This document shows positions 1 through 64,000 of a stretch of 64,000 nucleotides of DNA, piece after piece. The position numbers were made by a program, and so were the translations under genes. The DNA is from Streptomyces sp. NBC_01210 (lineage in GTDB: Bacteria; Actinomycetota; Actinomycetes; Streptomycetales; Streptomycetaceae): the NCBI RefSeq assembly GCF_036010325.1, contig NZ_CP108549.1:4774001-4838000 (forward strand), written 5' to 3'. The notes beneath the pieces were generated by a model that did no database searches, was not told the origin of the DNA, and saw only the letters and a program-made list of their open reading frames with translations. Each line of letters begins with the position of its first letter. Within the stretch, counting starts at the first letter, position 1.

Positions 1-854
1 GCTCCTCTCGCCCGGTCCGGGTGGGAAACGGCGCGTGGGACCAGTTCCAGCTGGACACGTACGGCGAACTGCTGGAAGCGACGATGCTCCTCCTGAAGCT
101 GCGCGGCCAGCAGATCATCGCCCCGCACGGTGCGCGGTTCCTGCGCGACGTGGTGGACCTCAACATCAAGCGCTGGCAGGAGCCCGACGAGGGTATCTGG
201 GAGGTCCGTGGCGGGCGCCGGCATTTCGTCTTCTCCAAACTGATGGCATGGGCCGCCGTCGACTGCGGCATCCGCCTCCTCGGCATGGCCCCCGAGCTGG
301 CTCAGGAGCCGGGGTTGCGCGAGCGTTGGGAGCAGGCCCGCCAGGAGATTCGGACGGCCTTGGAGACCAAGGGAGTTGACGCCAAGACCGGTGCGTTCCT
401 CCAGGCGTTCGACCACGACGAACTCGACGCATCCTCGCTGCAGGTGAGCCTGCGGGGCTTCCTGCCGTCGAACGACCCCAGGATTCTCGCCACGATCGAC
501 CGGACGGAAGCCGAGTTGACCCGCAACGGCCATGTCTACCGTTACCTTGGGGCGGACGGCCTGTCGGGCGAGGAGGGCTCGTTCGTCTTCTGCACCCTGT
601 GGCTGTCGGCCGCCCTGGCACGTGCCGGCCGCACCGAAAGAGCAGAGAAGTACCTCGCCGGCGTCCTGGACCGCGCCAACGACCTCGGCCTGCTGGCGGA
701 GGAGATCGACCCCGACACCGGGGAGCAACTCGGCAACTTCCCCCAGGGGTTCAGCCATCTCGGCGTCATCTCGGCCGCACTGCACCTGGCCTACGCCCAA
801 TCCGGAGCCGACGTGCCCTGGCCTCCCCGGCGGTGGGGCACAGACGAGGACTGA
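1..854 (+). CDS. Glycoside hydrolase family 15 protein (glucoamylase/trehalase-like), 3' part
   Basis: The gene enters from the left edge; the frame is open from base 3, so the GTG at 21 is internal. About 284 residues of the C-terminal half of an (alpha/alpha)6-barrel GH15 enzyme are visible. The family hallmark GNGAWDQFQLDTYGE lies just after the edge, and a conserved block with the likely general-base glutamate (EEIDPDTGEQLGNFPQGFSH) lies near the C-terminus. GH15 enzymes hydrolyse alpha-glucosidic bonds such as those of trehalose or maltodextrin; in actinobacteria this cytosolic type is often a trehalase. The substrate cannot be read from this fragment. It ends with TGA and is followed by a hairpin, so it is the last gene of its transcript. 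Confidence 0.88.
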   Translation, partial: SSRPVRVGNGAWDQFQLDTYGELLEATMLLLKLRGQQIIAPHGARFLRDVVDLNIKRWQEPDEGIWEVRGGRRHFVFSKLMAWAAVDCGIRLLGMAPELAQEPGLRERWEQARQEIRTALETKGVDAKTGAFLQAFDHDELDASSLQVSLRGFLPSNDPRILATIDRTEAELTRNGHVYRYLGADGLSGEEGSFVFCTLWLSAALARAGRTERAEKYLAGVLDRANDLGLLAEEIDPDTGEQLGNFPQGFSHLGVISAALHLAYAQSGADVPWPPRRWGTDED

Positions 855-862
855 GCCGCCCG

Positions 863-910
863 GCGTGCTCCAGGCCTTTGCGGGTCGGAAGGGCAGGCCA
901 AGGAGCACGC
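863..910 (+). terminator. Stem-loop after the GH15 gene
   Basis: A 9-bp stem (GCGTGCTCC at 863-871 pairing with GGAGCACGC at 902-910) is extended inward by GGCCT/AGGCC. It lies 9 bases after the GH15 stop codon, with no U tract, as is usual for Streptomyces terminators. Confidence 0.6.
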
Positions 911-1112
911 GCGCCGCGGACAACGCCGCAACCGGCAGTCATCCTCCTGGTACTCGGGGTCTCCGGATCGGGGCAGGACCACCGTGGGGTCGATCCGGCT
1001 GATTCCTCGGAGCGGACCGATGCCGGAGCGCTGCGTCTCCTCTCTCACCCAGGCCGGCAGGAACACCTTGAGGGACCCGCGAAACCGCAGACCAGAGCTC
1101 GGCGGCCGGCCC
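911..1112. other. Short intergenic stretch with no assignable gene
   Basis: This lies between the GH15 terminator and the ClC stop codon. On the minus strand one open frame reads like a protein fragment (it contains LKVFLPAWVREE and GISRIDPTVV), but it has no start and I cannot match it to a family. It may be a relic or chance. Confidence 0.3.
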
Positions 1113-2420
1113 TCACGGCGCGGGCGTTCGCAGGGTTCGACGACCGCGCAGGAGCTCCGCGCACACGAAGGACACCACCGAGGCAACGACGAGGACGGGC
1201 ATCTGCGCCAATGCATCAGGCCCCAGGAGCAGTGTCGCCAGAACCATCCCGGCGATCGGGAGGCGCAGTACCGCCGCGCCGGCTGCAGCCAGTCCCACAG
1301 CCAGCCCGGATGCCAAGCCGAAGCCGGGCAATGGAGAGCAGAGCACGGCCGCCGCCGCACCGATCAACAGTGCCGGAAAGACGGGTCCTCCGCGCAGGGC
1401 CGCCAACGAGAACGTCCAAGCGAGCCCCTTGAACACCAGCAGGAGAATCAGCGCTGAAACGGGCCAGGCATGTGGTGCAGCAGCCATGTCGGCCAGCGTC
1501 GTCTGGCCCGACAACGCCGCCTCCTCCGGTGAACGGCCCGTACTCAGCCCGTACCCGGCGGCGAACACCCCGACCGCGACGGCGCAGGCCACCGTCCGCG
1601 ACGCCGGCCGCTTCGCCGTCCACTCGGCAATCTTCGTGGCGAGTGTCATCGCCACCACCGAGCCGACCGCAATGGCTGCGGCAAGTGGGATCCCCCACAG
1701 GAAGTCACCCGGGCTCAGAGCCTCACTGGGAGGCAGTACCGGAAGCGAGAGTGCGCCGGTGCCCAGGCCGGTCCATCGCCCGAAACCCGTGAACACCAGG
1801 GCGCCGACCCCACTCGCGAGCATGCACGGCAGGATCAAGGCAATCAGTTGGGAGCCGCCGATCCCCACCGCCTCGATGATGAGCACGAAGGCCACCAGCG
1901 GGTTTCCGAAGACTGCCGAGATCGCGGCGGTCGCCCCGGCCGTCCCCAGGACTGCCGTCAGCTGTGGGGCCTGCGCGCGGTGGCTTGCCCGAACGGCCAG
2001 CAGCGCCAGCCCGCTGCCCAGCGCCATCAACGGCGCCTCGGGGCCGAGTACCGCCCCCAGCGACAGGCTCGCCAACGCGGCCACGACCACACCGGGTACC
2101 GCGGACGGAAGGACCGGGCCCCCGCCCACCCCATCCACAGGGAGGTGACCGCCGTGCCCCGGGAACACGGACACGACCCAGGCCACGATCAGGCCCGCAA
2201 CAGTCAGCAACGGAAGGGGCCACCACCATGGAACCGCGGAGTAGCCGAGAGCGTGCGGCACATCATCCCAGAGCCAGTGCTGCGCGGCGTGCTCCAGTAC
2301 GAGGAACCCGAAAGCAGCCAGGGAAACGGGGACACCGACCAATGCGGACAACGCCAGCACTTTGAGGTAGCCAGGATCGCTCAGCATCTTGTCGAGCTCG
2401 CGGGTCTCCTGGGGTTCCAT
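1113..2420 (-). CDS. ClC-family chloride channel/transporter
   Basis: A polytopic membrane protein of 435 residues with about ten hydrophobic helices. Three ClC signatures are visible in order: an N-terminal GHGGHLPVDG segment (equivalent of GSGIP), the gating-glutamate motif GPEAPLMALGSG, and the RGGPVFPALLIGAA motif (equivalent of GxFxP). The family exchanges or conducts chloride and sometimes other anions across the cytoplasmic membrane. I chose the ATG at 2420 because GGAGG lies 8 bases upstream; the frame is open to 2654 but the extra residues look non-coding. No regulatory CBS domains follow. The downstream neighbour is convergent and unrelated. Confidence 0.85.
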   Translation of the reverse strand: MEPQETRELDKMLSDPGYLKVLALSALVGVPVSLAAFGFLVLEHAAQHWLWDDVPHALGYSAVPWWWPLPLLTVAGLIVAWVVSVFPGHGGHLPVDGVGGGPVLPSAVPGVVVAALASLSLGAVLGPEAPLMALGSGLALLAVRASHRAQAPQLTAVLGTAGATAAISAVFGNPLVAFVLIIEAVGIGGSQLIALILPCMLASGVGALVFTGFGRWTGLGTGALSLPVLPPSEALSPGDFLWGIPLAAAIAVGSVVAMTLATKIAEWTAKRPASRTVACAVAVGVFAAGYGLSTGRSPEEAALSGQTTLADMAAAPHAWPVSALILLLVFKGLAWTFSLAALRGGPVFPALLIGAAAAVLCSPLPGFGLASGLAVGLAAAGAAVLRLPIAGMVLATLLLGPDALAQMPVLVVASVVSFVCAELLRGRRTLRTPAP

Positions 2421-2926
2421 CGCCCGTTCCTCCGACACAACCGCCTCCTCCGAGGAGGGCCTGTCCGCGACTCCTCTGGCCAGGCTGTGTGACATCACAG
2501 GACCAGCGCACCCGCAGGCCCAGCGAACTGGGCCGAACGGCGCGTCTGTCCAACCAACGGCCCCGTTGACGGCCGCCACTGGATGCGGCTCTGCTCCACG
2601 TTTCGGATACTGCCGGCGATCTTCCCTCGACGGGGTGATGTTCTGCCCGTACACACCCGACCGGGGCGAGTGGGACGGCTCCGTCTCCTCGTCCGGGCAT
2701 CGAAGCTGTTGTTCACTCCCGCCGGCGAGGTCGTCGGCGGGGGAGAAGCCTCTCCGCGACCGGTCAGGCCAGCGGCCTGAGTGAGAACGCGCTGGTCAGA
2801 CCGGTGTGCTTGGTAGAGGGACGGGATGTGAACCCTGGCGAACACATCCGCTGTTGCAGCCCCCGCATCGCAGGGAGACGCTCGATACACGGGCGGTGGC
2901 TCCACCGATTCCTGGGAGTGATCGAG
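2421..2926. other. Divergent promoter region between the ClC and P450-reductase genes
   Basis: About 500 bases without a convincing gene. It should hold the promoters of both divergent genes. One dyad is visible, CAACGG-N2-CCGTTG at 2555-2568, a possible operator. Unlike many CYP102 loci, no adjacent regulator gene is present. Confidence 0.4.
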
Positions 2927-5900
2927 ATGACGACGCTGAGTGGTCGCGGTGCGGAGGCAATTCCCACGCCTGCCGGGCTTCCGCTGATCGGGAATCTCCG
3001 GGACGTCGCGCACCGGAACTTCATCGAGCACACGATCCGGCTGGTTCGTCAGTACGGGCCGATCTACCGGCTGGACACGCCGCTCGGTGAGCAGATCTTC
3101 GTCTCGGGGGCCGATCTCGTCGACGAGATCTGCGACGACGCGCGCTTCGACAAGCTGGTGACCGGCGGGCAGGCGCGGCTGCGGAGGTCCGCCGTCAACA
3201 ACGGGCTGTTCACCGCGGACACCGCCGACCCGATGTGGCAGCGGGCGCACAACATCCTGATGCCGCCGTTCGGCCTGAAGGCGATGCGCGACTACATGCC
3301 GATGATGCTGGACGTGGCCGGGCAGCTGTTGGACAAGTGGGCCCGGCTCAACCCGGACGACGAGGTCGACGTGTCGGCCGACATGACCCGCCTCACCCTG
3401 GACACTGTCGCGCTGTGTGGATTCGGCTATCGCTTCAACTCCTTCTACCGGGAAGCTCCGCACCCGTTCGTCCAGGCCATGACGCGAGCCCTGCTGGAGG
3501 CCCAGAAGCAGGCCGGGCTGCCCGCGGCCGTCAATCGGGTCCGCAAGCGCGCCCAGCGCCGGTACGAGCGGGACAACGCGTTCATGAGCGGGCTCGTCGA
3601 TCAGCTCATCCAGCGGCGGCGGGAGGCCGGGGACACCGAGACCAAGGACCTGCTCGGCTGCATGCTGGCCGGTGTGGACCGGCAGTCGGGCGAGCGGCTT
3701 CCGGACGAGAACATCCGGGCGCAGTGCATCACCTTCCTCATCGCCGGTCACGAGACGACCAGCGGTCTGCTCTCCTTCGTCACGTACTTCCTGCTCAAGC
3801 ACCCCGAGGTGGTCGAGCGCGCGCGTGCCGAGGCCGACGAGGTCCTCGGTACGGATCCGGGGGTCGCGCCGACGTACGAGCAGGTGCACCGGCTCACCTA
3901 CATCGCGCAGGTGCTGGACGAGTCGTTGCGGCTGTGGCCGACCGCGCCCGGCTTCACCCGCACCCCGCGCGAGGAGACGACCGTCGGCGGCCGCTACCGG
4001 GTCTCTCCCGGCACCCCGCTGATCGTCATCGCTCCCGCACTCCACCGGGACCGCGACATCTGGGGCCCGAACGCCGAGGAGTTCGACCCTGAGCACTTCA
4101 GCCCGGAGCGTCGGGCGCAGCTTCCGCCGAACGCCTTCAAACCCTTCGGCACCGGACAACGGGCCTGTATCGGAAGGCAGTTCGCGATGCAGGAGGCGCA
4201 GCTGGTGCTCGGCATGCTGCTGCAGCGCTTCGAACTGATTGACCACCTCGGCTACAAGCTGAAGATCAAACGGGCCCTCACCATCAAGCCGGACGGGCTG
4301 AAGGTGCAGGTCAGGCCACTCGCTGGACGGACGGCCGCCGTGCCTTCGCCGCGCGCCGTGGAGGCGGAACCGGCGAAGGCGCCGAAGCCCGAGGCCGCCG
4401 CCGTGCCCGCCGTGGAGGTGCACGGTACACCGCTGGCGGTGCTGTTCGGCTCCAACCTGGGCACCGCCGAAGAGATCGCGGGAGAGCTCGCACGGGAGGG
4501 AACGGAACGCGGCTTCGACGTCACGATCGGCCCGCTCGACGACCACCTCGGCGATCTGCCCCGCAAGGGCGCGACCATCGTCGTCACCGCCTCGTACAAC
4601 GGCACAGCGCCGGACAATGCCGCCCGGTTCTGCGGCTGGCTACAGGACCCGGCGACCCCGGCGGACGCCTGCTCCACCATGCGGTACACCGTCTTCGGCT
4701 GCGGACACACCGACTGGGCGGCTACCTACCAGACCGTCCCCAAGCTGGTCGACACCGAGCTGGAGGCACACGGCGCCACCCGCGTCCACCCGCGCGGCGA
4801 GGGAGACGCCAAGAGCGACTTCGACGCGCAGTACCGGGCATGGCACGCCGGGCTGTGGCCGGACCTCGCCGAGGCGCTGTCGCTGCCGGCCGCGGTCGGT
4901 CAGGCCGCCGCGCCCAGGCCCGGACTGGCGATCTCGACGGTCAACAGGCGCGAGACCAACCCGGTCGTCACCTCCTACCGTGCCCGTCCCGCTTTCGTAC
5001 GGGTCAACAGCGAGCTGCAGCACCACGACGGCGGGCGGCCGGAACGTTCCACCCGCCACCTGGAGATCGCCCTGCCCCAAGGGACGACCTACGAGGCGGG
5101 CGACCACCTCGGCGTGCTGCCGCGCAACCGGGTCGACGCGGTATGGCGCGTGTGCCGGCACTTCAAGCTGGACCTCGGCAACTACGTCACCATCGCGCCG
5201 GGCCCAGGGGTGCCCAGCCACCTGCCGACGGGCGAGGCCGTGCCGTTGATCGGCGTGCTCGCCAGCTGCGTCGAGCTGCAGGACGTGGCCACCCGCTCCG
5301 ACCTCGAGGCCATGGCCGCCTACGCCGACGACCCCAAGCAACGTGACGAACTGCTCACCCTCGCCGCCGACGACCCCGAAAGCCGCGAGCACTACCAGGA
5401 GCGGGTCTTCGCCCCGCGCCAGTCGGTGCTCGACCTGCTCGGTGAGTTCCCGGACTGCCATCTGCCGTTCGACACCTTCCTGGAGCTGCTGCCGCCACTG
5501 CGCCCGCGCTACTACTCGATCTCCTCCTCGCCCCTGGTCTCCCCGGACGTCTGCAGCATCACCACCGGCGTGCTGGAGGCCCCGGCCAGATCCGGCCACG
5601 GACTTTTCCACGGCGTGTGCTCCAGCCACCTGGCCCACAGCGAGCCCGACGACACAGTCTTCGCCTTCGTCCGCAAGCCCACGATCCCGTTCCGGCCCCC
5701 GGACAACCCCCACGTTCCGATGATCATGATCGGCTGCGGCACCGGTCTCGCACCCTTCCGCGGCTTCCTGCAGGAGCGGGCCACGCAGAAGGAACAGGGC
5801 GCGCCAGTCGCCCAGTCGCTGCTCTTCTTCGGCTGCCGCAACCCCGAACGGGACTTCCTCTACGAGGAGGAGCTGCGGCACTTCGAGCAGCTGGGGATCG

Positions 5901-6178
5901 TACGGCTGCACCCGGCGTTCTCGCGGGTGCCGGGCAGGCCCAAGACGTACGTCCAGAACCTCATCGCCGAACACGCCGACGAGGTCTGGCAGTTGCTGCA
6001 CGAGGAGGCCGTCGTCTTCGTCTGCGGCGACGCCACCAGGATGGCGCCCGATGTACGACGCGCCCTCACCGGCATCTTCGCCGGCCGCACCGGCACATCG
6101 GCCGGCGACGCAGACGCCTGGTTCACCGGACTGCGCCAGGCGAACCGCTACCTGGAGGACATCTGGGGCGCGGACTGA
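2927..6178 (+). CDS. Self-sufficient cytochrome P450/NADPH-P450 reductase fusion (CYP102-like)
   Basis: A 1083-residue fusion with the layout of P450-BM3. The N-terminal P450 domain (about 1-470) has the I-helix motif AGHETTS at 273-279 and the haem loop FGTGQRACIG with the cysteine ligand at 414. An FMN flavodoxin domain begins at FGSNLGTAEE (507-516). The FAD/NADPH reductase part contains RYYSISSS at 861-868 and GCGTGLAPFRGF at 936-947, and ends in DIWGAD, where BM3 has DVWAG. CYP102 enzymes hydroxylate or epoxidise fatty acids and related lipophilic substrates using NADPH without partner proteins. I chose the ATG at 2927 (GGGAG about 8 bases upstream). The catabolic neighbours suggest it starts or feeds the pathway of this island, but no shared transcript is evident. 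Confidence 0.95.
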   Translation: MTTLSGRGAEAIPTPAGLPLIGNLRDVAHRNFIEHTIRLVRQYGPIYRLDTPLGEQIFVSGADLVDEICDDARFDKLVTGGQARLRRSAVNNGLFTADTADPMWQRAHNILMPPFGLKAMRDYMPMMLDVAGQLLDKWARLNPDDEVDVSADMTRLTLDTVALCGFGYRFNSFYREAPHPFVQAMTRALLEAQKQAGLPAAVNRVRKRAQRRYERDNAFMSGLVDQLIQRRREAGDTETKDLLGCMLAGVDRQSGERLPDENIRAQCITFLIAGHETTSGLLSFVTYFLLKHPEVVERARAEADEVLGTDPGVAPTYEQVHRLTYIAQVLDESLRLWPTAPGFTRTPREETTVGGRYRVSPGTPLIVIAPALHRDRDIWGPNAEEFDPEHFSPERRAQLPPNAFKPFGTGQRACIGRQFAMQEAQLVLGMLLQRFELIDHLGYKLKIKRALTIKPDGLKVQVRPLAGRTAAVPSPRAVEAEPAKAPKPEAAAVPAVEVHGTPLAVLFGSNLGTAEEIAGELAREGTERGFDVTIGPLDDHLGDLPRKGATIVVTASYNGTAPDNAARFCGWLQDPATPADACSTMRYTVFGCGHTDWAATYQTVPKLVDTELEAHGATRVHPRGEGDAKSDFDAQYRAWHAGLWPDLAEALSLPAAVGQAAAPRPGLAISTVNRRETNPVVTSYRARPAFVRVNSELQHHDGGRPERSTRHLEIALPQGTTYEAGDHLGVLPRNRVDAVWRVCRHFKLDLGNYVTIAPGPGVPSHLPTGEAVPLIGVLASCVELQDVATRSDLEAMAAYADDPKQRDELLTLAADDPESREHYQERVFAPRQSVLDLLGEFPDCHLPFDTFLELLPPLRPRYYSISSSPLVSPDVCSITTGVLEAPARSGHGLFHGVCSSHLAHSEPDDTVFAFVRKPTIPFRPPDNPHVPMIMIGCGTGLAPFRGFLQERATQKEQGAPVAQSLLFFGCRNPERDFLYEEELRHFEQLGIVRLHPAFSRVPGRPKTYVQNLIAEHADEVWQLLHEEAVVFVCGDATRMAPDVRRALTGIFAGRTGTSAGDADAWFTGLRQANRYLEDIWGAD

Positions 6179-6203
6179 CCAGCCCACCAACACCGGGGCG
6201 GTG

Positions 6204-6243
6204 GGAGCCGGTCATGCCGCCAGGGTGCGCCCTGACCGGCTCC
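6204..6243. terminator. Convergent stem-loop between the P450 fusion and the 2-hydroxyacid dehydrogenase
   Basis: GGAGCCGGTCA (6204-6214) pairs perfectly with TGACCGGCTCC (6233-6243). The loop itself can form a small GGG/CCC stem. It sits between two convergent stop codons and can serve both strands. Confidence 0.65.
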
Positions 6244-6249
6244 ATCGCG

Positions 6250-7224
6250 TCATCCGCAGACCACGTCTCGCGGGGGCTTGCCGTCCAGGTATGCCGTGGT
6301 GTTCTCCATCGCGGCCCTGACGATCCGGGGCACCGTGTCGCGGGTGACGCCCGCGATGTGCGGGGTGAGCAGCACGTTGGGGGCTCGGAGCAGCCGAAGT
6401 TCCGGGCCCGGGGGCTCCGGGTCGAAGACGTCGAGGCCTGCCCCGGCGATCCGGCCGGCCTCCAGCGCGTCCGCGAGGGCCTCCTGGTCGACGATGGCGC
6501 CACGGGCAGTGTTGATCAGGAACGCGGTGGGCTTCAGCAGCGCCAGCCGGTCGGCGTCCAGCAGTTGCCGGGTTTCCTCGGTGAGCGGGACGTGCAGCGA
6601 CACCGCGTCCGAGCGCCGGAGCAGCTCCTCGAGCGGCACCCGGCGCGCGCCGAACCGCTCCGCCGCTTCGGCGTGCTCACTGCGTGCCGTGTACAGCACT
6701 TCCATGTCGAAAGCGGCGGCCCGACGGGCCACCTCCTGGGCAACCACCCCGAAGCCGACCAGGCCGAGAGTCTTTCCCGCGAGTCCGGTCAGCGACGGCT
6801 GCAGGCGGTGATTGGCCCAGTCTCCGGCGGCGAGCGCGGTATGGGCCGGGACGAGCTGCTTGGCGAGCGCGAGCAGGAGCGCGAAGGTGTGCTCGACGAC
6901 CTCCCGGTGCTCGGCGCCGGTGGAGCCGATGTTGCACACCGTCACGCCGCGTGCGCGGGCGGTGTCCAGGTCCACGTAGTCGAAGCCGTGGCTGGAGCAC
7001 TGGACGAACTCCAGCCACGGCGCGGCATGGATGTCCGCCCCGGTGACCGGTGCAAGGGCGGTGACCAGGACCCGGGCACGGGACAGCGCTTCGGGGTCCT
7101 CGTCGGTGGCCTCCACCAGCGTCACCTCGGCCCGGTCGGCGAAGGCGGCGGCGAAAGCGGCGCCGACCTGGCGGCCGCCGACATGCGGCGGTATGACGGC
7201 GAGGACGGTCTTGCGGTCGGTCAT
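6250..7224 (-). CDS. D-2-hydroxyacid dehydrogenase family protein
   Basis: A 324-residue NAD(P)-dependent oxidoreductase of the D-isomer-specific 2-hydroxyacid dehydrogenase family. The Rossmann loop is GFGVVAQ at 157-163 (third glycine replaced by alanine). The catalytic set is Arg241 in NTARGAIVDQ, Glu270 in DVFDPEPP and His289 in TPHIAG. These enzymes interconvert 2-oxo acids and D-2-hydroxyacids; the substrate cannot be deduced. The ATG at 7224 is preceded by AGGAG. It is the last gene of a minus-strand series that starts with the BVMO gene, although a 306-base gap with a gene relic separates it from the aldolase, so it may have its own promoter. Confidence 0.88.
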   Translation of the reverse strand: MTDRKTVLAVIPPHVGGRQVGAAFAAAFADRAEVTLVEATDEDPEALSRARVLVTALAPVTGADIHAAPWLEFVQCSSHGFDYVDLDTARARGVTVCNIGSTGAEHREVVEHTFALLLALAKQLVPAHTALAAGDWANHRLQPSLTGLAGKTLGLVGFGVVAQEVARRAAAFDMEVLYTARSEHAEAAERFGARRVPLEELLRRSDAVSLHVPLTEETRQLLDADRLALLKPTAFLINTARGAIVDQEALADALEAGRIAGAGLDVFDPEPPGPELRLLRAPNVLLTPHIAGVTRDTVPRIVRAAMENTTAYLDGKPPRDVVCG

Positions 7225-7384
7225 GGCTGGCTCCTACGAAGGGGGTGGGCTTGGTACGAGACTCGGCGGGCCGTCACCAGGGCTCTCCCCGGGCGCGGAC
7301 CAGGGCGCGTCAGGCGTGAGCTCGGCGGGCCGGGTACAAGCGGACAGGGCCAGGCTGAGGTCGAACTCGGCGAGCAGGCTGCGG

Positions 7385-7453
7385 GAAATCGCGCGGGCGC
7401 CAGGCCGGCAGCCAGGTGTCGAGGGTGACCGCGCGCGCCGTGCAGCCGGCGGC
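7385..7453 (-). pseudogene. Relic of a lactate-2-monooxygenase-like flavoenzyme
   Basis: In the 306-base gap between the aldolase stop and the hydroxyacid dehydrogenase start, the minus strand encodes AAGCTARAVTLDTWLPAWRP. This closely resembles the TLDTWQLGWRPRDL segment of the intact enzyme at 17237-18415. No start, continuous frame or catalytic histidine remains; flanking residues in other frames may also belong to it. The assignment rests on about 20 residues only. Confidence 0.4.
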
Positions 7454-7530
7454 CCTGGGCACGGGCGAGGGTCGGCCATCCGTGCATGTCGTTGTCGCCG
7501 ACGTATCGCGTGCGGGGCCGTCTCGCAAGC

Positions 7531-8367
7531 TCATTCGAACAGATCCGGGTCGGTCCGCGAGATCTGCTCGAAAAGGGGCTGGAACTGGAACCAGCCGACA
7601 AACTCGCCGCCGACCTGGCCATGGGTCAGCTTGGCGTTCTCATCCGTGATGCCGATGGTCGGGCCGGCTGCCTTGGCAGCAAGTTGCGCTTGAGCGGACC
7701 TTTCCATCGTGATGAACCACCACGCGGCGGAGTCGACGGAGGTTCCGACGGTGAGCAGGCCGTGGTTTCGCAGGATCGCCGCCTTGTGGGAGCCGAGAGC
7801 GTCGGCGATGCGCCTGCCCTCGGTGGGATCGTTCACCACGCCGGTGTAGTCGTCGAACAGATCGTGGTCCTGGTAGAAGGCGCAGGCATCTTGTGTGAGC
7901 GGCTCCAGATGCCGGCCCGTGGCCGACAGGGCCTTGCCGTACACCGAGTGGCTGTGTGCCGCGCCTATGACGTCGGGGCGGGCCTGGTGGACCGCGGAGT
8001 GGATCGCGAACGCCGCGCGGTTGACCCTGTGCCGCCCCTGGACGACCTCGCCGTCACCGTTGACCAGCAGGAGGTCGCTGACCCTGATGTGCTTGAAGGA
8101 GACACCGAGCGGATTGACCCAGAAGTAGTCGGGGTACTCGGGGTCGCGTGCGGTGATGTGTCCGGCGACGCCCTCCTCGAAGCCGAAGCGGCCGAACAGG
8201 CGCAGCGCTGCGGCCAGTCGCTCCTTGCGGTGGCGCCGCTCGGTGGCGACGTCGTCGAAGACCGGCGGCCGGGGGAAGATCAGCTCCTCTTCGGGGATGG
8301 GGGTCAGCCCGGCGGGCGGGAGCTGCTCGGCGGTGGGGTGCCCGGCGGGGGTGGTTGCGGCTGACAT
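7531..8367 (-). CDS. Class II aldolase/adducin family protein
   Basis: 278 residues with the class II aldolase fold. The metal-binding histidines are recognisable as AHSHSVYG (His138, His140) and NHGLL (His202). Members are zinc-dependent aldolases, epimerases or decarboxylases acting on hydroxylated carbon chains; longer members like this occur in oxidative degradation operons. I chose the ATG at 8367 because AAGGAG lies just upstream; the open frame extends to 8454 without good signals. It follows the FGE gene after about 100 bases, probably in the same transcript. The substrate is unknown. Confidence 0.85.
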   Translation of the reverse strand: MSAATTPAGHPTAEQLPPAGLTPIPEEELIFPRPPVFDDVATERRHRKERLAAALRLFGRFGFEEGVAGHITARDPEYPDYFWVNPLGVSFKHIRVSDLLLVNGDGEVVQGRHRVNRAAFAIHSAVHQARPDVIGAAHSHSVYGKALSATGRHLEPLTQDACAFYQDHDLFDDYTGVVNDPTEGRRIADALGSHKAAILRNHGLLTVGTSVDSAAWWFITMERSAQAQLAAKAAGPTIGITDENAKLTHGQVGGEFVGWFQFQPLFEQISRTDPDLFE

Positions 8368-8466
8368 GGTGATTTCTCCTTGGGGTTGGGGGAAGGAGCT
8401 CTGGCCCCCCGGCTCGCCGTCGCGGTGCAAGGCGTCGATGGTCCACGTGCGCATGCGCCCGGCGGT

Positions 8467-9423
8467 TCACGCGGCCGGGCGGACGATGCAGCGGAAGCCC
8501 AGGTGGCAGGTCGAGGTGTCGATCGGCTGGGGCAGTCGTGCGGCGGGACGGTAGCGGCCGCAGTAGTTCGGCGCGCATAGGTGTGAGCCGCCCTTCATCA
8601 CCTTGCGGGGGATGCGCTGGTGTTGACCGGGTTCGGCGCTGTCCGCCTCCTCGCCGCCAACCGGGTTGACGCGTGGCGGTGGTGCGCCGCAGCAGGTCGG
8701 CGCGTTGGTCGCGAGGCGTCGGTGCTCGGCGTACCAGTCCGACGTCCACTCCCACACGTTGCCGATCATGTCGTGCAGGCCGTAGTCGTTGGCCGGGAAG
8801 GTCCCGACCGGCGAGGTGCGGTCGTAGCCGTCCAACTGCAGGTTCTCGTGCGGGAACTCGCCCTGCCAGGTGTTGGCCATGTACCGGCCGCCCGGGTTGA
8901 GTTCGTCGCCCCAGGCGAAATCGCTGTCGGGCAGGCCGCCGCGCGCGGCGTACTCCCACTCGGCCTCGGTGGGGATCTGCTTGCCGGCCCACTCCGCGTA
9001 CGCGAGCGCATCCGGCCACGCCACATGGGTCACCGGGTGATCGAGACGCTCGCGCAGCGATGTGCCCGGACCGCCCGGGTGCCGCCAGTTCGCGCCGGGC
9101 ACGTAGGACCACCACTGGTACGGGTCACTCAGGTCCACCGGACGCGATGGCGGCGTGAACAGCGCCGAAGCCGGTGCCAGCATGGCCGGGTCGGCGCCGG
9201 GATACGCGGACGGGTCCACGGGCCGCTCGGCGATCGTCCGATACCCGGTGGCCTCGACGAAGGCCTGGAACTGGGCATTGGTGACCGGATGCGGGTCGAT
9301 CCAGAAACCGTCGACGCTCACGGGGTGGGCCGGAGCCTCCTCGGGGTAGTGGCGGTTCGACCCCATGAGGAACCGGCCGCCTGGAATCCACACCATGTCG
9401 TCGGGTTCGACGGCGAAACTCAT
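8467..9423 (-). CDS. Formylglycine-generating enzyme (sulfatase-modifying factor)
   Basis: 318 residues forming one FGE-sulfatase domain. It starts with MVWIPGGRFLMGSNRHYPEE and contains TEAEWEYAARGG and IGNVWEWTSDWY. The C-terminal GGSHLCAPNYCGRYRPAARL segment carries two cysteines five residues apart (283 and 288), the spacing of the catalytic pair of true aerobic FGEs, so this is probably a real FGE rather than a lectin-like relative. FGE oxidises the cysteine in the CxPxR motif of sulfatases to formylglycine. The start overlaps the MFS stop codon (ATGA), showing translational coupling. The only sulfatase visible nearby is the gutted gene at 14070-14410. Confidence 0.92.
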   Translation of the reverse strand: MSFAVEPDDMVWIPGGRFLMGSNRHYPEEAPAHPVSVDGFWIDPHPVTNAQFQAFVEATGYRTIAERPVDPSAYPGADPAMLAPASALFTPPSRPVDLSDPYQWWSYVPGANWRHPGGPGTSLRERLDHPVTHVAWPDALAYAEWAGKQIPTEAEWEYAARGGLPDSDFAWGDELNPGGRYMANTWQGEFPHENLQLDGYDRTSPVGTFPANDYGLHDMIGNVWEWTSDWYAEHRRLATNAPTCCGAPPPRVNPVGGEEADSAEPGQHQRIPRKVMKGGSHLCAPNYCGRYRPAARLPQPIDTSTCHLGFRCIVRPAA

Positions 9424-10034
9424 AGGGCGACGTCCTCGTCGGAGGAGTTGTACGTGGGGGTACCGGCCTCGACGCGGCGCAGGTCGCTGCCGTAGTGGCG
9501 GGAGGCGAACCAGAAGAAGACCGCGGCGAACCCGCAGAACACCGGGATCAGGAGCGCACCGAAGACGGTGGCCCGCAGACGCTCCGGGAACCGTCGGCTC
9601 AGCAGCGCACCGGCGGGTGCGTACCCCGCCTCGCCGAGGCCGACCGCGGCGCGGGCCGCGAACAGCTGCCCGTAGTTGTGGGTGAAGGCCGCGCTGAGGG
9701 TGGCCAGGCTCCAGATACTGCCCATCAGTGCGATGCTCTTGCCCCGGCTCCACCGGTCGGCCAGTAGCGCGATCGGGAAGGTGCCGAGTGCGATGGTCAC
9801 CGAGGCGACGGAGACCAGGCCGCCGAGCTGTGCGTCGGACAGTCCCCACTCCTGCTTGAGGTGCGGGAACAACGACACGATCAGCTGCCGGGAGAGGTAG
9901 TCGGACATCATGAGCGCGAACGCCATCGCGAACACGCCCCAGGCGTATCTGCGGGTCACGCCCGGTTCGCCGGCTGTCCCGGCAGCCGGCCGCCCCGCAG
10001 GGGGTGGTGCGGCCGCAGTGGACGCCTTGTTCAT
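9420..10034 (-). CDS. MFS transporter with internal deletion (about half length)
   Basis: 204 residues, against 400-450 for a normal MFS permease. The N-terminus is normal: transmembrane helices 1 to 4, the loop LLADRWSRGKS, then YAPAGALLSRRFPERLRA. Within what should be helix 5 the sequence jumps to IPVFCGFAAVFFWFASRHY, which reads as the last helix and C-terminal tail of the same family. About 200 residues (helices 5/6 to 11) are missing without loss of frame; the junction is near 9545-9560. AAGGAGG precedes the ATG at 10034 and the end overlaps the FGE start (ATGA), so translation through it may still matter for FGE. Transport activity is unlikely. Confidence 0.8.
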   Translation of the reverse strand: MNKASTAAAPPPAGRPAAGTAGEPGVTRRYAWGVFAMAFALMMSDYLSRQLIVSLFPHLKQEWGLSDAQLGGLVSVASVTIALGTFPIALLADRWSRGKSIALMGSIWSLATLSAAFTHNYGQLFAARAAVGLGEAGYAPAGALLSRRFPERLRATVFGALLIPVFCGFAAVFFWFASRHYGSDLRRVEAGTPTYNSSDEDVAL

Positions 10035-10171
10035 TCGATGTCGCCTCCTTCTCTCGTTGTCGGGAGGGCGGTTGCCGGCGTAGGGGCCGGGGCTGCGGGG
10101 GGTGCGGGATGACCGGGCGCGCCTTCTGCCGTGTGCTGCCGATGGCAGAGGGCGGCTTCCAGGGGGTGGGC

Positions 10172-11671
10172 TCAGATCGTGGTCTGCTGGTCGGTCATGC
10201 TCGCCGGCACCTCGACGCTGCGCCTGAGGATCTTGCCGGTGGAGGTCTTGGGCAGCTCCGTGGTGATCCACACGTGCCGCGGGTACTTGTATGCCGCCGC
10301 CTGCGCCTTGATGTGCTCGCGCAGTTCCTCGGGGGTGGCCGTGGCGCCGTCCTTGAGCGCGACGGCGGCGCAGATCTCCTCGCCGAGTTCGGGGTGTGGG
10401 ATGCCGACGACGGCGGCCTCGCGCACTGCCGGGTGGGTGTACAGCAGCTCCTCGATCTCGCGCGGGTAGACGTTGTAGCCGCCGCGGATGATCAGGTCCT
10501 TCTTGCGGTCGACGATGAAGTAGTAGCCGTCCTCGTCGACCCGGGCCAGGTCACCGGAGCGGAACCAGCCGTCGGCGTCGATCGCTTCGGCGGTGGCCTC
10601 CGGGCGGCCCCAGTAGCCCTTCATGATGTTGTGGCCGCGGATGGCGATCTCGCCGACGCCGTCCGTGACGTCCAGCAGCGTCATCTCGACCCCGTCGACC
10701 GGCTGGCCGATCGACCCCGGCTTGCGTACCCGGTCGGGGTGGTTGAACGAGGCCACCGGCGAGGTCTCGGACAGTCCGTAGCCTTCCACGATGACGCAGC
10801 CGAACTCGGCCTCGAACGCGTGCAGTACCTCCACGGGCAGCGCCGATCCGCCTGACACGCACAGCCGGAGGCTGTCCACATCGAACTTCGCCCGCTCCGG
10901 GTGGCTCAGCAGCCCGACGTACATTGTGGGTACGCCCTGGAAGATGCTGACCCGGTGGCGCTGGATCGTGTCGAGCACCGCGGGCGCGTCGAAGCGGGGC
11001 ACCAGCGCCAGGCAGGCGCCGGCAGCGATCGAGGCGTTCAGGCCGCAGGTCTGGCCGAAGACGTGGAACAGCGGCAGCGCGCCGAGCACCATGTCGCCGG
11101 CCGTGAGTGAGAACAGGTCGACCGAGACTCGGGTGTTGCTGGTCAGGTTGGCGTGGGTCAGCTCGGCGCCCTTGGGTGTACCGGTGGTACCCGACGTGTA
11201 GAGGATGACGGCGGTGTCCGACGCGTCGCGCTCCACGATCCCGGCCTGCGCAGTGGTGATGGCGAGCAGGGTCTCGAAATCGCCCGGCGTCACCAGCAGG
11301 CACTCGGTGCCCGCGGTGGCCGCGCCGGCCAGGGCGTCCTCGGCGAACCCGTGCCAGGCCAGCACCAGCTTCGCTTGCGAGTCACCCAGGTAGAACGCCA
11401 CCTCACGTGCCTTGAGCAGCACGTTCATCGGCACCACCACGGCGCCGGCGCGCAGGATGCCGTAGTACACGGCGGCGAACTGCGGCACGTTGGGCAGCAT
11501 GATGCCGACCCGGTCGCCGGGCTGCACGCCCCGGTCGCGCAGCAGTCCCGCCACGTGGGCACTGGCTTTGTCGAGCTTCGCGTAGGTCAGCACGCTGTCG
11601 CCGAGGCGGATCGCGGGGGCGTCGCCGTCGCGGGTCGCCGACGCGACCAGGCTGTGCGCAAGGTTGGTCAT
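10172..11671 (-). CDS. Acyl-CoA synthetase (AMP-forming), long-chain fatty-acid-CoA ligase type
   Basis: 499 residues of the ANL superfamily. The phosphate loop YTSGTTGTPKGAE is at 158-170, followed by GYGLSETSP, the hinge region FRSGDLARVDEDGYYFIVDR, and the C-terminal PKTSTGKILRR with catalytic Lys480. It activates a carboxylic acid to its CoA thioester through an acyl-adenylate. It sits 43 bases downstream of the BVMO-like gene in the same orientation, so both are probably co-transcribed from the promoter facing the TetR gene. GGGAG lies upstream of the ATG at 11671. The likely role is activation of the acid released by the pathway; the substrate is not deducible. Confidence 0.9.
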   Translation of the reverse strand: MTNLAHSLVASATRDGDAPAIRLGDSVLTYAKLDKASAHVAGLLRDRGVQPGDRVGIMLPNVPQFAAVYYGILRAGAVVVPMNVLLKAREVAFYLGDSQAKLVLAWHGFAEDALAGAATAGTECLLVTPGDFETLLAITTAQAGIVERDASDTAVILYTSGTTGTPKGAELTHANLTSNTRVSVDLFSLTAGDMVLGALPLFHVFGQTCGLNASIAAGACLALVPRFDAPAVLDTIQRHRVSIFQGVPTMYVGLLSHPERAKFDVDSLRLCVSGGSALPVEVLHAFEAEFGCVIVEGYGLSETSPVASFNHPDRVRKPGSIGQPVDGVEMTLLDVTDGVGEIAIRGHNIMKGYWGRPEATAEAIDADGWFRSGDLARVDEDGYYFIVDRKKDLIIRGGYNVYPREIEELLYTHPAVREAAVVGIPHPELGEEICAAVALKDGATATPEELREHIKAQAAAYKYPRHVWITTELPKTSTGKILRRSVEVPASMTDQQTTI

Positions 11672-11714
11672 GACCAGGTCTCCCTGTCGTGTGCGGTGGA
11701 AGTGGTGTGGTGGT

Positions 11715-13211
11715 TCAGTGCGCTGCGGGCGCGGCAGTGGCTGCGGTGCGCAGTTCGTAGGGGGTGGGGTCGAAGCGGCGTGTCGTGCGGCGGTATTTCC
11801 AGGTCGCGTCTGGCCAGTTGGCCGAGGCCAGGCCGTCTGCGCCCTGGTAGAAGCTCGTGCAGCCGCCGACCGACCAGACCGTGCCTGCCAGCCGTGCTGT
11901 TTGCTGTTCGATGTAGGTGTTTTGGTCCGTGGCGCGGACCTCGATGCTGGTGATGCCGCGTGCGCGCATCAGGCGCAGCGCGTCCATTGCATACGCCACC
12001 TGGCACTCCTCCTGGAACACATGGGAGTTGTGGCCGGTGGCGCTGCCCGCGCCGCCGAGGCGGAACAGGTTGGGGAAGTTGGTCACGGTGATGCCGAGGT
12101 AGGTGTGCGGGTTGCCGTTCCAGCATTCGGCCAGGGTCCGGCCGTCGCGTCCGCGCAGGTGTTCCGCGATCGGCGGGTCGCTGACGTGGAAGCCGGTGCC
12201 GAAGATGATCACGTCGGCGGGGTGCTCGCGGCCGTCGGTGGTGACCACCGAGTCCGCCCGTACCTCGTGGACGCCGGCGCTGACCACCTCGACATTGGGT
12301 GCCGACAGGGCCGGATACCAGTTGTTGGAGATCAGGATGCGCTTGCAGCCCAGCTCCCAGTCCGGGGTCAGGCGCTTGCGCAGCGCGGGGTCGGCGACCT
12401 GGCGGCGCAGGTGGTGCAGGGCCATCCTGGTCGCGATCCGCCGTACCTGGGGCGAGACCATGATCTTCCATGTCACCAGCTCACGCATCCAGTACTGGCG
12501 GTGGCGTACCAGTCGCTGCAGCCATGGCGCGGCGGTGTAGAGCCGTCGTTCGGTCCGGGTCGTGGCACGGTCCATCCGGGGGGTGACCCACGGTGCGGTC
12601 CGCTGAACCACCGTCATCCGCCCGACCTGCGGCTGGATCGCGGGTACGAACTGGATCGCCGAGGCGCCGGTGCCGACGACGACCACTGTGCGGCCGGTCA
12701 GATCGAGGTCGTGGTTCCAGCGGGCGGAGTGGAACACCTCACCGGTGAATCCGTCCAGGCCCTTCAGTTGCGGGGTCGACGGTTCGGCGATGGGGCCGCT
12801 GGCGTCGATGAGCATGTCGGCGGTGAGCGGTCCGGTGCTGGTCTCGATCCGCCAGCGCTGCGCGGCGTCGTCCCAGGCCGCCTCCAGCAGGCGGCAGCCG
12901 AAGCGGATGTGCGGTATCAGCCCGTGGTCGCGGGCGACCCGGCGCAGGTAGTCGCGGATCTCGGACTGCTGGGAGAAGGCCCGGGTCCAGTGCGGGTTGG
13001 GCGCGAAGGACAGGGAGTACAGATTCGACGGGATGTCGCAGGCGCAGCCCGGGTAGGTGTTGTCCCGCCAGACGCCGCCGACCTCCTGCTCCCGCTCCAG
13101 CAGGGCGAAATTCTCCCCTTGGGTTTTGAGCGCGTGGGCCGCGGCCAGCCCGCCGAATCCGGCCCCGACGACGACAACGCGCAGATGCTGCGGCTCGAAC
13201 TCAGCGGTCAT
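11715..13211 (-). CDS. Flavin monooxygenase, Baeyer-Villiger type
   Basis: 498 residues with two Rossmann motifs: GAGFGG (FAD) at 16-21 and GTGASA (NADPH) at 180-185. Between them is FTGEVFHSARWN (155-166), which fits the type I BVMO fingerprint FxGxxxHxxxW(P/D) except that Asn follows the Trp. The NTYPGCACDIPSNLYSLSF block is typical of this class. BVMOs insert oxygen next to a ketone, giving an ester or lactone. The ATG at 13211 lies 24 bases from a 17-bp palindrome shared with the divergent TetR gene, so it is probably TetR-controlled and the first gene of the minus-strand operon. Substrates from alkanones to steroids are possible. Confidence 0.9.
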   Translation of the reverse strand: MTAEFEPQHLRVVVVGAGFGGLAAAHALKTQGENFALLEREQEVGGVWRDNTYPGCACDIPSNLYSLSFAPNPHWTRAFSQQSEIRDYLRRVARDHGLIPHIRFGCRLLEAAWDDAAQRWRIETSTGPLTADMLIDASGPIAEPSTPQLKGLDGFTGEVFHSARWNHDLDLTGRTVVVVGTGASAIQFVPAIQPQVGRMTVVQRTAPWVTPRMDRATTRTERRLYTAAPWLQRLVRHRQYWMRELVTWKIMVSPQVRRIATRMALHHLRRQVADPALRKRLTPDWELGCKRILISNNWYPALSAPNVEVVSAGVHEVRADSVVTTDGREHPADVIIFGTGFHVSDPPIAEHLRGRDGRTLAECWNGNPHTYLGITVTNFPNLFRLGGAGSATGHNSHVFQEECQVAYAMDALRLMRARGITSIEVRATDQNTYIEQQTARLAGTVWSVGGCTSFYQGADGLASANWPDATWKYRRTTRRFDPTPYELRTAATAAPAAH

Positions 13212-13234
13212 GCGGGTAGCCCCTCTAGAAAAGC

Positions 13235-13251
13235 TAACGTGAGTCGCGTTA
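13235..13251. promoter_or_regulatory. TetR operator palindrome between the BVMO and tetR genes
   Basis: TAACGTGAGTCGCGTTA: the arms match at 12 of 16 paired bases (six of eight pairs) around a central G, reading TAACGyGAnTCrCGTTA. It lies centrally in the 51-base gap between the divergent start codons, the expected place for an autoregulatory TetR operator that also controls the BVMO operon. Confidence 0.75.
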
Positions 13252-13262
13252 ACCTCCCACCC

Positions 13263-13934
13263 ATGGCAGCAGTCGTCAAGAGCCCAGAACCCGAACCGTC
13301 CAGCTCCGGGCCGGACCCGGCCGAACCCGGCCGCCCGCGCCGCCGGCAGCCGGTCCAGGCCCGCAGTCGCGAGACCGTCGAGCGGATCCTCGACGCCGCG
13401 GCCGCCCTCCTTGAGGAAGGTGGCGTCGACGCCGTCACCACCCGTGCCATCGCCGAGCGCGCCGGCATCACCGCGCCCTCGCTCTACCGCTTCTTCGCCG
13501 ACCGTGATCAGGTCCTCGACGCGCTGATGGAACAGCACCTCGAACGGCTCGGCGCCTTCCTCGCCGAGACCGAGGCGGGCTGGTCGCCCTCGTCACCGAC
13601 GGAGTTCGTGGGGCGCGAACTCGACTCCGTCGTCGCCTACTTCCAGGCCAACCCCAACGCCGCCCGGCTGTGGCTGGACGGGCGCGTCTCGCCGACGGTG
13701 CGGGCCGAGGTGCGGCGCTACCACCGCCGCACCGCCCAGCGCCTGCACGACGTGGCCGTCGCGGCAGGCCTGCTCGCCCCACAGACCGACCTGCTGGTCT
13801 TCGTGATGCTGGTCGAACTCGGCGACCGAATCCTGGACCTGGCGTTCCGGGAGGGCCGCGAACCCGACACCGACGTGATCCGCCACGGCCGCATCGCACT
13901 CACCGCCTACCTGGAGGCCGCGCTACCGCAGTAG
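13263..13934 (+). CDS. TetR family transcriptional regulator of the catabolic island
   Basis: 223 residues with a proline- and arginine-rich N-terminal tail of about 35 residues, then a TetR helix-turn-helix (TTRAIAERAGITAPSLYRFF, about residues 60-79) and an all-alpha ligand domain. It is divergent from the BVMO gene, with an operator palindrome between them. It is likely a repressor released by a pathway substrate or acyl-CoA. No clear ribosome site precedes the ATG at 13263, so the message may be leaderless; an in-frame GTG at 13239 lies inside the palindrome. Confidence 0.88.
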   Translation: MAAVVKSPEPEPSSSGPDPAEPGRPRRRQPVQARSRETVERILDAAAALLEEGGVDAVTTRAIAERAGITAPSLYRFFADRDQVLDALMEQHLERLGAFLAETEAGWSPSSPTEFVGRELDSVVAYFQANPNAARLWLDGRVSPTVRAEVRRYHRRTAQRLHDVAVAAGLLAPQTDLLVFVMLVELGDRILDLAFREGREPDTDVIRHGRIALTAYLEAALPQ

Positions 13935-14069
13935 GGCCCACCGCCCGACGCAGACGCGGACAGCAGGCATCGCGCCATCGGCACCACCTGACGCCAAGCG
14001 CCGCCGGTCACCCCACCCGAGTGCCCGACGACGCCGGTGCCGTCACCGATCCCAGACAGGAGGGCCCCT

Positions 14070-14410
14070 GTGCTCTCGCACGACCATCTCCCCCGCACCG
14101 CCCTGCCCATGCCCGACCGCCCGCGGCCGGGCTGACCGGCCAAGGGCGGCACTGTCACGCTCTACCTCGACGGTGACGAGGTGGGCCGCGGGCAGCTGCC
14201 GGTGACCCAGGCCATCGTGTTCTCCGGCGACGAGACGACGGACGTGGGCCACCAGTCGGGCTCGCCCGTCACGCCCGACCAGCCGGCGCGCGGCAACGAC
14301 TTCACCGGCGAGATCCGATGGGTGCAGATCGATGTGGACGCCGCCGCGGCAACCAGGAGCACCTCATCCCGATCGAGGAACGCCGGCGGATCGCCATGAC
14401 ACGGCAGTGA
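14070..14410 (+). pseudogene. Arylsulfatase remnant: both ends kept, catalytic core deleted
   Basis: A perfect AGGAGG precedes the GTG at 14070. The first 21 codons include LPRTALPMPDRPRPG, which looks like an arylsulfatase N-terminus. A TGA follows at 14133-14135. From 14136, in the same frame, comes a typical arylsulfatase C-terminal domain (GGTVTLYLDGDEVGRGQLP, FSGDETTDVGHQSGSP, FTGEIRWVQIDV). A frameshift near 14340-14350 moves the last conserved residues (HLIPIEERRRIAMTRQ) to another frame ending at TGA 14408-14410. The catalytic CxPxR region and several hundred residues are gone, so it is non-functional. It is the obvious former client of the FGE at 8467-9423. Confidence 0.8.
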
Positions 14411-14430
14411 CGGGCCGTCGGTGACGAAGG

Positions 14431-14466
14431 ACGGCGGGCTGCCCGTTCGCGCGGGCAGCCCGCCGT
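14431..14466 (+). terminator. Strong stem-loop after the sulfatase remnant
   Basis: A perfect 15-bp stem: ACGGCGGGCTGCCCG at 14431-14445 pairs with 14452-14466 across the 6-base loop TTCGCG. It lies 20 bases after the remnant's final stop, so it is the old terminator of the tetR-sulfatase transcript. Confidence 0.85.
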
Positions 14467-14704
14467 ACCGGGTCCGGACACATTTGCAGCGCCGTGATGC
14501 GCCCTTGTCCGGCCCTGCGACCTCCCGGTGTGCCAACGCACACCTCGCAGGTCCAAGTGTGTGCCTACGGCGATTCCGCCCGGCGCACCACAGCCCTACG
14601 TTGGTCGCCCAACGCCACGACGCAGCGCCGGACAGAGCGCGCGCTCCGGCCGGCGGCCTTCGAGCGGCCCCGCACCACTCCAGACCGACCAGGAACGGGA
14701 ACCC

Positions 14705-15652
14705 ATGCACGAGATCACCTTCCCCAGCGGCAAAGACCAGTGCGCCGCCTGGCATCTCCCGGCGACCAGTGACGCGTTCGCCGGCGCAGGCGGACGGCCG
14801 TGCGTCGTCATGGCGCCCAGCTTCGGGGGCACCCGCGACGGCGGCCTCCTGAAATACGCCGAGGGCCTCGCGGCTGCCGGCCTTGACGTCCTGCTCTTCG
14901 ACTACCGCGGGTTCGGCGGTTCGACCGGAACCCCACGACAGCACGTTTCCTTCCTGCGCCAACGACAGGACTACCACGCAGCCATCGCCGCGGCTCGTCG
15001 GCTGCCGGGAATCGACCCAGCCCGGATCGTGCTCTGGGGCAATTCCTACGCGGGCGGCCACGTCGTCGTGGTCGCTGCCCGGGACCGGCATGTAGCGGCG
15101 GTCATCTCGATGACGCCGGCGTTGGACGGAGTCAGCGTCATCCTGCAACTGGCGCGCAACGGCGGCCCGCTGCACCTGGTCAGGGCGACCGGCAACGGTC
15201 TTCGTGACGTGCTGAGGGCGGTCACCGGCCGCACTCCTCACCTCGTTCCGGTGGGCGGAGAGCCCGGCTCGAACGCGATCATGGTCAAGCGAGGGGTCCT
15301 GAAGGCGTACCGCGCCGTCGCCGGCCCGGGCTGGCGCAACGAAGTGTGCGCACGCACGGCGCTCCAAGTGGGGTTCAACCGGCCGATCAGGTTCATTTCA
15401 CGGGTCCCCTGCCCGCTGCTCATCCAGGCCGGGGCGCACGACCAACTCGTGCCACCGGCGCCCGCGCGCCGGGCCGCCGCGAAGGCGGGCAGCCGGGCCC
15501 AGCTGGTGGAGTACCCCATCGACCATCTGGACGTCTACACGGGCTCGGCGCAGGCGAACGCGCTGGCAGATCAGCTCGCATTCCTGCGCCGCACCCTCGC
15601 ACCGAGCCTCACTCGCCACGAGACGTCTGCCCCCCGTCGCGAAGAAACCTGA
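14705..15652 (+). CDS. Alpha/beta hydrolase (esterase-like)
   Basis: 315 residues with an alpha/beta hydrolase fold. The nucleophile elbow is WGNSYAGG (Ser114; GxSxA rather than GxSxG). A candidate acid is in AGAHDQLVPP and a candidate histidine in YPIDHLDVYTG. The oxyanion region resembles APSFGGTRDGG with FDYRGFGGS. Such enzymes cleave esters, lactones or C-C bonds. Next to a BVMO-like enzyme, hydrolysis of the Baeyer-Villiger ester is the natural proposal, but this is inference. It follows a strong terminator and about 240 bases without a gene, so it has its own promoter and probably leads the SDR and flavoenzyme genes downstream. Confidence 0.82.
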   Translation: MHEITFPSGKDQCAAWHLPATSDAFAGAGGRPCVVMAPSFGGTRDGGLLKYAEGLAAAGLDVLLFDYRGFGGSTGTPRQHVSFLRQRQDYHAAIAAARRLPGIDPARIVLWGNSYAGGHVVVVAARDRHVAAVISMTPALDGVSVILQLARNGGPLHLVRATGNGLRDVLRAVTGRTPHLVPVGGEPGSNAIMVKRGVLKAYRAVAGPGWRNEVCARTALQVGFNRPIRFISRVPCPLLIQAGAHDQLVPPAPARRAAAKAGSRAQLVEYPIDHLDVYTGSAQANALADQLAFLRRTLAPSLTRHETSAPRREET

Positions 15653-15738
15653 TCCCGGACTCCGTGCCCGCGTGCCCACGCGGAAGTCGGGCGCGCCTTC
15701 CCCACCGCATCAGTCATCGCCTTCGACCGGAGTCACCC

Positions 15739-16569
15739 ATGAAGCTCAAGAACCTCAACGGCAAGGTCGTCCTCATCACCGGCGCCGGCAGCGGCATCGG
15801 CCGCGCCACCGCCCTGCTCAGCGCCCGGCGCGGCGCGACGCTCGTCCTCTGCGACCGCGATGAGGCCGGACTCAACGAGACCGCGGCGGCTGCCCGCGCC
15901 CTCGGCGTCGACGTGCTCGCGAAGACAGCCGACGTCTCCGACCTCGCGTCGATGGACGCCTTCGCCGACGCCGTGCACGCTCGCTTCGGCGCGGTCGACG
16001 TGCTCATCAACAATGCCGGTATCGGCGTCTGGTGCGGTTTCCTCGACACCCTGCCCGAGGACTGGGACCGGCAGCTGGCGGTCAACGTCAAGGGCGTCGT
16101 GCACGGCTGCGAACGCTTCCTCCCCCGGATGATCGAACGCGGTCGCGGCGGCCACGTCGTCAACGTCTCCTCGGCGGCCGGCTATATGCCCAGCCCCGCC
16201 ATGACCTCCTACTCCGTCACCAAGTTCGCGGTCTTCGGGCTCTCCCAGGCCCTGCGTATGGAGATGCGCCCCCACAAGATTGGTGTCACCGCCTCCTGCC
16301 CGGGGCCGACCAACACGCCGATCGTCGGCACGGGCCCGGTCCGCGGGGCAAACGCCGAGGAACGGGCAGGCAATGTCGCCAGCTTCTTCCAGAGGACCGC
16401 TGCCCGGCCCGAGCAGGTCGCCAAGACCATCCTGCGCGCCGTCGCTCGCAACCGCGCCGTCGCCCCCGTTGGCTTCGAGGCCCACGTCATGTACCTCGCG
16501 AGCCGCGTCGCCCCGCCCTTCGGACGTTGGCTCTCCGTACGCTGGTCCGCCATGGCCAACAAGGGATGA
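15739..16569 (+). CDS. Short-chain dehydrogenase/reductase (SDR)
   Basis: 276 residues of the classical SDR family. The cofactor motif TGAGSGIG is at 14-21, NNAG at 91-94, the catalytic Ser at 144/145 and Tyr158xxxLys162 (YSVTK). Asp39 after the second beta strand suggests NAD(H) preference. The C-terminal extension (about residues 230-276) with VMYLASRVAPP resembles SDRs acting on hydrophobic alcohols and ketones. It lies 86 bases after the alpha/beta hydrolase and directly before a decayed paralogue. A plausible role is oxidising an alcohol to the ketone used by the BVMO. Confidence 0.9.
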   Translation: MKLKNLNGKVVLITGAGSGIGRATALLSARRGATLVLCDRDEAGLNETAAAARALGVDVLAKTADVSDLASMDAFADAVHARFGAVDVLINNAGIGVWCGFLDTLPEDWDRQLAVNVKGVVHGCERFLPRMIERGRGGHVVNVSSAAGYMPSPAMTSYSVTKFAVFGLSQALRMEMRPHKIGVTASCPGPTNTPIVGTGPVRGANAEERAGNVASFFQRTAARPEQVAKTILRAVARNRAVAPVGFEAHVMYLASRVAPPFGRWLSVRWSAMANKG

Positions 16570-16654
16570 ACGCGTCGGCGTTGAGCAGTCCGAGGGGTGG
16601 GACGAGCAAGGCGAGGGCTCGCACCGACACTGCCGCACCGCACATGCGTGCGAC

Positions 16655-17204
16655 GAAGCCGGCCTGCTCATCAACAACGCCGGCATCGGCGTCCTCTCCA
16701 AGTCCCTGGACACCGAGCCCAGGGACGGGGACCGGCAGATCGCGGTCAACATCAAGGGAGCCGTGCACGGTTGCGAGCGCTTCGTCCCCCGCATGATCGA
16801 GGGCGGCACCGGAGGGCACGTCGTCAACGAGGCGTCGTCCGCCGGTTACTGCGCCACCCCGGTCGTGCGCGTACTCCACCACGAAGTTCGGCGTGCTCGG
16901 CTTCACCGAGGCCCTGCGCGTCGAGCTGCGCCCGCACATGATCGTGACCGCGCCATCAACACCGCGATCACGCCTACGAGCATCGCGCGGGCCGGAGATC
17001 CAGCCGGCGCCGGTTCCGCCTGCGGGGCCGACGCCGACGAACGGTCCGTCCGGATTCAGAAACTGTACGAGCGTCTCGGCTACCCACCCGAGCGTGTCGC
17101 GGTGAACATATGCGTGCGGTGGGACGCAACCGCGCGATCGCGCCGGTCACGCCCGAGGCCCACCTCATGTACGCGCTCACCCGCATCTCGCCGCCCGCCG
17201 GCTC
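16655..17204 (+). pseudogene. Decayed SDR paralogue (tandem duplicate)
   Basis: SDR sequence continues in broken form after the intact SDR. LLINNAGIGVLSKSLDTEP and VNIKGAVHGCERFVPRMIEG are in one frame. YSTTKFGVLGFTEALRVELR (with the YxxxK catalytic pair) is in a second. INTAITPTSIARAGD returns to the first. RAVGRNRAIAPVTPEAHLMY is in a third. At least three frameshifts are needed, and the N-terminal cofactor motif is missing. It resembles the upstream SDR throughout, so it arose by tandem duplication or by acquisition of a close relative. It cannot make an enzyme. Confidence 0.8.
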
Positions 17205-17236
17205 AGCGCCTGCACGGCCCACCCATTGGACAGATC

Positions 17237-18415
17237 ATGACGAATACGCCGCCGAGTTTCGGCGATTTCCAGCTCGAGGTCTATATGCGCGGCCTGTCGG
17301 GTGTGCGCGAGAACCTGCCGTTCACCTATGCGGAGCTCGAGGCCCGCGCGCACGCGGCGCTCCCGCCGGACATCGTGTCCTACGTCGCGGGCGGGGCCGG
17401 CAACGAGTACACCCAGGACGCCAACGTCACCGCGTTCGACCGGTGGGGCCTGATCCCGCGGATGCTGAGCGGCGCCGCCCAGCGCGACCTCTCGATCGAC
17501 CTCTTCGGGATGTCGCTGCCGACACCGCTGCTGCTCGCTCCGGTCGGGGTCATCGGCCTGTGCGCGCAGGACGGACACGGCGACCTCGCGACCGCGCGCG
17601 CCGCGGCGAAGTCGGGCGTGCCGATGGTCGCCTCGACACTCTCGGTCGACCCGCTCGAGACCGTCGCCGCACAACTCGGTGACACGCCCGGGTTCTTCCA
17701 GCTCTACCCCCCCAAGGACCGCGAGGTCGCGAAGTCGTTGGTGTCGCGCGCCGAGGCGGCCGGCTTCAAGGGCATCGTCATCACCCTCGACACCTGGCAG
17801 CTGGGCTGGCGCCCACGCGACCTGGGAATCGGCAACTTCCCGCAGCTGCAAGGCCACTGCCTGGCCAACTACTTCTCCGATCCGGTGTTCCGGGCCAAGC
17901 TCGCGAAGCCCCCGGAGGAGGATGTGCGGGCCGCGGCACTCGTGTGGGCGTCGGAGTTCGCCGACCCGACGCTCAGCTGGGACGACCTGGCATGGCTGCG
18001 GTCGCTGACCGATCTGCCGCTGCTGCTCAAGGGGATCTGCCACCCCGACGACGCACGGCGCGCGATCGACGGCGGCATCGACGGCATCTACTGCTCCAAC
18101 CACGGCGGCCGCCAGGCGAACGGCGGCATCCCCGCGGTCGACCTGCTCCCGGCAGTGGTGGAGGCCGCGGGCAGCACCCCGGTCATCTTCGACTCCGGTG
18201 TGCGCGGCGGGGAACACATCGTCAAAGCCCTCGCCTTGGGCGCGACGGCCGTCGCGATCGGCCGGCCCTACGCATACGGGCTCGCACTCGGCGGCGATGA
18301 CGGCATCGTGCACGTCCTGCGATCGCTGCTGGCCGAGGCGGATCTGCTGATGGCGATCGACGGCTACCCGACGATTGCCGACCTGGGTCCTGACGCATTG
18401 CTCAGGCGGCTCTGA
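17237..18415 (+). CDS. FMN-dependent alpha-hydroxyacid oxidising enzyme (lactate 2-monooxygenase-like)
   Basis: 392 residues of the FMN-dependent alpha-hydroxyacid dehydrogenase family. Visible features are YVAGGAGNEYTQDAN near residue 55, LLLAPVGVIGL, the TLDTWQLGWRPRDL segment found in lactate 2-monooxygenase-like members, the active-site SNHGGRQ with His289, and the phosphate-binding IFDSGVRGGEH and GRPYAYG. The family oxidises L-2-hydroxyacids to 2-oxoacids, or decarboxylates them when oxygen reacts in the active site. The frame of the SDR relic runs straight into this gene; I start at the ATG at 17237. A strong hairpin follows. Confidence 0.9.
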   Translation: MTNTPPSFGDFQLEVYMRGLSGVRENLPFTYAELEARAHAALPPDIVSYVAGGAGNEYTQDANVTAFDRWGLIPRMLSGAAQRDLSIDLFGMSLPTPLLLAPVGVIGLCAQDGHGDLATARAAAKSGVPMVASTLSVDPLETVAAQLGDTPGFFQLYPPKDREVAKSLVSRAEAAGFKGIVITLDTWQLGWRPRDLGIGNFPQLQGHCLANYFSDPVFRAKLAKPPEEDVRAAALVWASEFADPTLSWDDLAWLRSLTDLPLLLKGICHPDDARRAIDGGIDGIYCSNHGGRQANGGIPAVDLLPAVVEAAGSTPVIFDSGVRGGEHIVKALALGATAVAIGRPYAYGLALGGDDGIVHVLRSLLAEADLLMAIDGYPTIADLGPDALLRRL

Positions 18416-18428
18416 ACCGCGCGGGCCA

Positions 18429-18470
18429 GGACTCGCCCCGGGCGCCGACCGGTGCGCCCGGGGCGAGTCC
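18429..18470. terminator. Perfect 17-bp stem-loop after the hydroxyacid-oxidising enzyme
   Basis: GGACTCGCCCCGGGCGC (18429-18445) pairs without mismatch with 18454-18470 over an 8-base loop. It starts 13 bases after the stop codon and lies before the convergent PucR-type gene. Confidence 0.9.
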
Positions 18471-18631
18471 TCCATCCGGGGTTCCCGCAGAGCCGATGCC
18501 CACCTCCCCTGCCCGGCGGTATACCCGGAGCGCGCTGAGCAGCACGCCCGTCGCGCGCGCAGCCACCGCCGTCGTGCCGCCGACCAGGGCCGGGGCGCGA
18601 GTCCTTGCCGCCGTGGCCGACGCCGGCGCGC

Positions 18632-19867
18632 TCAGCCGGCGGGCGGTCCGAGACGCCGCCTGAGCTCGAGCGCCAGCTCGACTGCGAGGCGTCGCTCGCC
18701 CGGCTCATAACCGAGCAGCTCGGTCGCCCGCACGATGCGTTTGAGGACCGTGTTGCGGTGGGTGTACAGGCGGGCGGCGGCACGCGGCGCGTTCTCGGCC
18801 TCCTCGAGATAGACGCGGAGCGTCTCGCGCAGTCGTGCCGCCGTGGGTTCCTCCTCGGCAAGTGGTCCGAGTGTGGTCGCGACGAACTCGGCGGCATGGC
18901 GTGGATCCTGCGCAGCGAGCACGGTGACCTCGAGTTCCCGGTAGGAAGCGAGCCGTTCGCTGTCGGGGTTGCCGAGGAGCAGACGGTGCACGGTCAGAGC
19001 GGCCTCGTGGCTGGCGCGAAAGCCGGCTATGCCCTGACGAGTGGGGCCGATCGCGGCCCGCAGACTGTCATGGGTCCGCGCCATCGCCGAGCGCAGATCC
19101 TCGAGGGGCGGTTCTCCGTTGGTACCGATCCAGGCCCACAGCGTGGTCGTCCCTGCGGGCAGCGTAAGACGCTTGCGTGCGCCTGCGGCGCGGGCGAGCA
19201 CGAATGCCGCCGACTCCAACGCTCCGTGAGGCGCACCGGGCGGCTCAGCCCAGACGACGACTGCGGTGTGGCTCCGGTCGAGCGCGTAAGCCATCCGCTG
19301 ACCGGCGACCGCAGGGTCGACGGGCGCGCCGTCCAGGATCAACCGGACGGTCTCGGTGCGCCGGGCGAGCGCGCCGCCGATCACCTCCTCGCGCTCGCGC
19401 TGGGCCTCGGCGAGAACGACACGGAGCGTCTGGTCGACGTAGCGGAAGGTGAGCGAGAGCGAGAGCTCGGTGACGCCCATCAGTTCGGGCCCGGGCCCGA
19501 CGACCTCGTACGCGCAGGCCATCCAGCGTTCGAGCACCACCTGCTGGGCACGCCGGGAGCTCGCGTAGATCGCGTCGAGGTCGATACCTCGACGCGCGAT
19601 CGTGCGGGCACCGTCGAGGGTCTCGGGCGGGACACCGATCGGCAGGGGTGCCTCCGCGTGCCGCGCACAGGTGAGGAATCGTTCCAGGAGGCTGCGGTGG
19701 TTGGCGGTCAGTTCGGCCGCGATCGCGGCGTCGGCCCCGAACGCCGGGACCGCCTCGATTGCGGCAGCGTCCATCTCGGCAAGGGTCTCGTCGAAATCGA
19801 GGGCCAGTCGGTCCGCGATCACGGCGACGAGCTCGAGGGTTCGTGCTGTCGGCTTCAGCGTCCTCAC
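18632..19867 (-). CDS. PucR-type transcriptional regulator (CdaR/PucR C-terminal HTH)
   Basis: 411 residues. The N-terminal part is all-helical; the middle resembles the GGDEF-like domain of CdaR/PucR regulators (TAVVVWAEPPGA region). The C-terminus holds the PucR helix-turn-helix (YTHRNTVLKRIVRATELLGY). Such proteins usually activate neighbouring catabolic operons in response to a metabolite. It is convergent with the hydroxyacid-oxidising enzyme and is a candidate second regulator of the island. I chose the GTG at 19867; the frame is open further upstream but that part looks non-coding. A dyad TGTGC-N4-GCACA lies at 19876-19889 beside the start. Confidence 0.85.
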   Translation of the reverse strand: MRTLKPTARTLELVAVIADRLALDFDETLAEMDAAAIEAVPAFGADAAIAAELTANHRSLLERFLTCARHAEAPLPIGVPPETLDGARTIARRGIDLDAIYASSRRAQQVVLERWMACAYEVVGPGPELMGVTELSLSLTFRYVDQTLRVVLAEAQREREEVIGGALARRTETVRLILDGAPVDPAVAGQRMAYALDRSHTAVVVWAEPPGAPHGALESAAFVLARAAGARKRLTLPAGTTTLWAWIGTNGEPPLEDLRSAMARTHDSLRAAIGPTRQGIAGFRASHEAALTVHRLLLGNPDSERLASYRELEVTVLAAQDPRHAAEFVATTLGPLAEEEPTAARLRETLRVYLEEAENAPRAAARLYTHRNTVLKRIVRATELLGYEPGERRLAVELALELRRRLGPPAG

Positions 19868-20124
19868 ATGCGAAGTGTGCCGTCGCACACCACCGCTCCA
19901 CAAGGCAGGGCATGCGACGCATCCCTGGTGGCAGCGGTGATCAGTTCCACAACCGGCGGGAGCGTCAGCGACTGCAGCCCGCTGGTCATGGAGCGCATCT
20001 GCTGTACGCCGACCGCCCAGCTGTTTCGGAGGCCTGTCGGGCCTGGTCACGTGCCGGTTGGCGCGCCTGGGTGTCAAGAGTCGGGGTTCGAGGGTCGGTG
20101 GTACGGCCCAGGAGCAGAGGCTGC

Positions 20125-21252
20125 TCAACTCTCCGTCGACGCGTTCCGCGTAACGCGTTCGGCCAAGGACTCGGCTGCCGCGGCGAGATATGCCCAGGGC
20201 CGTTGCCGTCCGCCGCTCACGGCGGCGATTCCGGCCACGTCGTAGCGGGACGTCGCGAGCGACCAGGCGAGGTTGCCCGCCATCAGGTGACCCATGCCCT
20301 CCACATAGTGGTCGATGTGCCCGCGCACTTCCGCAGGCACACCCCGTTCGCTCAGCGTCCTGGGAAGGGTGGCGGCGAGCTGGGCGAATCGGGCTGTCCG
20401 CGCATTGGCGAGGGCGGCGATGTGCTCGACGGACCGCTCCAGGGAGCAACCCTCCTGTTCGCGGAGGACGATGACGCTGTTGTTCACATCCCCGGCGGCC
20501 AGTTCCTTGGCGAGCGAGACGATGTCGTTGACGAAGATCACCACATCGCCGGTGATCTCACGCATCTCCTGGAGTGGGGAAGAGTCGTGCAGCTCGTCCG
20601 GCAGGGTGTATCCGCCGCACCTCTCGGTGAAGTCGAGGCAGGGCTGTACGCCTATGGAGTCCCGCCGGACCTTGAGGAGCTGCTCAACAGAAGGCAGGCG
20701 GTCGGCGTTCCGGTGGTGTGCTTCCCCTTGATAGGCGGCCATGTAGGCCTGCCAATGTGTACGGAACCGACGCTGCCAGCCGTACGGGGTACCGGCGGTG
20801 GCCCGGCGCCAGATGTCTCGGAACCCCTGGACGAGCGGTGGGCCCGCCCTGCCGGACACCGAGGGCGTGCCATCCGCCGTCATGGTCCGTACGAGGGTGG
20901 TCACCACATGCTCGATAGCCGCGGGCCGCATCCCCAGCCGACCGTCGAACTGATCGTCGAAGATGAAGAACCATGCGTTGAAGTCGGCCGCGAGCTCAAG
21001 GTCGTTGCCTGTGCCGTCGGGATAGAAGTACGCCATCAGCCGCTCGAGCCGCAGCGCGTCGTACTCCGCCGTCTCGGCTTCCCCCGTCAGCAAGCCCGTC
21101 TCCTGCAGCCACTGCAGTGTGTGTCGCCGTGCGCGCTCCGCGTGCGGGCTGAAGCGGGCAGGGAACGGGATCCTGATGGCCGCGGTGCGCCGGGTCGGGT
21201 CCGAGGGGACCCTGGGAAGGCCGGAAGGGCCGGAAGTCATCGTGTTCGCCAT
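20125..21252 (-). CDS. Type I terpene synthase (sesquiterpene cyclase-like)
   Basis: 375 residues with bacterial class I terpene cyclase signatures. The metal motif DDQFD is at 99-103 after FNAWFFIF. A pyrophosphate-sensing arginine is in VRRDSIG (about 196-197). The NSE motif NDIVSLAKE is at 242-250, and an RY pair near the C-terminus lies in TSRYD. The size fits cyclisation of farnesyl (possibly geranyl) diphosphate; the product cannot be read from sequence. AGGGGG precedes the ATG at 21252. No P450 or prenyltransferase is adjacent, but a LAL regulator is divergent across a palindrome, suggesting it controls this gene. Confidence 0.92.
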   Translation of the reverse strand: MANTMTSGPSGLPRVPSDPTRRTAAIRIPFPARFSPHAERARRHTLQWLQETGLLTGEAETAEYDALRLERLMAYFYPDGTGNDLELAADFNAWFFIFDDQFDGRLGMRPAAIEHVVTTLVRTMTADGTPSVSGRAGPPLVQGFRDIWRRATAGTPYGWQRRFRTHWQAYMAAYQGEAHHRNADRLPSVEQLLKVRRDSIGVQPCLDFTERCGGYTLPDELHDSSPLQEMREITGDVVIFVNDIVSLAKELAAGDVNNSVIVLREQEGCSLERSVEHIAALANARTARFAQLAATLPRTLSERGVPAEVRGHIDHYVEGMGHLMAGNLAWSLATSRYDVAGIAAVSGGRQRPWAYLAAAAESLAERVTRNASTES

Positions 21253-21387
21253 ACGCACCCCCTGGGTGTCGCGGCGCATCCCACCGGCTCGGCGGTACTG
21301 GTCTGACGCGTTCTCGCCGCCCTACGAGGCTAGGCGCCGCATTGCCCGAGCGACCTTGAGCGACGGGTGTCATGTGGCGTGATACCG

Positions 21388-21407
21388 GCGTACGCGACCG
21401 CGTACGC
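21388..21407. promoter_or_regulatory. 20-bp palindrome in the terpene synthase/LAL divergent promoter
   Basis: GCGTACGCGACCGCGTACGC: perfect 9-bp arms around a central AC. It lies in the 328-base gap, 136 bases from the cyclase start and about 174 from the regulator start; nothing else gene-like is in this gap. It may bind the LAL regulator or another dimeric factor. Confidence 0.5.
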
Positions 21408-21580
21408 GCCCCCTGGGGAGGCGCATCGGGAGGTGGGGACAGAGGAACCGCCGTGCGGTTGCCGGTACTACCAGAATCCATTCGTCTCCGCGGGCAAGAC
21501 TTCCGCTGAGGACTACGGAACGTCTCGGCGGGCGTACGCTTCGCATACTCGGGGACCGACACGCGGCCGAAGGAACGGAT

Positions 21581-24511
21581 GTGGCCTACACGGGAGACCG
21601 GCCGGGGCGACCGCGCCGACTGCTACTGGAACGTGACGCGGAACTCGCGGCACTGGATGCCCTGTTGACCGACCTGGGCGCGTCGTTCACCGGGCCGGTC
21701 GCACCCTGCACGGGCGGCTTAGTGGCCTTCGCCGGGCCGGCCGGACTCGGCAAGACCACACTCCTCACCGAGGTGCGCAGGAGGGCCGTGGCCCGCGGCT
21801 GCACGGTGCTCTTCGCCTGCGGAGGAGAGCAGGAGCAGGGCGTGGCATTCCATGTCGTACGCCAGCTCGTGCAGCCCGTACTTGCGGCAGGTTCCGAGAA
21901 GGAACACCGCAAGATGCTGGGCAGTTGGTATGACATCGTCGCCCCTGCTGTGGGTTTGGTGGCGGGGAACGGAAACGTCTCCCCCGATCCGCAGGGGGTA
22001 CGGGACGGCCTGGACTGGATCGCCACCCGCTTCGCCGTGCAGCACGCGCCGCTGGTGGTCATGCTGGACGACGCCCACTGGGCCGACGCCGAGTCGCTGG
22101 CCTGGCTCACCGGCTTCGCGCCGCGGGTCACCGAACTCCCGATGCTCCTCGTCGTGGCCTACCGCTCCGATGAACTCCCCGTCGATGCGGTGGCGTTCGG
22201 CAAGCTGGCCGAACGCCTTGGATCGCGCCCCTTCGACCTCATTCCGCTCACCCCCAGCGGTGTCAGCCGCATCGTCCGGGAAACTCTGGGTGAGGAAGCC
22301 GATGAGGCGTTCTGCCGCGAGACCTGGGCGGTCACCGGAGGGAACCCTTTCGAGACCGTCGAACTGGTCGCCAAGGTCGCCGATCGCGGGCTGAAGCCGC
22401 AGGTCGTACACGTTCCCGAACTGCGGGAACTCGCCTCCGCGGTGAAGGGCGGCGGACTCGTCGAGCGGCTGGAGCGGCTCGGCACCTCCGCCGTCCGGTT
22501 CGCCTGGAGTGCCGCCGTGCTGGGCTCCGAGGCATCCCGGAGCCTGGCCGCGAGCGTCGGGGGACTGGGCGAGGCCGAGTCCGCCGACGCCGTCGCCCGG
22601 CTGCGCGAGGCCCGCATCCTCGCCGACGCGGCTCCGGACGCCGCCGAAGACGACCGTCTGGAGTTCTTCCACCCGCTGGTCGCCACCGCCGTCTACCGGG
22701 CGATACCCGCGGCGTTCCGTGTCGCCATGCACGGCCAGGCCGCCGCGATCGTGTCGAGTGCGGGCCTGGGCGCCACCACGGCTGCCCGGCACCTGCTGGA
22801 GATGCACCCCGAGAGCGACCCTTGGGCCGTGCGACAGCTCCGCGAAGCCGCCCGCGAGTACCTCAGGGCAGGTGCTCCCGAGGCCGCCCGGCGCTGCCTC
22901 GCCCGGGCGCTCCGCGAGCCACCCGCCCTGGAGGAGCGGGCCGACCTCCTGTTCGAACTCGGCTGCTCCGCCCTGCTGACCGAACCCGCGACCACGGTCA
23001 ACCATCTGCGGGCCGCACTGGACGAGCCCGTCCTGGACCCCGCACTGCGCGAGGCAATCGTCTACCGGCTGGCACAGGCCCTCGGCCACTCGGACCGGAT
23101 GGCCGAGGCCGCCGTGACGGTTGCCGAAGCCGCCCGGGGGGCCACCGACACAAGAACGCGGCTGCGCATGCAGGCGGAGCAGTTCATGTGGAACGCCTTC
23201 CGGGCCGACGAACAGGACTCGTCGGCCCGCTCGCGCAGGTTGGCCCGGCTTGCCGAGCACCTCACCGGCCGGGGCATCGCGGAGCGGTACATCCTGGGGC
23301 TGCGCGCCTGGGACGCCATGGTGCGCGGCGAGCCTGCGGCCACCGCGCTCCACTACGCGGAAGAAGCCCTCGGCGAGGGCCTCAAGTGGACCGACGAGCA
23401 GTGGGGTTTCGAGGTCCCGGTCCTGGTCGCCCTCACCTTCATGTACTGCGACCAGCCCGGACGAGCGGAGGAACTCTTCAACAAGGGCATCGCAGAATGC
23501 GAGAGCAAGGGCTGGCGCGGCGCCCATCTCTCGTTCGGTTACACGCTTCTGGGCTATATCCGCCATCGTCGCGGACGCCTTGACGAGGCCGAGACCCTGG
23601 TCCGCGCCGGACTGCGGATCGCGGACAGGGTCGGGCGCCAGGTGCCCGCACAGTACTTCGCCATCGGCATCCTCATCGAGATCCTGCTCGCCCGCGGCCG
23701 CACCCGGGACGCCCAAGAACTCGCCACCACGTACAGCTACGGCGAGGTCGTGCCCAGCGCCGTGGTGTACCCGGACTCCCAGACCGTCTACAGCGAGCTG
23801 CTGCTCGCCTTGGGCATGCGGCGGGAAGCTGAGCAGCAGCTCGTCCGGGTCGGCGAGCGGCTCGAACCGCGCGGCATGCGCAACCCCGCCTGGTGCCCCT
23901 GGCAGCTCCACCTGGCCCAGGCACTGGAAGCCTCCGACCCGGAACGGGCTCTCGAGCTCGCCTCCGAAGGTGTTCGCAGGGCCCGCCGATTCGGTACCCA
24001 GTCCGCCATCGGGCAGGCGTTGCGTGCCATGGCGTCGGTGACCCACGGTGCGGAGCGGGTGACCCTGCTGGCCGAGGCTGTCGTACACCTCGAGCGCTCC
24101 CCTTCCGGCTACGACCTGGCGTGTGCGCTGGTGGACCACGGCGTCGCACTGCGCCGTGCCGGGCTGCCGCAGGGCGCCGCCGAGCAGCTTCACCGTGGAC
24201 TGGAAGGCGCCGTGCAGGGCGGGGCCGACGCCCTCGCGGCGCGGGCCCGCGAGGAGCTGGACGCAGCCGGTCTGTGGCCGCTCCAGCTGCGCACCGCAGC
24301 CACGGAGTCGCTCACCGCGCAGGAGCGGACAGTGGCCGAATGGGCCGCTCGCGGGTGGTCGAACGCCCGCATCGCCGAGGCGCTGGGTGCCCAGAACCAG
24401 ATGGTGACCCGGCTGCTGTCGGACATCTATCGCAAGGTCGGCTCCGATCAGGCGGGACTGCCGAGGCTGATCGGGCTGCAGGGGGGTGCGTCGCCGACAC
24501 CGCATGGCTGA
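21581..24511 (+). CDS. LAL-type LuxR family transcriptional regulator with AAA ATPase domain
   Basis: 976 residues. Walker A GPAGLGKT is at 52-59 and Walker B LVVMLDDAHWAD near 155-166. A long helical (TPR-like) middle follows. A C-terminal LuxR helix-turn-helix (LTAQERTVAEWAARGWSNAR, then IAEALGAQ) lies around residues 908-960. LAL proteins are large ATP-dependent activators, often pathway-specific for secondary metabolism. Codon 47 is TTA (21719-21721), the codon read by bldA tRNA in Streptomyces, so translation may be tied to development. GAAGGA precedes the GTG at 21581. It is divergent from the terpene synthase. Confidence 0.92.
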   Translation: MAYTGDRPGRPRRLLLERDAELAALDALLTDLGASFTGPVAPCTGGLVAFAGPAGLGKTTLLTEVRRRAVARGCTVLFACGGEQEQGVAFHVVRQLVQPVLAAGSEKEHRKMLGSWYDIVAPAVGLVAGNGNVSPDPQGVRDGLDWIATRFAVQHAPLVVMLDDAHWADAESLAWLTGFAPRVTELPMLLVVAYRSDELPVDAVAFGKLAERLGSRPFDLIPLTPSGVSRIVRETLGEEADEAFCRETWAVTGGNPFETVELVAKVADRGLKPQVVHVPELRELASAVKGGGLVERLERLGTSAVRFAWSAAVLGSEASRSLAASVGGLGEAESADAVARLREARILADAAPDAAEDDRLEFFHPLVATAVYRAIPAAFRVAMHGQAAAIVSSAGLGATTAARHLLEMHPESDPWAVRQLREAAREYLRAGAPEAARRCLARALREPPALEERADLLFELGCSALLTEPATTVNHLRAALDEPVLDPALREAIVYRLAQALGHSDRMAEAAVTVAEAARGATDTRTRLRMQAEQFMWNAFRADEQDSSARSRRLARLAEHLTGRGIAERYILGLRAWDAMVRGEPAATALHYAEEALGEGLKWTDEQWGFEVPVLVALTFMYCDQPGRAEELFNKGIAECESKGWRGAHLSFGYTLLGYIRHRRGRLDEAETLVRAGLRIADRVGRQVPAQYFAIGILIEILLARGRTRDAQELATTYSYGEVVPSAVVYPDSQTVYSELLLALGMRREAEQQLVRVGERLEPRGMRNPAWCPWQLHLAQALEASDPERALELASEGVRRARRFGTQSAIGQALRAMASVTHGAERVTLLAEAVVHLERSPSGYDLACALVDHGVALRRAGLPQGAAEQLHRGLEGAVQGGADALAARAREELDAAGLWPLQLRTAATESLTAQERTVAEWAARGWSNARIAEALGAQNQMVTRLLSDIYRKVGSDQAGLPRLIGLQGGASPTPHG

Positions 24512-24707
24512 GCCGTTCGCGTGCGGAGCCAGATGTCCCCTTTCGCCGGCCCGTACGGTGAAGCTGAAGAGGGACTTCTCGAGCCCGGCGAGCAACGCCC
24601 GCCGCGACCGGGAAACCCTCGGGCGCAATGCCGCAGCACGCCTTCTCGCCCCTCACCCGTTCCGCACCGGTGTGAGCCCAGGAGCATCGCGGAAAAGGTT
24701 GGTGACG

Positions 24708-25721
24708 ATGACCTCCGACAGCCGAACCCCGCAACGGGCCACGCTCGGCACGTGGCCGACCCCGCTCGAACCCATGCCGCGGCTGGCCGGTGCACTCGGC
24801 CTCAACCCGGACGACCTGTCGATCAAACGCGACGACCTCACCGGCCTGGGCGGCGGCGGCAACAAGATCCGCAAACTTGAGTGGCTCTGCGGCGCGGCAC
24901 TGGCCGACGGCGCGACGACCCTTGTGACCACTGGCGCGCCGCAGAGCAACCACGCGCGGTTGACCGCGGCAGCCGGCGCCCGGCTGGGGCTCGACGTCGT
25001 CCTCGTGCTCGCCGGCTCAGCCGGCTCGTCGGCCTCCGGCAACCTCGCCCTCGACGGGCTCTTCGGCGCCACGGTCGTGTGGGCCGGTGCCGTCGACGCC
25101 GAGGCCCTCCGCTCCGCCGCCGAGCAGGTGGCGGAGCAGTTGCGACGGCGCGGCGCTGTCCCCGTGCTCATCCCCTTCGGTGGTTCGAGCGTGCTCGGTG
25201 CGCGCGGGTACGTCGAATGCGGACGCGAACTCCTCACCCAAGCTCCCGACTTGGCGACTGTGGTCGTCGCGCTCGGCTCCGGTGGCACCATGGCCGGCCT
25301 GGTCGACGTGCTGGGTCCCGCGCGCGTCCTCGGCGTCCACTGCGGTGCCGTCACCGACCCTGCCCGGACCGTGTCCGAACTGGCCTCCGGCCTGTCCGGC
25401 ACGCACCGCGCGCCGGAGGAACTCAGGCTCCGGCTCGACCAGGTCGGCGACGGTTACGGTGTTTTGACCGAGCGGGTCATGGCCGCGATGACGCTGGCCG
25501 CACGCACCGAAGGCATCGTGCTCGACCCGATCTACACCGGACGCGCGATGGCCGGCCTGATCGCAGCGACCGAAGACGGCGACATCGCTCCTGGACAGCG
25601 CACGATCCTTCTGCACTCGGGCGGCCTGCCCGGACTCTTCGGCCACCCGGCGACGCTCGCGCAGGCGGAAGCCGCACTCACCGTCGGAGGCCAGGTCTCC
25701 CGGGCTTCTCGAAAGGAGTGA
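24708..25721 (+). CDS. D-cysteine desulfhydrase/ACC deaminase family PLP enzyme
   Basis: 337 residues of the fold-type II PLP family that includes D-cysteine desulfhydrase and 1-aminocyclopropane-1-carboxylate deaminase. The cofactor lysine is in GGGGNKIRKLEWL (Lys53), the substrate loop is TTGAPQSNHARL, and the phosphate loop is GSGGTMAGL. The C-terminal LLHSGGLPGLFG is characteristic. It releases ammonia (and sulfide for D-cysteine) from small amino acids; which of the two activities applies is not certain from sequence. I chose the ATG at 24708, about 9 bases after AAGG. It is probably monocistronic, with 196 bases to the LAL gene upstream. Confidence 0.85.
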   Translation: MTSDSRTPQRATLGTWPTPLEPMPRLAGALGLNPDDLSIKRDDLTGLGGGGNKIRKLEWLCGAALADGATTLVTTGAPQSNHARLTAAAGARLGLDVVLVLAGSAGSSASGNLALDGLFGATVVWAGAVDAEALRSAAEQVAEQLRRRGAVPVLIPFGGSSVLGARGYVECGRELLTQAPDLATVVVALGSGGTMAGLVDVLGPARVLGVHCGAVTDPARTVSELASGLSGTHRAPEELRLRLDQVGDGYGVLTERVMAAMTLAARTEGIVLDPIYTGRAMAGLIAATEDGDIAPGQRTILLHSGGLPGLFGHPATLAQAEAALTVGGQVSRASRKE

Positions 25722-25875
25722 CGGCCGGTCGCCCGCGACTCCCTGCTCCGGGCGGCCGCTGTGGGATCAATTGCGCCATATGTACGCAGTGGTAGGGAAT
25801 CCTAACGAGTTCTTGATGCCTGTCCCCCTATCGGAGTCCCGCCGTTGAGCAGGTGGCGCGGCTTACGCTCGCGCC

Positions 25876-27912
25876 GTGTTCAACGTGACAGGGATTCTCA
25901 AGCGGCTGGTCATCGGCCGGGCCATGCGCAGTGAGGAGCTGGGCGAGACGCTGCTGCCCAAGCGCCTCGCCCTGCCGATCTTCGCTTCCGACCCGCTGTC
26001 CTCGGTGGCTTATGCCACCCAGGAGATCCTGCTGGTGCTCACCCTTGGCGGGCTGGCCTATCTGCATTTCACGCCGTGGATCGCGGCCGCGGTCGTCGCG
26101 CTGATGACGGTGGTGGTGCTCTCCTACCGCCAGGTCGTGCACGCCTATCCGAGCGGCGGCGGATCGTACGAAGTCGCCTCGACGAACCTGGGCCCCTCCG
26201 CCGGCCTGGTGGTCGCTGCCTCGCTGCTGGTCGACTACGTGATGACCGTGGCCGTCTCGGTCGCCTCCGGGGTCGACAACATCATCTCGGCCGTGCCCGC
26301 CCTGGTCGACCATCGGGTACTGATGGCGCTCGTCTTCGTCGCCGCCCTGACCGCGATGAACCTGCGCGGGGTGCGCGAATCCGGCCAGGCGTTCGCCGCT
26401 CCGACGTATCTGTTCATCGGTGGCGTGCTGATCATGGTCGGCACCGGCCTGCTCCGCTACCTGCTCGGCGACGCACCGGTGGCCGAGAGCGCCGCGTACG
26501 GCATCAAGCCGGAGCCCGGGGACGCGAACCTGGCGGGACTGGCCCTGGTGATGCTCGTCCTGCGCGCGTTCTCCAGCGGCTGTACGGCGCTGACCGGTGT
26601 GGAGGCAATCTCCAACGGTGTGCCGGCGTTCCGCAAGCCCAAGTCACACAACGCGGCGGCCACCTTGGCCGCGATGGGCATCATCGCCATCACCATGTTC
26701 GTCGGCGTCACCACCCTCGCCATCGTCGCCAAGGTGCACATCACCGACGATGCCTGCCGGCTCACCGGTCTGACCGGCGACTGCTCCTCGTACACCCAGC
26801 GCACCGTCATCGCCCAGCTCGCGGCCTCCGTCTTCGGCGGCGAGAACAGCGTCGGCTTCTACTTCATCCAGGCAGCCACCGCCCTGGTCCTGATCCTCGC
26901 CGCGAACACCGCCTTCAACGGCTTCCCGCTGCTCGCCTCGATCCTCGCCCAGCACCGCTATCTGCCGCGCCAGTTGCACAACCGCGGCGACCGGCTCGCC
27001 TTCTCCAACGGAATCCTGGCCCTGGCGATTGTGGCCGGTCTGCTGCTGTGGGCGTACAAGGCGAATGTCACCAGCCTCATCCACCTCTACATCCTGGGCG
27101 TGTTCACCTCCTTCACGCTCTCCCAGACCGGCATGGTCCGGCACTGGAACCGTGAACTGCGCACCGAGCCCGACCCCGCCACGCGCCGTCGGCACCAGGT
27201 GGCCAGGATCATCAACGCCACCGGCGCGGTCGTCACCTGCCTGGTCCTGGTCATCGTGCTGGCCACCAAGTTCACCCAGGGCGCCTGGCTGGCGGTGCTC
27301 GCCGCGATCGTCCTGTTCGTGATGATGCGGGGCATCCGACGTCACTACGATGCCATCGCGGCCGAACTGGCGGTCACCGACCCGCGCAGCGAGATGAAGC
27401 CGCCCTCCCGCGTGTTGGCCATCGTGCTGGTCTCCACCATCCACAAGCCCACCCTGCGAGCGCTGGCCTACGCCCGCGCCTTCAGGCCGGACCGCCTGGA
27501 AGCACTTACCGTCGCGGTCGACCGCGAGCAGGCCAACGCGCTCCAACGCCAGTGGGAGGACTACGAAATCCCGGTGCCGCTCAAGGTCCTCGACTCCCCG
27601 TACCGAGAGATCACGCGGTCGGTCATGGAGTACGTCCGTTCCATCCGGCGCGACAGCCCGCGGGACGTCGTCGCGGTCTTCATCCCCGAGTACGTCGTCG
27701 GCCACTGGTGGGAGGCCCTGCTGCACAACCAGTCCGCACTGTGGCTCAAGAGCCGCCTGCTCTTCACCCCCGGCGTCATGGTCACCAGCGTTCCCTGGCA
27801 GCTCACCTCCTCCGCGCACGCCGACCACCCGGCCGCCCGTGCTCCCGGCTCGGTCCGCCGCGGAGAACCCACCAAGCCCCACAACAGTGAAGACATCAGC
27901 GCACATCAGTAA
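25876..27912 (+). CDS. kimA: KimA-like high-affinity potassium importer (APC family)
   Basis: 678 residues: about twelve transmembrane helices followed by a cytosolic domain. It resembles Bacillus KimA (YdaO) along its length: RLALPIFASDPLSSVAYATQ, YRQVVHAYPSGGGSYEVAS, KAF-like RAFSSGCTALTGVEAISNG, AANTAFNGFPLLA, and at the end HNQSALWLKSRLLF. KimA is a K+/H+ symporter inhibited by c-di-AMP. A 30-residue polar tail is extra here. The start is the GTG at 25876; ATG alternatives lie only further in. The 154 bases upstream show no recognisable ydaO-type riboswitch. It could be annotated simply as an amino acid permease, but the C-terminal similarity favours KimA. Confidence 0.8.
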   Translation: MFNVTGILKRLVIGRAMRSEELGETLLPKRLALPIFASDPLSSVAYATQEILLVLTLGGLAYLHFTPWIAAAVVALMTVVVLSYRQVVHAYPSGGGSYEVASTNLGPSAGLVVAASLLVDYVMTVAVSVASGVDNIISAVPALVDHRVLMALVFVAALTAMNLRGVRESGQAFAAPTYLFIGGVLIMVGTGLLRYLLGDAPVAESAAYGIKPEPGDANLAGLALVMLVLRAFSSGCTALTGVEAISNGVPAFRKPKSHNAAATLAAMGIIAITMFVGVTTLAIVAKVHITDDACRLTGLTGDCSSYTQRTVIAQLAASVFGGENSVGFYFIQAATALVLILAANTAFNGFPLLASILAQHRYLPRQLHNRGDRLAFSNGILALAIVAGLLLWAYKANVTSLIHLYILGVFTSFTLSQTGMVRHWNRELRTEPDPATRRRHQVARIINATGAVVTCLVLVIVLATKFTQGAWLAVLAAIVLFVMMRGIRRHYDAIAAELAVTDPRSEMKPPSRVLAIVLVSTIHKPTLRALAYARAFRPDRLEALTVAVDREQANALQRQWEDYEIPVPLKVLDSPYREITRSVMEYVRSIRRDSPRDVVAVFIPEYVVGHWWEALLHNQSALWLKSRLLFTPGVMVTSVPWQLTSSAHADHPAARAPGSVRRGEPTKPHNSEDISAHQ

Positions 27913-28038
27913 CCGGGCGGTCTCCCGTAACCGGTCCGCACCTGCAATGGGGCAGGCATCGGCTGAGCGACGTTCGTCGCTGCCGCGTGCGACGAAAGTG
28001 GGGCGTGGACGGCGGGGTTCGCTGCTTAGGGTTCGGGC

Positions 28039-29733
28039 GTGGACGCGTCATCGAAGTTCCGGACCGGTTGGCAGTGGCTGGCGGCGCCCGAGTTGTGGTC
28101 GCGGCGGCGGACCGCCGGGGAGGCGGTGCTCGCGCTGGTGCTCGGCCTCATGGCGGCAGGGACCGAGGAACTGCTGGGCAGCGAGGGGCTGCGGCTGCTC
28201 GCCGTGGGAGCGGCGGCCGCGGTGCTGTCGCTGCTGCGGCGGCGGATGCCCGCGTCGGTGCTGGTGGTGACGAGTGCGCTGGCGTCGCTGCTGAACGGCT
28301 TCGCCCCGCTGCTGATGGTCGTGGGGTGGTCGGCGGGTCGCAGGATCGTGGGCGCCGGGCGGACGCTGGCGGCGTTCACCATCGCGTACGTCCTCTTTGA
28401 CGCCATCGTGCTCCTGGACTCCTGGTCGCAGCAGCCACCGATGAGCCTCGTGCTGTTCACCACCCTGTACTTCCTGGCGACGACGGTCGTACCGGGTCTG
28501 GCCAGCCGGTACTGGACGCAACGCAGGACCCTGTTGCATGCGCTGCAGGAGCGCAATGCCCAGCTGCTGCGTGAGCACGCGATGGTGGCGGGGCAGGCGC
28601 GGCTGCGTGAGCGGCAGCGGATCGCGCAGGACATGCACGACAGCCTCGGCCACCAGCTGGCGCTGATATCCGTGCACACCGGGGCGCTGGAGGTGGACCC
28701 CGAGCTGACGCTGCGGCAGCGGGAGGTGGTCGGGGTGCTGCGGGGCGCATCGGTGACCGCGATGCATGAGCTGCGTGAGGTCGTCGGAATTCTGCGGGAC
28801 GGGGTCGAAGGGCCCGCGCCGGTGGACGAGTCGGGGCGGTCCGCGCGCGGGACGGCCGGGATCGAGGGGCTCGTCGAGGCGGCGCGGGTGGCGGGGAACA
28901 CGGTGGGGCTGCGGCGTACGGGCGAGGTGCGGCCGCTCGCCGCGGCGGCCGACCACGCGGCGTACCGCATTGCGCAGGAGGCGCTGACCAATGCGTACAA
29001 GCACGCTCCCGGCGCCCCGATCGGTGTGGAGCTGCGGTACGAGCCGGACTCGTTCGTCGTCGAGATCATCAATGGGGCGGCTGGGGGTGTGGCGCCGGGC
29101 GAGGTGGTCAGCGGCGGGCAGGGGCTGACCGGGCTGCGTGAGCGGGCGCGGCTGGTCGGCGGCATGGTGCATGCGGGGCCGGCTCACGGCGGGGGTTTCC
29201 GGGTGGCGGGGGTGCTGCCGTACGGGGTGGTGGAGGCGGCGCCGTTCGTCGCCGCGGAGGACGACTTCCGCCAGCAGTCGCCGAAGGCCGCTCTCGGGAA
29301 CGGTGCTCCGGTCATGGACTGGAGTGTCTCCGAGCGGGAGCTGGCGATGGCCGGCCGCGACCGGAGCAGGGGCGGCGGGTGGGCGCTGGGGTGCGGAATC
29401 GCACTGGCGGCCCTGCTGGTGCTGGTGGTTGCCGGTATCTTCGGGCTGTTCTTCCTGGTGGGGGCGGCAAACAAGGGGATGATCGACCCGGAGGAGTACG
29501 AGCGAGTGCAGATCGGGGCGGACGAGGACGAGGTCCGCGACCAGCTGCCGAGCGGGGACACGATCGTGACGACCGGGCTGGCCGGGACGGGTCCGAAGGA
29601 GCCGGCGGGCTCTGCGTGCCTGGTGCTGATGTCCTCGGAGGTGGGGGACGACTTCGACACCGAGCCGGTGTTCCGGTTCTGCTTCAAGGGCGGCAAGCTG
29701 ATCGAGAAGCAGACCTACGAGGTCAGCCGGTAG
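28039..29733 (+). CDS. NarL-family sensor histidine kinase with extra C-terminal membrane/extracytoplasmic domain
   Basis: 564 residues. The N-terminal part has about five hydrophobic helices (residues 25-155). The HisKA_3 box RQRIAQDMHDSLGHQ carries phospho-acceptor His200, and an HATPase domain runs to about 405 (GLTGLRERARLVGG). Unusually, the chain continues: a glycine-rich linker, a transmembrane helix near 447-475, then about 90 residues that would lie outside the cell. That tail has an IGADEDEVRDQLP segment and a CFKGGKLIEKQ ending reminiscent of BamE/SmpA-like lipoprotein folds. It precedes its response regulator by 37 bases. The GTG start at 28039 fits the coding bias. Confidence 0.88.
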   Translation: MDASSKFRTGWQWLAAPELWSRRRTAGEAVLALVLGLMAAGTEELLGSEGLRLLAVGAAAAVLSLLRRRMPASVLVVTSALASLLNGFAPLLMVVGWSAGRRIVGAGRTLAAFTIAYVLFDAIVLLDSWSQQPPMSLVLFTTLYFLATTVVPGLASRYWTQRRTLLHALQERNAQLLREHAMVAGQARLRERQRIAQDMHDSLGHQLALISVHTGALEVDPELTLRQREVVGVLRGASVTAMHELREVVGILRDGVEGPAPVDESGRSARGTAGIEGLVEAARVAGNTVGLRRTGEVRPLAAAADHAAYRIAQEALTNAYKHAPGAPIGVELRYEPDSFVVEIINGAAGGVAPGEVVSGGQGLTGLRERARLVGGMVHAGPAHGGGFRVAGVLPYGVVEAAPFVAAEDDFRQQSPKAALGNGAPVMDWSVSERELAMAGRDRSRGGGWALGCGIALAALLVLVVAGIFGLFFLVGAANKGMIDPEEYERVQIGADEDEVRDQLPSGDTIVTTGLAGTGPKEPAGSACLVLMSSEVGDDFDTEPVFRFCFKGGKLIEKQTYEVSR

Positions 29734-29770
29734 GCGGGGCGAGGCGCAGCGAGGTGCAGCGAGGTCCGGG

Positions 29771-30448
29771 GTGGAAGTGGGGGTGGATGTGACGGGGTCG
29801 CCGATACGGGTCGTCGTCGCTGATGACGAGCCGCTGATCAGGGCCGGGATCCGGATGATCCTCACCTCGGACCGCGGGATCGAGGTCGTGGCGGAGGCGG
29901 CGAACGGCCGTGAGGCGATCGATCTGGCCCGTTCGCACAGCGCCGATGTGGTGCTGCTCGACATCCAGATGCCGGTGATGGACGGGCTCACCGCGCTGGG
30001 GGAGCTGCGCAGGGCTCTCCCCGCGGCGCGGGTGATCGTACTGACGACCTTCGGTGAGCGGGAGAACGTACTGCGGGCGCTGGAGTGCGGGGGTGCGGGG
30101 TTTCTGCTGAAGGACACGGCACCCGCGGAGCTGATCCGAGCGGTACGGGCGGCGGCTGCGGGCGATGCCTATCTCTCCCCCGGCGCGACCCGGCATGTGG
30201 TGGACCAGCTGGCCTCGGGGCGGGCGGCGGCGCGCGGTGAGGAGGCGCGGGCCCGTGTGGCGGGGCTGAGCGGGCGTGAGCGGGAGGTGCTGGCGCTGCT
30301 CGGGGAGGGACTGTCCAACGCTGACGCCGGTCGGCGGCTGCATATGAGCGAGGCCACGGTGAAGACGTACGTGAGCCGGATCCTGGCGAAGCTGGAGTGC
30401 GAGAACCGGGTGCAGGCGGCGCTGCTGGCGCGCGACGCGGGGCTGTGA
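29771..30448 (+). CDS. NarL/FixJ family response regulator
   Basis: 225 residues: a receiver domain with the acidic pair DDE near residue 18, phospho-acceptor Asp64 in LLDIQMPVMDG and conserved Lys in FLLKDTAPAEL, then a LuxR-type helix-turn-helix (LSGREREVLALLGEGLSNAD) at the C-terminus. It is the cognate regulator of the histidine kinase just upstream. Several GTG codons compete as start (29771, 29783, 29789); the one at 29789, closer to the conserved IRVVVADDE, is a real alternative. Confidence 0.92.
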   Translation: MEVGVDVTGSPIRVVVADDEPLIRAGIRMILTSDRGIEVVAEAANGREAIDLARSHSADVVLLDIQMPVMDGLTALGELRRALPAARVIVLTTFGERENVLRALECGGAGFLLKDTAPAELIRAVRAAAAGDAYLSPGATRHVVDQLASGRAAARGEEARARVAGLSGREREVLALLGEGLSNADAGRRLHMSEATVKTYVSRILAKLECENRVQAALLARDAGL

Positions 30449-30541
30449 GCGCTGGCTCGCGAAGCGGTACGGGGCGGTGAGTCGGGGATGCTGATCAGGG
30501 GATGCTGATCGCCGGATGCCGATCGGGCGATCGTGAACGAC

Positions 30542-30555
30542 GTTTCACGTGGAAC
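30542..30555. other. parS-like site, one mismatch
   Basis: GTTTCACGTGGAAC differs at one base from the actinobacterial parS consensus GTTTCACGTGAAAC. It lies in the intergenic region between the response regulator and azoR. A weaker variant, GCTTCACGCGAAAC (two mismatches), follows at 30569-30582. ParB is the expected ligand. Confidence 0.5.
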
Positions 30556-30638
30556 ATGCGCGTTCGCTGCTTCACGCGAAACGCCCGCGGAGGTGTATCC
30601 GTCCATCCCCCGCGGGCGCGCGTGCTCCGTCTGCGCGA

Positions 30639-31253
30639 TCAGGCGGCGAGGCGCGCGGCCAGCTCCTTGCCCTTCTGGGCGGCCTCGCCCAGTGCCTTGG
30701 TGCGGGAGGCGTCGGCGAGCGGAATGAGCTCGGCCATCTCCGGCCTCGAGCGAGCCAGCGTCAGCTCGGGGACGATGAAGTCGACCTCGGCACCGAGCAT
30801 GCCGGTGAACACCTTCTCCAGGTAGTTCTGGACGAACTCGAAGTCCTCGCGCGGGGTACCGGGGGCGTATGAGCCGCCGCGGCTGGCGACGATGGTCACC
30901 GGGGTGCCGGCCACCGGGCCGTCGGGGACGCCCGCGTTGTGACCGACGACGATCACCTGGTCCAGCCATGCCTTGAGGGTCGACGGGATCGTGAAGTTGT
31001 ACATCGGTGCGCCGATCAGAACGGCGTCTGCCGCGTTGAGCTCGGCGGCGAGTTCGGCGCGCAGTGCGTCGTCGACGCCCGCTGAGGCGGCGGCGAAGTC
31101 CAGGTGGGGCACGGGGGCGGCGGCGAGGTCGCGGTAGACGACCTTGCCGTCGGGGTGTTGCTCCTGCCAGGCCTGGACGAAGGCTGCGGTGGTATCGCGG
31201 GAGGCCGAGCCCTGAGGGAAGACGGCAGAGTCCAGATGCAGCAGCGTGGCCAT
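30639..31253 (-). CDS. azoR: FMN-dependent NADH:quinone oxidoreductase/azoreductase
   Basis: 204 residues of the flavodoxin-like AzoR family. It has an N-terminal LLHLDSAVFPQGSASR phosphate loop, the FMN-binding PMYNFTIPSTLKAWLDQV block and ASRGGSYAPGTPREDF. AzoR enzymes reduce quinones by two electrons, and azo dyes as a side activity, protecting against quinone and thiol stress. GGAG lies 6 bases before the ATG at 31253. It is divergent from an HxlR-type regulator with two dyads between them, the classic arrangement for a quinone-induced reductase. Confidence 0.9.
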   Translation of the reverse strand: MATLLHLDSAVFPQGSASRDTTAAFVQAWQEQHPDGKVVYRDLAAAPVPHLDFAAASAGVDDALRAELAAELNAADAVLIGAPMYNFTIPSTLKAWLDQVIVVGHNAGVPDGPVAGTPVTIVASRGGSYAPGTPREDFEFVQNYLEKVFTGMLGAEVDFIVPELTLARSRPEMAELIPLADASRTKALGEAAQKGKELAARLAA

Positions 31254-31296
31254 GAGGTGCTCCAGGGGATGTGTGTTACCGAAATTCCGTACGTAC

Positions 31297-31330
31297 CTAT
31301 GGATAACATAGTCACTTATTTTTTGTAAGT
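31297..31330. promoter_or_regulatory. Two dyads in the azoR/hxlR divergent promoter
   Basis: CTATGGATAACATAG (31297-31311; CTATG-N5-CATAG) and ACTTATTTTTTGTAAGT (31314-31330; ACTTA-N7-TAAGT) lie side by side in an AT-rich island between the divergent genes. They are likely HxlR operators overlapping the promoters; the second resembles Bacillus YodB-type sites in its AT-rich arms. Confidence 0.6.
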
Positions 31331-31359
31331 CCCTTGTGTCGGCGCAGTACCCTGGGGGT

Positions 31360-31725
31360 ATGGCTGAACGGGGCATGGCTGAACACAGCGAGGAAGCGTG
31401 CAAGAAGGTCGACGGGGGCATCACCCGCGTCTTCGAGCTGCTCGGCAAGCGCTGGACCGGGCCGATCGTCTCGGTGCTGATGCAGCACGCGGTGCACTTC
31501 GCGGAGCTGAGGCGGGCCATTCCGGGCATCAGTGAGCGCATGCTCTCGGACCGGCTGACCGAGCTGGGGGCGGCGGGGCTGGTTGTGCGGGAGGTCGACG
31601 AAGGGCCGCCGCTGAGGGTCGCGTACCGGCTGACCGAGGCCGGGGCTGCGATGGAGCCCGCGCTCAAGGAGCTGGCGCTGTGGGCGGAGACGCATCTGGG
31701 GCACACCGGCAAGAGCGGCTGCTGA
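31360..31725 (+). CDS. HxlR family transcriptional regulator
   Basis: 121 residues with the HxlR winged helix. Cys10 (EEACKKVDGG) is at the usual place of the redox-sensing N-terminal cysteine. GKRWTGPIVSVL, FAELRRAIPGISERMLSDRL and LTEAGAAMEPAL follow. Members such as HypR and YodB sense quinones or disulfide stress through this cysteine and control a nearby reductase, here azoR. I chose the ATG at 31360; 31336 is an upstream alternative without a ribosome site. Confidence 0.9.
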   Translation: MAERGMAEHSEEACKKVDGGITRVFELLGKRWTGPIVSVLMQHAVHFAELRRAIPGISERMLSDRLTELGAAGLVVREVDEGPPLRVAYRLTEAGAAMEPALKELALWAETHLGHTGKSGC

Positions 31726-31749
31726 GCCCGATCGGAGCTGCTCCCCACG

Positions 31750-31758
31750 TTGTCCACA
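31750..31758 (+). promoter_or_regulatory. DnaA box (TTGTCCACA)
   Basis: An exact match to the preferred Streptomyces DnaA 9-mer, in the 123-base gap between hxlR and the DUF2252 gene, where it could overlap a promoter. Confidence 0.5.
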
Positions 31759-31848
31759 GGGGGAGACGGGTGTCGGCCGGCAGCGGTACGGTCTTTGGCA
31801 GTTGATGTTGAAGTTGATGTCGTACGACGACGGGGGAGGCAGCGCTTC

Positions 31849-33330
31849 ATGAGCGAGGCTGAGGCGGTGACGCCGGTGCAGCAACCGGAGTCGGGCGGTG
31901 TCGTGGCCGATGGTGGCAACGGGCGCATTCCGACGGTGGCCGGCTTTGCGCGGCGTACGGCGGCGGGGACGGCCGGCGCTCCAAGTGCTGTGCAGTCGCC
32001 GAAGGAGAAGGGCAAGGCGCTGCGGGACCGGATCCCGCGGTCCTCGCACGACTCGCTGGTGCTCGCCGTGGAGCGGCCCGGCGCGATCCAGGCCGTCGAG
32101 GAGTCCAGCCGGGGCCGGGTACCGGAGCTCACACCGATACGGGTGGGCCGGATGGCCGCCACGCCCTTCGCCTTTCTGCGCGGCTCGGCCGGGCTGATGG
32201 CCCATGACCTGGTGGGCACGCCGGTCACCGGGGTGAGCGCGCAGATCTGCGGTGATGCGCACGCGGCGAACTTCGGGCTGTACGGCGACGCGCGCGGCCG
32301 CCTCGTCATGGATCTGAACGACTTCGACGAGACCGTCGTCGGCCCGTGGGAGTGGGACCTCAAGCGGCTCGCGGTCTCACTGGTGCTGGCAGGGCGTGTG
32401 GCGGGTGCGGACGAAACCGTCTGCCGGGCGGCCGCGTTCGACGCTGTGGGCGCGTACCGGCGCACCATGCGGCTGCTGGCGAAGCTGCCGGCGCTCGACG
32501 CGTGGAACGCCATCGCCGACGAGGAGCTCGTTTCTCACACGGACGCGCGGGATCTGCTCGGCACCCTGGAGCGGGTCTCGGCGAAGGCCCGTAACAACAC
32601 GAGTGCGCGCTTCGCCGCCAAGGCGACGGAGGAGTGCGGCGACGGCGGACGGCGCTTCGTGGACGCGCCACCGGTGCTGAGGCGGGTGCCGGACGCGGAG
32701 GCGGCGGCTGTTGCCTCCGCACTCGCGGAGTACCTGGCCACCGTGTCGGAGGACCGGCAGCCGCTGCTCGCGCGCTACACGGTTCATGACGTGGCCTTCC
32801 GGGTGGTGGGGACCGGGAGCGTCGGCACCAGGTCGTATGTGGTGCTGCTGCTCGACCACCGGGGAGAGGCGCTGGTGCTCCAGGTGAAGGAGGCGCGGGC
32901 CTCGGCACTGCTGCCCTATCTGCCGGCCGCCGGGTTCGCGGTCGGGGATGTGGAGCACGAGGGGCGCCGGGTGGTGCTCGGCCAGAAGCGGATGCAGGTG
33001 GTCAGCGACATCCTGCTGGGCTGGACCACGGTGGAAGGACGGCCGTTCCAGGTACGGCAGTTCAGGAACCGCAAGGGCAGTGTGGACCCGGCAGCGCTCG
33101 CGCCGGACCAGGTCGACGACTACGGGCGGATGACCGGCGCGCTGCTCGCCAGGGCGCATGCGCACAGCGCCGACCCGCGGCTGATCGCCGGGTACTGCGG
33201 CAAGAACGAGGAGCTCGACGAGGCGGTGGCCGGCTTCGCCATGACCTACGCCGACCGTACGGAAGCGGACCACGAGGAGCTTCTGGCGGCGGTCAAGAAC
33301 GGTCGGATAGCCGCTGAGCTGGGGGTGTGA
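31849..33330 (+). CDS. DUF2252 domain-containing protein
   Basis: 493 residues. After a variable N-terminus of about 60 residues comes the DUF2252 domain, with kinase-like signatures QICGDAHAANFG and MDLNDFDETVVGPWEWDLKR, and later VVLGQKRMQVVSDILLGW and VRQFRNRKGS. The domain resembles aminoglycoside-phosphotransferase-like kinases, but no substrate is established. I chose the ATG at 31849 because GGGAGG lies 9 bases upstream. A DnaA box (31750-31758) is in its upstream region. It appears monocistronic. Confidence 0.88.
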   Translation: MSEAEAVTPVQQPESGGVVADGGNGRIPTVAGFARRTAAGTAGAPSAVQSPKEKGKALRDRIPRSSHDSLVLAVERPGAIQAVEESSRGRVPELTPIRVGRMAATPFAFLRGSAGLMAHDLVGTPVTGVSAQICGDAHAANFGLYGDARGRLVMDLNDFDETVVGPWEWDLKRLAVSLVLAGRVAGADETVCRAAAFDAVGAYRRTMRLLAKLPALDAWNAIADEELVSHTDARDLLGTLERVSAKARNNTSARFAAKATEECGDGGRRFVDAPPVLRRVPDAEAAAVASALAEYLATVSEDRQPLLARYTVHDVAFRVVGTGSVGTRSYVVLLLDHRGEALVLQVKEARASALLPYLPAAGFAVGDVEHEGRRVVLGQKRMQVVSDILLGWTTVEGRPFQVRQFRNRKGSVDPAALAPDQVDDYGRMTGALLARAHAHSADPRLIAGYCGKNEELDEAVAGFAMTYADRTEADHEELLAAVKNGRIAAELGV

Positions 33331-33363
33331 CAGGGTGCGCCGCCGCGCCCGTAGGCTGGACGG

Positions 33364-34197
33364 GTGACCCAGGATGCACCCGGGGGGCCCACGACCCGGA
33401 ACGACGAAGAGCAGGACGCGCAGACGCGGCCCGAGGCCCGGCTGGCGAAAGCGGTGCGCGCGGCCGAGCAGGCGCTGATCGAGTTCGAGATCGCACTGGA
33501 GACGTTCCGGGTGGAGGTGGAGAACTTCTCCCGACTGCATCACCAGAGGCTCGGTCCGATGTATGCGCGCCTCGACGAGCTGGACGCTCAGATCGCGGAG
33601 GCCCGGGCCGCCGCCACCGGCGACCCGGAGGATCTGCGCAAGGCGCAGGAGGCGCGGGCCATGGTGATGCCCATGCCCGGCGTCGACGAGCTCTTCCACG
33701 ACTGGATGGATTCCGACGGCCTGTCGCCCGAGGCTGCCGCGATGCTGAACGATCAGCCCGTACGGGCGCCGAAGCGGGTGCGGCCGAGCGAGGAGGCACG
33801 CAAGCTCTACCGCGAGCTGGCGCGCAAGGCGCATCCGGATCTGGCCCAGGACGAGACTGAGCGGGCGCGGCGTGATGAGTTCATCACGCGGGTGAACGCC
33901 GCATACGCGCTCGGGGACGCGGCGATGCTGAAGGAGCTGGCCGAGGAGTGGGCGGCCGGGCCCGTGCCTCCGGAGCAGCAACTCAGCGAGAGTGAGGAGC
34001 TCTACGCGCGGCTCGAGTGGCTGTCGCAGCGCAAGGAGCTGCTGACCGCGGTCGCCCAGGAGCTGGAAGAGAGCGCGATCGGCGCCATGCTGCGGATGGC
34101 GCCGGACGACCCGGACCGGCTGCTGGAGGAGATCGCCGAGCAGCTGCTGGCACAGGTCGCCGAGCGTGAGGCGGAACTGTCCGGACTGGTGGAGTAG
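33364..34197 (+). CDS. J-domain-like coiled-coil protein
   Basis: 277 residues, soluble and highly charged. An N-terminal helical region (30-105) is probably coiled coil. A segment of about 45 residues near 143-187 matches part of a DnaJ J-domain, including the HPD tripeptide (LYRELARKAHPDLA, then INAAY-like VNAAYALGD). A second helical region follows. The J-domain would stimulate an Hsp70 ATPase; no Hsp70 gene is near. The GTG start at 33364 lies 33 bases after the DUF2252 stop. Function is otherwise unknown. Confidence 0.75.
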   Translation: MTQDAPGGPTTRNDEEQDAQTRPEARLAKAVRAAEQALIEFEIALETFRVEVENFSRLHHQRLGPMYARLDELDAQIAEARAAATGDPEDLRKAQEARAMVMPMPGVDELFHDWMDSDGLSPEAAAMLNDQPVRAPKRVRPSEEARKLYRELARKAHPDLAQDETERARRDEFITRVNAAYALGDAAMLKELAEEWAAGPVPPEQQLSESEELYARLEWLSQRKELLTAVAQELEESAIGAMLRMAPDDPDRLLEEIAEQLLAQVAEREAELSGLVE

Positions 34198-34262
34198 GTT
34201 GCTTGAGGCTTTCCAGAAAGCCTCAGGACCCTGCAGCGCACGTACGAGAGAAGGCATGACCC

Positions 34263-34607
34263 ATGAATTTCGCCCCGCTGCCCTCGGTGGACGTCGCGGC
34301 GGTACCGTCCGGCGGTCTGGTGCTGGATGTCCGGGAGAACGACGAGTGGGCGGCCGGGCACGTCGACGGCGCGCTGCACGTCCCCATGAGCGACTTCGTG
34401 GCCCGCTTCGGTGAAGTGACCGAGGCGGTTGCCGACGGCCGCCGGGCGTATGTGATGTGCCGCGTCGGTGGCCGGTCCGCGCAGGTCACGCAGTATCTGG
34501 TGCAGCAGGGCATTGACGCTGTGAACATCGACGGCGGCATGCTCGCCTGGGAGGGCGCCGGACGCCCGATGGTCACTGACAACGGCGGCCCGGCTTCCGT
34601 CCTCTGA
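34263..34607 (+). CDS. Rhodanese-like domain protein
   Basis: 114 residues forming a single rhodanese domain: LDVRENDEWAAGHVDGALHV, then the active-site loop CRVGGRS with Cys66, then DGGMLAW. Single-domain rhodaneses carry persulfide sulfur for transfer or detoxification. It is 65 bases after the J-domain-like gene and convergent with the acyl-CoA dehydrogenase gene. Confidence 0.9.
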   Translation: MNFAPLPSVDVAAVPSGGLVLDVRENDEWAAGHVDGALHVPMSDFVARFGEVTEAVADGRRAYVMCRVGGRSAQVTQYLVQQGIDAVNIDGGMLAWEGAGRPMVTDNGGPASVL

Positions 34608-34635
34608 GGTGCCCCGCTCGTATGTCGGTGAGCCG

Positions 34636-35793
34636 CTAGCCGAGGGGGTGGGCGGCCAGCAGGTCGCCGAGGGCCTCCTCATGGGCCGCGGCCGGGCCGA
34701 GTGAGAGCTCGAGCTGCTTGGCCCATGCGTGGTAGCGGTGCAGTGGATAGTCGGTGTCCGCGCCGAAGCCGCCGTGCAGATGCTGTGCGGTCTGGACGAC
34801 ACGGCGTACGCCCTCCGAGGCCCAGATCTTCGCCACCGCGACATCGCCGGCCACAGGCAGCGGGCCGCCGACCCCCGGGCCGTGCGGCGACGGGGCCAAT
34901 CTCCAGGCCGCCTGCCAGAGGGTCGCTTCCATCGAGCGGAGATCTATATAGCGGTCGGCTGCCTGGACGGCGACGGCCTGGAACGTCGCGACCGGGAAGC
35001 CGAACTGCTCGCGCTTGCCGGTGTATGCACTCGTCATGGAGAGCACGCTCTCGCCGAGTCCGAGCGCGAGTGCGCAGGTCCCGGTGGCGAGGAGCTGGCG
35101 CAGCCATTCCCAGGCGCCTTCGGCGTCGATCAGTTCGCTGCTGTCGATCCGTACGAAGTCCAGGCTGACCTCGGCGAAGCGCTCGCCGCTGGTGGAGATC
35201 TGCTCGGCGAGAGCGAGGCCTTCCCGGTCCCGGGGGACCAGGGCGAACACGGCATGGCCTTCATCGGTGTGTGCCGGCACGGCGATCCGGTCCGCGGACT
35301 GCGCCCAGGGCACGCCTGTCTGCACGCCGTCGAGGACCCAGCCGTCCCTGTGCTCGCTGTCCCGGCGTGCGGTGACGGCGAGCTCGGCGGGGTCATGGCC
35401 GGTGCGGCCGTGGGCGCCGACGGTGAGCACCAGCTCGCCGCGGCCGATCCGGGGGAGTATCTCGTCGCTCAACTCCGCCCTGCCGTAACGCTCTACGGCC
35501 ATGGCGACCGCGCTCGTCTCCAGCAACGGCACCCGTGCCAGCACCTTCGCGGACTCCCGCAGCACCAGGCAGAGCGCTATGGGGTCCAGGCCGGCCCCGC
35601 CGTGTTCCGGCGACAGAACCAGACTCAGCAGATCGGTGTCCGCGAGCTTGGCCCACAGAGGCCTGTCGAACTCCTCGGCCACCGCGCCCGGAGTGAGCGC
35701 GGGGCTCGGCACTCCGTCCGGCGCGACGCCCGAGAAGACCGCCTTGGCTGCCTCGACGGCCGCCTGCTGCTCCTCGGTGAAGGTGAAGTCCAC
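34636..35793 (-). CDS. Acyl-CoA dehydrogenase
   Basis: 385 residues with the ACAD three-domain layout: LSPEHGGAGLDPIALCLVL in the N-terminal helical part, a beta domain (VLDGVQTGVPWAQSADRIAV), and a C-terminal helical part with REQFGFPVATFQAVAVQAAD and LHGGFGADTDYPLHRY. It introduces a 2,3-double bond in an acyl-CoA using FAD. The C-terminal region lacks an obvious catalytic Glu at the usual place, as in some FadE-like subunits of heteromeric ACADs, so it may need a partner. I chose the GTG at 35793, preceded by GGGAGG; an ATG at 35808 is possible. An operator-like palindrome lies 42 bases upstream. Confidence 0.85.
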   Translation of the reverse strand: MDFTFTEEQQAAVEAAKAVFSGVAPDGVPSPALTPGAVAEEFDRPLWAKLADTDLLSLVLSPEHGGAGLDPIALCLVLRESAKVLARVPLLETSAVAMAVERYGRAELSDEILPRIGRGELVLTVGAHGRTGHDPAELAVTARRDSEHRDGWVLDGVQTGVPWAQSADRIAVPAHTDEGHAVFALVPRDREGLALAEQISTSGERFAEVSLDFVRIDSSELIDAEGAWEWLRQLLATGTCALALGLGESVLSMTSAYTGKREQFGFPVATFQAVAVQAADRYIDLRSMEATLWQAAWRLAPSPHGPGVGGPLPVAGDVAVAKIWASEGVRRVVQTAQHLHGGFGADTDYPLHRYHAWAKQLELSLGPAAAHEEALGDLLAAHPLG

Positions 35794-35834
35794 TGCCTGT
35801 CCTCCCATGCACCGGCGCTGCCCGAATCCCTACC

Positions 35835-35847
35835 TGACGGACCGTCA
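35835..35847. promoter_or_regulatory. Palindrome upstream of the acyl-CoA dehydrogenase
   Basis: TGACGGACCGTCA, a perfect 13-bp dyad around a central A, just upstream of the start. This is the form of TetR-type operators seen at acyl-CoA metabolism genes. The cognate regulator is not identified here. Confidence 0.5.
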
Positions 35848-35946
35848 AGATAGAACAGGTTCTTGAAAAAGAACACAGCCCGGAAAAGGACAGGGCCTCG
35901 AAGAAAACGACAGCGAGGTCAGAGGCTCAGTGGTTGTCGGTGGTCG

Positions 35947-37002
35947 TCAGCGGTCGAAGTCCAACTCCACTTCCGGTGTGGCCGGATGGGACTGGCAGGC
36001 CAGTACATAGCCCGCGTCGGTCTCCTCCGGCTCCAGCGCGAAATTGCGGTCCATGCGCACCTCGCCCGAAACCAGGAAGGCTCGGCAAGTGCCGCAGACC
36101 CCGCCCTTGCACGCGTACGGCGCGTCCGAGCGGCTGCGCAGCACTGTCTCCAGCAGCGATTCGCCTTCCTGTACCGGCCACTTGCCGGACCGGCCGTCGA
36201 GGGTGGCGGTGAGTGAGGCGCGGGCCGGGGCGGTCACCGACGCCGGAGCGGGCGCCGAGCCGTCGTCGACATGGAAGATCTCCTCGTGGATACGGCTCCG
36301 GTCCACGCCGAGCCCGCGCAGCGCGCGTTCGGCGCCCTGGACCAGGCCGAACGGGCCGCACAGGAACCAGCCGTCCACATCCGCCACCGGAAGCAGGGCC
36401 GGCAGCAGCCCGGTCAGCCGCTCCTGGTCCAGGCGTCCGGACGGCAGGCCTGACTGCTGTTCCTCCCGGGAAAGCACAGTGACCAACTGAAAGCGGTCCG
36501 GGAAGCGGTCCTTCAGATCGGCGACCTCATCCAGGAACATCGTGGACGCCGCGGTGCGGTCGCTTCGTATCAGACAGAACCGCGCCTCCGGCTCCCGCGC
36601 CAGCAGCGTCGCCGCCATCGACAGCACCGGGGTGATGCCGCTGCCGCCGACGACCGCGGCGAAGTGCCCGGGACGCGGCGCGAGGAGGAACCTGCCCATC
36701 GGGGGCATCACCTCGACGGTGTCGCCCACGACGAGCTCCTTGAGCGCATACGTCGAGAACTCGCCGCCGTCGACCAGCCGGATGCCCACGCGCAGTACCG
36801 GATCACTGCCGGCCGGGGCGGCCGGAGCGCAGATGGAGTACGTACGACGGATCTCCTGGCCCTGCACGAGCCTGCGCAGAGCGAGATGCTGACCGGGGGT
36901 GTGGCGGAAGGTCTCCCGCAGCTCGGGCGGCACCTGGAGAGTGACAGCGACCGAGTCGTCCGTGAGCTGTTCGACCTCGCTGACCCGGAGCGGATGGAAC
37001 AT
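35947..37002 (-). CDS. paaE: Phenylacetyl-CoA epoxidase reductase subunit PaaE
   Basis: 351 residues. The N-terminal ferredoxin-reductase part binds FAD (RRTYSICAPAAP) and NAD(P)H (VVGGSGITPVLSMAATLL, LCGPFGLVQGAE). The C-terminal plant-type 2Fe-2S domain has CKGGVCGTCRAFLVSGEV and a final Cys in YVLACQSHP. It passes electrons from NADPH to the PaaA di-iron centre. It is the last gene of the paaABCDE operon and starts directly after the paaD stop; AAGGAG inside the end of paaD serves as its ribosome site. Confidence 0.95.
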   Translation of the reverse strand: MFHPLRVSEVEQLTDDSVAVTLQVPPELRETFRHTPGQHLALRRLVQGQEIRRTYSICAPAAPAGSDPVLRVGIRLVDGGEFSTYALKELVVGDTVEVMPPMGRFLLAPRPGHFAAVVGGSGITPVLSMAATLLAREPEARFCLIRSDRTAASTMFLDEVADLKDRFPDRFQLVTVLSREEQQSGLPSGRLDQERLTGLLPALLPVADVDGWFLCGPFGLVQGAERALRGLGVDRSRIHEEIFHVDDGSAPAPASVTAPARASLTATLDGRSGKWPVQEGESLLETVLRSRSDAPYACKGGVCGTCRAFLVSGEVRMDRNFALEPEETDAGYVLACQSHPATPEVELDFDR

Positions 37003-37548
37003 CTACAACTCCTTGAAGTGGTCGAAGGGTTCGCGGCAGGCGACACAGCGGCGCAGTGCCTTGCAGGCGGTGGAGGAGAACCTGCTGAGCAGCTCGGTGT
37101 CGGTCGATCCGCAGTGTGGGCAGCGCACGGAGAGAGTGAGCGGCACCGGTCCCTCCGCCGCGTGTGAGCGGGGTGGGGCTATTCCGAACTCGGCGAGCTT
37201 GCGCCGTCCTTCCGCGCTGATGTCGTCCGTGGACCAGGCCGGGGAGAGGACCTTGATCACCGAAACATCCGGTATCCCGTGGCTGTGCAGCACCTGCTCG
37301 ATGTCCGAGGTCATGGCCTCGATCGCCGGGCAGCCGGTGTACGTGGGGGTCAGCTCGACCTCTACCCTGCCGGGTCCGAGGATCTGGACTCCGCGGAGCA
37401 CGCCGAGCTCCTCCAGTGTCAGCACCGGCAGCTCCGGGTCGGGCACGGAGCCGGCGAGCCTGCGCAGCTCGGCCTCGAGCCGCGTATCGGTCCCGGTTGT
37501 GGCCCCTGTCGCGGTCCCGGTCTCAGCTGCGGTCACCTCGGTCACCAT
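37003..37548 (-). CDS. paaD: Phenylacetate degradation protein PaaD (PaaJ)
   Basis: 181 residues. The N-terminal DUF59/MIP18-like domain has SVPDPELPVLTLEELGVLRG and TYTGCPAIEAM. The C-terminal zinc-ribbon-like part has CPHC and CVAC pairs. PaaD is needed for maturation or activity of the PaaABCE epoxidase, probably in iron-sulfur or di-iron assembly. The start overlaps the end of paaC by several bases. A Thr/Gly-rich N-terminal extension of about 20 residues is variable. Confidence 0.92.
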   Translation of the reverse strand: MVTEVTAAETGTATGATTGTDTRLEAELRRLAGSVPDPELPVLTLEELGVLRGVQILGPGRVEVELTPTYTGCPAIEAMTSDIEQVLHSHGIPDVSVIKVLSPAWSTDDISAEGRRKLAEFGIAPPRSHAAEGPVPLTLSVRCPHCGSTDTELLSRFSSTACKALRRCVACREPFDHFKEL

Positions 37549-38258
37549 GACGCCCCCGGATGGCTGCGATGCAGATGCTGCATCTCGGCAAGCATCAGCC
37601 CGAAGGACTCGGTGTGCAGACCCTGCCGTCCCGCGCCCGCCGACCATCCGCCGGACCGCGGCCCGTCGGGCACGGCCAGTGTCGCGCGCTCCAGGACCGC
37701 GGTGACGGTCTCGAGCCAGCTGTCCTGCAACGACTGCCAGTCGATGTCCAGCCCGTCGACCGGCTGGAACATCTCGCCGGTGAACCGCCACAGCGCGTCG
37801 CACGCCCGCTGCATCCGCTCATGGCTCTCGTCGGTGCCGTCACCGAGCCGCTCGGTCCAGTGCTCGGCGTGGTCCTGGTGGTACGCGACCTCCTTGACCG
37901 CCTTCGCCGCGAGCCCGGCGAACTCACTGTCCCCGGTCGCCAGCCGTCCGTACAGCAGGCGCTGGTAGACGGAGAAGTAGAGCTGGCGGGCGATGGTGTG
38001 TGCGAAGTCGCCGTTCGGCTGCTCGACCAGCTGGAGATTGCGGAAGGCCCGCTCCTCGCGCAGATACGCCAGCTCGTCCTCGTCCCCGACGAGGGAGAGC
38101 AGCACCCGCGCCTGGCCCAGCAGGTCCAGCGCGATATTGGCGAGGGCGACCTCCTCCTCCAGTACGGGCGCGTGGCCCGCCCACTCCCCCAGCCGGTGCG
38201 AGAGCACCAGCGCGTCGTCGCCGAGAGCGAGTGCCGCGGCATTCACCGTCGTGGTCAC
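37542..38258 (-). CDS. paaC: Phenylacetyl-CoA epoxidase subunit PaaC
   Basis: 238 residues, a ferritin-like all-helical protein (LGDDALVLSHRLGEWAGHAP, then LANIALDLLGQARVLLSLVG, and VAYHQDHAEHWTERLGDGT). PaaC is the structural partner of the catalytic PaaA in the epoxidase that converts phenylacetyl-CoA to its 1,2-epoxide. The GTG start at 38258 overlaps the paaB stop (GTGA). Confidence 0.95.
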   Translation of the reverse strand: MTTTVNAAALALGDDALVLSHRLGEWAGHAPVLEEEVALANIALDLLGQARVLLSLVGDEDELAYLREERAFRNLQLVEQPNGDFAHTIARQLYFSVYQRLLYGRLATGDSEFAGLAAKAVKEVAYHQDHAEHWTERLGDGTDESHERMQRACDALWRFTGEMFQPVDGLDIDWQSLQDSWLETVTAVLERATLAVPDGPRSGGWSAGAGRQGLHTESFGLMLAEMQHLHRSHPGASW

Positions 38259-38545
38259 AGGTGCTTCACCCCTTCCGGGATCTCGTAGAAGGTCGGGTGC
38301 CGGTAGGGCTTGTCGCCGGCCGGCTCGAAGAAGGAGTCCTTCTCGTCCGGCGAGGAGGCCGTGATCTCCGTGGACGGCACCACCCAGATCGAGACGCCTT
38401 CGTTCCGCCGGGTGTAGAGATCGCGGGCGTTGCGCAGGGCCATCTCCGCGTCCGGGGCGTGCAGGCTTCCCGCGTGGGTGTGGGACAGCCCCCTGCGTGA
38501 GCGGACAAAGACCTCCCACAGCGGCCAGTCGGTCGAGCTGCTCAT
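38255..38545 (-). CDS. paaB: Phenylacetyl-CoA epoxidase subunit PaaB
   Basis: 96 residues. The family-typical start [20 protein letters not shown] is followed by [20 protein letters not shown]. PaaB is the small subunit that connects PaaAC dimers. GGAGG precedes the ATG, which overlaps the paaA stop as ATGA. Confidence 0.95.
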
Positions 38546-39507
38546 GCCGTCGCCTCCCCGGGCTTCACGTGCTGTGCTTGGTGCTTCGTGGCATACGCCG
38601 CGGCCGCGTCCCGAACCCAGGCACCCTCTTCGTGCGCCTGGCGGCGCTGGGTGATCCGCTGTTCGTTGCAGGGCCCGTTGCCCTTGAGGACTTCCTGGAA
38701 CTCGGCCCAGTCGATCGCGCCGAAGTCGTGGTGTCCCCGCTCCTCGTTCCACCGCAGATCGGGGTCGGGGAGGGTGAGGCCCAGGGCTTCGGCCTGCGGG
38801 ACGCAGATGTCGACGAAGCGCTGGCGCAGCTCGTCGTTGGAGTGCCGCTTGATCTTCCACGCCATGGACTGCGTCGAATGCGCCGACTCGTCGTCCGGCG
38901 GGCCGAACATCATCAGTGACGGCCACCACCAGCGGTCCACCGCGTCCTGCGCCATCTCGTGCTGCGCGGGCGTCCCGCGGGAGAGGGTGAGCAGCAGCTC
39001 GTACCCCTGCCGCTGGTGGAAGGACTCCTCCTTGCAGATCCGGACCATGGCGCGGGCGTACGGGCCGTAGGAGCAGCGGCAGAGCGGCACCTGGTTGGTG
39101 ATCGCCGCGCCGTCCACCAGCCACCCGATCGCGCCGACATCGGACCAGGTCAGCGTGGGGTAGTTGAAGATCGAGGAGTATCTCTGGCGGCCGGCGTGGA
39201 GCTTGTCGAGCAGCTCCTCGCGGCTCGTGCCCAGCGTTTCGGCGGCGCTGTACAGGTACAGCCCGTGGCCCGCTTCGTCCTGCACCTTGGCCATCAGGAT
39301 CGCCTTGCGACGAAGCGAGGGCGCCCGGGTGATCCAGTTCGCCTCGGGCTGCATTCCGATGATCTCGGAGTGGGCGTGCTGCGCCATCTGGCGCACCAGC
39401 GTGGCCCGGTACGCGTCCGGCATCCAGTCGCGTGGCTCGATGCGCTCGTCGGCGGCCACGGCGGCGTCAAAAACCGCCTCGTACGTATCCGCAGTCACTG
39501 CCGTCAT
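38542..39507 (-). CDS. paaA: Phenylacetyl-CoA epoxidase catalytic subunit PaaA
   Basis: 321 residues. Di-iron ligands are recognisable in the ferritin-like helices: [20 protein letters not shown] and [17 protein letters not shown] (ExxH pairs). It carries out ring epoxidation of phenylacetyl-CoA in the aerobic hybrid pathway. It is the first gene of paaABCDE; GGGGG precedes the ATG at 39507, and a TetR-type palindrome lies immediately upstream at 39519-39536. The ring-opening and beta-oxidation genes are only partly present nearby (paaN, paaH). Confidence 0.95.
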
Positions 39508-39518
39508 CCGGGCCCCCT

Positions 39519-39536
39519 ACCGACCGATCGTTCGGT
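39519..39536. promoter_or_regulatory. PaaR-like operator before paaA
   Basis: ACCGACCGATCGTTCGGT, an 18-bp palindrome with one mismatched pair. Its reverse complement is identical to the site at 44184-44201. It starts 12 bases before the paaA start codon, well placed for repression. Confidence 0.75.
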
Positions 39537-39581
39537 TCATTGGCTTCAATGGTGAGTCGACGGCCCGTAGGGTGTCAACCC

Positions 39582-39590
39582 TGTGGATAA
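39582..39590 (-). promoter_or_regulatory. DnaA box (TTATCCACA)
   Basis: TGTGGATAA on the plus strand, the classical DnaA 9-mer in reverse orientation. It lies between the divergent paaA and DUF5819 genes, 31 bases before the latter's start. Confidence 0.45.
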
Positions 39591-39620
39591 CTGAGGTGGA
39601 CCGATGGAGATCGGGGCGGG

Positions 39621-40508
39621 ATGGACTCCTACGAGGACGAGGACGTCGAACGCGCCAGGAGCCTGAGCTCCGGGCCGCCGCCCGGAGGCGCTCCCGAGCC
39701 CGCTGACCAGCCCGAATCCCCGACCGAGCCGGAGTCCGACCCCGAGCCGGAGTCCGAGCCGGAGCCGGAGCCGGAGTCCGAGTCCGAGCCCGGGCCGCAG
39801 CCCCAGTTTGAGTCCCAGCTCCGGTTCGAGTCCGAGCCCGCCCCCACGAGTGGCATGGCGGCGCTCTCCCTCCCCTACCAGGTGGCCGCCGCCGTCTCGC
39901 TCGCGATGATCGGTGCCCTCGCCTGCGTCCACCTGGCCATGGTGTTTCTGCACGTCGCCCCTTCCAACACCGTGACCAAGCAGTACGGCGAGGCGGTCGA
40001 CGGCTGGGTCTATCCCGAGTTCGAGCAGAACTGGAAGCTCTTCGCCCCCAATCCACTCCAGCAGAACGTCGCCGTGCAGGTCAGAGCCGAGTTCACCGTT
40101 TCCGACGGCAGCCGCAGGAGCAGTGACTGGATCGACCTCACCGACGAGGACGGCGAGGCGATCCGCGGCAACCTCCTCCCCAGCCATGTCCAGCAGAACG
40201 AGCTGCGCCGGGCCTGGGACTTCTACGTCAATGCGCACGACAGCGAGAACCGCCCCAACGGTCTGCGCGGCCAGCTCTCCGAGAGCTATGTCCGCCGCAT
40301 CGTGATGCAGCGACTGGATGCGCACGATCTGGGCGGCCCCGTCGAGCGGATCCAGCTCAGGTCCTCGACCCGCTCGGTCAAGGCCCCGGAGTGGAGCGAC
40401 GAGAAGATGGACACCCGCCCCGCCCACCGGATCCTGCCCTGGTGGACGGTGACTGCCGCTGATCTCCCCGGGGGAGTCCGTAACGGTCGTACGGAGGCGG
40501 GCACGTGA
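39621..40508 (+). CDS. DUF5819 family membrane-anchored protein
   Basis: 295 residues. The first 75 are a low-complexity Glu/Pro/Ser region (repeats of EPES). One transmembrane helix follows (about 85-112: VAAAVSLAMIGALACVHLAM), then a presumably extracytoplasmic domain with WVYPEFEQNWKLFAPNPLQQ. That NWxLFAPNP signature marks proteins partnered with HTTM membrane proteins; the next gene is one, and the stop overlaps its start (GTGA). The arrangement recalls SdpA-SdpB of Bacillus, but no peptide toxin gene is visible. The role is unknown. Confidence 0.82.
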   Translation: MDSYEDEDVERARSLSSGPPPGGAPEPADQPESPTEPESDPEPESEPEPEPESESEPGPQPQFESQLRFESEPAPTSGMAALSLPYQVAAAVSLAMIGALACVHLAMVFLHVAPSNTVTKQYGEAVDGWVYPEFEQNWKLFAPNPLQQNVAVQVRAEFTVSDGSRRSSDWIDLTDEDGEAIRGNLLPSHVQQNELRRAWDFYVNAHDSENRPNGLRGQLSESYVRRIVMQRLDAHDLGGPVERIQLRSSTRSVKAPEWSDEKMDTRPAHRILPWWTVTAADLPGGVRNGRTEAGT

Positions 40509-41701
40509 ACAAAACCGTCGACGGCCGGCTCGCCCGCACCGTCCAGCGTGTCACCTCCACCGCCCTCGGTCCGTACCAGAGCGCGACCATACGGATCGGC
40601 TTCGCCGTCGGCTGGCTGCTCTTCCTCCTGCGCGAGCTGCCCAACCGCCATGAGATGTACGGGCCCAACGGTCCGTGGAGCTGGGAGATGTCGCGGCAGC
40701 TCATCGCGGGCAATGAAGCCTTCACCGCGCTCATGTGGTCGGACAACACCCTCTGGTTTGAGATCGTGTACGGCGTCGCTGTGCTGTCCAGCGTGCTGCT
40801 GATGCTCGGCTGGCGTACCCGCACCATGTCGGTGCTCTTCATGATCGGCGTACTGTCACTGCAGAACCGTTCCATCTTCATGGGCGACGGCGGCGACAAC
40901 GTCATCCATCTGATGGCGATCTATCTTGTCCTGACGCGCTGCGGACAGATCTGGTCCCTGGACGCACGCCGAGCCGCCCGGGCAGCAGCGGCGGCAGTCC
41001 CCGGCCTGCCGCCCCGCGACCGGGTCGGCCCCGCGCTCTGGGTGGTCCTGGGATTCGGCCTGGTCATCGCCACCTTCCTGAACCAGACCGGCTCCTTGGT
41101 ACTGCTGCTTCTCTGGGGACTGTGGGTGGTGCAGGGGCTCTGGTGGATGGTGAGCCGGTACGCCCCGTCCAGCGAGCCGCGAACCCTGCTGGATGTTCTC
41201 GCCAACCTCGCGCACAACGCCGCGCTCGTCGTGATCATGGCCGAGGTCTGTCTGATCTATGCGACGGCGGGCTGGTACAAGATCCAGGGCTCGCGCTGGC
41301 AGGACGGCACCGCGCTCTACTACCCGCTCAAGCTCGACTACTTCACGCCGTGGCCGGCCCTGTCCGACCTCCTGGCCTCCAGCGGCGTGATGGTGATGGT
41401 GCTGACGTACGGCACGGTCATCGTGCAGGTCGCCTTCCCCTTCACGCTCTTCAACCGTCGCGTCAAGAACGTCCTGCTGGCGGCCATGATGATGGAGCAC
41501 GCCGCGATCGCCGTGCTGCTCGGACTGCCGTTCTTCTCGCTCGCGATGATCGCCGCCGACGCGGTCTTCCTGCCGACCGCCTTCCTGGTCTGGCTCGGCG
41601 GCCGGGCCGTGCGGGGGCGGGACCGGCTGTTCTCTCGGGTGGACGTGACGCCGCGGCAGCGGCAGGGAAGCCAGGAGCAGCCCCGTACGCTCGTTGGGTG
41701 A
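40505..41701 (+). CDS. HTTM domain membrane protein
   Basis: 398 residues with about eight hydrophobic helices. The HTTM domain (horizontally transferred transmembrane domain, related to vitamin K-dependent gamma-carboxylase) is suggested by the N-terminal RIGFAVGWLLFLLRELPNRH, by FMGDGGDNVIHLMAIYLVLT, and by ATAGWYKIQGSRWQDGTALYYPLKL. It is translationally coupled at both ends: GTGA with the DUF5819 gene and with trmH. The two membrane proteins probably form a complex; the substrate is unknown. Confidence 0.88.
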   Translation: MNKTVDGRLARTVQRVTSTALGPYQSATIRIGFAVGWLLFLLRELPNRHEMYGPNGPWSWEMSRQLIAGNEAFTALMWSDNTLWFEIVYGVAVLSSVLLMLGWRTRTMSVLFMIGVLSLQNRSIFMGDGGDNVIHLMAIYLVLTRCGQIWSLDARRAARAAAAAVPGLPPRDRVGPALWVVLGFGLVIATFLNQTGSLVLLLLWGLWVVQGLWWMVSRYAPSSEPRTLLDVLANLAHNAALVVIMAEVCLIYATAGWYKIQGSRWQDGTALYYPLKLDYFTPWPALSDLLASSGVMVMVLTYGTVIVQVAFPFTLFNRRVKNVLLAAMMMEHAAIAVLLGLPFFSLAMIAADAVFLPTAFLVWLGGRAVRGRDRLFSRVDVTPRQRQGSQEQPRTLVG

Positions 41702-42375
41702 GTACCACCGAAGAACCGATTCAGTACGACGAGGCTGCCTTCTTCCCGGGCAAGCAGAGCGTCCCGGACGAGGTCGGCGTCGGGCCGCACCCGAGGCCGT
41801 GGCCGCAGGACGCGCGGTATGACCCCGAGCTACTGGCCGAGGGCGACCGGCGCAATGTTGTCGACGAGTACCGGTACTGGACGCGCGAGGCAATCGTCGC
41901 TGACCTGGACACACGGCGGCACGACTTCCATGTGGCCGTGGAGAACTGGGGTCACGACTTCAACATCGGTTCTGTGGTGCGTACCGCCAACGCTTTCCTG
42001 GCGAAGGAGATCCACATCGTCGGCCGGCGACGCTGGAACCGGCGCGGGGCCATGGTCACCGACCGGTACCAGCATGTGCGGCACCACCCGGACACTGAGT
42101 CGCTGACCGCCTGGGCGGCGGCCAAGGGTCTGCCGATCATCGGGATCGACAATCTGCCGGGGTCGGTGCCGCTGGAGCGGACCGAGCTGCCACGGCGGTG
42201 TGTGCTGCTCTTCGGACAGGAGGGGCCCGGGCTGACGGAGGAGGCGCGCAGGCACGCGGCGATGGTGTGCTCGATCGCGCAGTTCGGCTCGACCCGCTCG
42301 ATCAACGCGGGCGCGGCGGCGGCGATCGCCATGCATGCGTGGGTGCAGCGTTACGCGGAGATCCCGTCACCGTAG
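41698..42375 (+). CDS. TrmH/SpoU family RNA 2'-O-methyltransferase
   Basis: 225 residues with the SPOUT knotted-methyltransferase signatures: NWGHDFNIGSVVRTANAF (motif 1), LLFGQEGPGLTEEARR (motif 2) and IAQFGSTRSINAGAAAAIAM (motif 3). It transfers methyl from S-adenosylmethionine to a ribose in tRNA or rRNA; the site is not deducible. The GTG at 41698 overlaps the HTTM stop. A hairpin follows, ending the three-gene operon. Confidence 0.9.
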   Translation: MSTTEEPIQYDEAAFFPGKQSVPDEVGVGPHPRPWPQDARYDPELLAEGDRRNVVDEYRYWTREAIVADLDTRRHDFHVAVENWGHDFNIGSVVRTANAFLAKEIHIVGRRRWNRRGAMVTDRYQHVRHHPDTESLTAWAAAKGLPIIGIDNLPGSVPLERTELPRRCVLLFGQEGPGLTEEARRHAAMVCSIAQFGSTRSINAGAAAAIAMHAWVQRYAEIPSP

Positions 42376-42397
42376 GGGCATGTGTGAGCGGAGGCGA

Positions 42398-42433
42398 GGC
42401 GGTGACCCGTACCCGTCCTACCGGGTCACCGCC
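42398..42433. terminator. Bidirectional stem-loop between trmH and paaN
   Basis: GGCGGTGACCCG (42398-42409) pairs with CGGGTCACCGCC (42422-42433) over a 12-base loop, between two convergent stop codons. Confidence 0.75.
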
Positions 42434-42467
42434 TGTCCTGCCGTCACGCTCGCCGTTACGCCCGTCG

Positions 42468-44129
42468 TCACGCCTGGCGGCGGACCTCCACCACACGGAA
42501 TCGGTTCGAGACGAAAGCTCCGTCACACAGTGCCGCGTTCGCCGCCGGGTTGCCGCCCGAGCCGTGGAAGTCGGAGAACGCCGCGGTCTGGTTGACGTAC
42601 ACCCCGCCCGTCAGATTCAGCGAGAGCTGAGCCGACTCCTCCAGGCAGATGTCCTCGATCGCGCGCTCCGTCTCCGTCGAGGTGGTGTACGCGCCGACCG
42701 TCATCGCGCCCTTGTCGCGGACCGTGCGCCGCAGCAGCTCCAGCGCGTCCGCCGTCGAGTCCACGGCGACCGCGAACGAGACCGGGCCGAAGCACTCCGA
42801 CAGATACACCGATTCGGCGTCTGGCTTGGCGCCGTCGAGCTTGACCACGACCGGCGTACGGACGACGGCATCCGGGAAGTCGGGGTTGGTGATCTTCCGT
42901 GAGGGCAGAGCCACTTCGCCCAGTCCGGAGGCCGCCTCCAGGCGCCCCTTCACATCAGGGTTGACCAGCGCACCCAGCAGGGCGTTCGCGCGGGCGTCGT
43001 CGCCGAGCAGGCCGCCCACCGAGGCCGCGATATCGGCGACCACCTCGTCGTACGACTTGGGTCCGACGTCCGTCGTGATGCCATCTCTCGAGATGAGGAG
43101 GTTCTGCGGGGTGGTGCACATCTGGCCGCTGTACAGCGACAGCGAGAAGGCCAGGTTGGAGAGCATCCCCTTGTAGTTGTCGGTGGAGTCGATGACGACG
43201 GTGTTGACGCCGGCCTTCTCGGTGTAGACCTGCGCCTGGCGGGCGTTGGCCTCCAGCCAGTCGCCGAACCCGGTCGACCCCGTGTAGTCGATGATCTTGA
43301 TCTCGGGGCGTACCGCGAGGGTCTTGGCGATCCCCTCGCCCGGACGCTCGGCGGCCAGGCAGACCAGGTTCGGATCGAACCCCGCTTCGGAGAGCACCTC
43401 GCGGGCCACGCGAACCGTGAGCGCGAGCGGCAGCACCGCGCGGGGGTGCGGCTTGACCAGGACAGGGTTGCCGGTGGCCAGGGAGGCGAACAGCCCCGGG
43501 TAGCCGTTCCACGTCGGGAAGGTGTTGCAGCCGATCAGCAGGGCGATGCCGCGCCCCGCGGTGGTGAAGGTCTTCCGCAGCTCCAGGGGGTCGCGCTTGC
43601 CCTGCGGCTTGGACCACTCGGCGGCGGTCGGCGTGCGGGTCTGCTCCGCATAGGCGTAGGCCACGGCCTCCAGGCCGCGGTCCTGGGCGTGCGGGCCGCC
43701 CGCCTGGAAGGCCATCATGAAGGCCTGGCCGCTGGTGTGCATCACCGCGTGCGCGAATTCATGGGTGCGGGCGCTGATGCGGGACAGGATCTCCACGCAG
43801 ACCAGAGCCCGCATCTCGGGGCCGGCCTCGCGCCAGGCGCCCATGCCCGCGCGCATCGCGGGCAGCAGTACATCCAGGTCCGGGTGCGGATACTCGATGC
43901 CCAACTCCGGTCCGTACGGCGAGACTTCGCCGCCCGTCCAGTCGTCCGTGCCCGGCTGGTCCAGCTCGAAGCGGGAGCCGCGAAGGGCCTCGAAGGCCGC
44001 TAGCCCGTCGGCCGGCGCGCTGTCGCCGTACGCCTTGGGGTGCTCGGGATGCGGGGACCAGTACGCGCGGGTGCGGATCGCTTCGAGGGCCTGGTCGAGC
44101 GTGGGCCGGTGGGTCTCGGTCAGCTGCAT
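42468..44129 (-). CDS. paaN: Phenylacetic acid degradation protein PaaN (aldehyde dehydrogenase-like)
   Basis: 553 residues of the aldehyde dehydrogenase superfamily, PaaN type. The NAD-binding and catalytic regions are visible: IGCNTFPTWNGYPGLFASLA, YTGSTGFGDWL, and the nucleophile Cys in LYSGQMCTTPQNLL. No MaoC hydratase domain is fused, unlike E. coli PaaZ, so it probably supplies only the aldehyde-oxidation step after ring opening. It is divergent from the paaH-tetR operon with a PaaR-like palindrome between them. Confidence 0.9.
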   Translation of the reverse strand: MQLTETHRPTLDQALEAIRTRAYWSPHPEHPKAYGDSAPADGLAAFEALRGSRFELDQPGTDDWTGGEVSPYGPELGIEYPHPDLDVLLPAMRAGMGAWREAGPEMRALVCVEILSRISARTHEFAHAVMHTSGQAFMMAFQAGGPHAQDRGLEAVAYAYAEQTRTPTAAEWSKPQGKRDPLELRKTFTTAGRGIALLIGCNTFPTWNGYPGLFASLATGNPVLVKPHPRAVLPLALTVRVAREVLSEAGFDPNLVCLAAERPGEGIAKTLAVRPEIKIIDYTGSTGFGDWLEANARQAQVYTEKAGVNTVVIDSTDNYKGMLSNLAFSLSLYSGQMCTTPQNLLISRDGITTDVGPKSYDEVVADIAASVGGLLGDDARANALLGALVNPDVKGRLEAASGLGEVALPSRKITNPDFPDAVVRTPVVVKLDGAKPDAESVYLSECFGPVSFAVAVDSTADALELLRRTVRDKGAMTVGAYTTSTETERAIEDICLEESAQLSLNLTGGVYVNQTAAFSDFHGSGGNPAANAALCDGAFVSNRFRVVEVRRQA

Positions 44130-44183
44130 GAAGGACCAACTCCTCGTCGAGCTGGGCAGGGAAGGATTGACAGAGTTAGAGTA

Positions 44184-44201
44184 ACCGAACGATCGGTCGG
44201 T
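44184..44201. promoter_or_regulatory. PaaR-like operator between paaN and paaH
   Basis: ACCGAACGATCGGTCGGT, the same 18-bp palindrome (in reverse orientation) as upstream of paaA. It lies in the divergent promoter region, 54 bases from the paaN start and 51 from the paaH start. Confidence 0.75.
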
Positions 44202-44221
44202 ACAAGGGGACCTGTCAAACC

Positions 44222-44230
44222 TGTGGACAA
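44222..44230 (-). promoter_or_regulatory. DnaA box (TTGTCCACA)
   Basis: TGTGGACAA on the plus strand, an exact Streptomyces DnaA 9-mer in reverse orientation, between the PaaR-like operator and the paaH ribosome-binding site. Confidence 0.45.
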
Positions 44231-44252
44231 CTCATCGGGGAGGATCACTCCC

Positions 44253-45782
44253 ATGACCGCCATCGAGCCCATCGACGCCGTCGACGAGAGCCGTACCGTC
44301 GCCGTCGTCGGCACCGGCACCATGGGGCAGGGCATTGCCCAGGTCGCCCTTGTCGCCGGCCATCCCGTACGTCTCTACGACGCCGTTCCCGGGCGGGCGG
44401 GCCAGGCCGCGGAAGCCATCGGCGCGCGCCTCGACCGGCTGGTCGAGAAGGGCCGGATGGACGCCGTCGAGCGCGACGCCGCCCGCGGGCGGCTGCGGCC
44501 GGCCGCCGATCTTGCCGAGCTCGCCGATGCGGCGCTCGTCGTCGAGGCGGTCCTCGAGCAGCTCGTGGTCAAGCAGGAGCTGTTCGCGGCGCTGGAGAAG
44601 ATCGTCGCGGACGACTGTCTGCTCGCCACCAACACCTCCTCGCTCTCCGTCACGGCCGTCGCGGGCGCTCTGGAGCGCCCCGGCCGCTTCGTCGGACTGC
44701 ACTTCTTCAATCCGGCGCCCCTGCTCCCCCTCGTCGAGGTCGTCAGCGGCCATGCGACCGACGAGGAGGCGGCCACGCGCGCGTGGGCGACGGCGGCGGC
44801 CTGGGGCAAGACTCCGGTGCGCTGTGCCGACACCCCCGGTTTCATCGTGAACCGCGTCGCCCGCCCCTTCTACGCGGAAGCCTTCGCGGTGTACGAGGAG
44901 CAGGGCGCCGATCCGGCCACCATCGACGCGGTGCTCAGAGAGTCCGGCGGCTTCAGAATGGGCCCCTTCGAGCTCACCGATCTGATCGGCCAGGACGTCA
45001 ACGAGGCCGTCACACGTTCCGTCTGGGAGTCCTTCTTCCACAGCCCCAAGTTCCTCCCTTCCCTCGCGCAGTGCCGTCTTGTCGAGTCGCGCCGCCTGGG
45101 CCGGAAGTCCGGCCACGGCTGGTTCTCGCACGCCCAAGAGGCGACAAAGCCCGCGCCGCACACCGCGGAGCCGGCGGACGCCCCCGAGTCCGTCGTGGTC
45201 GAGGGTGATCTGGGGCCGGCCGGGGAGCTGATCGCGATGATCAGGGAAGCGGGCATCACGGTGCGGCACGAGGACGACGACAAGGGGACGCGGCTGGTCC
45301 TGCCCAGCGGAGGCCAGCTGGTCCTCGCCGACGGCCAGACGTCCGCCGAATTCCGCGATGTCGTCTACTTCGATCTGGCACTCGACTACCGGTCCGCGAC
45401 CCGGATCGCCCTGTCCGCCGCCGACAGCGTCGAGGAGCAAACGCTCAAACAGGCGACTGGCCTCTTCCAGGCGCTCGGGAAGCAGGTCAGCGTCATCGGT
45501 GACATACCGGGCATGATCGTCGCCCGTACCGTCGCGATGCTCGGCGACCTGGCGCTGGACGCGGTCGCCAAGGGGGTCGCGACCAGGGAGGACATCGACA
45601 CGGCGATGCGCCTCGGGGTCAACTACCCCCTGGGGCCGGTCGAATGGAACGAAAGACTTGGACGTGACTGGGCGTGGGAGCTGCTCGGCAACCTTCATGA
45701 GAGCGTGCCGACCGGACGCTACGCCCGGTCCCTCGCGCTCCATCAGTGGTCCTACGAGACCTCACAGGAGGACGCCTCATGA
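44253..45782 (+). CDS. paaH: 3-hydroxyacyl-CoA dehydrogenase (PaaH-like, duplicated C-terminal domain)
   Basis: 509 residues. The NAD-binding domain starts at VAVVGTGTMGQGIAQVAL. The HFFNPAPLLPLVEVV and DTPGFIVNRVARPFYAEAF signatures mark the first 3HCDH unit, and DIPGMIVARTVAMLGDLAL marks a second one. This tandem layout is that of E. coli PaaH. It oxidises 3-hydroxyacyl-CoA to 3-oxoacyl-CoA; the paa context suggests 3-hydroxyadipyl-CoA. The ATG at 44253 follows GGGGAGG. The stop overlaps the tetR start (ATGA), so regulator and enzyme are co-translated. Confidence 0.9.
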   Translation: MTAIEPIDAVDESRTVAVVGTGTMGQGIAQVALVAGHPVRLYDAVPGRAGQAAEAIGARLDRLVEKGRMDAVERDAARGRLRPAADLAELADAALVVEAVLEQLVVKQELFAALEKIVADDCLLATNTSSLSVTAVAGALERPGRFVGLHFFNPAPLLPLVEVVSGHATDEEAATRAWATAAAWGKTPVRCADTPGFIVNRVARPFYAEAFAVYEEQGADPATIDAVLRESGGFRMGPFELTDLIGQDVNEAVTRSVWESFFHSPKFLPSLAQCRLVESRRLGRKSGHGWFSHAQEATKPAPHTAEPADAPESVVVEGDLGPAGELIAMIREAGITVRHEDDDKGTRLVLPSGGQLVLADGQTSAEFRDVVYFDLALDYRSATRIALSAADSVEEQTLKQATGLFQALGKQVSVIGDIPGMIVARTVAMLGDLALDAVAKGVATREDIDTAMRLGVNYPLGPVEWNERLGRDWAWELLGNLHESVPTGRYARSLALHQWSYETSQEDAS

Positions 45783-46372
45783 CCACCGCCAAGCGCGATA
45801 CGTACACCCCCGAGACGCTGCTGACCGTCGCCGTTCGGATCTTCAACGAGCGCGGGTACGACGGCACGTCCATGGAGCACCTCTCCAAGGCGGCCGGCAT
45901 CTCCAAGTCCTCGATCTACCACCATGTCGCCGGCAAGGAGGAGCTGCTGCGCCGTGCGGTCAGCCGGGCGCTCGACTCGCTCTTCGCCATCCTTGACGAG
46001 CCGGGCGCCGTACGGGGACGGGCCATCGAGCGGGTCGAGTATGTGACCCGGCGCACCGTGGAGGTGCTGATGGCCGAGCTGCCCTATGTGACGCTGCTGC
46101 TGCGCGTACGGGGCAACACAAAGACCGAGCGGTGGGCGATGGAGCGGCGCCGCGAGTTCGACCAGCGGGTTGCCGATCTGCTCAAGGCTGCCGCGGCGGA
46201 CGGTGATCTCCGCGCGGACATGGACATCCGGCTGGCGACCCGGTTGCTCTTCGGCATGGTGAACTCCCTGGTGGAGTGGTACCGGCCGCATGCGGGTGGC
46301 GGCTACGACGGCGATCAGGTTGCCGAGGCGGTCGTACGACTGGCCTTCGACGGGCTGCGGACGGGCTCCTAG
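45779..46372 (+). CDS. TetR family regulator, PaaR-like
   Basis: 197 residues. The helix-turn-helix is TSMEHLSKAAGISKSSIYHH, followed by a helical ligand domain. It is coupled by ATGA to paaH and preceded by AGGAGG. In other bacteria a TetR protein, PaaR, represses paa genes and is released by phenylacetyl-CoA. The genomic link and the shared palindromes upstream of paaA and paaH make this the best candidate for that role here. Confidence 0.85.
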   Translation: MTTAKRDTYTPETLLTVAVRIFNERGYDGTSMEHLSKAAGISKSSIYHHVAGKEELLRRAVSRALDSLFAILDEPGAVRGRAIERVEYVTRRTVEVLMAELPYVTLLLRVRGNTKTERWAMERRREFDQRVADLLKAAAADGDLRADMDIRLATRLLFGMVNSLVEWYRPHAGGGYDGDQVAEAVVRLAFDGLRTGS

Positions 46373-46474
46373 AGCCGACTGAGCCGGCGCGGGGCCGACT
46401 GGGCCGACTGTGCCGTGGAGTCAAGGCTCATTGAGCCGACCGGGCCCACTGAACCGACCGATACCCAGCCGGGC

Positions 46475-47017
46475 CTACAGGAGCGGCTCGGCGTCCGGAG
46501 GCGGCTCCGCGATCTGCCCCGGGCCCGGATCGAGATCCGTCTCCTCGAAGACCAGCAGCGTGCGCGTGGACAGCACTTCCGGGATGGACTGGAGCCTGGT
46601 CAGGACGAGCTCGCGCAGCGTGCGGTTGTCCGGGGTGTGCACCAACAGGAGTACGTCGAAGTCTCCGCTGACCAGCGCGATATGGGTGGCGCCGGGCAGC
46701 GCCTGCAGCTGCTCGCGCACCGTGCGCCAGGAGTTCTGCACGATCTTGAGCGTGATGTAGGCGGAGGCACCCTGACCTGCCCGCTCATGGTTGACGCGCG
46801 CGCTGAAGCCGCGGATCACACCGTCGTCGATGAGCCTGTTGATACGGGCGTAGGCATTCGCGCGGGAGACATGGACCCGTTCAGCCACGGAGCGGATCGA
46901 GGCGCGACCGTCCGATTGCAGGATGCGCAGGATGTCTCGGTCGATGGCGTCGAGCGGTCGCGCTGGAGGAGTCTGCTCCGCGCGGTCACCACCCTCGGCC
47001 ATTTGTTCAGCTGCCAT
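46475..47017 (-). CDS. Lrp/AsnC family transcriptional regulator
   Basis: 180 residues. The N-terminal winged helix is LDAIDRDILRILQSDGRASI followed by RSVAERVHVSRANAYARINR; the C-terminal RAM domain includes LPGATHIALVSGDFDVLLLV. Lrp proteins sense amino acids. It is divergent from bkdABC, so it is probably the branched-chain amino acid sensor controlling that operon (a BkdR-type role). I chose the ATG at 47017, 9 bases after GGAGG; an ATG at 47038 is upstream. Confidence 0.9.
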   Translation of the reverse strand: MAAEQMAEGGDRAEQTPPARPLDAIDRDILRILQSDGRASIRSVAERVHVSRANAYARINRLIDDGVIRGFSARVNHERAGQGASAYITLKIVQNSWRTVREQLQALPGATHIALVSGDFDVLLLVHTPDNRTLRELVLTRLQSIPEVLSTRTLLVFEETDLDPGPGQIAEPPPDAEPLL

Positions 47018-47063
47018 ATCCCCCCGCCTCCCTGGCATGGACGACCTGTCTCCATCTCAGGCT

Positions 47064-47085
47064 GTGGAGAACCGTTTGTCCACAG
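47064..47085. promoter_or_regulatory. Pair of inverted DnaA boxes in the lrp/bkd promoter region
   Basis: TGTGGAGAA (47064-47072, reading TTCTCCACA on the minus strand) and TTGTCCACA (47077-47085) face each other across 4 bases. The second overlaps a dyad ACAGGC-N7-GCCTGT (47083-47101). Both 9-mers fit the relaxed Streptomyces DnaA-box consensus. Confidence 0.4.
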
Positions 47086-47118
47086 GCTGAAGGCGCCTGT
47101 AGCCAAAATGCGTCCACG

Positions 47119-47136
47119 ACCGAACAATCGGTAGGT
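47119..47136. promoter_or_regulatory. Third PaaR-like palindrome, upstream of bkdA
   Basis: ACCGAACAATCGGTAGGT differs at two positions from the site between paaN and paaH. It lies 67 bases before the proposed bkdA start, in promoter position. Confidence 0.5.
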
Positions 47137-47203
47137 GAGGCGCGACACACTCGCGCCACTTCGTCATTGCTTTCGTCGTCGCTCCCACGAGGAGGTGCTC
47201 GCG

Positions 47204-48358
47204 TTGAGAAAGAGCAGCATGACGGTCCAAGAGCTGCCCGGTGCCGCTGACGCCTACCGGCCCACCCCGCCTCCGGCGTGGAAGCCCCGGACCGACCCCG
47301 CACCACTGCTCCCGGACCCGGAGCCGTACCGCGTGCTCGGCACAGACGCCGCAGCCGGTGCCGACCCCGAGCTGCTGCTGCGGCTGTACGCGCAGCTGGT
47401 GCGCGGCCGCAGGTACAACGTCCAGGCGACCGCCCTGACGAAGCAGGGCCGGCTGGCCGTCTACCCGTCGAGCACCGGGCAGGAGGCGTGCGAGGTGGCG
47501 GCTGCGCTGGCGCTGGAGGAGCGGGACTGGCTCTTCCCCAGCTACCGCGACACCCTCGCGGCCGTGGCGCGCGGCCTCGACCCCGTACAGGCGCTGACGC
47601 TGCTGCGCGGCGACTGGCACACCGGATACGACCCGCGTGAGCACCGCATAGCGCCCCTGTGCACGCCCCTCGCCACGCAGCTGCCGCACGCCGTGGGCCT
47701 GGCGCACGCCGCCCGGCTCAAGGGCGACGACGTCGTCGCGCTCGCCATGGTCGGCGACGGCGGCACCAGCGAGGGCGACTTCCACGAGGCGCTGAACTTC
47801 GCCGCCGTATGGCGGGCCCCCGTCGTCTTCCTCGTCCAGAACAACGGCTTCGCCATCTCGGTCCCGCTGGCCAAGCAGACCGCGGCCCCTTCGCTGGCCC
47901 ACAAGGCCGTGGGGTACGGAATGCCCGGCCGGCTCGTCGACGGCAACGACGCGGCCGCGGTGCACGAGGTGCTCGGTGAGGCCGTGGCGCGGGCCAGGCG
48001 CGGGGGCGGTCCGACGCTGATCGAGGCCGTGACGTACCGCATCGACGCCCATACGAACGCCGACGACGCGACCCGCTACCGGGGCGAGAGCGAGGTCGAG
48101 ACCTGGCGTGCACACGATCCGATCCGGCTGCTGGAGCGGGAGTTGACGGAGCGAGGGCTGCTCGACGAGGACGGCATACGGGCGGCTGCCGAGGCGGCCG
48201 AGACGATGGCCGCGGATCTGCGCGAGCGGATGAACGCAGACCCGGTACTCGACCCGATGGACCTTTTCGAGCATGTCTACGCCGAGCAGACGAGCCAGCT
48301 GCGGGAGCAGTCGGCACAGCTGCGGGCCGAGCTGGACGCGGAGGGAGAGGCGCGATGA
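47204..48358 (+). CDS. bkdA: Branched-chain 2-oxoacid dehydrogenase E1 alpha subunit
   Basis: About 384 residues. The thiamine diphosphate motif runs from GDGGTSEGDFHEALNFAAVW to LVQNNGF; the substrate loop YRIDAHTNADDATRYR is typical of E1 alpha. With BkdB and BkdC it decarboxylates 2-oxoacids from valine, leucine and isoleucine to branched acyl-CoAs, the starters of branched fatty acids and some polyketides. I propose the TTG at 47204, 8 bases after a strong GGAGG; the ATG at 47219 is the conventional alternative but has no ribosome site at proper distance. The stop overlaps bkdB (ATGA). Confidence 0.93.
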   Translation: MRKSSMTVQELPGAADAYRPTPPPAWKPRTDPAPLLPDPEPYRVLGTDAAAGADPELLLRLYAQLVRGRRYNVQATALTKQGRLAVYPSSTGQEACEVAAALALEERDWLFPSYRDTLAAVARGLDPVQALTLLRGDWHTGYDPREHRIAPLCTPLATQLPHAVGLAHAARLKGDDVVALAMVGDGGTSEGDFHEALNFAAVWRAPVVFLVQNNGFAISVPLAKQTAAPSLAHKAVGYGMPGRLVDGNDAAAVHEVLGEAVARARRGGGPTLIEAVTYRIDAHTNADDATRYRGESEVETWRAHDPIRLLERELTERGLLDEDGIRAAAEAAETMAADLRERMNADPVLDPMDLFEHVYAEQTSQLREQSAQLRAELDAEGEAR

Positions 48359-49359
48359 CCACGGCCGCGGTGAAGCCCGCTTCCATGGCTCAGGCCCTGC
48401 AGCGCGCGATGCGCGACGCGATGGCCGAGGACCCGGCCGTTCATGTGCTGGGGGAGGACGTCGGCGCGCTCGGCGGGGTCTTCCGGGTCACGGACGGGCT
48501 CGCCAAAGAGTTCGGCGAGGACCGCTGTACCGACACTCCGCTCGCGGAGGCGGGCATCCTTGGCACCGCTGTCGGCATGGCGATGTACGGGCTGCGGCCG
48601 GTCGTCGAGATGCAGTTCGACGCCTTCGCCTATCCGGCGTTCGAGCAGCTGATCAGCCATGTGGCGCGGATGCGGAACCGCACCCGGGGCGGGATGCCGC
48701 TGCCGATCACCGTGCGCGTGCCGTACGGCGGCGGAATCGGCGGCGTCGAGCACCACAGCGACTCGTCCGAGGCGTACTACATGGCGACTCCGGGGCTCCA
48801 TGTCGTCGCGCCGTCTACGGTCGACGACGCTTACGGGCTGCTGCGGGCCGCGATCGCCTCCGACGACCCGGTGGTCTTCCTGGAGCCGAAGCGGCTGTAC
48901 TGGTCGAAGGCGCAGTGGTCGCCGGAAGCGCCGTCCGTGGTCGAACCGATAGGCCGGGCCGTCGTCCGGCGTCCCGGGCGCAGCGCCACGCTCATCACGT
49001 ACGGGCCGTCCGTGCCGGTCTGCATGGAGGCGGCGGAGGCCGCCGCGGCCGAGGGCTGGGACCTGGAAGTCGTCGATCTCCGCTCGCTGGTGCCCTTCGA
49101 CGACGAGACTGTCTGCGCGTCCGTGCGGCGCACGGGCCGGGCGGTCGTCGTCCACGAGTCCACCGGCTTCGGCGGTCCCGGAGGGGAGATCGCCGCGCGG
49201 GTGACCGAGCGCTGCTTCCACCATCTGGAGGCGCCGGTGCTGCGGGTCGCGGGGTTCGACATTCCGTATCCGCCGCCGATGCTCGAACGGCATCATTTGC
49301 CGGGAGTGGACCGAGTGCTGGACGCGGTGGCGCGGCTGCAGTGGGAGGCGGGGAGCTGA
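48355..49359 (+). CDS. bkdB: Branched-chain 2-oxoacid dehydrogenase E1 beta subunit
   Basis: 334 residues of the transketolase pyrimidine-domain family: VLGEDVGALGGVFRVTDGL, TPLAEAGILGTAVGMAMYG, RVPYGGGIGGVEHHSDSSEA, EPKRLYW, and the C-terminal transketolase domain (HESTGFGGPGGEIAA). It forms the alpha2beta2 E1 with BkdA. It is coupled to bkdA by ATGA and to bkdC by TGATG. Confidence 0.95.
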   Translation: MTTAAVKPASMAQALQRAMRDAMAEDPAVHVLGEDVGALGGVFRVTDGLAKEFGEDRCTDTPLAEAGILGTAVGMAMYGLRPVVEMQFDAFAYPAFEQLISHVARMRNRTRGGMPLPITVRVPYGGGIGGVEHHSDSSEAYYMATPGLHVVAPSTVDDAYGLLRAAIASDDPVVFLEPKRLYWSKAQWSPEAPSVVEPIGRAVVRRPGRSATLITYGPSVPVCMEAAEAAAAEGWDLEVVDLRSLVPFDDETVCASVRRTGRAVVVHESTGFGGPGGEIAARVTERCFHHLEAPVLRVAGFDIPYPPPMLERHHLPGVDRVLDAVARLQWEAGS

Positions 49360-50729
49360 TGGCCCAGGTGCTCGAATTCAAGCTCCCCGACCTCGGGGAG
49401 GGGCTGACCGAGGCGGAGATCGTCCGCTGGCTGGTGGCCGTGGGCGATGTCGTCGCCATCGACCAGCCGGTCGTCGAGGTCGAGACGGCCAAGGCGATGG
49501 TGGAAGTGCCGTGCCCGTACGGGGGTGTGGTGACCGCGCGCTTCGGCGAGGAGGGCACGGAACTGCCGGTCGGGGCGCCCTTGCTGACAGTCGCGGTCGG
49601 TGCGATGGAATCGAACGGATCCGCGGGAGCTTCGGGCTCGTCCGACTCCTCGGGATCCGCCGGCGAATCGTCCGGCAATGTGCTGGTCGGCTATGGGACG
49701 GGGGCGCCGGCTGCGCGCAGGCGCCGTATCCGGCCTGCCGTGCCGACTGCCGCCGCGCCTGTCACAGCTCCGGCGGCCGCCCCGGCTCCGGCGCCTGTTG
49801 AGGCGCCCGTCGAGGCTCCGGTGTCCGTTGGGGACGTGACGCAGGGCGGGCCCGTGCCCGTCATCTCGCCGCTCGTCCGCAGGCTCGCCCGTGAACACGG
49901 TCTCGATCTGCGCCGGTTGACCGGGTCGGGGCCGGACGGTCTGATCCTGCGTGCCGATGTCGAGCACGCCATGCGGGCCGCCGAGACGACTGCCGCGCCG
50001 GAGCCTGCCGTGGCAGCCACCGCGGCCGCCACCGGAACGCGCGGTGAGCGTGTACCGCTGCGTGGCATCCGCGGGGTCGTGGCCGACAAGCTGTCCCGCA
50101 GCCGGCGCGAGATACCGGACGCCACCTGCTGGGTCGACGCTGACGCGACCGAGCTGATGGCCGCGCGAGCCTCGATGAACGCCGCGGGCGGTCCGAAGAT
50201 CTCGCTTCTGGCGCTGCTCGCCCGGATCTGTACCGCCGCGCTCGCCCGCCACCCGGAGCTCAACTCCACAGTGGACATGGAGGCCAGGGAGATTGTGCGC
50301 CTGCCCGAGGTGCACCTCGGGTTCGCGGCGCAGACCGAGCGAGGCCTGGTCGTCCCCGTCGTACGGGATGCGCACAGCCGCTCGGCCGAGTCGCTGACCG
50401 TGGAGTTCGGGCGTCTGACGGATGCTGCCAGGGACGGGACGCTGACTCCGGCGGATCTGACCGGCGGGACGTTCACGCTGAACAACTACGGGGTCTTCGG
50501 CGTCGACGGCTCCACGCCGATCATCAATCACCCGGAGGCGGCCATGCTCGGCGTCGGCCGGATCGTGCCGAAGCCATGGGTGCACCAGGGCGAGCTGGCT
50601 GTCCGCCAGGTCGTCCAGCTGTCGCTGACCTTCGACCACCGGGTCTGCGACGGCGGCACGGCAGGCGGTTTCCTGCGGTATGTGGCCGACTGCGTGGAGC
50701 ATCCGGCGGTGCTGCTGCGCAACCTGTAG
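49359..50729 (+). CDS. bkdC: Dihydrolipoamide acyltransferase E2 subunit
   Basis: 456 residues. The N-terminal lipoyl domain (1-80) has the lipoylated lysine in VEVETAKAMVEVP. An Ala/Pro/Ser-rich linker follows, then a peripheral subunit-binding domain (PLVRRLAREHGLDLRRLTGS), another flexible linker, and the catalytic acyltransferase domain, ending with TFDHRVCDGG carrying the catalytic His and Asp. It transfers the acyl group to CoA. It is the last gene of bkdABC; no E3 gene is present here. Confidence 0.95.
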   Translation: MAQVLEFKLPDLGEGLTEAEIVRWLVAVGDVVAIDQPVVEVETAKAMVEVPCPYGGVVTARFGEEGTELPVGAPLLTVAVGAMESNGSAGASGSSDSSGSAGESSGNVLVGYGTGAPAARRRRIRPAVPTAAAPVTAPAAAPAPAPVEAPVEAPVSVGDVTQGGPVPVISPLVRRLAREHGLDLRRLTGSGPDGLILRADVEHAMRAAETTAAPEPAVAATAAATGTRGERVPLRGIRGVVADKLSRSRREIPDATCWVDADATELMAARASMNAAGGPKISLLALLARICTAALARHPELNSTVDMEAREIVRLPEVHLGFAAQTERGLVVPVVRDAHSRSAESLTVEFGRLTDAARDGTLTPADLTGGTFTLNNYGVFGVDGSTPIINHPEAAMLGVGRIVPKPWVHQGELAVRQVVQLSLTFDHRVCDGGTAGGFLRYVADCVEHPAVLLRNL

Positions 50730-50816
50730 ATCCACCGGACGGTCCACCCCGTCCACATACCAAGAGAGATCCAAACGGGGCTCCCCGCCCAAGCGATCGC
50801 GGCCCATACTGCAGGG

Positions 50817-51737
50817 ATGACCGCGTATGACGCCATCGTGCTCGCCGGAGGTGCCGCGAAGCGGCTGGGCGGGGCCGACAAGCCTGCGGTGAGCGTGGGT
50901 GGGCGGGCCCTGCTCGACCGTGTGCTCGGGGTGTGCCGCGACGCGGGGCGCACCGTTGTCGTCGGTGGACGCCGGGTCACCGTGCGGCCCGTGGTCTGGG
51001 CGCGCGAGGAGCCCCCGGGCGGTGGGCCGCTCGCCGCGCTGGACGCCGGCGTGCGGCAGATCGGGGCACCGGCCGTCCTGGTGCTCTCCGCCGATCTGCC
51101 GTTCCTGGGGGAGCGGACGGTGCGGCAGTTGATCGACGCCCTCGAGACGAGCGGGCGGGAGGCGGCCCTGCTCACCGATCCCGGCGGCCGTGACCAGCCC
51201 CTCGTAGCGGCGTACCGCACCGAACCGCTGCGACGTGAACTCGCGCTCCTCGCCACCGAGCACGGGAGTCTGGCCGGGCTGCCATTGCGTCTGCTGACGC
51301 GGGAATTGGACCTCGCCCGGATCGCCGCGGAGCCGCTCGCCTCCTTTGATTGCGACACCTGGGAGGACATCTCCGCAGCCCGGGCCCGTATCAGGGAGCA
51401 TGGGAACGTGCTGGACGAATGGATCACCGCAGTCAAGGACGAACTCGGCATCGAACTCGACGTCGACACCGGCGTCCTGCTCGACCTCGCCCGGGACGCC
51501 GCGCATGGCGTCGCGCGTCCCGCCGCACCGCTCACCACCTTCCTGGTGGGCTACGCAGCCGCCAGGGCGGGTGGCGGCCCGGATGCGGTCGCCCAGGCCG
51601 CCCGCAAGGCCGCCGCACTGGCCGCGCGCTGGGCCGACGAGGCCGATCAGGCCACCCCTGGCACCGCGGCCGATCCGGCCGCCGCCGGTGGGAAGCCCGA
51701 CAAACCCCCCAAGACCGACGAGGCCGACGCCGGATGA
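50817..51737 (+). CDS. mobA: MobA-like NTP transferase fused to a DUF6457 domain
   Basis: 306 residues. Residues 1-195 form a MobA-type nucleotidyltransferase: LAGGAAKRLGGADKP signature, VLVLSADLPFLGERTV metal region, GGRDQPLVAAYR. MobA attaches GMP to molybdopterin. After it comes a helical domain of about 75 residues (LDEWITAVKDELGIELDVDT and following), then a Pro/Lys-rich tail. The extra domain resembles the actinobacterial DUF6457; its role is unknown. It overlaps moeA by ATGA, which supports a molybdenum cofactor function. Confidence 0.85.
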   Translation: MTAYDAIVLAGGAAKRLGGADKPAVSVGGRALLDRVLGVCRDAGRTVVVGGRRVTVRPVVWAREEPPGGGPLAALDAGVRQIGAPAVLVLSADLPFLGERTVRQLIDALETSGREAALLTDPGGRDQPLVAAYRTEPLRRELALLATEHGSLAGLPLRLLTRELDLARIAAEPLASFDCDTWEDISAARARIREHGNVLDEWITAVKDELGIELDVDTGVLLDLARDAAHGVARPAAPLTTFLVGYAAARAGGGPDAVAQAARKAAALAARWADEADQATPGTAADPAAAGGKPDKPPKTDEADAG

Positions 51738-53107
51738 CCGGTCAGGACCACGAGGTGGACGCCGCCGACGGAACCGTGGACGAGCCCGACGACGACGGCG
51801 TCGAGGAGGCCCTCGCGCTCGTCGGCCGCCGGACCCGGCAGAAGTCGGCGCCCGTCCCCGGCATGACCCGGCACCGTGCCACTCCCTGGCCCGACGCCCG
51901 CGCTCTCGCCGCCCGCCTCGGACGGACCGCTCCGCCGCGCACCCGGCGCGTGCCTCTCGATCAGGCCCTCGGCCGGGTTCTCGCCGAGCCGCTCACCGCG
52001 CTCTGCGATCTGCCCCCCTTCGACACCTCCGCAATGGACGGCTGGGCCGTCGCGGGGCCCGGTCCATGGACGGTTCAGGGCGATGGCTCGATCCTCGCCG
52101 GGCACGCCGACGCTCCGCCGCTCCCCGACGGAGCGGCCGTACGGATCGCCACCGGCGCTCGTATTCCGCCCGAGGTCACCGCGGTGATCCGCACCGAGCA
52201 CTCCCGTACCGACACGGACAAGGGCCAGCTGTACGCCGAGCGCGAGGTGGTCCCCGGTCAGGACATCCGGCCGCGTGGACAGGAGTGCCGCTCCGGCGAC
52301 CAACTGCTGCCTGCCGCATCCCTGGTGACCCCGGCGGTACTCGGCCTCGCCGCGGCCGCCGGCTACGACGAGCTGCTCACGGTCCCCCGGCCCCGCGTCG
52401 AGGTCCTTGTTCTCGGCGATGAGCTCCTCATCTCCGGACTCCCCCACGCTGGCCTGATCCGCGATGCCCTGGGGCCGATGATCGGTCCCTGGCTGCGCGC
52501 TCTCGGCGTCGAGGTCATCGCCACGCGCCGCCTCGGTGACGACGCCGAAGCCCTCCATGAGGCCGTCACCACCTCCGATGCCGACCTCCTCCTGACCACC
52601 GGTGGCACGGCTGCGGGTCCGGTCGACCATGTCCACCCGGTGCTGCGGAAGGCGGGTGCGGAGCTCCTGGTCGACGGAGTCGCCGTACGCCCAGGCCATC
52701 CGATGCTGCTGGCCCGGCTCGCCCCCGACCCGCACCGGCCGGACGGATCCCGGGACAGGTATCTGGTGGGCCTGCCCGGCAATCCACTCGCTGCCGTCTC
52801 CGGGCTCCTCACCCTCGCCGAGCCGCTGTTGCGTGCGCTCGCGGCCCGGCCCGCCCCTGCCCCGTATCGCGCCCCCGTACGTGACGAGGTGCACGGGCAC
52901 CCGTACGACACCCGCCTTGTGCCCTTCGTCCACCGCGCCGACCAGCTGGTCCCGCTGCACTACAACGGACCGGCCATGCTGCGCGGTATCGCCGCCGCCG
53001 ATGGTCTTGCCGTCGTGCCGCCGGGCGGCGCGCGTGCCGGTGACGAGCTGGAGGTCCTTGATCTGCCCTGGGCGCCGGCGAACGCCCAGGATGGGTGTTT
53101 CACGTGA
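51734..53107 (+). CDS. moeA: Molybdopterin molybdenumtransferase MoeA
   Basis: 457 residues. An acidic N-terminal extension of about 60 residues precedes the MoeA core: DLPPFDTSAMDGWAV, VRIATGARIPPEVTAVIRTE, VLVLGDELLISG, LLLTTGGTAAGPVDHV, VRPGHPMLLARL and VGLPGNPLAAVSGLL. MoeA inserts molybdate into adenylylated molybdopterin. The stop codon (53105-53107) lies inside a perfect parS site, and the GTG of the next (now broken) gene overlaps it as GTGA. Confidence 0.92.
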   Translation: MTGQDHEVDAADGTVDEPDDDGVEEALALVGRRTRQKSAPVPGMTRHRATPWPDARALAARLGRTAPPRTRRVPLDQALGRVLAEPLTALCDLPPFDTSAMDGWAVAGPGPWTVQGDGSILAGHADAPPLPDGAAVRIATGARIPPEVTAVIRTEHSRTDTDKGQLYAEREVVPGQDIRPRGQECRSGDQLLPAASLVTPAVLGLAAAAGYDELLTVPRPRVEVLVLGDELLISGLPHAGLIRDALGPMIGPWLRALGVEVIATRRLGDDAEALHEAVTTSDADLLLTTGGTAAGPVDHVHPVLRKAGAELLVDGVAVRPGHPMLLARLAPDPHRPDGSRDRYLVGLPGNPLAAVSGLLTLAEPLLRALAARPAPAPYRAPVRDEVHGHPYDTRLVPFVHRADQLVPLHYNGPAMLRGIAAADGLAVVPPGGARAGDELEVLDLPWAPANAQDGCFT

Positions 53108-53110
53108 AAC
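53097..53110. other. Perfect parS site
   Basis: GTTTCACGTGAAAC is the exact 14-bp parS palindrome bound by ParB in Streptomyces and many bacteria. It covers the moeA stop codon and the start of the adjoining channel-gene fragment. ParB spreads from such sites, which cluster around oriC, to organise chromosome segregation. Confidence 0.9.
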
Positions 53111-53220
53111 TTCCCGGTCGTGACGCCATTGCCCGCGATGCCGACGAGCGCCTGGTCACCAGCCGGAAAATCCCCCGCCGTATCGTCGAGCGCCCGCTCC
53201 GCCAGGTCGCCAAGGGGTGA
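53104..53220 (+). pseudogene. N-terminal fragment of a split K+ channel gene
   Basis: A 38-codon frame, start-coupled to moeA (GTGA), begins KLPGRDAIARDADERLV and continues ERPLRQVAKG before TGA at 53218. It reads as the cytosolic N-terminus of an MthK-like K+ channel. One base appears lost at the stop: in the shifted frame the sequence continues VMLALGVLALD, as the first transmembrane helix should. Homology ends near 53250, shortly before the stop codon of the reverse-oriented channel gene. The matching C-terminal part is at 55854-56513. As it stands, only a short peptide can be made. Confidence 0.7.
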
Positions 53221-53269
53221 TGCTGGCACTGGGGGTGTTGGCGCTGGATGTGTCACAAGAAGTGCCTGG

Positions 53270-54376
53270 TCAGCGGTTCCACTTGGTACGGGTCACCGTG
53301 ATCAGCCGATCGCCGGGCCGGAGCGTCGCGGCGTCTGGTTGGTCGTAGCCCAGAATCTCGTTCCTGCGCACGACAGCGACAACGAGGTCCTTGCACTCGC
53401 GGGGTGACCGGCCCGTTTCTTCGTTGGTCACCGGCCGCTCTGACAGGTCAAGTCCGCTGCCATAGGTCATCAGCTCCTCCAACACCGTGCCCACGTAGGG
53501 CTTGCCAGTGGAGAGCCCGAGCAGCCGTCCGGCCGAACTGGAGCTGGTTACCACGGCATCCGCACCACTCTGCTTGATCAGCGGTACGTTCTCGTCCTCC
53601 CGGACAGCCGCGACGATGGCGGCTCGCCTGTTGAGCTGTCTCGCGGTGAGCGTGACCAAGGTGGCGGTGTCGTCCCGCTGGGGAGCGATGATCACTTGTG
53701 CGGCGCGCGGCAACTCTGCTTGCAGCAGTGTTTCGGAGCGGGTCGCGTCCCCATGGATGGCCACGAAGCCGTCACTGCTGGCGGCGTCCACCGCCTTCCG
53801 CTGAGGGTCGATGATGACGATCTTGTCTTTGGGGGTTCCCTGGCCCAGCAGCGTTGCGATGGCATGACGGCCCTTGGTGCCGTAGCCGACGACGACCACG
53901 TGGTCCTGGGTGCGGCCCTTCCAACGGTGAACACGAGCCTGCTGCCGCGTTCGTTCGGTGAGCACTTCGAGTGTGGTGCCCACCAAGATGATCAGGAAGA
54001 GCACACGCAACGGGGTGATGAGCAGGATGTTGGTCAGGCGTGCGCTGTCGCTGTGCGGAACGATGTCGCCGTATCCGGTGGTGGAGAGGGTGACCGTCGC
54101 GTAGTAAAAGGCGTCGAGGAGATCGACCGAGTTGTTGGCATTGTCGTGGTAGCCGTCGCGATCGACGTAGACGATAGCCACGGTCGCCAGCAGTACGCCC
54201 AGGGCCATGGTGAGGCGGCGCAGGACTTGCTGAAGTGGAGGCACCACGCTCAGAACCGGCATGACGACGGTGCGGGCAGCGTCGGCGTCGACGTGGTCAC
54301 CCGACCGGGTGCCGGACCAGAGGGACTGGAGAACCGAGAGTCTTCTCGTCTTGGTCGACTGCGTCTCGTCCTTCAT
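53270..54376 (-). CDS. Two-TM potassium channel with RCK (TrkA-N/TrkA-C) domain
   Basis: 368 residues. Transmembrane helix 1 is near 54-71, the pore loop has the selectivity filter TTGYGD (99-104), and helix 2 is near 113-137 (LLITPLRVLFLIILVGTTLE). An RCK domain then starts at VVVGYGTKGRHAIATLLGQG, with an NAD/nucleotide-binding glycine motif, and a TrkA-C part follows. It is a tetrameric K+ channel gated from the cytosol by ligands. It lies inverted between the two halves of a related, disrupted channel gene, which it closely resembles and may functionally replace. Confidence 0.92.
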   Translation of the reverse strand: MKDETQSTKTRRLSVLQSLWSGTRSGDHVDADAARTVVMPVLSVVPPLQQVLRRLTMALGVLLATVAIVYVDRDGYHDNANNSVDLLDAFYYATVTLSTTGYGDIVPHSDSARLTNILLITPLRVLFLIILVGTTLEVLTERTRQQARVHRWKGRTQDHVVVVGYGTKGRHAIATLLGQGTPKDKIVIIDPQRKAVDAASSDGFVAIHGDATRSETLLQAELPRAAQVIIAPQRDDTATLVTLTARQLNRRAAIVAAVREDENVPLIKQSGADAVVTSSSSAGRLLGLSTGKPYVGTVLEELMTYGSGLDLSERPVTNEETGRSPRECKDLVVAVVRRNEILGYDQPDAATLRPGDRLITVTRTKWNR

Positions 54377-54501
54377 GCCCGGCCCTCGCGCGCAGTGATC
54401 CGCTCATTCAGCATGCCGACCATGCTTCCGTACCGAACCGGCGAATGGTGTGCAGCGGGAGGCTTGATCTGGGCTCGCCACTGCATCGCACGGTTTCCCC
54501 A

Positions 54502-54766
54502 GCCGAGGTACGGCCGCTCTCGGTGCTCCAGGAAGTGCCGGATCCTGAGCCGCTCTGTGTGTGGTGCATGAGGCAAGTTGACTGCCGAGCACGCGTGCGG
54601 TGAAGCAGACGTTGAACTGACGGCGTACCTCGCCGTCCGTGTAGGCGATGACGTGGCGGTGGTCCGGTCGGCCCGCGGCGAAAGCGATGGGCTGTGAATC
54701 CCGCACGACAGGGTCTTCGGGAACATCGTCGACGGTGCGGCCGACGCCTCGGGTGCCGTACTCAGG
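54502..54766 (-). pseudogene. Nudix hydrolase remnant with internal deletion
   Basis: On the minus strand, PEYGTRGVGRTVDDVPEDPV and HVIAYTDGEVRRQFNVCFTA run in one frame to about 54575. From 54576 the sequence continues in another frame with HTERLRIRHFLEHRERPYLG, the C-terminus of the same kind of Nudix protein. The stretch between, including the substrate-side strands, is missing, and no start codon or Nudix box remains. It lies between the lipoprotein and channel genes inside the inserted segment. The bases 54377-54501 hold nothing else recognisable. Confidence 0.6.
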
Positions 54767-54799
54767 TTCCGGTCTCGGCCATGGCTGCGGGGGCTGGCA

Positions 54800-55318
54800 T
54801 CAGTACCGCAATGCGTTGCGGACCTCGGCGGTCACCGTGCTGTTCAGGTCCCGGTTACTCCGGGCGGTGGCGTGGGCCGTGCCGCCCGCAGCGACCTGGG
54901 GGACCTCGAGGACGACCACATCGACCAGGTTTCCTGACTGGTCTTTGTAATTGACCACGATGGTGTAGCGCCTCGGCTTCGAGTCGTGGTTGGCGACGTT
55001 CACCGGGACCTCCGCCCGGCCGTTGGAGCCGGTCGCGATGCTGCCGAGGGTGACGTCCGCCTTGGCGTTCAATCCGCCCTTCACCTTTGCCAGCGCAGCC
55101 GACGCAGCCGCCTCGGCGGAAGCGACCGCAGAGGCCGCCGCCGAAGCTGCCGCAGTTCTGGCCGCGGTGGCAAGGGCGGACGCCTTCGACCTCGCGGCAG
55201 AGGCCGCCGCCGACGCGGGGGAACTTGGAGACTCGTTCGACGAACAGCCGGTCAGTCCGGCCAAGCTGAGCATGACGGCCACCCAAGCGGCAGTGCATCG
55301 GTTGACCTGGCGTTCCAT
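54800..55318 (-). CDS. Small lipoprotein with alanine-rich helix and FxLYD-like domain
   Basis: 172 residues. A signal peptide ends in the lipobox LTGC, so the protein is probably lipid-anchored on the outside of the membrane. Residues about 35-80 are a low-complexity Ala/Ser helix with regularly spaced charges. The C-terminal part (about 90-172) is beta-rich (VPVNVANHDSKPRRYTIVVN) and resembles FxLYD-type domains. GGGAG precedes the ATG at 55318; the frame is open further upstream. Function unknown. Confidence 0.8.
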   Translation of the reverse strand: MERQVNRCTAAWVAVMLSLAGLTGCSSNESPSSPASAAASAARSKASALATAARTAAASAAASAVASAEAAASAALAKVKGGLNAKADVTLGSIATGSNGRAEVPVNVANHDSKPRRYTIVVNYKDQSGNLVDVVVLEVPQVAAGGTAHATARSNRDLNSTVTAEVRNALRY

Positions 55319-55853
55319 GGCTTCTCCCGACTCGACGGCACTTTCCCGTCCAGCGTCGGCTGCCCCGGCCCGCCGCACCAGCCACGCGCGGCACCCGGGT
55401 GACGTCGACAGTCAGTCGACAGGATCGCCGTCAGTAACGGCCCCTGCCGAGTGAGGCCCGTACCGCCCCAGCGTGGCCTTCCGCCGGGGCGGCCTCCTCT
55501 TGATGCTTGGCGATCACCATCATCGAAACTGCCTTGTCCGTCTCCGGACCCGCGATCTTCGTTCCGCCGCACCCGGCGGGGACACTGCCGGTGCTCGGGC
55601 AGGTGTGGGAGAAGTGCCCTCCGGCTTGTTGCGGCTCTTCGCAGTTTTCGTCACCTGCAAGGGCGCTCCGCACCTTGGCCTGTGTGGTGTCGGTACCGTC
55701 GTTCCCATCCGTACCGGGGCCATCGCCGGGCTCGAAGGAAAGCCGGACGAGACCGGCCCGGTTCTGACCTTCAAGATCGCCTCAACGTGCCCGCTTCACG
55801 AGATCATCGGGCATGCTCTTAGGCTACTTTCGGAACACCGCTGGAGGCTTCGC
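55319..55853. other. 535-base stretch without a convincing gene, at the right end of the inserted segment
   Basis: Several short frames are open on both strands but none has a good ribosome site plus recognisable sequence. A minus-strand frame at 55431-55673 (containing GGHFSHTCPSTGSVPAGCGG) reads somewhat like a protein but has no known match. Homology with the channel gene resumes at about 55835. Promoters for the lipoprotein gene are expected near 55320-55400. Confidence 0.4.
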
Positions 55854-56513
55854 TTGCGTGAGCACACGGTCATCGTCGGCTTCGGCACCAAAGGGCGGTC
55901 GGCGATTCAGACGCTGACCGCGACAGGTCTGAAGAAGGCCCAGATCATCGTCGTCGACCCCAGCGCCAAGGTGATCGAGGCCGCCAATGCCGAGGGCTTT
56001 ATCGGGGTGATCGGCGATGCGACCCGCAGCGAAGTGCTGATCCGCGCCGAGGTTCAGAAGGCCCGCCAGATCGTCATCGCGACACAGCGCGACGACACCG
56101 CGGTTCTGGTCGCGCTGACCGCGCGCCAGCTCAACCGGGGCGCGAAGATCGTCGCCGCGGTCCGCGAGGAGGAGAACGCGCCGTTGCTGCGCCAGTCCGG
56201 CGCGGATGCGGTGATCACCAGCGCGAGCGCGGCCGGTCGGCTGCTGGGCCTGTCCGTGCTCAGCCCCAGCGCGGGCACGGTGATGGAGGACCTGATCCAG
56301 CAGGGCAGCGGCCTCGACCTCATCGAACGGCCGGTGATAAAGGCCGAGGTGGGTCGCAGTGTGCGGGAGACCGACGATCTGGTGGTGAGCGTGCTGCGCG
56401 GGCACCGGCTGATCGGCTACGACGACCCGGCGGCGAGTCCGCTGCAGCTGACGGATCGCTTGATCACGATCGTGCGTGCGTCGAAGGTCCAACCCCTCAA
56501 CCCGTCTGAGTAG
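55854..56513 (+). CDS. RCK (TrkA-N/TrkA-C) domain protein: C-terminal part of the split K+ channel
   Basis: About 219 residues beginning at LREHTVIVGFGTKGRSAIQT, an NAD-binding RCK domain, followed by TRSEVLIRAEVQKARQIVIA and a TrkA-C-like end (ETDDLVVSVLRGHRLIGYDD). No transmembrane helix or pore is present. In a related full-length channel this part follows helix 2. A GGAGG at 55843-55847 lies 6 bases before an in-frame TTG at 55854, so a free RCK protein could be made, comparable to KtrA/TrkA subunits. The frame is open upstream to 55473, but that part looks unrelated. Confidence 0.7.
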   Translation: MREHTVIVGFGTKGRSAIQTLTATGLKKAQIIVVDPSAKVIEAANAEGFIGVIGDATRSEVLIRAEVQKARQIVIATQRDDTAVLVALTARQLNRGAKIVAAVREEENAPLLRQSGADAVITSASAAGRLLGLSVLSPSAGTVMEDLIQQGSGLDLIERPVIKAEVGRSVRETDDLVVSVLRGHRLIGYDDPAASPLQLTDRLITIVRASKVQPLNPSE

Positions 56514-56539
56514 GCCCACTCCGGAGTAGCCTCGCGGCC

Positions 56540-57529
56540 ATGCATGCGATCACGATTCCCGAACCTGGCGGTCCCGAGGCGCTTGTGTGGGCCGAGGTGC
56601 CCGATCCCGTACCCGGCGAGGGAGAAGTCCTCGTCGAGGTCGTCGCGAGCGCCGTCAACCGTGCCGATCTGCTGCAGCGGCAGGGCTTCTACGACCCGCC
56701 GCCCGGCTCGTCCCCGTACCCCGGCCTCGAGTGCTCGGGCCGGATCTCGGAGCTCGGGCCGGGTGTCTCGGGGTGGGCCGTGGGCGACGAGGTGTGTGCC
56801 TTGCTGGCAGGCGGCGGTTACGCGGAGAAGGTCGCCGTGCCGGCGGGGCAGCTGTTGCCGGTGCCGGAGGGGCTGGATCTTGTCACGGCCGCGGCGCTGC
56901 CCGAAGTGACGGCCACGGTGTGGTCGAACGTGTTCATGATCGCGCACTTGCGGCCGGGTGAGACGCTGCTGATCCATGGTGGTGCGAGCGGTATCGGCAC
57001 GATGGCGATCCAGCTCGCGAAGGCGGTGGGCGCGCGGGTGGCGGTCACCGCGGGCGGGCCCGAGAAGCTGGCGCGCTGTGCGGAGTTGGGAGCGGACATC
57101 CTGATCGACTACCGCGAGCAGGACTTCGTGGAGGAGCTGCGGAAGGCGACGGACGGGGCGGGCGCGGACGTCATCCTCGACATCGTCGGCGCGAAGTATC
57201 TGGACCGGAATGTGAAGGCGCTGGCGGTCAACGGCCGCCTTGCCGTGATCGGCCTGCAGGGTGGCGTCAAGGGCGAGCTGAACCTGGCGATGCTGCTCGG
57301 CAAGAGGGCCGCCATCGCGGCGACGTCGCTGCGGGGCCGCCCGCTCGGTGAGAAGGCGTCGATCATGGCGGCTGTACGGGAGCATGTGTGGCCGCTGATC
57401 GAGGGGGGCCTGGTCCATCCGGTGGTGGACCGCATGGTTCCGCTGCCGGACGCGGCGGAGGCGCATCGGGTGCTGGAGTCGGGCGCGAACGTCGGCAAGG
57501 TGCTGCTGGTGGCGCCGACGGCGGGCTGA
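56540..57529 (+). CDS. NAD(P)H:quinone oxidoreductase (zeta-crystallin-like MDR)
   Basis: 329 residues of the medium-chain dehydrogenase/reductase superfamily without zinc ligands. The N-terminal GroES-like domain includes SAVNRADLLQRQGFYDPPPG; the nucleotide motif is HGGASGIGTMAIQLAK. It matches the TIGR-type quinone oxidoreductase PIG3 subgroup, which reduces quinones with NADPH. It starts 26 bases after the RCK gene, so they may be co-transcribed, and ends in an imperfect hairpin. Confidence 0.9.
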   Translation: MHAITIPEPGGPEALVWAEVPDPVPGEGEVLVEVVASAVNRADLLQRQGFYDPPPGSSPYPGLECSGRISELGPGVSGWAVGDEVCALLAGGGYAEKVAVPAGQLLPVPEGLDLVTAAALPEVTATVWSNVFMIAHLRPGETLLIHGGASGIGTMAIQLAKAVGARVAVTAGGPEKLARCAELGADILIDYREQDFVEELRKATDGAGADVILDIVGAKYLDRNVKALAVNGRLAVIGLQGGVKGELNLAMLLGKRAAIAATSLRGRPLGEKASIMAAVREHVWPLIEGGLVHPVVDRMVPLPDAAEAHRVLESGANVGKVLLVAPTAG

Positions 57530-57543
57530 CCCAACTCGCCCTT

Positions 57544-57578
57544 GGGTGTGCGGGGGTACTGAAGCACCCCCCACACCC
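57544..57578. terminator. Stem-loop between the quinone oxidoreductase and bpa
   Basis: GGGTGTGCGGGGGT (57544-57557) pairs with ACCCCCCACACCC (57566-57578) with one bulge, between convergent genes. Confidence 0.6.
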
Positions 57579-57626
57579 CTGAGCGTCATGCAACAGCAGC
57601 CTCAGACCCCGTCAGGCTGGGCGACC

Positions 57627-58169
57627 CTACAAATACGGCCCCGAGCGGATTGCGCCGTGGGGGCCCTCTTCGTCGGCCTCGTGGGAGGCGCCGGGCGGGA
57701 GGGCGCGGCGCATCTGCTCGAGTTGGGCGCGGGCCGCCATCTGCTGCGCGAACAGCGCCGTCTGGATTCCGTGGAAGAGACCCTCCAGCCAGCCCACCAA
57801 CTGGGCCTGCGCAATGCGCAGCTCCGCCTCGGAGGGGATCGCCTCGTCGGTGAAGGGGAGGCTGAGGCGCTCGAGTTCCTCAACAAGCTCCGGGGCCAGG
57901 CCGTCCTCCAGCTCCTTCACCGAGCTGGCGTGGATCTCCTTGAGCCGGACCCGGCTCGCCTCGTCCAGAGGTGCTGCCCTGACTTCCTCCAGCAGCTGCT
58001 TGATCATGCTTCCGATGCGCATGACCTTCGCAGGCTGTTCGACCATCTCTGTCACCGGGACCTCGCGCGACTCGTCGTCACCGTCACCGCCGCCGAGTGC
58101 CATCCCGTCCTGTCCCACAACGAGGACGTGGGGGCTCTCCTGCGACCGTTCATTCCTCGGCATCTCCAT
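57627..58169 (-). CDS. bpa: Bacterial proteasome activator Bpa
   Basis: 180 residues. The helical core (VMRIGSMIKQLLEEVRAAPL, then VRLKEIHASSVKELEDGLAP and LVGWLEGLFHGIQTALFAQQ) is that of the ATP-independent proteasome activator Bpa (PafE). The C-terminus SGPYL provides the HbYX-like tail that docks in the 20S proteasome pockets. Bpa forms a ring that feeds unfolded proteins into the core. I chose the ATG at 58169; one at 58187 is possible. A terminator-like hairpin separates it from the ABC permease upstream. Confidence 0.93.
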   Translation of the reverse strand: MEMPRNERSQESPHVLVVGQDGMALGGGDGDDESREVPVTEMVEQPAKVMRIGSMIKQLLEEVRAAPLDEASRVRLKEIHASSVKELEDGLAPELVEELERLSLPFTDEAIPSEAELRIAQAQLVGWLEGLFHGIQTALFAQQMAARAQLEQMRRALPPGASHEADEEGPHGAIRSGPYL

Positions 58170-58205
58170 GCCGCCATTCTCTCGCATTGGTGCCTCACCA
58201 CACGG

Positions 58206-58248
58206 TGTGCCCCCGTACGAGGGTGATGCACCCTCGTACGGGGGCACA
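58206..58248. terminator. Perfect 20-bp stem-loop between the ABC permease and bpa
   Basis: TGTGCCCCCGTACGAGGGTG (58206-58225) pairs without mismatch with 58229-58248; the loop is only 3 bases (ATG). It lies 20 bases after the permease stop on the minus strand and 37 bases before the bpa start. Confidence 0.88.
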
Positions 58249-58267
58249 AAACCCCAGGTTGTACCGG

Positions 58268-61132
58268 TCAGGTCGCCTCGCGGCGGGACAGTGCCCCGCG
58301 GGAGCGGGTGACCACTGCCGCCAGGAGCGCGGCGCCCAGCGGAACGGCGATGAGCAGCGCGGCCAGGGTCGCCCAGGGCACGATGATCGGCACATACGGC
58401 GTCGAATTGAACGAGCCGAAGCCCTGGTCCAGCGCCTGCTCGTAGAACTTCATCTGCTGGCGCTTCTCGGTGAGCCGCAGCCCGACCGCCGGGAGCACAC
58501 CCGCCGCCGAGCCCAGCAGCACACCCATCGCAGCCACCACGCCGCACTGGAACCCGCTGAGCGTCCTGCGGACCCGCGGCGGCGCGCCGACCGCGGCGAG
58601 CGTCTTCAGATCGGCCTCGGCATCCGCTTGGGCGAGGCCCGTGGCGATACCGGCCGCACCGATGGTGATCAGTCCGGCGAAGACGGTCAGCGCCAGCAGG
58701 ATGATGCTGTTCTCGCTGGTGTAGCCCTCTTCGACATACAGGTTGATGTCGGATCCGGTCTTGTCGAGCTCTCCGTCCAGCCGCTGGCGCTGCTCACTGC
58801 TCGGCATCTTGTCGGTGGAGTAGTACGCGCCGAGCGGGACGGTCGTCATACCGGAGTCCTTGGCCGCGGCAGTCGGCACGATCATCGAGACGCCGTACGA
58901 GGTGGGCTCACCGGCGACCTGGTGCGCGGTGAACGTCTTGATCTCGCCGGGTACCTCCTTGCCCTTCTCCGCGGCCGCGTCGGCCTTCTTGGTGTCGGTG
59001 ATCAGACGGATGCTGATCTTTCCCTTGGTGTCGAGGTTGCGCTTGTCGAACGAGAGGATCTGTCCGGCAGCCAGTGCCTTCTCGGCCGCCGCGTCCTCGA
59101 TTCCGAGCACCTTCAGCAGCTTCGCGTCGCCGACCAGCACACCGCTGTCGGCGTAGGCGGAGCCCCCGCCCGAGTTCTCCTTGCAGCGCCAGTCCTGGCT
59201 GAGCTTGCGGCGTTCGGCCTTGCTGTACTTCGTCGAAGGGTCCTCGTTCGGATTGGCCGGGTCGGTCATCCACAGCGGGCACTGGTTGGCCTTGGGCACG
59301 ACGACCTCATAGCGGCCGCAGCCCTCTGCACCGCCGTACATCGAGCAGTTGGACTTCCCGACGGAGATACGGTCCACATCGGCCCGTACGTCGATCGGCA
59401 GCATCTTCTGCACGGTGGCGCGCACCGCAGGCACGTCCCGCCCGCCGGCCTCGTCGAGCATCACGACGACCGCCCCGTGGGGCAGGCGCGCCTCGTACTC
59501 GGCCCTGCCCTGGGCGTCGCTGCTCGCGGCGTAGGTCGCCACGGCCACCGTGCCCGCGACGGCGGCCAGCACCGCGGCCACGGCGGGAGCCGTACGGCCC
59601 CGGTTGCGTACCGCGTCACGCAGGGCGAGGCGCGGCGAGAGCGGAAGGATGCGTCCGGTCCGGCCGAACAGGCCCACCAGGGCGGGGGTCAGCGCGACCA
59701 CGCCCAGCTCGGCGATGGCGCTGCCGCCCGCGACGACGATGGACTCGTCGGTCATCGTCGACCCGTAGAGCGCGATCGCAGCGCCCAGACCGACCGCGAT
59801 CAGCCCGATCACCGGGAGTACCCGGCTGCTCTTGCGTACACCGCGACGGCCGGTGAGCGAGGCGAGCACGCTCTGCCGGGACGAGGTGACGGCCGGGACG
59901 ATCGCGGCCATCAGGCCGGTGAACACGGCGAGCAGCCCGATGCCGAGCAGCTCCAGCGGCCGTACGTCGAAGCTGCCGAAGCGCTTGCCCAGGTAGTCCT
60001 CGAGCAGCGGCTGCAGCGCGAAGGTGAGGAGCAGACCGAGGATGGTGCCGACGACGGCCGCGGCGAAACCGATCACCAGACCGCCGGCGAGGACGATGGC
60101 ACGTATATGGCGCCGGTCACCGCCGTTGGCGCCGACCAGACCGAGCTGGCGGCGCGAGCGCCGGGCGCCGACCGCGAAGGCGGGCCCTGCCAGCAGACAG
60201 ATCTCCAGCATCGCGAGGCCGACGACGGTGCCGACGGCCGCGAGGGCCGCGGCCTTGGCGGCCGTGCTCTCCTCGTAGTTGCCCCAGCCTTCTTGCTGGT
60301 AGATCGGGATCTCGGACCTGGCCGGCGGGTCGAGGGCGACGGCGCGTGAATTGACCGTCACGCCCTTGGCATTGGCCTGCTTGACCATGTTCCACGTGAA
60401 ACCACCGGAGATGCGCACCAGCTGCGTAGTGCTCGCTTCGGTGCCGGGCAGTCCGGCCTTTTCGAGAGCCTTGTCGAGCGGGGTGAGCAGCGCGCCGGGC
60501 AGCGCGTTGACCTGGTCGGTCTCCAGCGCGTCGGGGAGTTCGTATGCGCCGACGATCTTGTACTCGCGGTCGAGGCCGCGCGCGGTGAGCGTGGAGCCCA
60601 CCTTCAGACCGCTGGACTCCAGGAAGTGCGTGGTCGCGGCGACCTCGTCGGCCTTCTGCGGGAGCCGGCCGTGGTCGACGACCATGATGCCCTTGGTCAT
60701 CGGGTCGGAGGACTTCAACTCGCGGATCTCGGTGTTCAGCAGACCGTGCGTGGTGCGCAGCTTGCCCGAACCCTGCGAGTCCGTCAGGGACTTGGCGCCG
60801 GCAGGCAGTGCCTTGGTGATATCGGTCTTGCCGTCGGGCCACGGCTTGTTGTCGAAGTCCCCCACCGGCGTGGAGCTGTTGGCGTCCGGTGTCTGCATGA
60901 TGGCCAGACCGCCCATGCCTGGATCTGCCAGCCGTGCGTCGGCCGCCCCCAGTGAACGCTCAAGGCTCTGCTCGGTGGAGAGCTCGGCGCTGCGCAGGGT
61001 CAGATCCGCGGCGCTCACGCCGAGGATGGGAAGGGCGATCATCGCCAGGACGAGGAAGCTGCGGCCTTTGGAGCGCCAGGCGTCGCGGCGGGCGATTCGG
61101 ATCGCGGCACGCCAGGAGTGATACCAGGTCAT
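58268..61132 (-). CDS. FtsX-like ABC transporter permease
   Basis: 954 residues with the duplicated FtsX/MacB layout: an N-terminal helix after WRSKGRSFLVLAMIALPILG, a large extracytoplasmic domain (about 60-295), a helix bundle, a second extracytoplasmic domain (about 545-790) with several cysteines, and a final helix bundle (LALTVFAGLITIGAAGIATG). Such permeases usually act mechanically on exported peptides, antibiotics or lipoproteins. Its ATG overlaps the stop of the ATPase gene (TGATG). A parS-like 14-mer lies in the coding sequence at 60389-60402. Confidence 0.9.
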   Translation of the reverse strand: MTWYHSWRAAIRIARRDAWRSKGRSFLVLAMIALPILGVSAADLTLRSAELSTEQSLERSLGAADARLADPGMGGLAIMQTPDANSSTPVGDFDNKPWPDGKTDITKALPAGAKSLTDSQGSGKLRTTHGLLNTEIRELKSSDPMTKGIMVVDHGRLPQKADEVAATTHFLESSGLKVGSTLTARGLDREYKIVGAYELPDALETDQVNALPGALLTPLDKALEKAGLPGTEASTTQLVRISGGFTWNMVKQANAKGVTVNSRAVALDPPARSEIPIYQQEGWGNYEESTAAKAAALAAVGTVVGLAMLEICLLAGPAFAVGARRSRRQLGLVGANGGDRRHIRAIVLAGGLVIGFAAAVVGTILGLLLTFALQPLLEDYLGKRFGSFDVRPLELLGIGLLAVFTGLMAAIVPAVTSSRQSVLASLTGRRGVRKSSRVLPVIGLIAVGLGAAIALYGSTMTDESIVVAGGSAIAELGVVALTPALVGLFGRTGRILPLSPRLALRDAVRNRGRTAPAVAAVLAAVAGTVAVATYAASSDAQGRAEYEARLPHGAVVVMLDEAGGRDVPAVRATVQKMLPIDVRADVDRISVGKSNCSMYGGAEGCGRYEVVVPKANQCPLWMTDPANPNEDPSTKYSKAERRKLSQDWRCKENSGGGSAYADSGVLVGDAKLLKVLGIEDAAAEKALAAGQILSFDKRNLDTKGKISIRLITDTKKADAAAEKGKEVPGEIKTFTAHQVAGEPTSYGVSMIVPTAAAKDSGMTTVPLGAYYSTDKMPSSEQRQRLDGELDKTGSDINLYVEEGYTSENSIILLALTVFAGLITIGAAGIATGLAQADAEADLKTLAAVGAPPRVRRTLSGFQCGVVAAMGVLLGSAAGVLPAVGLRLTEKRQQMKFYEQALDQGFGSFNSTPYVPIIVPWATLAALLIAVPLGAALLAAVVTRSRGALSRREAT
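60389..60402. other. parS-like site, one mismatch, inside the permease gene
   Basis: GTTCCACGTGAAAC differs at one base from the parS consensus. Within a coding gene it could be chance, but about 7 kb away lies the perfect site at 53097. Confidence 0.45.
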
Positions 61133-61884
61133 CACAGTTCTGCCGCCTGGCCGGAGAGCAGCGAGTCGGCCTGGCTGCGGATGGTCTGGTCGACTACGGC
61201 GCCGTCGCGCAGGAAGACCACGCGGTCCGCCCAGGCCGCGAAGCGCGGTTCGTGGGTGACGAGAATGCCGGCCGCGCCACCGTCGCAGCGCGAGCGCAGC
61301 AGGGCGAGAACGGACTCGCCGGTCTCGGAGTCCAGTGCGCCGGTCGGTTCGTCGGCGAGGACAAGACGTCGCTCGCCGACCAGGGCGCGAGCGATGGCCA
61401 CCCGCTGCTGCTGACCGCCCGACATCTCGTCCGGGAAGCGGTCGGCGAGATGGCCGAGGTCCATCTCCTCCAGGGCGGCGACGGCCTCGGTACGGGCCTT
61501 GCGTGCGGAGATCCCGTCGAGTTCGCGCGGCAGGGCGACATTCTCGGCGGCGGTGAGGGCCGGGATGAGGTTGTAGTCCTGGAAGACGTAGCCGATGCTG
61601 CGGCGGCGCAGGGCGGCGAGCGTCTTGCGGCCGGCGGTGGTGATGTCGGTGTTCTCGACGATCACCCGTCCCGAGGTGGGCGCGTCGAGGCCGCCCGCGA
61701 TGGTGAGCAGCGTGGACTTGCCGGAGCCCGACGGGCCCATGACGGCGACGAGTTCGCCGGGAAAGACATCGAGGTTGATGCCGCGCAGGGCATGCACCTC
61801 GGTGGCGCCGCTGCCGTGGACGCGGGTCAGTTGCTGGAGTTGCAGCACTGGCTGTTGTGACGGCTGTGACTGGTGGTCGGACAT
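61132..61884 (-). CDS. ABC transporter ATP-binding protein (MacB/LolD type)
   Basis: 250 residues. Walker A GPSGSGKST, Q-loop VFQDYNLIPALTA, signature MSGGQQQRVAIARAL, Walker B LVLADEPTGALD, and switch His in VTHEPR. It drives the FtsX-like permease to which it is coupled. AAGGGGGA precedes the ATG at 61884. A PadR-type gene lies upstream in the same orientation and probably controls the operon. Confidence 0.95.
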   Translation of the reverse strand: MSDHQSQPSQQPVLQLQQLTRVHGSGATEVHALRGINLDVFPGELVAVMGPSGSGKSTLLTIAGGLDAPTSGRVIVENTDITTAGRKTLAALRRRSIGYVFQDYNLIPALTAAENVALPRELDGISARKARTEAVAALEEMDLGHLADRFPDEMSGGQQQRVAIARALVGERRLVLADEPTGALDSETGESVLALLRSRCDGGAAGILVTHEPRFAAWADRVVFLRDGAVVDQTIRSQADSLLSGQAAEL

Positions 61885-62012
61885 GAAGGGTCCCCCTTGG
61901 ACGGATGGCGTTCGTACGAGCGGATGTATGGAGACTCGGTGGCCGGTGGGGCGGGTGGCCGGTGGCCCGGTGGCCCCGAGATGAGCGGGAAGCCGCGGGA
62001 AGCTCGGGTGGG

Positions 62013-62711
62013 CTATGTCGGCGGTGCGGGCCGCGCGTGCGCCGGAGACGTGGGCTGCGTCGAGGACGCGGGGTGCGGCGGAGATACGGAATGCGGCGGA
62101 GGTTCGGGGTGCGGCGGGGGCGGGACCAGGGAAGCGGTCGTCGGGTGCCCGGCTGCCCGCTCGGCCGCCGCTGAGAGGCGGATCAACCGCACCTCGCAAT
62201 GGTCGAGCCAGCGCGCTTCGGCTTCGGTCTGGAAGATCAGCTGCTCCAGGACGAGCAGCCAGGCCACGTCGTCACGCTCCTGCGAGCCCCCGCTCTCGAT
62301 GGCGGCAAGGGCCTGCGCCTTGAGCCGGGTGTAGTCCTGCATCGCCTTCACGGTGTGGTGGCGCTGGGACTGGATGACGGCACGGATGTCCACGCCGGGC
62401 GCACCGACCGCCATCGCGAGCTTGATGGCCAGCTCGTCACGGGGCGGACTGCTGCGGTCCACGGGCGTCTCGAACCAGCTCTTCAGCTCGGCGCGCCCGG
62501 CATCGGTGATGACGTACAGCGCATGGCCGGCGTCGTCCTCGCCGTCCTGGGCGACCATGCCGTCGCGCTCCAGGCGGTTGAGGGTCGTATAGACCTGCCC
62601 GACGTTGAGCGGCCAGGTGGCACCGGTGCGCGACTCGAACTCCGTACGGAGCTGGGAGCCGTAGCGAGGACCGGGCTCCAGGAGGGCGAGAAGCCCGTGG
62701 CGGATCGACAT
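62013..62711 (-). CDS. PadR family transcriptional regulator
   Basis: 232 residues. The N-terminal winged helix is MSIRHGLLALLEPGPRYGSQ with LNVGQVYTTLNRLERDGMVA; the C-terminal helical dimer domain follows, then a 45-residue Pro/His/Ala-rich tail that looks disordered. PadR proteins commonly repress adjacent drug-exporter genes, here the ABC exporter 128 bases downstream. The start codon lies inside a 24-bp palindrome, suggesting autorepression. Confidence 0.9.
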   Translation of the reverse strand: MSIRHGLLALLEPGPRYGSQLRTEFESRTGATWPLNVGQVYTTLNRLERDGMVAQDGEDDAGHALYVITDAGRAELKSWFETPVDRSSPPRDELAIKLAMAVGAPGVDIRAVIQSQRHHTVKAMQDYTRLKAQALAAIESGGSQERDDVAWLLVLEQLIFQTEAEARWLDHCEVRLIRLSAAAERAAGHPTTASLVPPPPHPEPPPHSVSPPHPASSTQPTSPAHARPAPPT

Positions 62712-62733
62712 ACTCAGTATGTATACCGAGTAT
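62710..62733. promoter_or_regulatory. PadR-type palindrome overlapping the padR start codon
   Basis: A 24-bp imperfect dyad: ATACTC at one end, GAGTAT at the other, with GTAT/ATAC elements in between (inner sequence AGTATGTATACC). It is AT-rich against a GC-rich background. Binding here would block the padR promoter and start. Confidence 0.6.
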
Positions 62734-62795
62734 GGCGGACTCGGCAACCCTCGAGAGACGGAGTCTGTGCGTCCGTCTTGAGGGGGACATGATGA

Positions 62796-63407
62796 TCAAC
62801 GGCGCCTCAATCGCACGCCCAGGAAGCCGATTCCGAGCCCCATGAGCGTCATCCCGGCCCCCAGTGACAGCGGCGAGATCTGGTGCCCGACGACCTCGGG
62901 GACGGCCTGTGGGGCCTGCTGATGTGCGGCGGCGGGGGCGGAAGGGGTCGGAGTGGGGATCGGGGAGTCCTGGGGATCCTCCTGCTCCTCCGTCTGGAGT
63001 TCCTCATCCGTCTGGAGTTCCTCATCCTCCGTGGGAGGGGGCTCGGACGCGGACAGCCGCGTGTCGGACGGAGCGGAATGGGACGCGGACGCTGCGTCGG
63101 ACGGCGTACGGTGCGGCCGGTCCGGGTGGTCCGGGTGGTCCGGGTGGTCGGGATGGTCGGGATGGTCGGGGCGCTCCGGCCGGTCCGGGCTCTCCGACTC
63201 ACTCGGGCTCGTGCTCCTGGGGGACCGCCCGGGCCGCGGACGCCCTTCCCCGGCATGCCGCCCCGCAAGGGACGCCGAGACGTTGGGCCTGGCCGTCGGG
63301 GTGCGGTCGGGGGCCTCGGACTCCTCGTCGGCGTACGCGTGGGGCATGGCCAGCAGCAGAAGCGACGCGACCGTGATCGCGCACTGTGTGCGGAGCCGTG
63401 GAGTCAC
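62796..63407 (-). CDS. Secreted, membrane-anchored protein with (Asp-His-Pro) repeats
   Basis: 203 residues. Signal peptide 1-26 ends at HAYADEE. Most of the mature part is low-complexity: Ser/Pro/Arg-rich segments, a tandem DHP repeat of five units (PDHPDHPDHPDHP), and two short repeats of DEELQT. A C-terminal hydrophobic helix (LSLGAGMTLMGLGIGFLGVR) ends in Arg-rich residues, a stop-transfer anchor without an LPXTG sorting signal. GAGGGG precedes the GTG start. Function unknown; the His-rich repeat could bind metal. Confidence 0.7.
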   Translation of the reverse strand: MTPRLRTQCAITVASLLLLAMPHAYADEESEAPDRTPTARPNVSASLAGRHAGEGRPRPGRSPRSTSPSESESPDRPERPDHPDHPDHPDHPDHPDRPHRTPSDAASASHSAPSDTRLSASEPPPTEDEELQTDEELQTEEQEDPQDSPIPTPTPSAPAAAHQQAPQAVPEVVGHQISPLSLGAGMTLMGLGIGFLGVRLRRR

Positions 63408-63497
63408 CGGGTGACCCCCCTCCCGTGCCGAGTCGCCGAGATATCGGACTCAGCGTCACATGGCATGACACTTCCGGCATCTCGGGGCAGGAGAACG

Positions 63498-63538
63498 GGG
63501 AACGGCCCGGCACGCGGAGCGCGTGCCGGGCCGTTCCC
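63498..63538. terminator. Strong stem-loop after the PASTA protein gene
   Basis: An 18-bp perfect stem (63498-63515 with 63521-63538; core AACGGCCCGGCACGC) over the 5-base loop GGAGC. It lies 38 bases beyond the minus-strand stop at 63576. Confidence 0.88.
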
Positions 63539-63575
63539 GGAAACGGGCCGTCCCTCGGAAAGCGAGCGGGTCGGG

Positions 63576-64000
63576 CTAGCCGGCCTTGCCCGTGGAGATC
63601 GTGATCTCGAACTCCTGGCTCTTCGGTACGACAGCCTCGCCGGAGCTCGGGTACTGCAGGATGACGGCGTCCTTGGGGTACTGAGGGTTGTTCTCCTCAG
63701 TCACCTTCCAGGTCCAGCCGGCGGCCCGCAGGCAGTCCTTGACCGAGAGGAGGTCCTTGTAGAGGAGATTGGGGGCCTGGACCTTCGCCGGGTCATTGCC
63801 GTCTTCCGTGGCATTCGAGCACTCCGTCGCCTCGATGGTCCGCGTACGGTCCGGGGCCAGGGCCCCGGCCTCCGCCGACTGGCTCGCGCTCGGGTCGTCG
63901 CCCGCGTTGTCGCCGCCACCCGGGTCGTCCTTGTTCAGAGCGAGCGCCGTGATCAGACCTCCGATCGCCAGCAGCGCCACCACGATGGCGCCCACGATGA
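63576..64000 (-). CDS. PASTA-domain membrane protein, C-terminal part (probable Ser/Thr kinase)
   Basis: The gene runs off the right edge; 141 residues of its C-terminal end are visible. A transmembrane helix (GAIVVALLAIGGLITALALN) is followed by a short acidic linker and one PASTA domain (VQAPNLLYKDLLSVKDCLRA, ending VPKSQEFEITISTG). PASTA domains bind cell-wall fragments on the outside of PknB-type kinases; the kinase domain would lie beyond the window. Only one PASTA unit is present, and other PASTA proteins are possible. Confidence 0.75.
   Translation of the reverse strand, partial: IVGAIVVALLAIGGLITALALNKDDPGGGDNAGDDPSASQSAEAGALAPDRTRTIEATECSNATEDGNDPAKVQAPNLLYKDLLSVKDCLRAAGWTWKVTEENNPQYPKDAVILQYPSSGEAVVPKSQEFEITISTGKAG

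Follow-up and report, generated by a model that had tools for sequence, protein, structure and literature searches.

The K+ channel gene that lies 3′ of moeA in the window, the 64,000-nucleotide stretch of Streptomyces DNA analysed here, is broken in the linker between its pore and its RCK domain. Comparison with related loci shows that an AICE encoding a large serine integrase integrates in this linker and that the window holds an eroded copy of it. We consider it likely that the mobile element converted a dual-product channel gene into a divergent two-gene channel, the two products and their co-assembly being predicted from the sequence. With somewhat less confidence, we lean towards a broader reading, in which a conjugative element repeatedly inserted at an internal ribosome-binding site, one gene for two subunits would have become two divergent genes, and the redundant internal start would then have been lost. 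The features of the locus are as follows.

51734..53107, + strand: moeA (ORF), the upstream conserved neighbour, which adjoins the channel in relatives too
53104..53220, + strand: N-terminal remnant of the split forward K+ channel, 38 residues, GTG start (alignment to the intact channel)
53221..53246 (end approximate), + strand: out-of-frame remnant of transmembrane helix 1 (DNA alignment to G285)
53246..53247, no strand: deletion junction, with the pore and left attachment site gone (blastn blocks stop and restart at G285 positions 3424 and 3701)
53270..54376, − strand: inverted full-length 2TM-RCK K+ channel, 368 residues (Pfam)
54500..54742, − strand: remains of the Nudix hydrolase gene of the element (tblastn with the intact G285 Nudix protein)
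54800..55378, − strand: lipoprotein-like ORF, Ala/Ser-rich, with a lipobox-like start (by eye)
55488..55814, − strand: pieces of the large serine integrase of the AICE, covering residues 381-424, 359-381 and 1-47 (tblastn)
55837..55847, + strand: core of attR, the right attachment junction, common to G183, G373, G392, G449 and G285
55854..56513, + strand: free RCK gene, likely extent, TTG start, 219 residues, the C-terminal half of the split channel (TrkA_N; start signal; dN/dS)
56540..57529, + strand: quinone-oxidoreductase-like gene, the downstream conserved neighbour, found 3′ of the channel or RCK in relatives

The initial annotation had described a channel-type N-terminus coupled to moeA at 53104-53220 and an RCK part resuming at about 55835, and both were recovered. 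The former aligns to residues 1-41 of an intact channel at 80%, with its GTG at 53104 overlapped by the moeA stop codon (moeA ends at 53107), and RCK homology restarts at about 55838 (TrkA_N, E=1.3e-26). Alignment of moeA loci from relatives, the check that had been suggested, supported the split: in 34 of 36 loci from named genomes, queried with the inverted channel, the moeA-linked channel is uninterrupted and in forward orientation. It is a single gene of about 362-382 residues (for example, in L007), with a 2TM pore joined to RCK, as confirmed by Pfam and by matches to MthK. The remaining two loci are those of S. alanosinicus, where the channel is broken, and S. tateyamensis, where an inverted-type channel occurs in forward orientation. 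An RCK match at E≤1e-88 is present in 359 of the 392 genomes of the genus sample. These comparisons show that the ancestral gene 3′ of moeA was one 2TM-RCK K+ channel and confirm that, in the window, its pore half is truly split from its RCK half.

A separate RCK gene in other genomes had been named as an argument against the split, and such genes do recur: at least 32 of the 392 sampled genus genomes, the window included, pair a free RCK gene with an adjacent inverted channel, a lower bound because free-RCK loci were taken from high-scoring matches among those listed. A one-off event is rejected on this count; the split stands despite the recurrence, given the attL and attR remnants and the intact relatives. 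Plain inversion of the same gene was likewise rejected, since the inverted channel is of a distinct family with a tree position apart from the forward channels; in the window genome, it and the free RCK are 58% identical over RCK. In a further locus, L228 (G457, 7024-8116), the forward-channel match breaks past residue 204, with about 30 extra bases, and then resumes.

Within the insert, the full-length homologous channel annotated in reverse is indeed found at 53270-54376 (−), with Pfam matches to Ion_trans_2 (7.3e-15) and TrkA_N (4.6e-25), and the broken Nudix gene is represented by its remains at 54500-54742; in G285, the Nudix gene is intact (Pfam NUDIX). The supposed lipoprotein gene corresponds to the ORF at 54800-55378, which has a lipobox-like start by eye, no Pfam family above the cut-off and no match at E≤1e-3 among the loci compared. 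The proposed join points, at about 53250 and 55835, were refined, the RCK side falling at about 55838 with attR at 55837-55847 and the left side now being a deletion junction at 53246/53247. The relative closest to the insert is G285, with 91% DNA identity across the first 1.2 kb; it has, in order, a frame-shifted pore part, the inverted channel, about 5.4 kb and the RCK part. Relative to G285, the window is missing 276 bp by blastn, a deletion that took the left junction and the bulk of the pore; the greater part of the element is also gone. Overlooked at first were the integrase fragments at 55488-55814 (−) and attR at 55837-55847.

In S. alanosinicus (L099, L175; genome G392), the linker is broken at the same site by about 11.3 kb encoding a GntR/UTRA regulator, an FtsK/SpoIIIE protein, RepSA (7.6e-141) and a large serine integrase. 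The same element occurs in G183 (83% over 8.3 kb and 80% over 2.8 kb), together with the inverted channel, and in G373, without it; G449 carries at this site an integrase (82%) and a rep fragment, again without the inverted channel. The integrase is complete in G183, G373, G392 and G449 and reduced to fragments in the window, the intact homologue of these scraps having Recombinase, Resolvase and zinc-ribbon domains. A replication initiator and an FtsK-type transfer protein are present in G392, G183 and G373; the window stretch searched gave no rep or tra match. By its gene content, the window copy is an AICE remnant and no working AICE.

The left junction reads ...AACCGCTGGAG followed, across the join, by TCAACG... 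in G183, G373, G392, G449 and G285 and is degraded in G191; the left-junction motif in five loci is CGCTGGAG followed by TCAACG. The right junction reads ...AAACCGCTGGAGG... in G183 and G373, with variants in G392, G449, G285, G191, G090, G221 and the window. Both attL and attR, with a common core, occur in G183, G373, G392, G449 and G285 and, degraded, in G191, and the window retains the right one only. Serine-integrase attachment sites are usually symmetric, and the common core would, in the predicted circle, be flanked by AAACCG and CGGTTT, which fits a serine integrase. Random or IS-type insertion was rejected, being contradicted by the integrase remnants and the common junctions; transposases were sought through Pfam and PHROGs scans of the listed ORFs only. 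The insertion had been called an unusual non-IS event. It is no IS-type insertion: the event is site-specific integration of an AICE, and the pairing of a free RCK gene with an inverted channel is not unique to the window. No match to the integrase at E≤1e-40 was found among plasmids and phages. Integrases 56-61% identical occur in G137 (L187), G382 (L188) and G064 (L189) beside RepSA and Tra genes, with no moeA or channel match in the stretch retrieved.

The integration core overlaps a Shine-Dalgarno sequence in the linker. In all 119 intact forward-type genes, the RCK domain opens with a TTG (111) or GTG (8) codon. The linker before it comprises TGG, a next codon of AGG (87 genes), AGA (27), AAG (4) or AGT (1), and two further codons, with the Shine-Dalgarno sequence six bases 5′ of the start codon. 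TGGAGG or TGGAGA thus precedes the RCK-opening codon in 114 of 119 genes; of the other five, those with AAG have the sequence AAGG and the one with AGT has GGAG. The 119 are distinct forward-type sequences, including four that come from a different family of the order and one that is a second copy in G127, with loci identical around the RCK start counted once and matches near a locus end or without the GFG/GYG-KG motif left out; moeA linkage was seen for part of them only. Arginine at the Shine-Dalgarno codon is encoded by AGG or AGA in 114 of 114 cases, against 5.6% of arginines elsewhere. At the start position, leucine is always TTG (111 of 111, against 3.8% of leucine codons elsewhere) and valine always GTG (8 of 8, against 40.5% of valine codons elsewhere). 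By synonymous-codon information, the two signal codons rank first and second of 275 columns, at 4.09 and 3.69 bits, with the third at 1.34. In another family of the order, six loci have AGG with GTG (four) or ATG (two). This codon usage argues strongly that, by way of an internal ribosome-binding site and TTG/GTG start in the linker, the intact gene would make both a full channel and a free RCK protein.

Since the right junction keeps the Shine-Dalgarno sequence and the start, the free RCK protein would still be translatable after integration. In the window, a GGAGG ribosome-binding site at 55843-55847 lies inside the attR core, and the RCK gene likely runs from the TTG at 55854 to 56513. A long ORF from a GTG at 55473 was rejected as the RCK start: its upstream portion is antisense to the integrase scraps, and free RCK genes differ widely in upstream open length, which ranges from 5 to 364 codons. 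The internal start signal is kept in 39 of 39 free RCK genes (TTG 32, GTG 7) among the matches listed. Between the window and G285, its nearest split relative, dN/dS of the free RCK is 0.044/0.495 = 0.088, and this value, together with the kept start signal, argues that the RCK half in the window is not debris. Median dN/dS is 0.24 for free RCK genes (712 pairs), 0.15 for forward channels (6908) and 0.33 for inverted channels (872), the pairs being non-independent; by these ratios, free RCK genes are under purifying selection. A truncated pore half accompanies a free RCK in G373, G392 and G449 (L186, L175, L222), a possible natural test of a pore plus a separate RCK.

At E≤1e-15, the window genome has two RCK matches, the inverted channel and the free RCK, and the former is its sole full-length channel of this 2TM-RCK family. 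The early suggestion that the inserted relative replaced the broken gene in function is therefore plausible, and such replacement would not be obligatory, because the element carriers G373, G392 and G449 have the free RCK only, without the inverted channel. In 37 of 37 loci among the matches listed, the inverted channel and the free RCK gene point away from each other as a divergent pair, and in 23 they lie less than 200 bp apart. The internal start signal is absent from the inverted channel of the window (TGGAAGGGCCGCACC; codon context). Among the matches listed, 1 of the 37 inverted channels that have a free RCK gene as neighbour (G090) retains the Shine-Dalgarno sequence together with the start, and 8 of the 37 still carry the ATG; where a free RCK gene is lacking, both signals persist in 9 of 10, the exception being G370 with ATG only. 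Each of these ten genomes has a single RCK of this family. A Fisher test of free RCK gene against internal-start loss gave p 7e-8 with kinship ignored; corrected for kinship, the test has two independent pairs only and is not significant, so the association is suggestive and unproven. The inverted-channel tree implies five changes of the start codon, at least four of them forced by supported branches (startless group), and two of the Shine-Dalgarno codon; all startless inverted channels have a free RCK gene. G090 combines a free RCK gene with an intact internal start, counter to a reading in which RCK is supplied in trans. Also counter to it, the inverted channel of G370 (L118), without a free RCK, lacks the Shine-Dalgarno codon, has its ATG left and is nested among free-RCK-bearing channels. 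Against plasmids, the inverted channel matched 25 records, mostly distant channels from other genera.

At sequence level, an AICE integrated at the pore-RCK linker; its copy in the window has eroded, with most of the pore lost later. We propose that the channel gene was a dual-product one, that integration fell on its internal start signal, and that the right junction, by retaining the ribosome-binding site and start, left the free RCK to be translated from its own gene. A full-length homologue, inverted near the left end of the element, may have taken over the pore function, the retained RCK gene possibly supplying free RCK subunits in trans to its gating ring. The inverted channel would subsequently have lost its own internal start, yielding a divergent two-gene channel. 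In trees built with 45 of the 119 intact forward genes, drawn at random, free RCK genes do not group together as a single clade (7-8 changes, AU p=0.0019), pointing to several splits or to fewer splits plus transfer. The 23 compact pairs make up precisely one supported group in the RCK tree, the pattern expected from a single old event. The channel of L066 (JOFO01000007.1, titled Microtetraspora glauca) falls among Streptomyces sequences in the tree, and the record is perhaps mislabelled.

Where the inverted channel lies inside the element's junctions, it likely arrived with the element. It lies between both junctions in G183, G285 and G191 and inside what remains of them in G090 and the window, all of which tells against its being pre-existing, separately acquired, or part of a channel/RCK block spread by homologous recombination via the conserved flanks. 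Such an origin outside the AICE is favoured by the element without an inverted channel in G373, G392 and G449, by the absence of any visible pore or element remnant in the 23 compact pairs and by the ten genomes with an inverted channel and no free RCK gene. Yet the free RCK genes are not monophyletic (7 changes, AU p=0.0019), and several free-RCK groups fall among different intact forward channels, as expected from repeated local splits. We regard the non-AICE origin as a tentative alternative, on the improbable side, and prefer arrival with the element.

The role assigned to the free RCK protein may also be questioned. RCK proteins of Ktr and Trk systems function as separate subunits, and the free RCK could similarly act alone or with another transporter, independently of the inverted channel; indeed, in G373, G392 and G449 it occurs without a full-length channel of this 2TM-RCK family. 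Its divergent linkage to the inverted channel in 37 of 37 loci (among the matches listed) and the decayed internal start of the partner channel speak against independence, which we judge unlikely, and we retain supply in trans as our working model. Further from the data, in our view, is a role for the linker's TGGAGG-N6-TTG as a ribosome pause site that aids membrane insertion of the pore and starts nothing. The position of the motif, immediately 3′ of the membrane part, would suit such a role, and intragenic Shine-Dalgarno-like sequences may slow ribosomes. A pause, however, needs no start codon, yet leucine is TTG in 111 of 111 genes and valine GTG in 8 of 8; the same signal is used by 39 of 39 free RCK ORFs, which are separate genes (among the matches listed), and it has been lost from inverted channels, which remain membrane proteins. 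We hold a pause site to be very improbable, and an internal start remains our preferred reading of the linker.

The need of bacterial RCK channels for an additional, free RCK subunit is contested, MthK (PMC9440719) standing against Kch (as cited in PMC2920069). The start signal is preserved in rare synonymous codons in 119 intact genes and left to decay in lineages with a separate RCK, which makes the question testable in common laboratory Streptomyces. If our reading is true, element-driven gene fission would demonstrate the importance of the free RCK subunit in bacteria. More generally, an intragenic translation signal could serve as a landing site for a mobile element and thereby set the point at which a gene is split.

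Parts of this picture have precedents. In the available text of Ghinet et al. 2011 (PMC3218068), 19 of 144 AICEs use serine recombinases and some lie in protein-coding genes; ours resembles those AICEs in its RepSA, FtsK-type Tra and serine integrase and differs in its site, a K+-channel linker, and in that the window copy is a remnant only. The words 'potassium' and 'TrkA' are absent from the main text of that paper. An internal RCK start is known in MthK and doubted for E. coli Kch, for which removal of a putative internal start reportedly had no effect (cited in the portion of PMC2920069 available). Among the titles and abstract openings of the open-access matches listed, we saw neither a K+-channel-linker integration site nor an internal start in this Streptomyces channel; nor did that literature describe the coincidence of the two sites, the conservation at codon level in Streptomyces or the arrangement as two genes. 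Vnz_17705 of Streptomyces venezuelae, a putative 2TM channel with RCK_N, 24% identical to MthK (PMC10117811), is probably the intact form of the gene split in the window, as matched by description alone; the available portion of that paper makes no mention of an internal product. Among the closest parallels is MthK itself, the Ca2+-gated K+ channel of Methanothermobacter, in which four of eight RCK domains are made separately from an internal Met107 in the corresponding linker (PMC9440719, available portion). The Streptomyces channels share its 2TM-RCK architecture and match it across both the pore and the RCK (E values of about 1e-17 to 1e-15), and the 119 intact genes carry a strong sequence signature for an MthK-like internal start that would give a free RCK. 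Their start is TTG or GTG, aligned seven residues nearer the RCK than Met107 (placed by hand count), and, unlike in MthK, the free subunit in the window has a gene of its own, split off by a mobile element.
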